From assembly GCA_023055355.1 (NCBI GenBank), contig JALJCS010000028.1, forward strand, positions 3,472,418-3,536,417: a stretch of DNA of 64,000 nt. Reading direction: 5' to 3'. Below the pieces are notes generated by a model that searched no databases, was not told the origin of the DNA, and saw nothing but the letters and a program-made list of their open reading frames with translations. The DNA is from Agelaius tricolor (taxonomy: Eukaryota; Chordata; Aves; Passeriformes; Icteridae). Each line of letters starts with the position of its first letter. Positions within the stretch are counted from its first letter, which is position 1. Below are positions 1-64,000 of the stretch, in pieces. The position numbers and the translations under genes are program-made.

Positions 1-225
1 TGGTGACACCCCAGACCCTTTGTTGTGCTTTTGGGGTGTGTCCCAAGTCCCCCTGTGTGCCCCAGACTCCCCCTTTTGCCTCTCAGCATTCTCCAGCCTC
101 CTTCCCACCCTGGGGAACACCTGGAGCAGGCGAGGTGGGGACGCAGCCCTCAGTTCTGAGATTGCATCCAAATGCCCCAAGCCATGAACTCACCTCACTC
201 CCAGCCAGGGTGAGAGGAACGAGAC

Positions 226-231
226 TTTATT
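226..231 (-). terminator. DDOST: DDOST polyadenylation signal (AATAAA)
   Basis: TTTATT on the plus strand is AATAAA on the minus strand, about 390 bp after the DDOST stop codon. It is the first good signal downstream, so the 3' UTR probably runs from 617 to about 205. Bases 1-200 beyond it hold C-rich unique sequence with no exon I can support; in human the next gene is PINK1, convergent with DDOST. Confidence 0.7.
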
Positions 232-257
232 TTGAACTGGGAGTTAATCTGCAATCG

Positions 258-335
258 AAATCATTCCAGCCCAACCCCAATCCATCCAAATCATTCCAGC
301 CCAACCCCAATCCATCCAAATCATTCCAGCCCAAC
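258..335. repeat. 30-bp tandem repeat in DDOST 3' UTR
   Basis: Units start at 258, 288 and 318, each beginning AAATCATTCC followed by AGCCCAACCCC. The third unit is partial. The array lies inside the predicted DDOST 3' UTR, so its copy number would be transcribed. Confidence 0.85.
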
Positions 336-617
336 CCCAACCCCAATCATTCCAACAGTGGAGTGAGCAAACATTGCGACTCATCAGTAAAAACTGGAAG
401 CATCCTGGTCCCGGGTTTGCAGACACTTTGGTAACAGATTCGCCCCCCAAAATTAAATTGTCATTCTCAATAACCCCCTTGATAACAGGTGTAAAAACAA
501 AAAAGACCAAACACAGCCCCACAGTGCATCCAGCACCCACCAGTCCTGACATGGATACACGGAGGCTCTGACACTGCCCGGCCCTCCTGGCACCAGGAAA
601 AGGCTCCCACAGGGAGC

Positions 618-6479
<5,862 letters not shown>

Positions 6480-6717
6480 CTTGCTCCCGGTCGCCGAACT
6501 ACTCCAGAGGCGGGCAGCCTCCAGCCAATCAGCGCCAGCGCCGAGCAGCCTCCAGCCAATCAGCGCCAGCGCCGAGCGGCCTCCAGCCAATCAACGACAG
6601 ACAGATCCGCGACGCTGGGACGCAGCGCACGCGCCGTCACGGCCGCCGTCGCCACGGAAGAGGGAGGGCCCCGCTGCTGTCCCCTCCCTCCTGCGCGGCG
6701 CCCACGCCCGCGGTGGG
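6480..6717 (-). promoter_or_regulatory. DDOST promoter with triplicated CCAAT unit
   Basis: This TATA-less GC-rich interval separates the KIF17 stop codon from the DDOST ATG. It contains a 31-bp unit (GCCTCCAGCCAATCAGCGCC core) at 6516-6546, at 6547-6577 and partially from 6578. The three CCAAT pentamers are at 6525, 6556 and 6587. CCAAT boxes with about three helical turns of spacing are typical NF-Y sites of ER and housekeeping genes. Confidence 0.65.
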
Positions 6718-7160
6718 TCAGAAGCGGCGGGCGCTGGAGCTGGCGTTGCCCTTCCTGCGCCTGGTGTCGGCGCGGGGCGCCAAGGGCTGCAGGCGGAAGG
6801 GCCGGGCTGGGGCGCGGTGCTGCCCGCAGAGCCTGCGGGAGCTGCGAGAGGAGCGAAAGGGGGGTGGTGGGGCAGCGCAGGACCCCAAAATGCGGCTGCG
6901 TCCCGCGAGAAACCCCCGAGAGGTCAAGAGGTTAAGGCGGAAATGATCTTGGGTGGGTCGCCTATATTATAATAAAATATACTGAAATGCTTGATTTCTC
7001 AAGGAAAAGGAGGAAAATGAGTGCCGGCGATATCTGGGCAAGGGGGATTACCTTGGTCCAGCTGCAGGATCTGGCTGGCTCGCCGGGATCGGAAGCAGTT
7101 GCTGGCAATGGTCTCGCTGTCGCTCCTGTCCAGCACTAGCCTGGAGTGGTCTTCCTCGGG

Positions 7161-8100
7161 CTGCAGGTGGCAAACGCTGTCAGCAGCGCCAGCAATGGGG
7201 CAAAATTGGTAAAATGGGATAGAAATGGAGGAGGAATGGGCCGTACCGCTGGCTCCCTGCTCTCATTCGAGGGGCTTGTCCGGCCAGGTTTGGGCTGTGG
7301 CAGGGCTGGAACCGCTGTGGGAAGAGATGGTCGCTGTGTGTACAACAAAAACCACCCTGCTGGCTGCATTCCCTGATCCCGGCACTATCACATTCCCGAG
7401 GGATCCGCACCAAGTGCCACCTTTGTTACTCACACTTTGCAGACAAACCGTGTGTGGAGGATGTTACGAGTGCACGCAGCCTGAGCGTGGCCTGCCGAGC
7501 ATGGCAGAGCCATGGTCACCTCCCTGTCCCCCACAGTGCCCTCCTCTCCCCAGGCACTGTTCCCTTGTGAGAAATGAAACCCTGGAGATGAGAGCTCTTT
7601 TTCAGAGTGGTAATTGCTAGTTGATGTTAATGAAGTTGATAGGGTCTTAATTTGAAGTGTTGGTCTGTTGTTAAATATTGAATGTTAAGAGTTCTGGGAC
7701 TTGCCTTTAGCTGCTGCTAAGTGTTACTGTTTTACCCTATATTTATATCCCTTTCCATCACACTCTGTATTTGTGCCCCTTTCCATCAGGAACCACTTCC
7801 CCTGCTCCCAGGGGGACTTGCACCCAGACTGAATTTAAATAAGAGGATGTGGGTCCTATAGGAACCCTCTCAAAAACAACAAACCAGCACATAAACTATG
7901 ATTTTAACCCAGCAGAACCACACTAAATCACCCACCCTTGACCAGAGCCGGATTCCGTCCTGCCACCATAAATTTTAATAGTACTCAGCTTGGATGATAC
8001 CCCTAAGCTACGAGCCAGCTTCAATATTTGGAAACTTTCCTAATTTAGGTACAAATTAGGATTAAATAAAATAAATTAATCCAGAGCAAAATTAAATAAA
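7161..8100. other. KIF17 intron sequence without recognisable gene
   Basis: Unique sequence between two late KIF17 exon remnants. I found no exon, RNA gene or repeat family here. An A/T-rich block lies near 7960-8100. Confidence 0.5.
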
Positions 8101-8205
8101 TCCAGAGCAGCTGTGGCTGCACCTGGATCCCTGGGAGTGTCCAAGGCCAGGCTGGATGGGGCTTGGAGCAGCCTGGGATAGTTGAAGGTGTCCCTGCCCA
8201 AGGGA
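8101..8205 (+). mobile_element. CR1 LINE 3' fragment
   Basis: The text CAGCTGTGGCTGCACCTGGA, then GGCTGGATGGGGCTTGGAGC, then GAAGGTGTCCCTGCCC is the conserved 3' portion of avian CR1, read in sense on the plus strand. It is truncated at both ends. Confidence 0.75.
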
Positions 8206-8705
8206 GAGATTATTCCATGTCTGTTTTAAAGAAAGTCTTCTCATGTTTTTCCACAGGGATGATATTTGAATGAAGCTGAACCTAATCTTATCTTAGAACT
8301 CCTGGAATTTCCTAAATTTGGTTAAAAAGGTGCAATATTTCTTTGATAACCTAAACACCCAAATAAAGCAAGTCCTTCATGTGTAGGTCTAGGACTGTAC
8401 ACACAGATATCAATTTTTTTGCAGACCCTCTGACTCGACCACAAAATATCAGAGCAAAACTGATTTTCAAGTGTTTTGAAAATGAAGATTTTAAATGTAA
8501 AATTTAAGAGCATTACTTTATAATGTTTTGTTTCTTGCCCCAGAAAGCGAGCTCAGAACGGGCAGCAGCTGCAGCAGATCTGAAGGTCGGCAGAGGGAGT
8601 CGCATCCCCTCCCATCCCAACACGTGCTCCTCCCGCCAGGTGTCACACACTGAGCCCTTACCGCTGCAGGGGTTTGGGCTTAAAAGCTTAATCCCCCACC
8701 TGAGG

Positions 8706-9326
8706 TGTGAAAAATGCGTATTTTATGATTGGCTTTTCGCAAATATTAAAATGAATATTATATGTGTTGTGTTAGAAAGTAATACTGTATTAATTCTCTT
8801 AAGTAGTGTGTTAAATGTAGTTTTAGGTTATAACAAAATGTTAAAATAGAAACTATGCTATGTAAGATACTTTTTTTTCTAAAGAAAGGACTTGCACTGA
8901 GATAGCAGCTACAGGACACCTAAATCTTGCAGAGAAAAAGAATTTCTTGCCCCATTATCAGGAGAAACAAACTTCTTCCTTGCTCGGGCAGGACGACGCC
9001 GTTAGGAATATGAGGAAGAAGCTGACACTGCCCAGACAGAATCCTGTGTTTGAGTGGAATTTATGGGTCATTTATGAGGTGTATGAATATGCAACAGGTT
9101 ATTGTTTTTAAGGGTTAATCCTCTGTGAACGTGGGTCCTTTTTCAGGCTTATGCTGCCCAGAAAAAGGTACCCAGATGTCTGTAACTCTTTGTTTTTATT
9201 GTCTTATATTGTCCTAATTCAAATTGAAGAAATTATTATTATTCTAATTGTATTACTATTTTTATAACCATTTTATTACTATTAAACTTTTAAAATTTTA
9301 AAAGCAAGTGATTGGCGTTTTTCACA
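8706..9326 (+). mobile_element. Solo LTR, family B copy 1 (ERVL-like)
   Basis: A 621-bp element begins TGTGAAAAATGCG and ends GCGTTTTTCACA. Both ends are flanked by TGAGG (8701-8705 and 9327-9331), a perfect 5-bp target duplication as in class III (ERVL) elements. It is clearly homologous, in opposite orientation, to 18930-19546. No internal genes remain. Confidence 0.85.
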
Positions 9327-9824
9327 TGAGGGATTTCATAAAAGCTCACACACACAACGTGGTGTATGAAATCCTGACACAGCCAGAGTCATTCTCTAAA
9401 CCCACAGCCCTGGAACACAAAAAATGAGGGTGTGGAGGAGGAAGGAGCTGCTCCCTCACCTTCTCCTGCAGCTCCTCCAGTGCCTTGGCTCAAAGCTCCT
9501 CCTGGATGGAGTCATGGACCTTGAGGAGGAGCCTGCTGGCTGCTGGCCTCGCTGGATTCCTGCAGGGCTTGTGCTTTTCCTGCAGGTCCTGTGCTTTTCC
9601 TGCAGGTCCTGGTTCTGAGCCTGCTCTCCCCCAGCAGCCGCTGCTGCAGCACCTGCAGAAGGGAGCACCGAGCTCAAGAACAGCTCCACAAGCATGGAGG
9701 AGGCATGTCCTTCCACAGGTGACATTTGGGAAGACAGAAAAATGGGAATTATTATAAGATTTTCTGCCCTGAGTAATCATAGCAGATTGTACTTATTATT
9801 AACACTTTCTGTCATAAAAAGAAT

Positions 9825-9965
9825 CCCAGAATCCCAGAGTGGTTTGGGCAGGGAAGGACCTTAAAGGCCATCTCACTGCACCCCCTCAGCAGGGCTACCT
9901 CCAGCCCTGTCCAACGTGGCCTTGGACACTTGCAGGCATCATGGGGCAGCCACAGCTTCTCTGGG
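9825..9965 (-). mobile_element. CR1 LINE fragment
   Basis: The order AGAATCCCAGAGTGGTTTGG, GGACCTTAAAGGCCATCT, CCTGTCCAACGTGGCCTTGG is the reverse complement of the CR1 3' end. Some internal sequence is missing. Confidence 0.75.
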
Positions 9966-11795
9966 CAAAATACTCCCCAAAGGCAAAGCATGTGTTACTG
10001 CAAGCACCTCAGTCAACAAGGATGATCAGAAATCCATATCTGAGCTCATAAAATTATCTTTAAAACCCTTGTTTTGTGTACTTTATATTTAAATTCTTGT
10101 TTAAATAAACATCAAATATTTTTTTTCAAGGATGCACAAAAGGTGCCAAAATCACACAGAGAATTATTTTAACTGGTGGATGTGGGAGTGTTAGATCTGA
10201 AAGCCACAGGATGGTTTCCATTTTGGGGCAGTATCAGCCATGGTTTGTGTCACCTCAGCATTGTTAATGCAGCACTGGCACAGGCCTGTGTTTGAAATCA
10301 TCTCTGGCATGGAAATAAAGCTATGCTCCAGAGCATTCCTTTGTCTAGCTCAGGTTGGCCAGCACTGTCTCAAATTGGCTGATAACCCCTTTACTGATAA
10401 CAGCCTCCTAATTATCTCCAAACCCTGTGAAATGGCTCATTCTCCCCCAGAACTGACCTGCTATTCTGCTGCACTGCTCCTGCCAGGTGACCTTCCCTTT
10501 CCTCTGCTTAACACACACTGGATCCAAGGATTCAGTCTTGCTCTGCTGAGCTGCCCTGATGTGCAAAGCTTGAGCAGGTGCCTTTGAAATCCTCACACCT
10601 GTGGAACCAAACCCTCCTGCCCAATCTGCACAGAACCTGGATTTAACAATGTGATTAGAAGGGCATTTTCCCTTGTTTGCCACAAAAGGATTCATTCTTG
10701 CAATAGGACCACTAACATTTGATATCAAATCCAAAGGAAGGCTTTCTTTAGAGATCTCTCCCTTAACAGATAGAATTGCCCATAAATTACAGGCACTGCT
10801 GTTCTGCATTTCATAGCAGCTCCATTTTGAGCCAGGAGAGACCCAACAGAGTGAGCACACACCACAGGGAAGCTGAAAGACTGGTTAAAACCCACAGAAG
10901 GACTGGTTAAAACCCACAGAACTGTTCAGAATCAGACTGTCACAGCATATCTTGGCTTGAGCTTTTCTAATTGTATACAGTTCCACATAATGGAGGAAGT
11001 GAAAATTCAGGAGAATTTGCTTCAGTCATGTATTTCTGGAGCAGCCCAAGCCCCCATGCTGCTTCAGTATGTGGTGGTGTGCTGTGGCTGAGGGAATTCT
11101 CTCAGGACAGCTCTCACACAGAGAAAACCTTGAGCCAGGTTGATTTTGATTTGGGCTGAACACGAGTCCAAGCCTGCATCCCTCATATCCCAGCCCTGTC
11201 CTCCAGGCCCTGGCAGTGCCCCTGGAATAGGATTATTGGGAAAGTTTGCTGTTAGTTGTGGATGATGTGCTGCAAACTCTGTGAGATGCATGAGCTGGAG
11301 GCAAAAGTGGCTTCAGTGATGGGAAGAGTCCATGCATGAGCCACAGGACAGCTGCTGCCTTACCTGTAAGACATGAGAGGGCTCCAAGTGTGCTTCAAGG
11401 CCCTCTTTCAAGAGGAAAAGGAGGCATCTCCGTAACCTGTGTGGGCACTTAAGGCTCCCCTTCCTACAGCTCCAGGCAGAATTTGTTACCACTTTTTGGC
11501 ATCCACGTTTGCTGACTTGAACATCTCCATTCTTCTCTCAAAATTCTGGCACTCAGCCCCACTGAGCACTGCAGGGAACAGCTCTTCATCCACCCAACAG
11601 GGCAAAGTTAGTTCTGGGTTAAAAACAGCCTGGAGGAGAGAAGGCTCCAGGCAGACCTTAGAGCCTCTCCTGGTTGCTTAAAGGGGATCCAAGAAATCTG
11701 GAGAGGAACTTTGGACAAGAGGCTGGAGTGCCAGGACAAGGGAGAATGGCTTCCACTGCCAGAGGAAGGGATGGATGGGGTATTGGAATGGAATC

Positions 11796-11988
11796 CTTCC
11801 CTGGCAGGGTGGGCAGGCCCTGGCACAGGTGCCCAGAGCAGCTGTGGCTGCCCCTGGATCCCTGGCAGTGCCCAAGGCCAGGCTGGGCAGGGCTTGGAGC
11901 AGCCTGGGACAGTGGAAGGTGTCCCTGCCATAGCAGGGGTGGAATGGGATGAGCTTTAAGGTTCCTCCCACCCAAACCAGTCCATCAT
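11796..11988 (+). mobile_element. CR1 LINE 3' end, interrupted by solo LTR
   Basis: The CR1 3' end is read in sense through GGTTCCTCCCACCCAAACCA and stops exactly where the LTR at 11989 begins. The LTR therefore inserted into an older CR1 copy. Confidence 0.8.
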
Positions 11989-12402
11989 TGTCACAGACAT
12001 CTTTTCTGAAAAATCCTTTCCTTAGGATTTTTCCTCTTGAGGAGCTGAGAGGCCTCAGGAACAAAATATAAACAATGGATATTTGTTTATTTATCCAATA
12101 AACAATGGTTATCTGCTGCTGTGGAATGCAACAGGTGCAGCTGGGATTGGGCTCATGTGGTTGTTTCTAATTAATGGCCAATCACAGTCAGCTGGCTCAG
12201 ACTCTCTGTCCAGACACAAGCCTTTGTTATCATTCCTTCTTTTTCTATCCTTAGCCAGCCTTCTGATGAAATCCTTTCTTCTATTCTTTTGGTATAGTTT
12301 TAATATAATATATATCATAAAATAATAAATCAAACTTTCTGAAACATGGAGTCAGATCCTCATCTCTTCCCTCATCCTCAGAGCCCTGGGAACACGGTCA
12401 CA
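11989..12402 (+). mobile_element. Solo LTR, family A copy 2 (ERVK-like)
   Basis: A 414-bp element begins TGTCACAGACAT and ends CACGGTCACA. It is flanked by CATCAT and AATCAT (6 bp, one mismatch). It is longer than the other family A copies because of a local duplication around ACAATGGATATTTGTTTATT near 12070-12110. It lies about 140 bp from a KIF17 exon remnant. Confidence 0.85.
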
Positions 12403-15400
12403 AATCATTTTAACTCACATGTGCCTGGTTTGGGGCTGCACTGCAGGGGGAGCTCAGCAGCTGTGGTGCCATGGCAGAGCTGCCCCTGCCTGAGGGTGTG
12501 CCCGGGGGACAGAAGGCACAGGCAGGGATGTCACTGACCTGGCCAGCACCAGCTGCTGCTCTGCAGGCAGGGAAATCCCCGGGGCAGGGACAGCTCCCAC
12601 TGCTCCAACACTGCCCCTGCTCACCCCACTGGTGTCTGTGACAGTCCCTGGTGCTGCTGGGTCCTGGTGACAAGAGGAAAACAAAGGCTGTAGCTCTGGA
12701 AAGACACAGTGAGAGTCCTGGGGAAGATGAAGCACAATGTTACCCACTCAGGGTTATTCATCCAGAGGGGAGAAGGAGCCTGGAGGGTACCTGGGCTGAG
12801 GTTGGCTCTTTATGTGCTGCAGCAACAGCATCTTCATGTGAAGGTGTGTGGTGAGAGATTGTTCTAGTCCGTGTGGCAGCTGAAAAGAGGAAATACACGC
12901 AATGTTGGTAATGAGCTGTGCAAAACTAGACAGAAATCTGTGAAACCATCTCCCAAAGCTCCCCCCAAAGCTAGGAATGACGTGTCTGGAAGGAAAAGGG
13001 CTGTCATTCACCTGCTTCTGCTGGGCAGTAAAAACCACGAAACACTGAGAGGGTGTATCAGGAAAGGAAAGCAGATTGTACAGGGCTGGGAGAGCCTGGC
13101 TCCAAAAATCATCCATTTCACAGGCTGGGGGTGCACATTTGTAATCAGAGGGGAAAGAAATAAAGAACCTCTCAACCTTCACCTCAAAATGCGATAGCAC
13201 CAAAAATGAAGAATACAGGTTCAGGGATTACTAGTGGGTGATCAGTGCTGTATGAGCACATTGCAAACCATGCTCTGAGGCACTGCAGGTGTCCATGAAA
13301 AGCAGAAATGGGGAGGGAGAGGGAGAGGAGGCAATTTCTAGGATGTGAGAGGAATATCTGCCTTGCAGTGAGCGATGGTGTGGATAATCCACCGGGAGAG
13401 CCAGTGCCGGAGCACATTTGCATACGGAGGAAGAGACTGCGGCAGCCACCCCGCCCTGCCCTCGGCAATGAGAGTCCAAGGGGAGGGGACAGAGCAGTGA
13501 CCTCTGCTCCAGAGCCACGCTGCCCTCAGCAGGGGCAACTCTGCTCCGTGGGCAAAAAGCAGGTGTTTTACTCAAAAATGAGGCTTTTCATTGCCTCAAG
13601 GCTTACAGGGTCAGGCTGGTTCCGACAGGGAAAGAAGTCAAGGAAAAAGGGAAGAGGACAAAGCTGGGACAGAGTCTTAAATTCAGGAGAGGCAGAGTCC
13701 CTGCTCCTGCTGTGGATGAGCGTGGGCTGAGAGCAGGGACTGCTGCTGCCAGGCAGCACTTGCTGCAGTGGCAACACTTGCTGCCTTTTAAAGGCTGCAG
13801 TGCCTGCCACAGATGTGAGTGCAAAACCAGTCCCTGCTGCTGAGGGAACCTGGGCTGGGCTGCACAGCCTCCACACCTGCTTCCTTCCTGAGGAGATGCT
13901 GAGAACAGACACCTTGAGATCAAAGTCACCCCTCAGGCTGCTGCTGTCCTTCTCCAGGGGGGCACGGGATGCCTGCTCTGCTTGGTAGCTGGCCTGGAGC
14001 TGGGCCAGCCTCTCCTGGAACTCCTGCAAGGCACAGCAACAGCCCTGGGACTGTTCCCAAGGTCACATCCAGGCCCATTCCAGGTCACACCTTATGCCCA
14101 TCCCAATACAACTCCACCACCAGTATCCACTGACTTTTCCTGTGACTTAAGTTGACACAGGAGTGATTGTTGTTGATGAAAGTGACTGTTCAGCCCTAGA
14201 AACAGCTGCCTTGGCTGGTTGTGGTGCCCTGGAATGAACTTTCTAAAGAGCAAAGAGAGAGTTTTGTTTCCCTCTGGCTCTCTATTCCTCTTTTTCCTCA
14301 CCTCTGTACTCTTCCTAACACCTTTGACTATGCTTTCCTCAACTCTATTCCTCTCTTTTCTGACAATTTCACATGTAGTTCCTCCAAAAATTCTTCCTGG
14401 GAATCCATTCCAATCCATCCCCAGAGAAGTGGAAACAAGAGGTGGCTTATCATAAGGCACAGGGCCTCCATAACACATGGTCTGTTCATAGGAGAAGTCC
14501 AAGGATTACAAAATAGAGAAAAATAGAAAAAGAGAAGTGTTCTGGAAAGGCTGAACCATATTTGTAATGATTACTATGAAAAAAGTTTTAGTCAAAGCCA
14601 CTCTTCCCAATTTACTTCTGTGATCAGCTGCTTCTCTGCTTCCAGATCCACCTGGGGTTTGAGGTAGGGAGCTGGATTTGCTCCCAGGTGAGCAGCCCCA
14701 GCAGGTAGAAGCCCTACAAAGCAAAGCAGAAATAAAAATCACTCACAGTCACAGGGTGGGATTGTCAGCAGAATTCCTGGAAAGAGAACAAAGAAGCTGG
14801 GTGCCAGGAAAGAACATGGCAACCCCTGTGCTCCTTCAAACAGCACTCGCTGCCAAAATGCTGCCAGCCCAGGGCTCCAGAGCTGTGGGGAGAGAGGGAG
14901 AGGTTCCAGCTTCAGGGGAAAATGGAAGTGAATGTAATTGGATGGTATTTATACATAAAAGTATCTCTTTCAAAGAAAACCAGGACTTGTTTCCAGGGCT
15001 ATGCTACAGATTTGGGAGATAAAAGACACCGGGAAGATGAAAAGTGCAAGGAAATTACCTTTGTTCCCAGCTGTTTCTGAAGAAGGCAGAAAGGGGGGAA
15101 AAGTCATCCTACAGCCTTATTCCCTGCTGAAAATTGCCCTTTTTTAGGGGCTAATTCTCCAAAGGTGATCAGCTCCCTAAGGACTGCTCTCCCCTACATT
15201 TGCTCCTACATTTCCTATTCCTGCTCCAGAGGACAGAGCAGGTGTGCTGAGGCTGGGCTGAGTCCTCAGGCACTGCCATAAGGAGGGCAAAACTTCTCTT
15301 GTAGTGTCAAAAACATACATTGTAGGAAAAAAGGGGCTGAATGCTTACTTTGAAAACATACATATATATTCAAAAAAGAATTTTACAGTATTATTTCTTT

Positions 15401-16066
15401 TGCAGCTCATTTTTGTTCTTCCTACTGAAACCTCTCTTCTGCAACTGACCAAATTCTAGCCACAATCACCAAAAATAACCATGGATTTGAATCACGTTCA
15501 GCCTTTTCTAACAGAACTTGCCACTATTGAAAACACTGGATTATTGAGATGGTCTTTGCCATCTCAGTAGAATAAGGTCAATTTGGCAGCAGTGAAGGAA
15601 AAGTCTGTAAACAGAATGGAGGATTCTAAAGATCCAAACAGCTTGGAGTCTGTAGGGAATGTGTCTGCACCTGCCATCCACCAGGGCTGAGATGATGTTG
15701 CCCACGGCAGACAGGGACAGGTTGATTTTGGTGGCCTCTTTGAGCCTCTCCCCTGTGGCACCAGTCCTTGCCTGTCTCTCACTTCCTGCCAGATGCACCA
15801 AGTTGAGTTTGGCAGCCCTGAGGTGATCCTGCCCTTGCTCATCTGCATGGAAACAATTCCCAGTCAGCTCGTAGGAGGAAGCATCTCAACAGTCAGAACC
15901 AGGACTGTTTTGGCTCCACGTCCTGTTCCAGCCCTGCTCTTTGTCTGCTTTGGGCCCTGACTCCCTGAAGTAAGAAAAAATCTACTTAATCTAAACACTG
16001 CACAGTTTAGTGCTTTTCTCAACAGGATCCACAGTAAAAATTTATGCCTGTTCTTGCTCTCTCTGA

Positions 16067-16085
16067 ACACACACACACACACACC
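16067..16085. repeat. (AC)n microsatellite
   Basis: A run of about nine AC dinucleotides in a KIF17 intron. Confidence 0.9.
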
Positions 16086-16220
16086 CCTCCACATATTTCA
16101 GCAGTATTTACAGTTTCAGCCAAAGTCCTCTACAAGTAACATGATCTGACCATGAGTTTATACAACTTTTTCCTCCTCAGTTTGTTTCATGAGGGGAAAT
16201 TTAGATGAGATATACAGAAA

Positions 16221-16355
16221 TCCTTCCCTGTGAGGGTGGGGAGGTCCTGGTCCAGAGCAGCTGCAGCTGCCCCTGGATCCTGGGAAGTGTCCAAGGCCAG
16301 GCTGGACAGGGCTTGGAGCAGCCTGGGACAGTGGGAGGTGTCCCTGCCATGGCCC
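16221..16355 (+). mobile_element. CR1 LINE 3' fragment
   Basis: The conserved CR1 string CAGCTGCAGCTGCCCCTGGA, then GGCTGGACAGGGCTTGGAGC, then GGTGTCCCTGCCATGG is read in sense. It is truncated at its 5' end and lacks the terminal short repeats. Confidence 0.75.
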
Positions 16356-16871
16356 AAAACCCCCCAGATGAGGAGATGGATCCTGATGAGGAGTCAAACC
16401 CAGTGAACTGGTGCCATTCCTGTTGTTCTTCTATTATTTCTCTAGAGTCCCATAATTATATTATCAGACTTCTAAAGTCCATACCTCTTTGGTGTATTCT
16501 CATACTGCCAATCTTCACTGACTCCTTCTTCTGCATGCTGTTCTCTCTCAGGTCAGAGCTCCTCCAAGGCTCTCCCTGACTGGCTATCCCACCCCCTTTT
16601 ATCCCAGTTCTCTTCATTGGTCACAGCTGCAGCCCAATTAAGGACATGGCAGCTGCAGCCCATCAAGGACAACCAGGACCTCTGGGGCAAAGCCCCAGAC
16701 ATAAACCCCCATTCTAAACCCCCAAAATTCTCCTTTTCTATCTTGTGACAAACTAACTATCATTCTACTTAAACTCTCGTGGCTTGTAAATCTTCACACA
16801 GTTGGTAATTTTCTCCATGGGTTAAAATGAAAGGCACAGGTGTCTTTGGCTTCGTGCTCAGAGACCCCCTG

Positions 16872-17259
16872 TTGTCACAGACATCTTTTATGAAAAATCC
16901 TTTCCTTAGGATTTTTTTCTCCTGAGAAGCTGAGAGGCCTCAGGAACAAAATGCAACCAATGGTTATCTGCTGCTGTGGAATGCAACAGGTGCATCTGGG
17001 ATTGGTCTGATGTGGTTGTTTCTAATTGATGGCCAATCACAGTCAGCTGGCTCAGACTCTCTGTCCAAGCTACAAGCCTTTGTTATTCATTCTTTCTTTT
17101 TCTATTCTTAGCTGGCCTTCTGATGAAATCCTTTCTTCTATTCTTTTAGTATAATTTTAATATAATACATATCATTAAATAATAAATCAAACCTTCTGAA
17201 ACATGGAGTCAGATGCTTATCTCTCCCCTCATCCTCACACCCCTGTGAACACGGTCACA
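16872..17259 (+). mobile_element. Solo LTR, family A copy 3 (ERVK-like)
   Basis: A 388-bp element begins TGTCACAGACAT and ends CGGTCACA. It has a perfect 6-bp target duplication CCCTGT at 16866-16871 and 17260-17265. It lies about 155 bp from the damaged KIF17 exon 4. This copy fixes the true ends of the family. Confidence 0.9.
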
Positions 17260-18929
17260 CCCTGTCAGGGGCTCGAGCCATCCAGGGCAGCCAGAGGGAT
17301 GTCCTGGGTTCTGACTCTCCCAGGGAGGAGGATTTTTCTGCTGCACCTACCATCATTTGGGATCCAAGGGTAGCTGAGGGATGATGAGTGGCCTCACAGG
17401 GTCTCCAGGTACGCACTGAGAGCGCAGATTTCCACACAGACAGCGAAGATGGAGTGGGAGCAGGAGGAGCTCTTGTTCATGAGGGTGAAGCCGCTGCTCT
17501 GTTCCTGCAGCCCCTGTCCATCAGCTGCTCACGCTGTGCACAGCGTGCAGGGACAGCCCCTGCACGTACAGCCCCTGCTCAGGGTGCTCCTTCAGCTGCC
17601 AACAGGATAACACAAGCCAGGTCACAACAAGGGGCACTGAAAGCAGGGAAAATTACACTGGGAATGGCCCAGAACCTTGAGGGCTACGTGAAATTAAACT
17701 GCAGTATGAGAAAAACACATCTGACTGCCACCAGGAAGCCTGAGTTCTGAAGGAGGAATAAAACCACAGAGAAAGAAGGAACCACCTTCGTGGCTCAGAG
17801 AATTCAAGCTAAAAGTTGCTGATTGATTCAGACATCCCCCAGGCCATGAGGAACCCAGCTTCTATCCACCCTCCACCTTCTCTATTATTAAGCTGCATAT
17901 TTTAAACAAGAATCAAAATACATCTCACCTATTATGGCAAAGGCTGTAAGATCTCCTCAGCCATAGGAAGCTTTTTTTAATACCAAAGGACAGATACAAT
18001 ATTCCCAGATATTGTTCCCAGTGCTTTGCTGAAGTCTTTGTTCTGAGTGGGTGGTTTGAGCTCACTGACAACATTCCCAAAGTAACACCCGTCACACACA
18101 GGTGAACTGTCACCATTTTTCTCCAGATTAATTAATTTTTAAATGAACAAAAGTCGTATTTGGGACTCTGGGTTGAGACAGAACATTAAATACCCAACAG
18201 CATCTTCTCAGTAATTATCAATTGCATAGATGAAAAGTTTCATGCAGAATGTTAATAAGCAATGGAAATATCCAAAATTTTGAGTTACCCATCAAACCTA
18301 CACAAAAAATACAAAATAATCCAGAGATCCCTGCACTCCTACACCAGCCCCCTCCACACTGGGAATTTTAAATGAGCTAAATTAATTTTCCACAGCTCTG
18401 TTACACCCCACATCTGCTAAGTTCATCACCAAAACTATCTTTATCATGTCAGCTGGGATATCGAGATATGGTTGTCATGATGGAGCAGCACAGACCACAT
18501 TTGGCACTGTGACTTCCAAAGAGGAGGCTCAGCTACCTCAGTGATGTTCACAAGAAATGATGTAAAACAGCATTTGCTGTTAAAAAAATCCCACAGAACA
18601 GAGCAAAAGTGGCCAAACACTCAACTGGGTGGGATTTATGCTTGTTCCAAAGCCATGATGCCCAGGATGAACCCAGTACAGTCACTGTTCATACACTGTG
18701 GCTGCTCTGTGCTGCTGAGAAGCCCAGCACTGGCCTGGCTCTGTCTGGGGGTGCTGCAGAGTCCCTGAGGAACACCTGACCCAGGACGTGGCTGTAGTCA
18801 CTGAGGTGAAAGGCAAGGGAATGAACAAAATGGGATTCTGGGGGAACTGGGGGACTCAGAGGTGTGCAGTGGGGCAGCCTGGGATTTGTTTGGGCAGGAC
18901 ACCCTCCCTCAAGTACTCGGTGGAGGCAG

Positions 18930-19546
18930 TGTGAAAAACGCCAATCAGTTGTCTTTAAAATTTTAAAAGTTTAATAGTAATAAAATGGTTATAAAAATAG
19001 TAATACAATCAGAGTAATAATAATTTGGACTATTTAAATTAGGACAATATGGGACAATAAATACAAAGAGTTACTGACAGTCCGGGTACCTTTTTCTGGG
19101 CAGCACAAAGGACCTGAAAAAGGACCCACGTTAACAGAGGATTAACCCTTAAAAGCAACAGCCTGTTGCATATTCATACACCTCATCCATGATGCATAAA
19201 CTCCATTCAAATACAGGATTCTGTCTGGTCATCATCAACTTCTTCCTCTGAATCCTAACAGTGCCTTCAAGGCAGGAAGAAGTTTGTTTCTCCTGATAAG
19301 AGGGCAATAAATTCTTTTTCTCTGAAAGATTCAGGTGTCCTGTGGCTGCTGTCTCGCTGCGAGTCCTTTCTTTAAAAAAAGTATCCTCCATAGCACAGTT
19401 TCTATTTTAACAATTTTTATAACCTAAAACTATATTTAAAACACTATTTAAGAGAATTAATACAGCATTACTTTCTAACACAACACATAGAAGATTCATT
19501 TTAATATTTGCCAAAAGCCAATCGTAAAACACATGCGTTTTTCACA
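18930..19546 (-). mobile_element. Solo LTR, family B copy 2 (ERVL-like), inverted
   Basis: A 617-bp element reads TGTGAAAAACGCC to GCGTTTTTCACA on the plus strand. It is flanked by GGCAG at 18925-18929 and 19547-19551, a perfect 5-bp target duplication. Its body is the reverse complement of the copy at 8706-9326, sharing for example the ACTCTTTGTTTTTATTGTC and CAACAGGTTATTGTTTTTAA blocks with small differences. Confidence 0.87.
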
Positions 19547-21050
19547 GGCAGCAACAGGCAGCGTGACAGAGTTACCCTGGAAACGGCTCTGCCCAGCTCC
19601 TGCCCGCCCAGCGCCAACAGCATCGCCATGGAAACCCGCGGCACCCCCGGTGTGGAACAAAGGAAGGGAAACTGCAGCAAGAAGTCCCCTGCTCCCACTC
19701 TCCCTCTGCAGGAGACAAGCAAAGCACGCTTGGAACATGGAGCAGAGACGGGTTTGCCTGCCTTAAAGGCAGAAACCTGTCAGGAATACCTGCCCTGTAA
19801 GGCAGTTTGGGTCTGTTGCCATCCCAGAGCGTTGCAAGGTGCTGCTGCCTTGGTTTTATACACCAGGGCAGTCCTGCAAGGAAGGAAATTGGGACAGGGG
19901 ATTTCTAGCTCCTCCCAGGAATACATACAAAAGCATCTGCAAAGCCACCAAGAGGTAAATTTTATAAAGATCAGCCCCCTGGTTAGGATTTTGGGAGAGT
20001 TTACCCTCCTATGGTCCTGTAAATGTCACATGTGTTCCCGTGGGGAATAATATCTACTGTGTGCCCTCAAAAAGGATCAGCCTTTTTTGTTTAGGCAGAT
20101 AAAGAGATCATCCGTGGCTCCACTAGATCAGATTAAACATTTATAAGGCCCAGAATCCTCTTGCTATAGAGACAAGCATGAGATGAAGAGGAAGAAATTG
20201 CCCCATGAGCACTTTATTCCAGCCTTGTCCAGTGAAGGATTTTCACAGAGCTGCTGCTGAGCTACCAGCCACTCTCATGTGGGATACACTGGACATGTCT
20301 CCAACTGCATCCTGCTCCTAAACTTTCACTCAAGTCCCTCAAAAGTCCCTCTCAGCTTCCATATTTCTCATGTAACTTCATATTCTAGCACTCAGGCTTC
20401 AGACAGAGACCTTTGTTGCACTTCTGTAAGTCATGGTAACAGCCATCTGAGCTAATTAAAGCACTTAATTAAGACACATTGAGCCTGTCTCACCTCCAGC
20501 TTCTGCTTGGTGTCAGCTCCTAGAAGGTCTCCTATGTCCTCTCTGTAGATCTCCAGGCAGGAGGCTCCCAGCAGGAGCTTGGTGTTTTCAGCACACTGCA
20601 GAGCCAGGGGGGAGTGGGGGTGAGGCTGCACAGCACAGGGAGCCCCTCCCACAGCTGGGTGCCCCCCACCCTCCAGCACCTCACTCAACCCCCCTGGCCA
20701 TTCACTGCAGGTGGAACCACTCAGCACCAACTGCAGGGACCCCTGGTCCTTCCACACCTCAGGGTCACAATGGCACCTGGCATGAGGGGACAGTTAGTTC
20801 ATGTCACTATGCACAGGCCCCAGCTTAAGGATGAGGAGCAGTGCAGCCACATTTCTCTTCACAGAGAAAAGCAAGGAAGGCACAATTCTTCCCAAGAATA
20901 TTTCTGGGTTTCACATTCTTTGAACCTCAGAGAAAGGAAAAACCAATTCTTATCATTTGCTGTGCCTGTGTTTGTGCCAAAGTAGAATGCAATATGGAGA
21001 TTGTTCACCCACAGTGATGGTGGTTTGTTCCCTTGACCTGTCAGGGCCAG

Positions 21051-21072
21051 GTGTGTGTGTGTGTGTGTGTGT
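21051..21072. repeat. (GT)n microsatellite
   Basis: Eleven GT repeats in KIF17 intron 2. Confidence 0.9.
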
Positions 21073-22304
21073 CAGGACTGCCACTGGCAGTCACGAGATT
21101 CAGAGCAGTGTGTGCAGAGTGAGTGCTTGGCAGATTCAGTTTAGATGCAATGTAATATTGCATAAAACAATATAGTATAATAAAGTAATTAATTAGCCTT
21201 CTGATATCAGTGGAGTCAGATGCATCATTTCTCTCCCCTCCTTGGGGTGCCTGACAATACCATAGAGCAGTGCACCCCAAACCTGTCCCCATTCACACTT
21301 CATGCCATCAGCACTCACTTCTTGGCACAGGACACCAAAGTCTTTCTAGAAAACCTTGCCAGGATCTCTTTCACACCCACCTGTACACTCTCAAAGATGT
21401 GTTCAAACGCCCTGGGAATGGTCCCTTTCTGTGAGGAAGAATCTGCAACTCCCTGCATGGTGAAGGACTTCCCACTGCCAGTCTGGCCACAGGCAAAGAT
21501 GGTGCCATTGTAGCCTTCCATGGCACCCTGGAAATGGGGGGAAACCAGAGAAAACAGCCAGCATCTTTGCCTAACTGGAAACACAGTGTCCAGATTCATT
21601 CCCACCCCCTCAAAAGGTGTTTTAAAGGAAGAGCTGGAAGTAAACACGAAAAGGCTGCTTAATCTTCACACGTCATCAGAGTATAGCAATTACAAAATTA
21701 GCATATAAATCAATGTTTTTCTCTCAAAACAAGGAATCTTGAAGCAGTGCAGATGTTGAAAAGCAGTTGACAACACCAACACTTAGCAAACTATAATATT
21801 TTTGCCATAGGGCACAAAAATCTTACGAGATTCAAAGAGACAACTAGAACAATAGTTGGTAGGGGGTGGCCAAGGGGATGGACTCTAGCTTTGAATAACT
21901 TTTGCTTGGCAAGCTGCTCACTGTCACTTGTCCCTGTTTCAGAGAAGTGTGGTAGGAAGAAAAAATAACTGGATTTCTTAAGGTTTAAATAAGAAAAAAA
22001 TAACCTATTCTAATATCTACTGTTTCTAGCCCTGCTTGTTCTCATGATTAGGAATTTCTATCTTAAAACCATGACGAGCCATTTAATCTGTGTTACTTCT
22101 TCTAACAAAACTTTTTTTTTGGGGGGAGATTGGTCTTTTTTTGCTTAACAGGTTCATTTCTAACCTCAGCTGTTTCCTGTGCTGATCTGCTAACAAGGAA
22201 ACAAAGGGATCCCCTATTCCCCTGGGAATCCAGGCTGAGGTTCCCCATCTTCTCTAAGGTTTCTCACTTGACAGTAAAAATGTCCCTAAAATCCTCAGTT
22301 TGAT

Positions 22305-22465
22305 ACCCCAGCAGCTGTGGCTGCCCCTGGATCCCTGGCAGTGTCCAAGGCCAGGCTGGACAGGGCTTGGAGCAGCCTGGGACATTGGAAAGTGTCCCTG
22401 CCCATGGCAGGGGTGGGATGGCATGAGGTCCCTTCCCACCCAAACCATCCTGGAATTCTGTGATA
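22305..22465 (+). mobile_element. CR1 LINE 3' fragment
   Basis: Includes GGCTGGACAGGGCTTGGAGC, GTGTCCCTGCCCATGGCAGG and the near-terminal CCCTTCCCACCCAAACCATC, followed by ATTCTGTGAT. It therefore reaches the true CR1 3' end. Confidence 0.8.
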
Positions 22466-22644
22466 TAAACATCCACCTAAAACAATTAAATGTAACTCTC
22501 CTCAGTGCCCTGCTGCTGCTAACAAAGTTTTGTTTCTTCCCAATTTCTCAGACTGTTGCTGGGACACTGTCTGCTCTCCTCTGCTGCCCAGGCTTGTAGC
22601 TAAGCCTCTTGAAGCAGTGGACAGGGCTTTCTGCCCATAAATCA

Positions 22645-22705
22645 GGAACCCCAAATGGTTTGGGTTGGGAGGGACCTTAAAGTTCATCTTGTTGCACCAT
22701 TCTGC
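22645..22705 (-). mobile_element. Short CR1 fragment
   Basis: GGTTTGGGTTGGGAGGGACC followed by TTAAAGTTCATCTTGTTGCA is the reverse of the CR1 3' end. Only about 60 bp are recognisable. Confidence 0.65.
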
Positions 22706-23261
22706 CACGGGCAGAAGGTGGGGAAGGTCAAGTGGATCCTGCTTCACTTAGGGATCACCTGTAAAACCCCTCAGCCCCTGTCCCGAGCTATGTGTTCACA
22801 GAACATGCTCAGCTGCAAGGAACCCACAAAGATCAGAGTCCAACGCCTGGTCCTGCATGGACACCCCAACAATCCCACCCTGTGCCTGAGAGCATTGTCC
22901 AAACGCTCCTGGAACTCATTGAGGTGCCCAAAACTGTGCGGGCTGCCCTGGGTGCCCACTGACCTCCACCAAGGGGTAGGCGATCTCGCTGTAGATGTGC
23001 TCGTAGGCGATCTCGCTGTAGATGCGCTCGGTGCTGTGCTCTCCGCCGAAGGCCCCGTCCAAGGAGAACTGCCGGGGGACTGGGCGGGGGCCGCGGGGTT
23101 CCGCACCAGGCACCGGCCCCGTGAGCTGTCCACGCCCACGATGGACAATGGCCCGGTGGCCCAGGGCCGCCTCCCGCCCGCTCAGCGGCCGGCAGCGCAC
23201 GGCCACCTTCACCGGCTCCGCCGCCATCGCCCCCGCCACCCACAGACGGACAGTGACGGGC

Positions 23262-23600
23262 ACGGGGTCAGTGAGAGACACCGGGGGTGAGTGACGGACA
23301 CTGGGGCCAGTGACGGACATGGGGTCAGTGAGAGACACGCGGGTCAGTGAAAGACATTGGGGTCAGTCACCCACACACTGGGGTCAATGACAGACACTGG
23401 GGTTAGCCCCACACACACCGGGGTCAGCCCCACATACACCCAGTCAGGCCCACACACCCGGGTCAGTGACATACACCTGGGTCAGTGACACACCAAGGTC
23501 AGCCCCACACACACCCGGGTCAGTGACACACCAATGTCAGCCCCACACACGCAGGGATCAGCCCCACACACCGGGGTCAGCCCCACACACTCGGGTCAGA
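23262..23600. repeat. GTCAGTGACAGACACTGGG-type minisatellite upstream of KIF17 exon 1
   Basis: Roughly 15 imperfect units of 18-28 bp built on GGTCAGTGACAGACACTGGG and GGTCAGCCCCACACACACC. The array starts within 40 bp of the KIF17 ATG, so it would lie in its 5' UTR or proximal promoter. Confidence 0.8.
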
Positions 23601-23979
23601 CTCCCCCCACAGGTCACCCCACCCATCCAGACCAGCCCCACAGATCACTCGGCGGCTGGGAAGAGGCTGGAGCAAGCCTAACTCCGGACATCTGCACCCC
23701 CTGTGGGAGGGAAGCACTTAACCCTCACTGGGGGCACGCGGGAAAAAGACCCTCGAGCGAGGGAGGCTGGAGGAGAACGGGAAAGTAAGGAGAAAAAGAG
23801 GGATGCAGGGAAAGGGGGAAGCTGGGAACAGGTCTGAGGGGGAATTAGCGCAGGTCGGGGGGAGGAAACCTGAAGGGGGAAAGGTTTGTGAGGGAAACCC
23901 TGGGGAGAAGCTGAAGGGCGGGAAACCCAAGGGTAAGAAACCCTGAGGTAACTTTTGTGAGCCGAGACACGCCCAAAGA

Positions 23980-24190
23980 GGACTGAGCAAGGGAAAACCT
24001 GAGGTGACGCCGCCGGTGCCGCGCTGGCCGGAGGCGCGCGGACCCCGAGGGCACGGCGGCGCTGAGGCGGCGGGAGGCGGCCCCGCGCATGCGCGAGCGG
24101 CGGCACGCGGTCGCCACAGCGACCGGGGCCGCGCCGGGAGAGAGGCCCCGCCCAGCGCGTCACGTGACTGACGCGGGGGCGCGCGCACGT
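23980..24190. promoter_or_regulatory. CpG-island promoter, probably KIF17
   Basis: CpG-dense sequence between the KIF17 start and the SH2D5 3' end. It contains an NRF1-type GCGCATGCGC at 24085-24094, an RFX X-box-like GTCGCCACAGCGAC at 24110-24123, and a palindromic E-box GTCACGTGAC at 24159-24168. X-boxes are the classic regulators of ciliary genes such as KIF17. It is about 0.9 kb upstream of the KIF17 ATG; no transcript start can be proven from sequence. Confidence 0.5.
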
Positions 24191-24903
24191 GTTCAACGTG
24201 TGCACGAGGACAGGTGTGCAATGGGGGTGTGCACGAGGACAGGTGTGCACGAGGACAGGTGTGCAATGAGAGGTGCATGAGGCCAGGTGTGCAAGGGGGG
24301 TGCATAAGGACAGGTGTGCAATGGGAGATGCACAAGGGCAGGTGTGCAATGGGGGTTGCACGAGGACAGGTGTGCAGAGGGGGGTGCATGAGACAGGTGT
24401 GCAGAGGGGTGTGCACCAGGGCACAGACTGTGAGTGTGCACAGGGCCATGAGTGTGCGATGGCAGCGGTACCCAGCTGTGGCCCCTGCGTGTGCAGGCGA
24501 GGGTGAGTGAGCACGTGGGTGTGCAACCTCCTGTGAGCACCAGTGCAGTGCCACAGCATGCAGGAGAGCGTGTGAGCGCACAGGTGTGAGCAGACAGGTA
24601 TGAGCAGACAGGTATGAGCACACGGGTGTGAGCAGACAGGTGTGACAGGTGTGAGCACACGGGTGTGAGCACGCAGGTGTGAGCAGACAGGTTTGACAGG
24701 TGTGAGCAGACAGGTGTGAGCAGACAGGTGTGAGCACACGGGTGTGAGCAGACAGGTGTGACAGGTGTGAGCAGACAGGTGTGACAGGTGTGAGCACACA
24801 GGTGTGAGCACACAGGTGTGAGCAGACAGGTGTGACAGGTGTGAGCACACGGGTGTGAGCACACAGGTGTGAGCAGACAGGTGTGACAGGTGTGAGCACA
24901 CGG
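24186..24903. repeat. GACAGGTGTGAGCA minisatellite array
   Basis: About 700 bp of short units. The left part uses ACGAGGACAGGTGTGCAATG. The right part is strongly homogenised GACAGGTGTGAGCACACGGG. It separates the KIF17 CpG island from the SH2D5 3' end. Because unit lengths are mostly multiples of three, long spurious open frames run through it. Confidence 0.9.
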
Positions 24904-24969
24904 GCGTGCGGCGCGTCCCGCCGCGGGCGGTATGAGCAGCAGCCGAGCCCCGCTCCGATGCACGAAGCC

Positions 24970-24975
24970 TTTATT
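24970..24975 (-). terminator. SH2D5: SH2D5 polyadenylation signal (AATAAA)
   Basis: TTTATT on the plus strand lies 85 bp past the SH2D5 stop codon, giving a very short 3' UTR that ends just before the minisatellite array. Confidence 0.75.
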
Positions 24976-25059
24976 GCGGGGGAGCGGCCAGCCCGGCCGG
25001 GGTAAGGCAGGCAGCGGGTGAAAGCCGGGGGTGCCGGAGGGGCCGCGCGGGGTCCCGGC

Positions 25060-29825
<4,766 letters not shown>

Positions 29826-30300
29826 GGCAGCGGGGAGCGCGGGTGAAGGCCGGGTCAGGATGGGGTCAAGCAACTCCCATGCCACATCTGAGTTATCCGG
29901 AGCCCTCCAGGGTGACGGGGCTGCAGCAAGCACGGGGAGCCTGGGTCCGGCCCCCGGTCACTGTCCCTGCGAGGAGGGAGGGGACAGACACAACCTGCCC
30001 CCGCTGTCCCCTGTTTCCAGCCTGCTGAGCCCTGGGGAGGTGCTGCAGCCCCTGCACGGAGCTCCCCAAGTCCTGACGCCAATGCAGATGTCCCCAGGTC
30101 CCGGCCCCAGTAAAATGGTCCCAACCCCAGCACAAGGGTTCCAGCCTCCTGATCACACAGGTGATGTGGGGGTCCCCATCTTCTGCTCCCGAGGTCCAGT
30201 CCAGGCTGCCATGTCCCCACTCCAAGCAGCATGCAGGCAATCCCCCACGTCCCGACACCGACGGTGATGTGAGGGTCCCCAAATCCCCACCCCAAACGTG

Positions 30301-30511
30301 ATGGATGCAGTGCCCAATTCCATCCCCAAATGAAACCCAAGCAGTCCCTGCTGGTGGATGCAGTGCCCAATTCCATCCCCAAATGAAACCCAAGCAGTCC
30401 CTGCTGGTGGATGCAGTGCCCAATTCCATCCCCAAATGAAACCCAGGCAGTCCCTGCTGGTGGATGCAGTGCCCAATTCCATCCCCAAATGAAACCCAGG
30501 CAGTCCCTGCA
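30301..30511. repeat. 53-bp tandem repeat, four copies, upstream of SH2D5
   Basis: Units start at 30301, 30354, 30407 and 30460, each beginning TGGATGCAGTGCCCAATTCC. They are almost identical, which points to recent expansion. No exon is seen between the SH2D5 start and here. Confidence 0.92.
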
Positions 30512-30719
30512 TGCCGAACATACACTTTGGACCCCAGGCGAGGTGCATGCAGTCTCACATCCCAAACTCCAGCAAGGTTTTGGGGTCCCCCCACATCCTC
30601 CCCCTCCCATCCTCCATCCCACTTCCCCCCGGCCACGCAGCAGCACCGAGACCCCCGGGGCTCTCCAGGGGTGATCCCCAAACACCAGCCGCGAGGACAG
30701 CAGATTTGGGGGGCGCTTT

Positions 30720-31620
30720 TCGGTCCAGAGCAGCCATGGAGGAGTGCGCCGGACCCTTCTCCGGCCACCCCAAGTGGGTTCGTGCTGCGCAGCCCCCGGC
30801 CGGGCTGGGACCGGCGCCGCCGCCTGCTGCAAAGGCGGGAGGGGGGAGGGAGGGGGTCCGGCTGCCCCGGGCGCATCCCGGCGGTGTCGGGGGGGTCCCT
30901 GCGGTGCCATCTCCCCGCCACAAGCGCGGCTTGGCCCCTCTCCTTCCCGGCACAATTTGGGGGTCTCCCCCCTCCCCCAGCCAATCCGCGGACAGGCAGC
31001 CCCCAAGCCCCGCCCCCCTTTTCCCACGCTTCATTTCTCAATGGAGCCCCCAGCCCACCGACCACCCTGGGGGTCCCCAAGGAGGGATGCTGACCCCCCC
31101 TCAAATTTAGGTGATGCGTGACACCAGGCACCAAGCATCCCCTGGGACCCGCATCCCGCTGCACCCCCCGGCTCACGGGCAGCTCTCGCTTGGATGGCTC
31201 CGGAGAAACGCAGGTGAAAAATTCCCGCTGCTCCGGCTCTCGGCCTCCGCCGGTTGTGTTTGCCTCGCCGGTGGCTCCTCCGGCAGCTCCGGCCGCGGCG
31301 CAGGGATGCTCGACCCGTGGGTGTCAGGCCCTCGCCGCCAGCCAGGCCCCGGCGAGCCCGAGCCCACGGAGCCCACGCCGGGCACGGGGCAGGCAGCAAA
31401 CTCTCATTTCCTGCCTCCGATCTGCCCGCGATGAATCACCGCAATTTTCCTCCTCGGTTCTCTCCGTTTCTTGGAAGCGGCGGCGAGCAGGAACGCTCGC
31501 TCGGGAATTTGGAAAACGCGGCGGCAACTGATTTTCTCTGCGTCTTTTCCCGTCTCCTCCGGCGTGCCCAGCGGAGCAGCGATTTCTAACCCTGACACGT
31601 ACACACGTGGCTGCTCGCTC
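30720..31620. promoter_or_regulatory. GC-rich CpG-containing block, possible SH2D5 promoter
   Basis: CpG-rich unique sequence 0.9-1.8 kb upstream of the SH2D5 start codon. It has no convincing coding exon despite several open frames. Position suggests the SH2D5 promoter or a noncoding first exon. This is inference from composition only. Confidence 0.35.
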
Positions 31621-31949
31621 GCCACCCCCTGCCCTGATGCTCGGACCCTCTTCACCCCAATTTCTACATTCCCTGCGGAGTTTTGCCCGCTGCTGCCTGC
31701 TTTTGTTGGAATAAAAATGAAGAGGGGTGGCTCTGTGGCCCCACTGCAGAGCAACCACGTAACCCAGAGCCTCCCTCACACCCTCCACAGGAAGCTGCCC
31801 CCAGTCGCAGGGACCAGCTTGGCTCCTGGAATGGGAAAGCAGCAGTTTGGGGAGGAGATGGGGTCTAACCCTCAGCACTGCATCCACAAACCCCTGTCTT
31901 GTGCCCCAGCAATCCCGAGGGTGTGAGGAAAAGGGTCTGACCAGCACCA

Positions 31950-33239
31950 TTGAGCCCTTGGGTCACTGCCAGCACCAGCTGCTTCAGGACACCGCGATCG
32001 GCGATGGCAGAGCCACCCCATCATCGATAGTGGAGAAAGCGTGGAAAAAAAGGGAAAAAAAGGGACAGATGGGGCTGAAGAAACAACAGAATGGAGCCCA
32101 GTCTGGCCAGGAAGCAGAGACTGGGGAAGAGTGAGGGGCAGAACCGGCACAAACCCCCCAGGAGGCGTTTGCTCTGCTGGCAGTGAAGACTTTCCCATTC
32201 AATCCCAGTCACTGCTCCAGGACCAATCCTTTGGATTAAATACAGCCAACCCTGTGATTGTTTTTTGGTTTGGTGTGCAGAAATCACTTAATTCAAACCA
32301 CAGCCAGAGTCTGGCCATGACCAAGGTTTTGGCACAACTCTTAATTCAAGGTGCTCCTGCTCGGATGTGAGAAATCTTTGTTATCCAGAGCAGTGTTTTA
32401 ACAAATACCCACGGGATTGTTGGTGTGGGGATGCCATTGGGAGGAGGGAGGTTGAAAAATGCCCTGGGTGAAGACTGCTTGTCCCCAAAAATATGCCAGC
32501 ACTAAGAAGTTTCTCCAATTCATTCACCACAATGCCAACAAACCCCACGGCTTCGGTACAAGCAGCCCCAGGAACAAGCCATTAACTAATGTTTCTAATT
32601 GCTTTACATCCCTGTGGCTCATTCTTTGATCAGAGCTTTCACTCTGTTTCCTCATCAGCTGTGATTTCTAACCTGCTGTTTGTACCCTTCTCACAGGGCT
32701 GGGAACAATTTAGGCCATTTCTATATGAATTTTTTAACTCCCAGTTAAAGGTAGCACACTGAGACAGCAGCTGAAAAGAATAAATTCAATGGAGCTGTTT
32801 CCTCCCTTTCTGTGTGACTCCCCTCCTCACAGCTCTTTGCAGCAGCGCGTTGGAGACTGTCAGGGACCATTGGCATCACTGCCTGGGCACGGCAGAGTGG
32901 GGAGGAGGTGAGCTCTGAGGGCAGGTGCTGCTCTGGGGAGCAGGGCCAGGGGTTTCAGCTGGGATTTTTGTCCTCACTGATCACTGACAAGGGGAGAAGA
33001 GGATCAGCAAGAGGTTCCAACAGAGCTTTTTTTCCCACTCACCTTTGTCTCCAGAGAAACCAGGGAAGAAAAAGGTCAGGAGTTGGTCCAACTACAGAGC
33101 TTGGCAGTGGCTCAGGCTAAATCACGCTGGCTTTGAACAAAGATCTGCCTCTGCAGCAATCCGTGGTGACTGCATTCCCTCCTCTCTACCTTTCCAGGAG
33201 GAGAAGCTGGGGTGAGGAGAATGGACACAGAAGGCAGGC
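31950..33239. other. SH2D5-HP1BP3 intergenic sequence
   Basis: Unique, mixed-composition DNA between the SH2D5 upstream CpG block and the HP1BP3 3' end. I see no exon, RNA gene or repeat family in it. Confidence 0.5.
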
Positions 33240-33256
33240 CTGGAATCTAGTTTCAT

Positions 33257-33262
33257 TTTATT
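33257..33262 (-). terminator. HP1BP3: HP1BP3 polyadenylation signal (AATAAA)
   Basis: TTTATT on the plus strand lies about 840 bp past the HP1BP3 stop. The intervening 3' UTR (about 33240-34104) is A/T-rich, with a poly-A stretch near 33970-34005. Confidence 0.6.
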
Positions 33263-34104
33263 TTAGCAAACCGCATGTTCTTCACTTATCAACATCTCTA
33301 CATTAGCAATTGTATAGCTCTCCAACTTCTCTTTAAAAAAGGGTAAACAAGAGGTGAGAAACTCAGGCTGTTCATCTCTTAAAAACATTTGAAAGTTGGA
33401 TTCAAGAAGACTTTGATATATTTTGGTTTTAAGGTAACAGATGTGGCGTGGAAACACTAATTCAAATCACCCGCCTACCCGAGAGCTGCCCCTTTTGGAG
33501 CCCCTCTGGCACCAGACCCTCAGGAGACGCCCAGGATCCGACTGAGCAGCCAGCCCTGGGGCTGTGGCTGAGGAGAGCAGCACCTCGGGGCTCAGTGCAA
33601 GTGCTGTCTGTACACAGCTCCCTCATGGGAGCACCAAGGACCTCGGCATGCAGGGATCTAGGCAGGACTCCTCTGCCACGGCACCTTCTCAGTAAAGAAT
33701 CAATTCCCCTGATCATCCCGTTCCTGCTGTCTAAAGGTATAAAGATCTTCTCTGAAGAATTGTTTTAAAAGCCAACCCTCCCCCCCCGAAACCCACGTGG
33801 AATACCATAAATGTACAGATTAGAGACGTCCTAGAAAAGTCCTAAAATTATTGCAGAAAGTAAAGATGACTCGTTCCAGGGGAGGGGCAGGCACGAGGCA
33901 CAGCATCGAGATCTAACGAATGCTCGGGTTGGTTTGATTTAGTTTTCAGCTTTTCCCCCCATCATTCAAGAAAAAAAAAATTAAAAAATTAAAAAAAAAA
34001 AATTAAAGAAGTGTTTAAGCATCAGAACTAAAATACAAATGCACGTTGACTTATAAAACAAGATTGTGGATTTGACCATGGGATTCCCTGACATTGGAAA
34101 CATT

Positions 34105-37100
34105 TTACTTTTTTGCCCGGAGAGATTTCCTCATGGTGGATTTGCCCTTGGCAGAGGGTTTCACTTCCTTCCTCCCACTGGCTGCTGGTTTCTTGGAGGA
34201 GCTGCCACTGGAGGCTTTCTTGATGGCTGGGGCTGCTGGTTTGGCTTTCTTAGCAGGGGTTTTCACCTTGGGAGGGGGCTTTGCTTTGCCCCGGCGGGCG
34301 GTTGGGGTTTTCCTTGGCTTGGGTTTGGATTCTCTTCGCTTCATCGGAGGGGCCCTGCTCCGGGATTTGGGGGGTGGTCTCTTCTGCATCCTGTCAGGAA
34401 GAGACAGCACAGGAGCTCAGTGGAGGCACAAACGGTACCCAGAGCAGAGCTGCTGTCAGCAATTTGCATAAATGAAGCACATCTTGGCATCCCTGTCCTT
34501 TGCCAGCACATTCCATGAGCTAAATCCCAAAGAGCAAGAGCTCCTCTGGTAGCTCTACACTGAGCACCTCCCATCCCCACAGAGCTGCCAGCTGCCAACC
34601 CCTTTGTTAGGCAAATAAACATATAAATAATGACAGTGAATCAGTTAGCTGTCAGAACAATTAAGAGCCTTAAACACTATCTCTCCTCTCTAAATGGGAT
34701 TTTATTACTTAACAAACACTCATATTAAGTCCAAATTCTGAGTGAGGCAGGTCCCATATCTGGCTAAAGAGCTGCAAATAATTAGTGTAGGGAAGAATTC
34801 TTTTAAGGCAACAATAAATACAAAAAGTTCCATGTGAAACATCACATTTCTAAAGCAGGAGACTAAAGGCAACATAAAGAATAAACACAGGAGAAAAGAG
34901 GAAGGCTTCAAATTATGGAACGGGGGAGGTCAGTGCCTCTGGAATAAGGAATGACTAGAAACTTCTGCCAATACCTGTGAGCAACAGCCCTGTGGAGAGG
35001 TGGCCACAGCAAGAGACACACCTGAGCACTCTACAGCTGTGACCAACACTTGTTTCATCCAAAGGAGCCCACTCATCTCTCATGCTGCCATACCTCTTCT
35101 TTGGTGGTGGCTCTTCCTCCTCAGACTCTTCCTCTTCAGATTCTTCTTCCTCCTCAGATTCCTCCTCTTCTTCCTCATCAGATTCCTCAGAATCCTCATC
35201 CTGCTGCTTCTCTGGATAGAGCACATCTGGGCTACAAGAGGGGTCTGGTCAGAGTCTGATTTGCTTTTAAGGTACAACTCCAGGGTAGGCAACCCCTGGG
35301 TGACCCTGGCTCTCCTCTAAGGTTACAGCTTTAGCCCAGTCCAGAAATACCTCCAGGAATTCTGTGATTGCTGCTGTCCCAAACCAAGGTTATTTAGTCT
35401 CTGCAATGGCAGAAACATGACAGCCTGGGAATGTACCAGCCCTAAGCTGTCTCTTCTCCATTTCCCCTTTTTTCCTATCCCTCATTGCTCCTTCCCTGCA
35501 AACCCAGGGAAGGATCCCCTTTGGCAGGATCAGACTCCAGCAGCTGAGCATGGCTGAAGCTGTGGGGGCTCACATGTGCAATAAAGGGAGCTGGGAGCAG
35601 CACTTCAATGACTGTGCTGCCATTTGGCTCTTCCTGGGACACCAAGGCCTCATCCCAGGGCTCCACATCCTCCTTCTTCCCTCCTCTCCTCTCTTAAGGA
35701 AGGAACAGCTGGGTCCTGCTCCTTAGGAGCATCCTGGCATGGAGAACCCACCCCACTCCTCCCTGCTCAGGTGAATTGGTTTTAGCACAGAACACTTAAA
35801 TAGCCCAGCCTGCAACAAAAGCAGCACAACAGACAGACTACGTGAGAACATGGAGCCCTACTACTGCTCTTAAAAGCTTCCCTTGCTAATGAAGTCAGCT
35901 TCCTGTTCACCCAAGTAATGCCATTATCCAGAGCAAGGGTGACAATGTGGCAGTTCACCAGTGAGCAAACCCTCCATAACCCCCCTGTAAATAGGAGGTT
36001 GGCTCATGAACACCAGCTCTGACACCTGAGCTCTGCAAAACTCCTGAACATCATTTTACAGACAAGCTCTTTACCTGGGATAATAAGGGAAGCAAAGCTG
36101 AAAGGTTCCACTGAAGCCCTTCCCAGAAATTTGCTCCATCCAGCCATTCTTCTCACATTTCTGCAGGGTTCTCTTCAGTAGATGCACTGTGAAAAAGAAA
36201 TCAGAGAAAGGTTGTGTTACTATCTTTAGCCTCTTGTCTGATCTTACTGTTCTCTACTGTGCCCTCTGAAATCAGAGCTGGAGTCAGGATGGGAAATCCT
36301 CTCAGTCAATTTGAGCAAGATACAAGATATTGTTCCTGAGCACCTGGTGAGAGTGGCCTTAAACTCCCCAAAGGAAGAAGTTGAGAACATTGCACGTTTC
36401 TGATGTCCTGATCATGGGATGCTCCTTCATGAGTCATTCAAGTCATTCAATGTAACTACTTCTGTCCAAATTTAACCCAGGTCTCAGAATGTCATCTAAA
36501 GTGTGTTTTAAAAACAGCCTTTTACCCTGGTTTTGATCTCCTCATGTTCTAAATGTTGTATGTGCTGCATCTTTACCCACACTGTGGTTTGCTTTTTGTT
36601 TTGCTCTTTAAAGGGTAACACATTTGCTCTAGAAATACAACAAATGAACTTCTTATTCCAGTCTTCTATTCCAGACTTTGATTCCAGCCATCCCATTGTG
36701 TACTGTGTAAGAACTGAAACTCAAACTGTGCAAGTACAGGGGATCTTTGTCTCTGGCAAAGGGCTTGGGTTGTTTACTCAGTTCAGAACCATTTTCAGCT
36801 TGAATTAGAGGGGCCATTTACATATTGAGCTTCCAGGAAAAAACAAGGTTCACTCTCTAGCACGTTCCAAAGTTTTTATAACACAAGGCTGGTTTCACTC
36901 TGGGTGTCAAAGGTCAATAACAGCACATAAGGGATTTGCCTCCAGTCAAGTCCCAGCTCTGCAGTGAGCCATAAACTGGAGGGGAGAGCAGAGCTCTGCT
37001 CTGCAGTGTGCGCCCGCCTGCTTTTCACATCTCACCAGATCTTCCTCCGGTTCTCTCAGAACAAAGCAGAGATCATCAAAATTCCTTTTATGTAACGGAA

Positions 37101-40100
37101 GGAGAAAGAAAACAACAGATTGCAAGCTGAGATTTCCTTCTCGGCCTTGCAGGAGTGACAAGCACTGCAGGCTGCTCAACACAGGCCCTAAGGACCAGGG
37201 ACATTTCCAATGGTCCTGAAAATAAACCATGCAAGGGCTTAGGAAGCCTGGAACCTCTTTTCCCTGCCCTGAGATTATGAAGTCTCACTCAGCATCAATT
37301 TCTAATTGGCAGAAGGCCTCAGGGCAGCTTCTTCAGCCCTGGAACCTGTGCTGTGTAACAGCAGCAGTCAGTAACCCTGCACCAAACAGCTGTGCTGATG
37401 CTGTGCTCCAGGTAAAGACTGTGGGATCAGAAATCTCTCTGCTCCTAAGGAACAGCACCAGCTCAGTGACACCACAGGAACAAACTGACCTATGTCCAGG
37501 TTTGAGCAGAGACCATTGGGACCTCAGCCTGTCTCTATGGACCCCCAGCATCAACCAACTGCATGGGGGCTCAGCCCAAACAACCCAAATAAGCCACCAG
37601 AACATCTGCTTGAAAGCCTCTGCTCAGGCCAAAGTCAAACCAGACATTAGTGTCACTCCTGGGAACAAAGACATGCCAAATCTCCCTTCCAAATAAAATA
37701 CAATTGGTTTTTCTCCTTATTTGCTTGACCTTTTAAAAATCAGATGCAAAGTAGGGCCTCAAACAAATCAGTAAGAGAGGTGCTCGTGAATTTTTTAAAA
37801 AAGTTAAACTACACAAGTTCTCTCAATAAAAAGCAATTAGGAACTGCATTGATGCCAAGCTGCTGTCCCTTTCAAAGCAGAGAGATATGAAATCAACTTG
37901 GTGATTTAAGAACAATAAAGTACTTAAATACTGTTCCCCCTTCCTGGCTATAGACAAGAGAATTGTGCATTCTGTCTCAGGAACTGCCTTGAAAGCGACT
38001 GATGGGAGCTAAAACCCCAGAGCATCTCTGCAGCACAAAGGGCTGAGCAGCTGCAGCTCCCAGAGCAGTTTAAAGCTCTGCAAGCTCAACAGAGCAGTTT
38101 AAAGGTGCTGCACAGGCACATCTGCAGCTGCAGGACTCTTTCAGCATGCAGAATAGAAGTGATCCAGGGATCAGTACTTTACCCTGCAAGTTGGAGTTGG
38201 TCCCTGGGTAATTTTCCAGGATATACTTCTTCAGCGCTGTGGTGGAGCAGGTCTTCGGTTCGTTCATGGCCGCAATAGCAGACAGGATGGCATCTTCCAT
38301 CAGAGTCCCACCCAGCAGGGGCTTCTCCCCTGATTTCTTCAGCTATTTTCCAAGGAGGAAGAGAAAAGCATCAAGACAAAATTCTCCCAAACCAGGTCAG
38401 GACAAGCTCCTCTGCACCAGGTGGGTCGGCGCTCCTGCATTAGCACAGATACGTTTAATATTAAAACACTGCACAGGGAACGCTGCTCTCCCAGCTGTAG
38501 GTGGGAGGACAGGCACAGTTAGTCACTGGCCTGGGGGGCTTTATCAGCAACACCTCACCCCAGCCCCCAAATACACTGCAAGGATGTGGCAGTCTAAGGG
38601 CCTATTGCTCAGGGGAGGAAAGAAAGCAAAATAAATCACTTCTTCCTCCATCCCACGGACCAAATGTACCCAAGAGAGTTCTGTGGCACACACATGAGTA
38701 AAAGATGTTGCAAGCATCTGGGGTACCTGCTGCACTTCCAGTGAGGGAAGGAAAGGAAAGCTTACCCCACCAGCTCCCTACTGTGCTGGTGAGTCAGAGC
38801 TGAGCAGTGCATGCAGCACACTCAGCAAGGGAACAGGGAGACACAGAGGAGAACAAGAGTCCTACTGGACAAGTGCTGAGCATGCCAGACTGCTGAAGGA
38901 AGGGCAGCCCAGGGAAACCAGGGGACAGGGCGTAGTGACTGACATCCGAGGCTTGTGCTCAACAAGGATGAACCCAGTCTCTGACCTGGAATGTCCCAGA
39001 TGCTCCCTTCCCTGTGATCTGCTCTAACTGGCCCTTCTCTACAGCTCTCTGCAGGGCGTTCTTCAGCAGCTGGGGTCTGAAACACAGGAGGAGAAAGCTT
39101 TACTGACACACACTGACAGCTCCAAAAACAAACAGAGAAACAGCACTTGCAGATGTGAGCAGAGCAGCATTTAGAGTGTTTGCCTACATGCAGACACTTG
39201 AAATGGAGACCTGTCAGCAAGGCTCATTGCCTGGGCAGAAGGTGGCACCACGCTGGGAGCTGAGCGGTAGCACGGGCTCGGTGTCCTGGCAAGAACCCAC
39301 TCACCTTGAGCAGCACATTTGGATGTGGTGGGCACTCAGCTCACAGGCAAACAAGGGCTGACAAAACCCTGATACAGATGACACACAGGGTTTTCCTAGT
39401 TTTGCTTGTCAAGCCTCAACTCGCTCTGTACAGGTCAGCTCAGAGATTGCTGCACGTCTGTGCTGGCTAAAGCATCCAGATCAAGGGGCACAGGACCCCA
39501 GGAGAACCCTCCACATTCAGGCAGTTAAAGGGATGTGGGTGTGGTTAAGGGGTACAGAGCAGAGCTGCTGGTGGTGTCAGGGACACAAGAAAAGGCACAG
39601 CTTTTCCTCAAGCTTTCTCACAGGCCCTGCAACTCAGAGCAGCAGCTGGCTTAAATACCAGATTGAATCATTGCAAAGGGAGATAGAACCAGAGGAGGGC
39701 CCAGTTTCCCCAGCCCTCTGCTTGCTAAAGCAACTCCAGCACTTACCTTATATCTACTTTGAGTTTGGGGTAGTACTGGGACACGTATTTCTTGATCAGG
39801 CTGTAAGAAGCTTCCTTGGGCTCACAGAGGCGGGTGAAGGCCAGTGGCAGGACATCCTCCAGCTTCACCTGCTGCTCTGTGCTCAGGGCTGAAGTGCTTT
39901 TCTGGAACACACACACACTTGCATGCATCAGCAGGGCCCAAAACTCTGGGTGTCCGAACCAGCAATGCACATGTGGGGATAAGTACTCCTGACCTGGAAA
40001 CTCAGGAGCTGTAAGGCAGCTCTTTAACAACTTAAAACAATTTGGAGCTTAAGAGATATACAGAAAATCTGTCTGAATTTTCATAGGAGTTTTAGAAAAG

Positions 40101-43100
40101 CTTTACAAATAAAACTTGCTAAGTACCGAACGTCTGTACTTTGAATTATTTCCTTCCTCTTGCTATAGATGTTTTCCTCTGCCACACTTCAGTGAGACAG
40201 AAGAAAAATCATAGAATCACAGAATTATTCAGTCTGGAAAAGCCTTCCAAGATCATCAAGTTCAAACATTAACCCAGCACTGACATATTCACCACCAGAC
40301 CATGTCCTCAAGTGCCACATCTACAGGTTTTTTGAAGACTTCCAGGCATGGTGACTCCCTGGATCCCCTGTGCCAATGCTTTACAACCCTTTCTGTGAAG
40401 ATGATGACACATGCTGACACAAAACTTAAAACATAGCAAAGACAGAACCTGCTTACACAAATCAAGTCTTCCCCTTCCCCAAAATGAACAGCTAAACAGG
40501 AGTCCTTTTTTTTTTTTTTTAAATAACACAATAAAATCCTGATTGAAGCCAAGCCAATGTTCCATTCTGAGTTTTTCTCCACCTCTTTTGTTACTATGAG
40601 AGGGGATGATCAGGGAAAAATAGACTGTTCTTTATACAGAAAATGTGCTGAAGTTCAGTGATTTGATGCTGAACAGCAGCTCTGCAAACAGTGCAATGGG
40701 AGAGGGAGCTGCTCCCCTGCCAGCCAAATTCATCCAAAACATTTATTTTGCTGCAACACAGAGAAAGTAACTAGAAACAAAGACACCCATGTGCTGCTGA
40801 GAGAGGTGGTGTGTCAGCAGGTATTGGCTGCCTTGCTCACACTTGTGGAGCCAGTGGGTGAACTGCAATTCATTTCCTTCAGGGCCCTCTACCAAGTTCA
40901 GTTTCAGGGCTTTTGGTCTCCCCAGGAGGCAGGAGATGACCACCAAGGTGTTCCATGTCTAATCCCAAGGGATTGGCAATTCCAGCTAAACATTTTGTAA
41001 CTGCAGCATTAGGAATGTGTTTCACATCCTCAACACAGCATGGAGTGGAGATCAGAAGTGCTGGAACCACAACTAACTGTGAAGCTCAACAAACCATCCC
41101 CTTCCCCAAAACCACTAAGCATCAGCAGCTTCCTTCCAGAAGCCTGAGGATATTTTCTTCTTCCTCCCTCTGTCCTCACAGCTGATGGGAAAACATTCCC
41201 CTCAGTCCTAAAGACTGGAGTCTCCCCTTTACCCACACAACAGATAAACACACACAGCAGTAGCATAAAACTTTCTTCCAATACCTGAGAGGCATTTCTC
41301 TCTGCCCAGTAAAGACAGAAGAGTTTCATGGTTATTCAGTTTTCTGTCTCTGAACCAAAGCCTAGGGGGTCAATGTAAACATTTTAAAACTGAGATTTTG
41401 ATCATTTGACTTGGGTTTCATTCCTCACAGTAGCTTTCTGATACCAGTGGGATGGGTGTCTTAATTGCTGTACTTGGGGAGAAAAAGCCCAGGAAGGAGA
41501 AGAACATTGGGTTGAGAACACGGGGTAAGGTACATGTGTTTCAGTGCAGTACATTTCAGAGTATTGTTTCAAATGATCCATCTTACCTTTCTGTCTCTGG
41601 ATTTTGGAACAGTTTTTCCTGCATTAGACACCACCACAAAGCTGCCAGAAGCTCCCTTTCCTTTCACCTGGTTCAAGAGAAAGTCAACTGCAGTCTTTAA
41701 CAGAGTAACTCAGATTATTAACAACCTGAGAGGAACTCATCATGATGCAGATTTTGAATGCACTGTCACCCTGCAGTGGGTTTTCATGGCAGAGGCCTGA
41801 CTTGAACCCACTGAAACTTCAGTAAGATAGAAACTGCAGCCAGACACTGGGACATTGCTGTGCTGAGCAGGATATCCTGACATAAAACACAGGCAAAAAT
41901 GACAGTGCTAAACCCCACACTGCTGCAGAAGTGGCACTGCTAGGCTCATGTGCTGCTGCAATGCTGTGTGACACAACACCCAGAAAGAGCAGGAATTGCA
42001 CAAAACCCAACGGTGCCAGGCATGCACCTGACACAACAGGGCTGAAATCAGAGCAGTGACAGAGGTTGAAGAACCTCCACAAGGGAGAACACACTCATTC
42101 CACAGACCTTCTAAAGGAGTTAAGGAATTCCTATGCAGTTCCCACAATCATGGAATAGTTTTGGCTGGAGGGGATCTTAAAGATCACCCAGCTCTACCCC
42201 TGCCATGGGCAGGGACACTTCCACAATCCCAGGCTGCTCTGAGCCTGTCCAACCTGGCCTTGGACACTGCCAGGGATCCAGGGGCAGCCCCAGCTGCTCT
42301 GGGCACCCTGTGCCAGGGCCTGCCCACCCTCACAGGGAAGGATCATTTTCCAACACCTCATCTAACTCTGTCCTCTGAAGCCATTCCCCCTTGTCCTGGC
42401 ACTCCAGGGCCTTGGAAATAGTCCCTCTTCAGCAATGCCATCTCCAGTGCTGCTCCACAAAGCAGCTCTTACCTGCCTAATGATTCCTCTCTCCAGCTCC
42501 CTTTTCAGTGCTTGCTTCAGGAGGTATCCCCTCCTCTCCAGCTCCAGGGAAGGGTATTTGTGGATGATGTATTTCCGTATTGCCACCACCGAGGCACCGC
42601 TCTTCTGAAAGCAGGCCTGGAACAGACACAAAACATGAGAAACCACCCACACTGGAATTATCCTGAGGGGGGTGAAGGAACAGAGATTGCACTGATGCAC
42701 ACAGGCCACCACAGGATGCCAGGGCTGGCCTTTTCCCCACTGTGAATCAAGTATAAAACATGATTAACAAAATACTGAACTTTTCTGAGTAGCTGAAGAG
42801 CAACACAAACAACACAAAAGCAGCACAGCAAGCACATATCTACTACTCCCCTGCTCTGAAGCTCTCACACAGAATGGCTTAAAATACAAAATAGTCACTT
42901 TTTGGCAATGCTGCACAACTGATTTACTAACACTTTATTAATGCCAGACTGAGTAATCATTAAATTGGAACAACCTGCCAATTTTTTTTTTTAAGGAGAT
43001 GGAGGATTAACATCAGTAAACAAGCAAAACCTAAGATATTTTGAAGATAGATGGAAAGGCCATCTTGCAATTAAGGCTGGTGGAGTCCAGGCCTCCTCTG

Positions 43101-46075
43101 AAGGGAGTGACCAAGCCTTGAGGGGAGAGCAGCAGCACAGCTACAACAGCAGAGATCTCCTCTTCCAGTCAGGAGGGATTGAATAAACCAAGACCAAGTA
43201 AACCAAGAGTCTGGAATGCAGGTTTACAGTATCTCTGTCTGTACTGAGTTAGAGTAAGTTCATGCTAAAAGAAAACACATGTATCAAATAGATGGATGAA
43301 TCCAGGTAAATGAAGTTAAATGTGGCTAAGAGGCACAGCAAACAAAATTATGACAGCAATCAACCAGGTTATGCCATCTTAGCTGTTCCTCATAATGTGA
43401 TTAGGGAGGGAAACAAATTCTAAAGAAATCAGCTACAGGGCCCCTCACCATCCTCATGGACTCACATGTCAGGCTTCCAGGACAAGCACACCCATCTTAC
43501 ACACTCAGCTTCCTGCTAACACACAGCAGGGAGCTGAAATCGTGTGGTTTAGAAGACAAATGGAATAAAAAGTCCATTAGTGTCCTGCCCACCTTGATGG
43601 CCTCAGTTAGAATGGCATCCATCTTGGGCCGGGAGGTGGCTGCCATCTGGGTCTGCTTCTGTGCCCGAGCCAGCTGGCTGGCAGAGAGCGTGGCCCACGC
43701 AGGGATGGTCTTCTTCACCTTCTTCTCCTTCTCCTTGGCCTGATCCTTCTCCCTTAGGGAAAATGCACAGCAATAGTAAGACAAAAGGAACTAAGACAAG
43801 AACAACAACAACAACAAAAAGCCCAGAAAATCTGACATTATTTAATGTAACTTAAGGGCTACTTTGATGTTTCTATTAGTAAAAAGAGAAACCTTGTGTT
43901 GGTATTCAGCTTCACATGTTTGAGAACAGCAGCTCCATGTGATCAGGAGCTTCTTCCTTAGAAGCATCTTAAGGAGAGGCACCCTAAGGCACTCATTTTC
44001 CTTCTCTCTCCCACTGTCTTTTCTCTCTATGGGGCCTGACTTCCTTCAGAATCCTACCCAAATCCCCAAATTCAGCACGAGGTAAGCCTTACTCCTTTTT
44101 GGTTTCTTCTGAGGGCTTTGTTTCCTCCTTCCCTTCATTCTCAGGTTCCTTTGGCTGTTCTGCTTCACTGGATGCAGCAGGCAGGGTTTCAGTCTCTTGC
44201 TCCTCTCCAACAGAGGCAGATTCCTCAGAGGTGACTTCTGCATCTAGAAAATGTGAAAAAGCATCAAGTTACCATCCAAACCCAGCTTTTATTCTTTAGG
44301 GAGGTAGAGGGAACAAAAGCCAAACTTAAGAACACACCCCCCTAATTATTTCCCACCAATTTATTTTCACTAACTTAAAAGTGTTATTTAAAAGCAATTT
44401 AAAAAGTGAAGAGAAGTACTGAAACGAACTTGAACAAAGATGCAATCAGCCCTCAAATGCCAGAATAACTGCAAACAACATCATGCAACATTTTCACAAT
44501 TAACCACTTCCAACAGTGTTCTCCTCTTAACTCCCCAAGCTGCTGTTGCAGACAGGCCTGGGATTCTAAGAAGCAGCTTTGCTTATGACCCAGTTGTTTC
44601 CAAACACAAAAGCACCTGAAGGATAATTACAATTCCATCACATTTTCCCAGACTTGGCAAAGCTTTGGGTGGCACGTGCATTGGCAGGAGCACTTGTATA
44701 TCACAAGGATCAAATCCAGGAAATAAAAAATCCATGAAAGTACATTTAGCTGAGAACAGGCCTTAGACTGGGCTGCCTACTACATAAAATGCATATAAAC
44801 TTAAATTCCACACTCTTTGGATAAATAACTGCCCACCAACGCTGCTCTGAGCAGCTTAAGCATTTCTGATCCATTCCTGTGCAGTTTTCCCACGAAGGCC
44901 TTTAAAATGCACAGTGAATTAAGAGTCAGTTTTGTAGGTAGATTTTTTACTTGTGTCACCAAAAAGGACAAAGTCAGTGAAACCAACTGACTGTAGGAGT
45001 GAAATGACACATTCTGGGACACTGAGGCCAAGCTGCTAAGAGCACTCATGTTAATGTCAGGCTAGATTGCAGGACACGTTGTGGTGAAACATTTTTGCTC
45101 AGAAAAAATAGAGAAAAAAACATGGAATACTCTGTTTTTCTATTCATTAACTGCACCTTTTGATCTCAAACCATCTTTCTGATGCTACTGAAATTTCATA
45201 ATTTCTTTACCCTCAAGGATGTGCAAACTTAAAAGGGACAATATTTAGCCATATTTTCACGTCTGGAGTGACACAGGGTATAAAAGACAAAACAAGTGGG
45301 TTCAGACTGAAAACAATGTCTGCAAAACACCAATCCTGGCAAAGCCTGTGACAGGGAGCCGAACATTAATAATATTTCCATCCTGGCTGTAGGGTTTCCA
45401 GGGGTTTCAGAGCCAGCCTGTGTTTGGATACCCAGGAGCCCCCTGTGGGAGGGAGCAGGGCTGTACCTGCTTTGACCTCTTCCCCTTCGGCAGGTTTGCT
45501 TTTGGGAGGAGTTTCTCGGGAAGAAGCGTTCACCGAGCGGCGGATCGGCATCGTGTCGTCTTCCACTTTCTACAAAAAGCACGTGAAAATCAGCACAGAT
45601 GCTGCAAAGAACTGGAAAGTTTTGAAATGGGATTAAAGTAAATCAAAGCAGCATAAGTAGAAATATTCTGGTTTGGATTTTTTAGGATGTTAAAAGACAG
45701 TAGGCCTCAAATCGGCTTCTTCAAAGCATACTAGGAGAGGATAGGTCCACATTTTATGGTTATAAAAGAAATCATTTCAATTCCAAATTAAATGAGATGA
45801 GCATTTGAGCATTTTGACAGGCACATCATCTCAGGGAAAGCAGGGAAGGGGAAGCAGAGTTTGTTAGACTCCCAGTTTCCTAGAAGCAGGGCAGAAAGAG
45901 CACTGAGTAACCTTGAGCAGGACTGGAAGCCAAGGACTGATCCAAGGGCAAGCTTGGAGAAAGGGCCAGCCCCTACCTCACTTAACTTGTCCGTGTGGAT
46001 CAGCTGAGCTCCCGTTAGGAGTGGAAGCGCCTTATGATGCACGGCGCATTCAGCTTCAGACAGATCAGTCGACAT
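34105..46075 (-). CDS. HP1BP3: Heterochromatin protein 1-binding protein 3 (HP1BP3), 12 coding exons
   Basis: HP1BP3 is a nuclear linker-histone-like protein that compacts chromatin and associates with HP1. Exons: 45977-46075, 45467-45569, 44093-44243, 43593-43752, 42473-42616, 41587-41667, 39747-39901, 38986-39076, 38183-38342, 36075-36186, 35094-35231, 34105-34390. All borders and phases agree; 1680 bp give 559 aa (human 553). The start is ATG 46073-46075 (MSTDLSEAE), with an acceptor 12 bp upstream at 46087. Three H1/H5 globular domains: about aa 158-233 (KMDAILTEAIK, KYIIHKYPSLE, GKGASGSF), 255-328 (LPLAFTRLCEPKEASYSLIK, GKGASGTF) and 338-412 (LSAIAAMNEPKTCSTTALKK, GKGFSGTF). Then an acidic stretch, about aa 430-458, and a Lys/Pro/Arg-rich tail ending KSTMRKSLRAKK. 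The N-terminal third is Glu-rich and disordered. The human PxVxL-type site reads QQVKL here. Intact. Confidence 0.97.
40205..40420 (-). mobile_element. CR1 LINE fragment in HP1BP3 intron 6
   Basis: Starts ATCATAGAATCACAGAATTA and continues through CCAAGATCATCAAGTTCAA and CTCAAGTGCCACATCTACA, the reverse complement of a CR1 3' end. It is more diverged than the KIF17-region copies. Confidence 0.75.
42148..42420 (-). mobile_element. CR1 LINE fragment in HP1BP3 intron 5
   Basis: Reverse-oriented CR1: ATCATGGAATAGTTTTGGCT, CCCTGCCATGGGCAGGGACA, CCTGTCCAACCTGGCCTTGG, then the 5'-ward GCCTGCCCACCCTCACAGGG. It is about 270 bp and ends about 50 bp from HP1BP3 exon 5. Confidence 0.85.
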
Positions 46076-48303
46076 TTAAATTAATTTCTAGACCCAAGTG
46101 CAGGTAACTGTGGAGCCCCAGGTTTTAACCCCAAGGACTTTTTCCTAATGGTTTTCACAGTGCAGTGAGGAGTCAACCTAAAGTACAGAAAAGATGTGGT
46201 GTGAAAATTAACAAAACAAAACCATCTACGTCCACGTATCTATTAAATTAAAGATTAAAAAGAAAAGGATCAATGACTTACAGCTCATGACTAACACAAC
46301 TGACAAGCAACACTTGCATTCAACAGAGGTGCTAAAACATGGATGCAAACTGGTGAGCTATGTATGGGTGGAACAGAAATGGGGAAGGTGCAAGCCAGAC
46401 CTGCTCCATTAGAAGATGGCTGAAAGAGAAAAAGGCTCTTTAAATTAAGGGCAAGCATTGATGAGCTGCAGCCATTGCACCGTGCCCTGGGTGAGGGAAT
46501 TGGTCACTCAGTGACTCTGGGTAAAAGCAGGAGCTGGCACTTGGAGCTAAAGCATTACAGCATTACATCTGTCAGGCAGGAGATACAAGCACTGGGAACA
46601 CAAGCCATGCCCTCTCAAACTAAACCTCATGCATTTAAAGAAATGAAGGAATCTTTGGACAAAAAAAAAGACAATCAGAAGAGCAGTCTCCATGCCTTCT
46701 ACCAGAAAACATAAGCTTGCCAAAGCTCTGCTCCAAACCCATGCACTGTTGTGGATAACAAATGGGTTAAGTTTAATTTAACCCTCATCAAGTCTCAGCC
46801 CCTACCACTACCTTGGTTTTACAGCCTTTCTTACCTGCTGCCCCTCTGCCTGCACTGGCCTCTGCTAAGGAGAGGGGCTCCACTAACTCCATCACAAAAC
46901 CAGGATTCATTGGCTCATTCACTTCCTCTCAGCATCCCCCTTCAAAACCTCAGAGGCAAAACCTCAGCTCCAGCAAACCAGGGCTGGACCTGGCCCAGGT
47001 GGATCCAAAGATCAACTCAGCCTGCCTTGCTCCCCTCCTGACACACAGACAGACAGACAGACAGCCCAATGCCCAGGTTTCACCTCCTCTGGGGGTCTCC
47101 TTTTGCTCAGGCACTTACCAGAAACTTTCTCTTTCAATAGGTATTTCTCCAGCCTGGGTGTTTTCCTCTTGAACAGACCCAGCACCAGCCCCAGCCCTAT
47201 TTTCAAGCTGATTTTTAGCACTGCTCTCCCCGTTGCACAGCTCTGTTGTATCTCACCAACATTTTCTTTATTATTATTAATATTTCTGTCATTACTCAGC
47301 AGTGGGGATCCCTGATCAGTCAGAAGCACTTCTGACAGGAACTGAACAGCCACTCTGAAAACCCACAGGGATCTGGTCCTGCCTCAGCACCAGGGAAAGC
47401 AAAGCCCAAGGGTTTTGGATGTTTTCTTCTGAGACAAAACAGAAAGATCAAAACACAGCACATGCCAACAAAACAAAAAAATTAGATGCATGAAGCTTTC
47501 TTGTGAAAGGTCAGGATGTGAAAATATACTAATTGCCAACTAGAATATACAGGATACAGCACTTAAAAATTTTGGCCTGTTTTAAGGAACCTTTCTTCCT
47601 CAAGTGTGGAGAGTGAAAGGAGAAAGAAATGAAAATTTTCACCAGGCTTCAGCTCAATATCCAGTGTTTCTTCTAGCAAGCAGAGTCTAAAGCCCTTTAA
47701 GGAAATGGCAGAATTTTGAAGTGAGTCTTAAAATAACCAACTAGAGATTCCCCCTCAGGGAAATCAGTGGGGGGCTCCAAAAGATGCATTAAAAAACACA
47801 CACAAACCACACTGTGGCTGACATAGTCCTGGAGTTTAATTCTTTTTAAGCTGTGTGACTTGCATGACACATGCATGAAAACACGTACACAAGTACTCCC
47901 AGCTTTGAGTTAAAATTCCCCAAGTCCTGAAAACCCTTTTGTTTAGATGAGTGTGTAAAGCACTGGAGACTTTTTGCTCTCAAGAGTACAACTTAGCACA
48001 ATCCCTCACTTCTGTGCCTACAATACACACAAACAAACTGTGATCCAGCAGAAATTCAGGCTTGTTGATTGTGTCTGGATCCCAGGCATGGATCATCTCA
48101 TGGGAATCCAAGGGGCAGGAGGACAATCCCCTCAAGGCACTGAGCTCCAGGGCAAGCTCAGAAACCCCACCTGGTGAGAGCATCCTTGCAGGGACCCTGC
48201 CTGCTCAGCACATTGCTTTCCACAGGGGCATCAGAAGTGATTTTCTGCACTGAGTGTGAAGTAATGACCACAAACAGGCCTGAATTCAGGTCAGCAAAAA
48301 GAT

Positions 48304-48308
<5 letters not shown>

Positions 48309-48335
<27 letters not shown>

Positions 48336-48336
48336 G
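48309..48336. repeat. Poly-A run
   Basis: 28 consecutive A residues in HP1BP3 intron 1, with no recognisable retroposed body next to it. Confidence 0.9.
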
Positions 48337-49028
48337 GAGAAAGTTTTGCAATGACAACGTAGAAAAGCTCATTCCCCTCTCCAAATCAACCAGATCTGTG
48401 GAAAGGGGAAATCAAGTCACCCAAACCTGGATACACTATTTCAAAAGACAGCTTTAAATGGGAACTACAGCTACAATCACAACCATCACTCCATAAAAAA
48501 GTGAAATGCAAAACCATGTTTTGCATTTACACAAACACCAAACAAATATTGTGCCTTGAAAGGGGTAGAGGCCACCAGCTGAGGATGCAGTTTTCAAGGT
48601 GGTTGTTGGGTGATTTCAATGAATGTTTAAATCTGATCAAATGTCAGAAAAATATAATCCAATCAGCATTGAAAACACCTCCAGGATACCAACCTTCACC
48701 AAAGTACAGAAAGTCACTCCTCACAGACTTACACCTCTTTTTCTGCAGGAAAATTGCAGATCCACAGGCTCCCAGACTATCATGAACTGGTTATTCCCAA
48801 GCAGGCAATCCAGCAAAGAGCTGATAGCAACAGCCCCCCCAGACTCCTGCATTTCTAGATGAGCAGAAAGTGTCCATGGCCCAGCTCAGGGAGTAGCTGC
48901 TAATGGCAATTTCCTCCTGAACTACCACACCATTAGGAATAAATAAAGGGAGGCTTCAGGTGAGACACATATTTGATAATATTTCCAAAGTGTGGAGTCC
49001 CTTCATTAATGTAAGAGATACAAGAATT

Positions 49029-49212
49029 AAAAAAAAAAAAACCAAAAAAAACAAAAAACAAAAAACCAAAAACAACAACAACAAAAAAAAACCAACAAAA
49101 AAAACCAAAAAACCCCAACCAAACAAAAAAAACCCAAACAAAACAAACAAACAAACAAAAACCCCCAAAAAACAACAACAACAACAACAAAAAAAAAAAA
49201 CAAAAAAAAACT
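49029..49212. repeat. A/AAC-rich low-complexity tract
   Basis: About 180 bp almost without G or T on the plus strand: A runs broken by single or double C (AACAAACAAAC, AACAACAACAAC). Probably decayed or expanded poly-A. Confidence 0.9.
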
Positions 49213-50802
49213 GTCTGAGTTTTTGAATTTCTGCTGGCTGCAAGATTTTTCAACTTATCTCAGCCTTCTATTTCCTTTGAGAGAAAATGCTCCAGGATAA
49301 ATTAGGTTTTGAATGTGGCAATCCAAGTGTCAGGCTGGCAGAAACTCCAGCTGACAGGACTCAGGGTAGGGTGAGCAGGCTGCAAACAAATCTGCAATGG
49401 AAAAATGAGGAAGTGTGTCCAATCCTGGGCCAGTGAGGTGTCCCCTTACTGTCACACGACACCTACAGGTGATTGATGTGCTTAGATGTGACTGGGTACA
49501 AAGCACACGACACTGGCCTAGAAATGAGGTCAAAAAGGGCTAAAAAAAGGTTTGATGCACTTGCAGGTTAGGAGGCAGGGTGTCAAGGGGTACAAATCCA
49601 ACAGCCTGACAAGGGATGCAAGCAAGAACAGCTGTTGGTTATCCAAAAGCCTTAGAAAGCAAAGTAAAACTGGGTTTAAAAACCAGCCTAGAGATTATTG
49701 ACAATTATTTACTTGCTCTGTAATACACAAGAGTATTTAAATGACTTGGAAACTGCAGAAAAAAGCACGGGAAACGTTAATACTTCTGCAAATCCAAACA
49801 TGCCAAAATGCATCACCTCCTAAACTGCAAGCTGCACAACTCCTTTAAGGCTTTGTGCCCCTGAAATCCTCCAAGCTGTTCCCTAAAATCCCAGCCCAGG
49901 TGCAGCAGGTACCTTGTCAAAGCCTCAGAATGTAATGGTCCCAGAATATCTCAGATACAAATGTGTGTGTCAGGAGTTCCCAGCTGGGGCTGGGGCTGCC
50001 TGAGCACTGAGGGGTTCCCCTGCTCTGCCTTTGGCTTTTCCAGCTCCTGGAGCTGCCTGTGCTCTTGGCTAAGGCAGCCCAGGAGTACTCAGTCATTTAA
50101 ACCAGATTAATAAAATATGTTATTGAACAAAGAATACAAAGTTACTTCCAACTTCTGATCCTTATTTGTCAACCCACTTGGAAAATCCTTGCATGTGCTG
50201 AGCACAGCTGCCATTCCCATCACTCCAGCAAGTTTTGTCCTGGTCCTTAGGGCCACCATTCCCCAGGAGGGGTCCCAGCTCCCTGGAATTTCCCCCTGAT
50301 TCAGCTCCAAGCTCTACATTTGCAGCTCTCCTGCAGTGGAGGCTCCCAGGGCTGTCCAGGCTACCTGAGCCCTCACAGAGCAGCTTGTTTCAATTAGGCA
50401 GGAGCAGGGTCCAGCACACACCCCCAGAGCTCCCCACTTGCCAGGCAGCAATTCCTCAGTGGGATGGAGGAATTGTGTTACAGGGGCCATTTCCACCCCT
50501 CCTTCCCTGCATGGGTACAACAAACCCCATGCACATCAGGGTTCAGGGCAGCACAGCAAAAATCCTTCACACTCCTGGCATCCAACCACAGGAATTCCTG
50601 CACTCAGAGACCCAAAGCAGGGGTTTTGAAGCCTAAAGATGTATTTCCATTTGAAAATATTTTTGGTCAGCATTAAATTTGAGCCTCTGACTCCAAATGC
50701 CACGAATGCAACCCAACTTACACCTTGCCTGTCCTGAGTTTTACAGAGCACAGCAAAAATGAAATCCTGTCCTTCTGTGCACACAGATGCTCCTTTCACT
50801 GA

Positions 50803-50888
50803 AGACAAAAAAAAAATCACAAAAAAACCCCCAAAAAACAAACAAACAAACAAAAAACCCAAAAAACCCAAACCAAAACAAAAAAAGC
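50803..50888. repeat. A-rich low-complexity tract
   Basis: A runs interrupted by C, similar in style to 49029-49212. Confidence 0.85.
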
Positions 50889-53269
50889 CCTTGGTACCTT
50901 AGTAGAGTGAGACTGATGCTCCCAGCCAGGGCTGAGCTCAGCACTTGTCTCTGTTAGGGTCCAACACCAGCAATCCCAAACCAGCTCCACCCCCACATGT
51001 GCTAATTAAAACAGAAGTAACCACCCATGGCTCACCTCCCCTGTTCTCCAGCTCAACAGAAAACCAGGTTTGTGATTCTCTCCCCAGCAATCTCTGACCT
51101 GCACTGAAGGCAGTGTGAACTGATCGTTGCTGTTGCTTGGATTATTTTCCATTCCTACACCCAGGGGTTTTTCCTCATGTCCCCAAACAGCCACAGTCAG
51201 CAAGCAGGTTAAATTACACCATCATCCTACCTAAAACTGACAGAAACTTCAGCCAAGGGATTCATATGAAGCAGAATTTCTGCCTGCACAGCTGTGTGAA
51301 AATAATCCATCCCCACCCTGATGCTCAGGATCATGATGGTGACAAGCTCTGAGGGACAGTTACAAGTTTGGAACAGTTTTTGGCTAGAATGATCCAAATT
51401 CTCCACACTCTGTCTATGCCACATGGCCACTGAGGGATGAAATCACCCCCATTAGCTTACACAGGGTTCAGCTTTAAGTTTAAAACAAGCTCAGGTCACA
51501 AAGTTAAAACAACTCCAACATGAAAATCCCCTGCTGAAAGTTTTCATAGCCTTGGATAAAATATTTTAATTCAGGATCCAACTTCATGAATTTTGACAAA
51601 CTGCTGACACCTGAATGAAAATTTAGGCTGCAAGTGTTACATACCAGGGTTGGAACCCTTTATAGGCCATCTCCTCCTTGTCTGGATAGATTAAATTTAA
51701 AACAACAGTGTAAACCCTCCTCCCAACTACTACTTATTCAGCTATCATTTATTATTCTACAGACAAAACTATACATGATAAAAGCCATTATTTCATTGCA
51801 GTCTGTAAGAAATCTACCCACACTTCCCATTATAGTCCATCAATGTAACACTTCTATTCCCTCTCACAGAAGTTTAAATCCTCTGAGGATCCCAGGTCAC
51901 TTGTAACAAAACACTGCCAAGAGAAGAGATTTACATGACACTTTCTGCTGAAAGGGAAAAAATGCAGGAAAATATATTCTGAAGAAAAAAAACAATTCAA
52001 GGAGCTTCTCCCTGAACAACGTGCATGATGAATTGAGAAGTTCATTAATTAGCAAGCTCACACAGGTAAATGAGAGCAAACTCCAAAAGCCACCTTTTTT
52101 CGAGGTATTTCTTGCCCCTAACAGGAATTATGTGGGTTATGGGGTTTTTTTGGTGGTTGTTTGGGTTTTTTTTGTTTGTTTTTTTTTTTCTCTACTCATT
52201 CCTGATTTCCAAGGATCTCCCACTCTATCCAACAATTTTCTGAGGTGTCACCTGAGGAAGTTCTGCACTCTCCTGCCCAGTCCATCAAACACCTCCTCTC
52301 CTGAGCTGCTCTCACGGAGAGGGGACTCTGTTTACAAACACAAGCGCTTCCGAACCTTTCCCGCCTCAATGGGAGCTGCCTGCCAAAGGCTGCCGGCCAA
52401 CTCTTTCTTGAAGATGCTAAAAATACTATTTATGGTCAAAGCAAACAAAAGTCACGTGCTGGGAAATCAGAGTGCAACACAGAACAGTTAGTGAAGAATG
52501 GGGAAGTGACACACTTGCTACCCCAGAAATAATTCAGCAGGGCTCCTAAAAAGTGAGAAATAGCCGAGTATGTGAGACAGACCACATCTATAAACAAACT
52601 ATCCAAGGGATCAGTCCCTGCTACGCTGTATAAAGGAGCGAACACACCCACAATCTCACATAATCCAACTTTTCATCTGCACACAGTTCCCCAGTGATTT
52701 GCAGACACTGGTTATTGGGAAAACAGTTAAAATACACGTGGTAAGGATTTGTTCTGAGCAGTGTGGAGCTGTGCTCAGGTGGAGCAGGTAAGGTGATGGG
52801 GTTATCGTGACCTGGCAAGAGCCACCGCAGAAGCTGTTCTAGGCTGTTTTACCCAAAACCACCCCACAGCTTAGAGCGGCAAGAAGAATAAAGATACAGG
52901 AACGGGAGCCTGCCTGAACAGCCCCGCTCCAGAGTGGAATTTAACAGCCTCCTCTATAGAGAACCTGTGCACCACGGGGAGGAGGGTGATTAACATTCCT
53001 CAGGCAGGCAGCGAGCACCTGGGCGCAGGGAGCCTCACACGTAGGTCTGTATCCATCGCTATCAGCGCCGGGGGCTCTGATTAGGAACCTCTTTTAGGAA
53101 GCGGAGCCAGACTGAGGTTCCCCTCGAGCTGTGGCACTGGTCGGGCGCTGAGGAAGCGAGTTAGGGCAGGCAAAGCCCCACACAACCGCACAGCCGAGCG
53201 GCCGAAGGCGGGAAGGCCGCGGCGGGAGCCAAGGCGCTCCCTAAGTCTATAAATAGCGATTATTTATTG

Positions 53270-54130
53270 TGTCGCGGCCCTGCCAGCCCCTTCCGCCGCT
53301 GACCTTCCCCGGGGCTCGCCCTGTGTCGGCGGGACGGCAGAGCCGTGCTTGAGGCGGGTTTGAGCCCCGCAGCTCCTTTGTGAGGGCCCGCGGGCCCGCA
53401 CCCCGCCAGGCCCCGCCGGGCCCGCGGACACCCGAGGCCCGGGGCCGCCTCCTCGGGCCTGTGCCACACGGGCCGAGCCCACCGCGACATCGAGCCGTGC
53501 CCGCGCAGCGTGTCGCGACTCCCCGTCACGACACCCCCGCTCCCCCAGGCCTGTCAGGCCAGGGAGGGCGGGGGGGACGCGCTGAGGGCAGTTCCGGGGC
53601 CCCTTCGGCGGCGCCGCCAGGCCGCTCCCGCGGCTCGCGCGCAGCACCCGCGGCCTCCCGGGCGCGGCCCCGTGTCCCGCCCGGCGGGGCGCCGGGGGCG
53701 GGCGGGGCCGGGACTCACCGGGCCCGGCGGACACAAAGCGGCGGCGCCTCCAATGGCGGCGGCGGCGGCGGGACCGGGGGGGGGGGGGGGCGGCCGAGGG
53801 GCGGGGCCGAGCGGGGGAGGCGGGCCCGCGGCGCGCGAAGGGGGGCGTGGCCGGGTGGCGCCGCCGGCCAATGGGAAGCCGCGGGCATTTTTCGAATGCC
53901 GCCCCCTTCCCCCCCCCCCTTCCAGCCCCACCGCCTCCACGTCGCGCGAGAGAGCGCGCGTGCGCGGGGCGGGGCTGCGCGCGCTTCCCGCCACTGAGGC
54001 GCTGAGGCGATTCCCGCCGGGCGGGGTCGCTGAGGGGCCAGAGGGGCTCCGGGCCCCCCTCAGCCCCGCCGGGCCCCCCTCAGCCCCGCTGGATCCACAG
54101 CACAGCCCCCCCAGGCTGCGACCACGCCGC
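53270..54130. promoter_or_regulatory. HP1BP3: HP1BP3 CpG-island promoter
   Basis: The densest CpG island of the window. It holds a splice donor CCCG|GTGAGTCC (minus strand, exon end 53719) preceded by a YY1-like GCCGCCATTGG at about 53747-53757. This marks the noncoding first exon of HP1BP3. A CCAAT box lies near 53868 and an uninterrupted G run near 53777-53790. CpG continues beyond the likely start, so bidirectional activity is possible. Confidence 0.7.
53719..53900 (-). other. HP1BP3: HP1BP3 noncoding first exon (approximate 5' limit)
   Basis: The 3' limit is set by the GTGAGT donor. The 5' limit is only a guess from the GC-rich promoter. There is no in-frame start that would extend the protein; the first exon would be 5' UTR joined to the acceptor at 46087. 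Confidence 0.5.
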
Positions 54131-54159
54131 CGCCTCCCCAGCCCTGCCAGAACCGTGTG

Positions 54160-54262
54160 GACGTGTTCCTGTGTCACCTGCTCCAGGTCACCCTGCCTAG
54201 GCAGGGGTTTGAAGTGGATCTTCTCCAGAGGCCCCTTCCAACCCCAGCTATTCTGTGTGTAC
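54160..54262 (+). mobile_element. CR1 LINE 3' fragment
   Basis: CACCCTGCCTAGGCAGGGG, GGATCTTCTCCAGAGGCCCC and TTCCAACCCCAGCTATTCTG form a diverged CR1 3' end in sense orientation at the edge of the HP1BP3 CpG island. Confidence 0.6.
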
Positions 54263-54837
54263 CCGTGAATTCCCGTTCCGGAGCACTCCAGCCTGTATCT
54301 CACCTCCAGCCTCTTGCTGCGTGCTCTTCTCACCCTCTGCGGTTTCCCCAGTGCCGCCTTCCCTTTGCCTCAGCCTCGTCACTCCCATCCCTCATTAACT
54401 GTGTAATTATTACCTGCCGCAATTACACCAGGTCTGGCTGCAAGCTGGGAATTTTCTGTCCCAACACGCTCACAAGTTCTCCCATGTGGGAAGGATCCCT
54501 TTCCTGATGATGCTTTGCTGTTTCAGGCAGTTTTTACCTGTGCCTCTGCTGCTCAGGGTGAGGATTATCGTGGCGAGGCAGAGCTGAGGTGTGACCCACA
54601 TTTGTATCTCCACTGCCACAGTAATCTCAGCTGTGCAGATACACTGAGAGGTAAAAACCAAGCTTCTCTTGTGTACCTCTTGCTGCACTTTTGCTCCAAG
54701 CTTACTTTATTTAGCTAGACCTATGGATGTTCTTTCTCCCCCCCTTCCTTCAAAACCCACTGCTTTACCTAACCTTGAGTTTAAGGTAGAATTCCTCAAT
54801 TCCCTACCTATTCTTATTTTCTGCCATAAGCATGCCT

Positions 54838-54965
54838 AGAATCACAGAATCATTAAAATGGGAAAAAACATTAAGATCATTGAGTCCAACCTTTCCCATG
54901 GCACTGCAAAAGCCACCTCTAAACCACGTTCTCAAGTGCCACATCCACACATTTTGAACAGCTCC
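54838..54965 (-). mobile_element. CR1 LINE fragment
   Basis: AGAATCACAGAATCATTAAA, GATCATTGAGTCCAACCTTT and CTCAAGTGCCACATCCACAC are the reverse complement of a CR1 3' end, close to the copy type at 40205. Confidence 0.75.
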
Positions 54966-57900
54966 TAATACACCACAGCAATTTCGTCTGCTGTCTCTTG
55001 TCCGAGCAGTTTTCTCATGTTTGTTTTCTGCACATAATCTTTACCCATCTCCTGCCAGCCTCTCTCCCCATCTGTGTTTTTACAATTTGAAGACCATATG
55101 GGCACTTACCCATTTATTTGGGCACTTTTATCCCTGCTGTGATGGGAAACCCCTCTGTGAGCACATTTAGAAGCATTTACACCATTCAAAGCACTGCAGA
55201 GGTGTCGCATTTCTGCAGTAATGCCCGTTCCTTGTCCAAGCTTCTCCCAACTCTCTCCCCTGTAGTAGGTGACTACTCCAAGTTTACTACCCCTGAGAAT
55301 GTCACCTCCTAAAGGCTTGTGAGCAAAGCCTGGCCCCGTTCAGTCTCCTGCACTCCAGAGGATCCCTGTGATGTGGAGCTGAGCAGCCCTGGGAGTGCTG
55401 CAGACAGATGGCTCCACTTTGCTGAACATTCCTGTCTTGCCTGTGAGTGTGAAACAAACCCTGTGCAACTGCAGAAAAATGTGTTCTTTGGCTTTCTCCC
55501 CCTGTGGTGCCTCTCTGGCAGGAGGGGAAGGTAGAGCAGAGGGGAAGGGGGGGGAATGTGCTCCTTTACTACTGAGTTTTAAGACACCGAGAAGGAAAAG
55601 ATGAAATCAGACCAGCAGCTCTCCCTTTGCCCACTGCAAGGATGTGCCCCAGCACCGGTGTTGGCTGAGCCACAGAGCTACAAGTGGAGGAGAAAAGCTG
55701 TTGTTGTCTCCTTCTCTGGTATTTACCTCAAAATCCATCCCAGAGGGGAAGAGCAGACCCTTCACAGAAGATTCCTTGGATCACCACCCACTGCTCTGTC
55801 TCCTCTGGTCGACTTTCTGGGCAGGTTTGTGTCATTTCTGTCCCTCTTCCTGTTCCCACAGGAATGAAGCTGTGGGAAGCTCAGAGCCAGCACAGGAGGA
55901 AGGAACAGGGAAATCCATAGCCAGGGAATCAGACTGCAGCAGGGAGCTGCTGCCAGAGTTATTTGTGATGGTGTCAAGCACTATCACTGTCAGAAATACT
56001 TCTAATAAGTATTAAACACTTTTACTAAGTACTAAGCACTGTTAATAAGCACTAAGCCTTCTCATTACCTTTCCTGCCTGCAGGTGCCATGGACTAGTAA
56101 GATTCCAACTGGTTTTTCCATGAAAATAATTCCATTGGATTCCAACTTGCTGTCCCTTCGAGCTCCCCTGAGCCTCCCCACAGCTCTGGCCTTGGGCTGT
56201 GCTGCTTGCAGATCCCCCAGACACGTGGCTTTTGTCCCCAAGGAGTCACTGCACAATTTGCACTCCAGGCTTTTACTCTTTCCAGCCAGTGTCCAGAGCA
56301 ATGCCACAGTCTTGTTCTTCTCCTACAAACACAGAACCTGCTGTGTTTCTGGTTTAGATACAGCTTTGAATTAGGTTTTAAATCTGCCCATGGCAACTCC
56401 GTTCCAGGGGTTATTGTGTTGATTTTCTTACCCTACACCAACTCACGTTTTCCCCACTTTGCCACATGTTTTATTTAAAGTGAACGCTTTTGAATTTAAT
56501 AAGCACCCTTCTGTGATGTTAACAGCAATCTGCCACATTATTACATTTTTTATTACCTCTGTCAGACTGTGCACCTGCTGAAATCATCTTCTGCCCATAA
56601 TTCTCCATCCTGCTGTGCCTCTGTTGCCAAATGCTGTTTCCACATTGACCTGCAGCTCCAAACCTCAGCTCTGAATACACTCAGGCCTTGCCTCTGGTGT
56701 TGTGACCCCAAGTTTTTGTCGATTTTCTGCTTTTCCACTTTTACCTCAAGCTTTTACATTTTAGAAAGCCTTTAATCCCCTTCTGACCCGGTGTCCGCCT
56801 GGCTCAGGGGGAATTTCTGCCTTTTTTCCAGCCCAGCCCATTTCTAGTCACCACCAGACTGGGAAGCTCTTCCCTGTCACTCTGCTCTTTCATCCCTAAA
56901 ACTCCATGTTCTGCTGCTGCTTCTTCAGCTTCTTGTGCTTTGAAAAACCAGTCTAATATCATATATACACCTAATCCAGTATTCCCTGAGAAGGTCCTTA
57001 CCTTCAGATCTCATTATCCCTGAATTTCTGTCCAAGGAGGCTGTTTTGGTTCTGTGCCCACCCATGAGGGGATGGTCACTGCTCTCTTCAGCTTGACCCT
57101 GCACAGGGAGTGATGCCAAGCACAGCAATCCCAGACCATCACTGAACCAAACATTTAATTCATGTGGGTCTCTCACTTGTTGAGCCACACACAAACCTCC
57201 AGAGGCTTTCTGCCCACAGTAAAATAAGCATTACACAAGGAGCTGTCAGGTGGTGGTGTTGCCTTCCTGCAGACACACACATAATCCTTGTCTTTATGCC
57301 TGAGCTGCTTTTTTAGTTCTCACTTTGCTTATTAAGGGATTTTTTCCCTTTTACATGTCTTGTAGAAATAGGGATTTTTAGTCCTCTAAACAACAATTTT
57401 CCACTTTGTTGCTGATTCACTTCACCAAAGACATCTCTAATGATCACCAGAACAGCTCACAATTCTCTTCCAATTCATCTTTACTTTTTTTCAGCTGCAG
57501 TCTTACTGTCACCCTTGCAGCTCCTTTGATTCTATGCAAAAACCACTACTTTTCTGCTTTCAACCCCCAAATGCATATTCTCTGCCTCTTCATGGCTTTC
57601 AAGATATCACTTTTGATTTCTTTATTCCTTATCAGCTTCCTAATAATTAGTTCTCCATACTTCCCCCAGTGTCACTCTACACCATCTCCCAGCTGAGCTC
57701 CCCAGCTGCCCCACTCACACCCTTAAGGTTCTACTTCCTTATCTTTTCAAACATTTCCCCCTTTCCAAGGGGTATCCCATTCCTCTATGCATTTCCAAAC
57801 CAAACTACTCACTTTTTACATCAAATCTAGCAAGTGAATAAAAATACACTCAAATATACCAGAGTTGGTTTCATTCTGGAGCAAGTGTAGAATAGAAACA

Positions 57901-58028
57901 CCACTGGAGCCAACAGGAATGTGGAGCAGGAAAATGTTATGGACTGAGCAGCCTCCACAGGCTGCTGCTTTTCTAGAAACATCCTAATTTGAAATAGATC
58001 CCAAGTGCTAATGAGGTGGGTGCTGTCA
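54966..58028. other. Intergenic sequence without recognised genes
   Basis: Unique sequence between HP1BP3 and the candidate gene at 58029. I see only short open frames with no splice support and no repeats of known families. Confidence 0.5.
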
Positions 58029-59742
58029 TCACTGGAGGGCCAGGGGCTGGAAATTGTGATTCTTTTTCTGCACCACTTTTGGCATTACAGTAATTTTATC
58101 CAAAGCAGGCACATGAAGTGACACCTCCACCAAGCAAGGAGCAGCTGAAGACCAACTCAACACTGCACACAGGGACAGCTCTCCCAAAGCCACATTTCCC
58201 CACAGGTAAGAGATCTGGCAGTGGGAATTTCCTTCCCTCTGAACCAAAGAGTGTTTTGGATGAAAACCAGTGAGCTGCAGGCAGGAGCTGCTCCCCTCAC
58301 CTGGCAGGCAGTAACTTGCTGCCAGACCTCCTGGCTGCAATGGTTTTGCAGCCACAAAAGCTCATTTTTGGCTGCCTCACATGCACTCAGCCCCCCACCA
58401 TAAGCAGCCTGGCTGGACTCTGGCTCTGTGGTGTGAGAGCAGTGCCATGCCTGTGAGCCTTGCTGGGAAGACAACTGAACAGGAATTGAAAGCTTTTTTG
58501 GTGCTGGCTCTTGCTGGAAGAGCTCTAGAGCTGGCTCACTTGTTGCTCTGTGGAAAATCTTGGCAATTGGCTTTTCTTTGAGATGTCTCAGCTGCAGCTC
58601 AGGCTCCTGCTCAGAACATCCACCTTGTGATGCTGCAGGAGGCCTGGAGAATCCAGGTGATGCATTTCCTTGGAGAACAGATAAAACACTCAAATCCTGT
58701 TTTGCAGAGAGGAGTCAAATTTTCTGTTTCTGATCCTGGTGTGTGAGAACACCCTGGGTGGGACAGAGCTGTGAGCTGAGTCCATGTCATGGATTCATGA
58801 TGTGGTGGTGCTGAGTGCCTGCTCCCTTCATGGGAGTGATTCCCTGCACTCTCACACGAGGGGGAAGTGGCCAGGACCAATGGATTATTCACTTCATGCC
58901 ATCTGTAATGTCCCAGAGCATTTGTACCAGGTGTTACTTCAGAACAGCTCACCCTGCATGCTGAAATGACCCATTTCCCTTCACAGGTGAGACTGAATGC
59001 ACCAGCTGCATCTGCCAAGATGATCTTTGCAGCTCCTCTCCAAAATGCTGTGATAAACCCCTCCTAACAGGGCTCTGCTCCCCTCACTAATGCTTTGTAC
59101 CCTGGGATCTTAGTAAAACTCTGCCTTAGGGTAACACCTGCCATGAATTCTTGCAGGAGGCTGCAACAGGACAGCCAAGAGCTTCACTGCTCTCTCCCCT
59201 CACTCAGTAACACCAACATTTCCCAACCAGCAGCATCTACTGCCTTCCCCATGCCTACTCCCCTCTTTCCCATTTGCAGCCACAGCATATCCATCCCTGC
59301 AGCTGGGCCAGCAACGTGGACAAATTCCCCTATGGAAAGGACTGAATGGAGTGGGAGCTGGTTTTATTCCTGTTGCCATTTCAGCACAATTTAGCAGCTG
59401 GAAATGAGAAAGAGAAGCTGGTGCCACATGACAAAGCTTTCCACAGTCAGCATCCCTACAGCAGTGTTTAAAGAAGCAGGAGTTATTTCAGCAAACAGCA
59501 GATCCACAATCCTTCACCAATGGTGGCAAATGGAGCCCCTTGAAAAATACAAGGGTAGACAACCTGAGGTTTTCTTGGATCTTGTGATTTGGTCACGCTG
59601 CTGGAAGCTGAGGTAATCAATCTCTTGCTGCTGGTCTTTGCCCATTGCTGCTTTTCCTCCAATGGCTCCTTGCAGGTTGTGTATCTGAAGAAAGCCAAGC
59701 AGGATCCTCTGGGCTGAAGCCTCCTGGTCCCCAGACTCCACC
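58029..59742 (-). CDS. Candidate protein gene, three 3'-terminal exons, family not recognised
   Basis: Three minus-strand exons fit together by splice site and phase: 59564-59742, 58301-58632 and 58029-58214, the last ending in TGA. Introns are 931 bp (GTTGTC...GCAG) and 86 bp (GTGAGG...CCAG). The joined frame gives 230 codons. Residues are non-repetitive: EIDYLSFQQRDQITRSKK in the first, KPIAKIFHRATSEPALELF and KNELLWLQNHCSQEVWQQV in the second, SLHVPALDKITVMPKVV in the last. A further exon-like piece at 60071-60129 (PEALNLLEESWLQAMCE) has splice signals, but its phase does not directly join. No start codon exon, known domain or poly(A) signal was identified. It could be the 3' part of a real gene or of a decaying one. 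I do not recognise the family. Confidence 0.4.
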
Positions 59743-60142
59743 CTACAGTTGTTGCAGGTTGCAATTGGCCCCAGGCACAGCAAACCTGGAGTTTCTGTCA
59801 ACGTGTGGGGCCTTGTGCAAACCTCAGGGCTGGCACCTCATGAAAAGCCAGGGGTGTGTGAAGAGCTCAGGCTCCTGCTGGTGCTGCTTGGCTTCAGATA
59901 CTGCTCAGGCCAACACCTTCCAAAGAGCACAAAGGCCGAGTTCCAGTTCCCATCCTGACTGGGAGAAGCAGGAGCTTGGAGCATTTGCCAGCCCAAACAC
60001 CTCCCAGTGGACTCACCCCCAGGTAGAGCCCAGCATTCCTGGCCCAACTCCCACCCACACAGCACCTCACCCTCACACATGGCCTGCAGCCAGCTCTCCT
60101 CCAGGAGGTTCAGAGCCTCAGGGCCAGGGCTGTTGGCTCTAA

Positions 60143-63100
60143 GGGCACAAAAGCATTCTGGGGAGGTCTGATTTTGAACTTTCTGCCCCCAAAGTTAAAC
60201 CCTCCAGAATCTGGGAAAGAAACCAAGCATACAGGCCAAGCTAGCAGCTTCTCTGCTCTGCTCAGGACACTTCTGACAAAGCAACCAGGGGTGTCTACCA
60301 ACAACCCATCGTGGGACCAAGTGCAGCAGAACAATCACAGCCACCCTCTGGCAATGAGATGCCAACATCTGCAATTGGCTTTAAATGCTTTCAGAATGCT
60401 TAGCAAGTTAAGGGGACTTTTGAGAGACTCTGCTTTTCCTTTCTTAGTAAAAACAATATATAGGGTTGGAACAAAAGCTCTGTGGGTCACAGCAACAACT
60501 GATCTCAGTTACTAAACCTGCCTTGTGCACACTAAAAACCACCCCTGCAGAGGAATCCCTTCTCCTGAGCCTCTCCTGCCCCGTGGCCTAGCATGTCCTG
60601 CAGCAGGGAGGGCTGATCCCAAGGAAAAACCCCAGGAGCTGAACTCCATGGTGCTGATGGGTCACTTCCTACCCAGCATATTCTAGGGTTCTATGAAAAG
60701 ACACTTCCATACACCAAGATCTGCTCCTGGACCTGCAGCTTTTTTGGAGAATAAGGTAAAAGCTGAACATGTTGACACAAGCAGAGAACACAGCATCCAG
60801 GATCAGTGCATTTCCTGCCTTCATTCCCAGAAATGGCTGATCCTCTTCTGAAAACCCTTTCCTAGAAAGAAACCAGCCTTAGGTGGACACCTGACCTGCA
60901 AATGTGCTGTTTGATGGCTTCAGGTTAGGGGACATTCTCAGTAATGAAGAGGGATGTAAGCAATGCATCTGCTCCTTGCCTGTGCTGCTGACTGTGCCCA
61001 GCCTTGGGAAAAGGAGGTTCCCAGCAGCAGAATTGGTTCTAATGCTGCTCTTCCATGCTGAGCTGCCTTAACCCCCCTGCCTGCACACAAGATGTGATTC
61101 AAGAGGATCAAGAGTAGGAGGAAATACCTCAGCATAACCTGCAGCATTCTTGGTATAAACCTGCTCATCTCTCCTCACTTACACAAAATGAGGCTCCTGC
61201 AAATTGCATTCCATGGGAACCTGTTTTAATTAATAATTCCCTTTTCTATTTCATATACCTTACAGGTTTTTTATATTTTAACACCCTTCACAAGAAACTG
61301 GTTCCAAAGATCTTTCATGAGCCGTATCCTGAGGAGCCACAACCACCTGCAAACCTGTTTTCCTTTCCTAGAAGGAAACTGGAAAGCAACTGGGTGCAGT
61401 AAATGCATGGCACAGAACACAGCAGGAGCAGAGGAAGGAGTCAGAGTTCTGCTCCTTGCAGTGACATTGCTGGGAAGCTGAAACTTCAGGTGACACATCC
61501 ACAGCTGGAGACCTCAAGGCCTTGTGCATACCCTGCTCACAGCATCCAGTGTGCAGCTGATTGAACTTCAGAGAAGCCAAACCCAGCTTTGGGTAATTCT
61601 GAAAAACCTCTCATGAAAATCTCTGAGAAGGCCCTTCCTGGCCTTTGCAGGACACTAACAGGGCAAGTTCTCACCTCCTGGAATCATTAAACACTCTAAC
61701 AAAAAGGGGAAAGATTTTCTCACCTCACCTGTACCCACCTGCTGGCAATTCCCATTCCCTCCAGGCAGTGCTTTTCCAACTCTTTGAGCCAGAAGGTTCC
61801 AGCTCCCCAGACAGATTCCCCAGCCCTGACACACTCAGGGATTCACAGGGCTGTTCAAAGGCTCTGCAGCAAGTCTGTCCTTTCCAATCCAAGGCAATGA
61901 GAGAGAAATCAGTCCTTGCACACTCACATTCCCAGCAGGCTCTGACACTGCCTACCCTGAGAGGAATTCCACCATTTGCCCACACCAACTTGGCAATATT
62001 TACCCTTATTTACATACAAACTGGCATCCATTTAATTCAACTATTTAACTGCTACAAAGCACCTCTCAAAAAAAAGCCTTTTGGAAGAAGAGCACCCACA
62101 TGACCTTCTGCAGAGGTGTAACACACACCCCTGGAGCCCTGCTGGAGGGGGTCTGTGGGGACAGACCTTTTGGAGACCTTGAGAACCCATCCAAACCTCT
62201 GGGCCCAATGGTGAGGCTGAGGCATCACTGGGTGTGGTACATGCAGATACATGAGCATACAGGAACGGTGAGAATATTTTTTCTTTTTCTTTTTTTTTAA
62301 CAAAACATCAGAGAAAAGTGTTTTATTGTTACTAAAAAAAAAAAATAACCAAACAATGCTCTAGTGTTTTAGGCCATGGATTCTCTAGCTCAGATTCATG
62401 GGGTGGAACACGTTAACAGGGAAAGTGTCTCATGGACCTCTCCCCTCTGGCCACAACCAGGCACCTCCTCCCTTCCCCGTGGTGATCAAATCACATCCTC
62501 AGGCAAGTACAGCAATTGTTTACATGTAAAAGTAAGATTAGGAAAGTAATGTATTTGTAGGCTTTCTTCCCTTTTTTTTTTTGTTTCTTTTTGTTGTTGT
62601 TTTTTTTTTTTTTTTTAAAGAAGTGATTTAGCAGCTGGAAAGAAAAAGACAGCATCATGTGAGCAGTCAGTGCTGCAGACACCCCCAGCAAATGCTCCAC
62701 AGGTTACTCACGGTCCATGGCCCACAGTTCACAAAGCACATTTCAGGGCTTCCCCAGCCTGGCAGAGTCCTTGATGGCAGGTGATCCTCTCAGTGAGCTC
62801 ATCTTGGCTGGCAGCAGCTGGGTCTGGAGCAGCAGCCCGGGTCCCCCTGGGCACGGGAAGGGTTCCCAGGGCTGTGGCTGTGCCCTGGCTGTGCTGGCAC
62901 GCACAGGATGGGCAGCGCCGCTCCTGCATCCTGCACCCTCCTGCCGTGGGCTGTCGGATCTCGGCTCTCACAGCTGCGGCTCCGGAGCTGCCAGGGTCAC
63001 AAGTCCCCTCTGATCCACGTCCCAGAGACCCAGCTGGGGTCGGGCACCGTCCGCCCTGAGGTCACGTCCCAGCCTGGGGACCAACCGCTCCCGGCTCCCG

Positions 63101-63340
63101 CTCGGCCCCGCAGCCACCGGCCGCTCCTTGGCCCGGGGCTTCTCGGCACAACTGAATCCCCTTTTTGCGTTTTTTTTTCCTTTTTTTAAACAACAATTGC
63201 TCTCACCCTTCATTTTTGGTAGTCACACATACAGACACACACAATATGTACACAATTTGGGCCCGAGGACCTACGGCATGCCAAGGAAGCCAGCACCGCT
63301 CAGGATGGTGCACACATTCAGCAGCTGTCAAAGGAGAAGT
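60143..63340. other. Intergenic sequence without recognised genes
   Basis: No supported exon. Simple T/A tracts occur at about 62280-62345 and 62570-62618. Short minus-strand open frames near 60938-61168 and 61725-61988 have no clear splice context. Confidence 0.45.
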
Positions 63341-63359
63341 CGTTTTACTTTCTTTTAAA

Positions 63360-64000
63360 CTTGCAATGTTTGTCTTTATTTTGTTCTTTATATTTTGAAA
63401 GTGAAAAGAAATAGTATTGAGTCAATTTCTTTCTTTTTTTTTTTTTTTTTTTTTTTTAAATATTTGTTCTATGTATTTACAAGCCTTAAAGTTGCTCTAA
63501 AGGTTCTCAAAGTATCACTAGTACTTTTTTCCCCGGGGTAGCACGGTTTTCAATGAGTTATTTTCGGAGCACTCTGGTCCGCTGCGGTTTTCTCAAATGC
63601 ATTTTTCTTCCGATCCAAGGTTATGTATGGTTTGATTACTATTTTCTTTTTAAATTTCTGAAGCAAGCTGAGAGGCAGGCAGAAAAATCTGATGACAATA
63701 AAAAAAAATTGATCTTGTCCTCATCTAGCTCACCCCAACCCCCTTCAAAGTTTTGTTGGTTTATCATGCTTTGAAACAAAACTGAGGTGCGTATGAAGGG
63801 GAGGGAAATTTATTTCTTTGCTTTTGTTCTATTATACAATTTGTTTACAGAAACTGCAAATTTAAAAATTACACTGGCATTTGCAGTCCTTAAAATAATA
63901 AATTAAAAGTTTTCAACTTGTTTTTGCTAAACAGATTCGTTTTGCTGTGTGTTTTCCTAAGTATGAGTCCTTGTTTAAAAAGAAAAGAAAAAGATTAAAA
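63360..64000 (-). other. EIF4G3: Possible EIF4G3 3' UTR (AT-rich, AATAAA at 63375-63380)
   Basis: The last 640 bp are AT-rich, unique and free of coding potential, with TTTATT (AATAAA on the minus strand) at 63375-63380 and several long T tracts. Conserved synteny would put the 3' end of EIF4G3 here on the minus strand. No EIF4G3 codon is visible in the window, so the assignment rests on position and composition only. Confidence 0.35.

What the first reader, a model, noticed from the sequence alone, without database searches (positions are those of the whole stretch)
6718..23227. KIF17 appears to be lost (unitary pseudogene) in this bird while both neighbours are intact
Recognisable kinesin-2 exons are in order and on the expected strand, but the reading frame is broken repeatedly. 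Exon 4 lacks about 10 nt after HSV and one G before FTLMN, with a resulting stop at 17521-17523. Exon 5 lacks 2 nt at PYR|DSKL. The tail-coil exon has a 20-bp duplication and a TGA. The motor segment after DSKL and parts of the stalk and tail were not found. DDOST and SH2D5, read the same way, show no lesion, so general assembly error is unlikely. Loss of the homodimeric kinesin-2 in a bird lineage would bear on ciliary and dendritic transport biology.
Basis: partly seen in the sequence, partly recalled or inferred. Interest (0 to 1): 0.9.

Follow-up and report, generated by a model that had tools for sequence, protein, structure and literature searches.

The report
Songbird's broken KIF17 kinesin gene
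In this bird, which the sequence places next to wagtails among songbirds, the gene for the transport motor KIF17 is broken in many places between two undamaged neighbours and no other copy was found in the genome assembly, so the bird likely makes no working KIF17; a wagtail's annotated copy reads through and a crow's is likely decaying too, which would make songbirds natural knock-outs for asking what this motor is for.

Summary
Minus strand 23227-6718 is the remnant of KIF17, the homodimeric kinesin-2. A splice- and frameshift-aware alignment to wagtail KIF17 finds 13 exon remnants in order, 10 frame-breaking indels (11 reported, one dropped as junk), one TGA and two lost exon blocks (aa ~293-374, end of motor and neck; ~608-684). 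Substitutions break switch I (SSRSH to SSCSH) and switch II (DLAGSE to HLAGSE), motifs identical in 59 of 59 reference species. DDOST, SH2D5, KIF3B and KIF3C, run the same way, show no frameshift or stop. The full-length search of the 1.16-Gb assembly found no second KIF17; the lost tail block has no significant match in it. Surviving codons show at most weak constraint. The nearest protein, Motacilla alba KIF17, has an uninterrupted model, so the loss is likely younger than that split; the crow model decays separately. Reads, RNA and dN/dS could not be checked. A new case of a known kind: a unitary pseudogene.

The parts
22964..23227 (-). KIF17 exon 1 remnant (ATG at 23227): 7-nt insertion near 23149-23140, 1-nt loss near 23079, 27-nt in-frame tandem duplication (23029-23003); frame open overall
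21381..21527 (-). exon 2, intact, P-loop GQTGSGKS
20494..20595 (-). exon 3, intact frame
17417..17595 (-). exon 4: about 10-nt loss near 17532, 1-nt loss near 17494, resulting stop at 17523-17521, switch I SSRSH to SSCSH
15639..15842 (-). exon 5: switch II DLAGSE to HLAGSE, 2-nt loss at 15651, no donor after DSKL
14714..15638 (-). interval where the exons for residues about 293-374 (end of motor, neck) are missing
14616..14713 (-). exon with AEKQL, readable
13877..14023 (-). first coil exon, 1-nt loss near 13903
12791..12879 (-). stalk exon, readable
12535..12663 (-). stalk exon, readable
9454..9652 (-). tail-coil exon: -1 near 9634, 20-bp duplication with deletion near 9575-9560, +1 near 9529, TGA at 9492-9490
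7334..9453 (-). interval where the exons for residues about 608-684 are missing
7247..7333 (-). tail exon, readable
7052..7160 (-). penultimate exon, readable (34 of 36 residues as in wagtail)
6718..6841 (-). last exon with terminal stop, 1-nt loss near 6806
621..6416 (-). DDOST from residue G1 of the reference used to its end, 11 exons, no frameshift or stop (control)
26065..29825 (-). SH2D5, the part that aligns to residues 1-345 of a fused crane model, no frameshift or stop (control)

Best explanation
The locus 23227-6718 (minus strand) is the remnant of KIF17 between SH2D5 and DDOST; it carries ten frame-breaking indels, a TGA and two missing exon blocks and is therefore predicted to make no working motor, a likely unitary pseudogene. 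Shown by calls: the lesions, the broken switch I and switch II motifs, clean neighbours and kinesin-2 paralogues, and no second copy found in the assembly. Inferred: KIF17 was still under constraint until the crow and wagtail lines parted; constraint then weakened, a first disabling change was fixed in this bird's line after it split from Motacilla, and further indels, exon deletions and nearly unconstrained substitutions followed. A transcript from the old promoter would be read to a stop after 195 aa in exon 4, with nine recognisable exons downstream, so it would likely be degraded. Ciliary and dendritic transport is presumably left to KIF3A/KIF3B/KIF3C.
For: Identity: nearest solved structure C. 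elegans OSM-3 (333 bits) before KIF3B (292); window groups with Motacilla KIF17 at support 100, and both with Corvus at 100. Lesions: 11 frameshifts and 1 TGA with the Motacilla reference, one frameshift dropped because it lies in junk over the lost block; with five references 10-12 frameshifts, the TGA seen with 4 of 5. Controls: 0 frameshifts and 0 stops in 4 of 4 (DDOST, SH2D5; KIF3B and KIF3C loci; SH2D5 has two small in-frame deletions and one codon insertion). Lost exons: neither block in the window (best E 0.28 and 0.70); tail block best E 0.257 in 1.157 Gb. No second copy: of 57 genome matches to Motacilla KIF17, 10 are the window's own; none of the other 47 reaches past residue 455; the two best are KIF3C and KIF3B; an 81% match of 36 aa belongs to another kinesin. 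Constraint: 15 of 144 covered invariant motor sites changed, mean 0.3% and maximum 3.8% (Podargus) in 32 non-passerine birds. Since the split from Motacilla 52 changes fall on the window branch and 9 on Motacilla (7 unresolved); the window rate is 0.064 at invariant and 0.105 at variable sites, p=0.12; against pooled pairs of other birds p=5e-6, non-overlapping pairs 2e-4.
Against: No reads or RNA. The frame of exon 1 is open overall, exons 2 and 3 and five later exons are readable and most splice sites are kept, so the loss is not old and fragments could still be transcribed. The invariant-site rate is nominally below the variable-site rate, so early constraint on this branch is not excluded. 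One exon 1 indel lies in a run of five C, a place where sequencing errors occur. The genome search with the lost motor block alone never ran (15 busy errors); only the full-length search covers it.
Confidence: 0.94

Rival explanations
1. Assembly or sequencing error: the gene is intact in the bird and the lesions were made by bad consensus.
For: Only one assembly was available and no reads; one indel lies in a C run.
Against: Four control genes have no frameshift or stop; invariant residues are changed by substitution; two exon blocks are gone without any N in the window; a 27-nt and a 20-nt duplication and a 10-nt loss are not typical consensus errors.
Confidence: 0.03
2. The working KIF17 lies elsewhere and this is a dead duplicate.
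For: Bird assemblies can miss GC-rich genes (recalled); 214 contigs, so not gapless.
Against: No second copy among 57 matches; tail block absent genome-wide; the remnant has introns and sits between SH2D5 and DDOST, as the fused crane and goose models imply for other birds.
Confidence: 0.02
3. A shortened gene with a new role: the open exons 1-3 give a 195-aa P-loop fragment, or the locus makes a regulatory RNA.
For: ATG, exons 1-3 and their splice sites are open.
Against: The fragment lacks switch I, switch II and neck; changes are spread over invariant and variable sites; a stop with nine recognisable exons downstream is expected to trigger decay (established knowledge).
Confidence: 0.03
4. 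One old loss shared by songbirds, with the wagtail model an annotation artefact.
For: Only two passerine entries in the best-120 list; the wagtail motor itself has 9 of 201 invariant sites changed.
Against: Wagtail reading is complete over 796 aa with switch I core and switch II kept, and its branch is seven times shorter (0.017 versus 0.116); the stem shows constraint (ratio 0.12).
Confidence: 0.07

Closest known systems
KIF17, homodimeric kinesin-2 (C. elegans OSM-3)
   Same: Exon order, motor and tail sequence, position between SH2D5 and DDOST.
   Different: Ten frame-breaking indels, a TGA, altered switch I and II, end of motor and neck missing: not a working member.
CNR2 lost in parrots, a bird unitary pseudogene (PMC9727682; start of abstract in the listing)
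   Same: One gene dead in a bird lineage while other birds keep it.
   Different: Other gene and lineage; here the nearest relative found has an open model and a second songbird line appears to decay separately.
Human KIF28P, pseudogene of the ciliary kinesin KLP-6 (PMC12646758, passages)
   Same: A ciliary kinesin dead in one vertebrate and working in other animals.
   Different: Kinesin-3, and in humans.

Membership tests
Unitary pseudogene of KIF17 | Lies at the orthologous place | tested here: met
   Between SH2D5 and DDOST; a crane model fuses SH2D5 with KIF17, so SH2D5 is the neighbour in another bird too. The DDOST side in other birds is recalled.
Unitary pseudogene of KIF17 | Intron-exon structure kept (not a processed copy) | tested here: met
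   13 exon remnants, most with GT and AG ends
Unitary pseudogene of KIF17 | Several independent disabling lesions | tested here: met
   10 frameshifts, 1 TGA, 2 lost exon blocks
Unitary pseudogene of KIF17 | No functional copy elsewhere | tested here: met
   limited to the assembly held
Unitary pseudogene of KIF17 | Functional orthologue in relatives | tested here: met
   Uninterrupted protein models in other birds and in Motacilla; function itself not tested
Unitary pseudogene of KIF17 | Loss of purifying selection | tested here: inconclusive
   Protein level only: 0.064 versus 0.105, p=0.12; no relative's DNA for dN/dS
Unitary pseudogene of KIF17 | No functional transcript or protein | not testable with these tools
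   No RNA or protein data
Working KIF17 / kinesin-2 motor | P-loop GQTGSGKS | tested here: met
Working KIF17 / kinesin-2 motor | Switch I SSRSH and switch II DLAGSE | tested here: not met
   SSCSH and HLAGSE
Working KIF17 / kinesin-2 motor | Open frame through motor and neck | tested here: not met
   Stop after 195 aa; residues about 293-374 absent

The most novel reading that the evidence does not exclude
KIF17 is being lost again and again in songbirds: constraint on this homodimeric kinesin-2 fell after the crow and wagtail lines parted, at least two lines (this bird's and the crow's) have since killed it separately, and most songbirds lack it while a few such as wagtails keep it: a repeated natural knock-out of a ciliary and dendritic motor.
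Probability: 0.5. Interest if true: 0.62.

Novelty: new member of a known kind. Interest (0 to 1): 0.48.

Why it matters
[quoted passage not shown] A bird that lost the gene, beside a relative that seems to keep it, would let cilia, photoreceptors and synapses be compared with and without the motor in wild animals. If crow and other songbird losses are confirmed, the loss dates and traits could be compared. For genome annotation, it warns that KIF17 models in songbirds need checking for repaired frames.

Tried and rejected
Tried: (1) Missing motor exons through junk: the aligner's first setting threaded residues 293-374 through non-matching DNA (10 of 41 identical in one piece); rejected, since the block has no match better than E 0.28 in the window. 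(2) Alternative splicing: 8 of 8 combinations keep no switch I or II. (3) Transposon as cause of the lost tail exons: a roughly 620-bp repeat lies in that interval but is bounded by a 5-bp duplication TGAGG, which fits simple insertion; not shown to have caused the loss. (4) A stricter claim of full neutrality: one polarisation gave equal rates at invariant and variable sites (12 of 188 and 22 of 380, p=0.85) but left 28 ambiguous differences; resolving them with Corvus gave 0.064 versus 0.105, so I claim only weak or no constraint. Literature on a KIF17 loss in birds: nothing (open-licence PMC papers only, listings seen).
Full report
What is there. The window (64,000 bases, no N) lies on contig C28 of an unnamed 1.157-Gb, 214-contig assembly. 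On its minus strand, from 23227 to 6718, are the exons of KIF17 in order. The nearest solved structure to the read-through motor is C. elegans OSM-3 (333 bits), before KIF3B (292); among proteins the nearest are bird KIF17s. The nearest used here, Motacilla alba KIF17 (P0165, 796 aa), groups with the window at support 100, and the two with Corvus hawaiiensis at 100, in a tree of 23 sequences (other deep nodes are weak). Both named birds are Passeriformes, so the window bird is a songbird nearer to the wagtail than to the crow (inferred from the tree).

Lesions. I wrote an aligner that allows introns, frameshifts and lost blocks. Against Motacilla KIF17 it gives 13 exon remnants, 11 frameshifts and one TGA. 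One frameshift (15566) lies in junk aligned over a lost block and is dropped, leaving ten: two in exon 1, two in exon 4, one in exon 5, one in the coil exon, three in the tail-coil exon, one in the last exon. Against Spheniscus it gives 10 frameshifts and one stop; against Motacilla, Accipiter, Porphyrio, Struthio and the turtle Malaclemys 10 to 12 frameshifts, with the stop in 4 of 5. Exon 1 also has a 27-nt in-frame duplication. Residues about 293-374 and 608-684 have no counterpart in the window (best E 0.28 and 0.70). Spliced as annotated, translation stops after 195 aa at 17523-17521 with nine recognisable exons downstream.

Controls. DDOST (413 residues of the human protein, 11 exons) and SH2D5 (345 residues of a crane fused model, 8 exons) align with 0 frameshifts and 0 stops; SH2D5 has two small in-frame deletions and one codon insertion. 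The KIF3B and KIF3C loci of the same genome, aligned to the much more distant KIF17 motor, also give 0 and 0; their names come from the PDB. A KIF3A-like locus (L005, name recalled) has readable motor exons.

Motor chemistry. In 59 of 59 non-passerine reference species switch I reads NKDSSRSH and switch II DLAGSE; the window reads NKSSSCSH and HLAGSE, Motacilla NKGSSRSH and DLAGSE, Corvus NKDSSRPH and DLAGSE.

No second copy. The full-length search of the assembly gives 57 matches: 10 are the window's own exons, and none of the other 47 reaches past residue 455. The best two are KIF3C and KIF3B. An 81% match over 36 residues on C30 was fetched and belongs to another kinesin. The lost tail block alone has no match better than E 0.257. 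The lost motor block alone could not be searched (15 busy errors).

Constraint. Of motor sites invariant in the references, the window changes 15 of 144 covered, Corvus 16 of 165, Motacilla 9 of 201; 32 non-passerine birds average 0.3%, with a maximum of 3.8% in Podargus (8 of 209). So the wagtail gene too is unusual. Polarised with Corvus and other birds, 52 differences fall on the window branch, 9 on Motacilla, 7 unresolved; window rates are 12 of 188 at invariant and 40 of 380 at variable sites (p=0.12). Pooled pairs of other birds give 10 and 299 changes, which differs from 12 and 40 at p=5e-6; with non-overlapping pairs 6 and 135, p=2e-4. The ratio of invariant to variable rates is 0.12 on the branch shared by crow and wagtail, 0.48 on the wagtail-plus-window line and 0.88 on the crow branch. 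I read this as constraint until the crow-wagtail split, weaker constraint after it, and separate decay in the crow and in the window bird (inferred; the crow entry is labelled LOW QUALITY PROTEIN and begins in exon 2, and its DNA was not seen). Small numbers and one aligner limit this.

How the loss probably happened. Inferred: after the split from the wagtail a first frameshift or exon deletion was fixed, and the rest followed. Which came first cannot be told. Mice without Kif17 are viable and the zebrafish mutant is mild (passages of PMC5808637; similar remarks in passages of PMC12646758), so loss is tolerable; the trimeric kinesin-2 motors remain.

What is new. I found no report of KIF17 loss in birds (listings; open-licence papers only). 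As a kind it is ordinary: a unitary pseudogene. Its interest lies in the gene, and in the likely repeated decay in songbirds.

Noticed in passing
8706-9326 and 18930-19548: Two copies of a roughly 620-bp repeat in opposite orientation, each beginning TG, ending CA and flanked by a 5-bp duplication (TGAGG; GGCAG): look like solitary long terminal repeats.
   Followed up: partly
12009-12402 and 16894-17259 (also by eye 2680-3070): A second repeat family of about 400 bp in the KIF17 introns and a DDOST intron (third copy seen by eye).
   Followed up: no
8102, 11833, 16252, 22306 (102 nt each): Four direct copies of a 102-nt repeat, 89-91% alike, with an inverted relative at 9893.
   Followed up: no
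P0241 (Balearica) and P0245 (Anser): Gene models that carry a PTB domain (PF00640) and KIF17 in one protein; in the crane the first 345 residues are SH2D5: read-through transcript or annotation fusion.
   Followed up: partly
P0259 (Podargus strigoides KIF17): Eight of 209 otherwise invariant motor sites changed, by far the most among the non-passerine birds tested: decay or a model error.
   Followed up: no
P0242 (Corvus hawaiiensis KIF17): LOW QUALITY model starting in exon 2 with SSRPH in switch I; its branch shows almost no constraint.
   Followed up: partly
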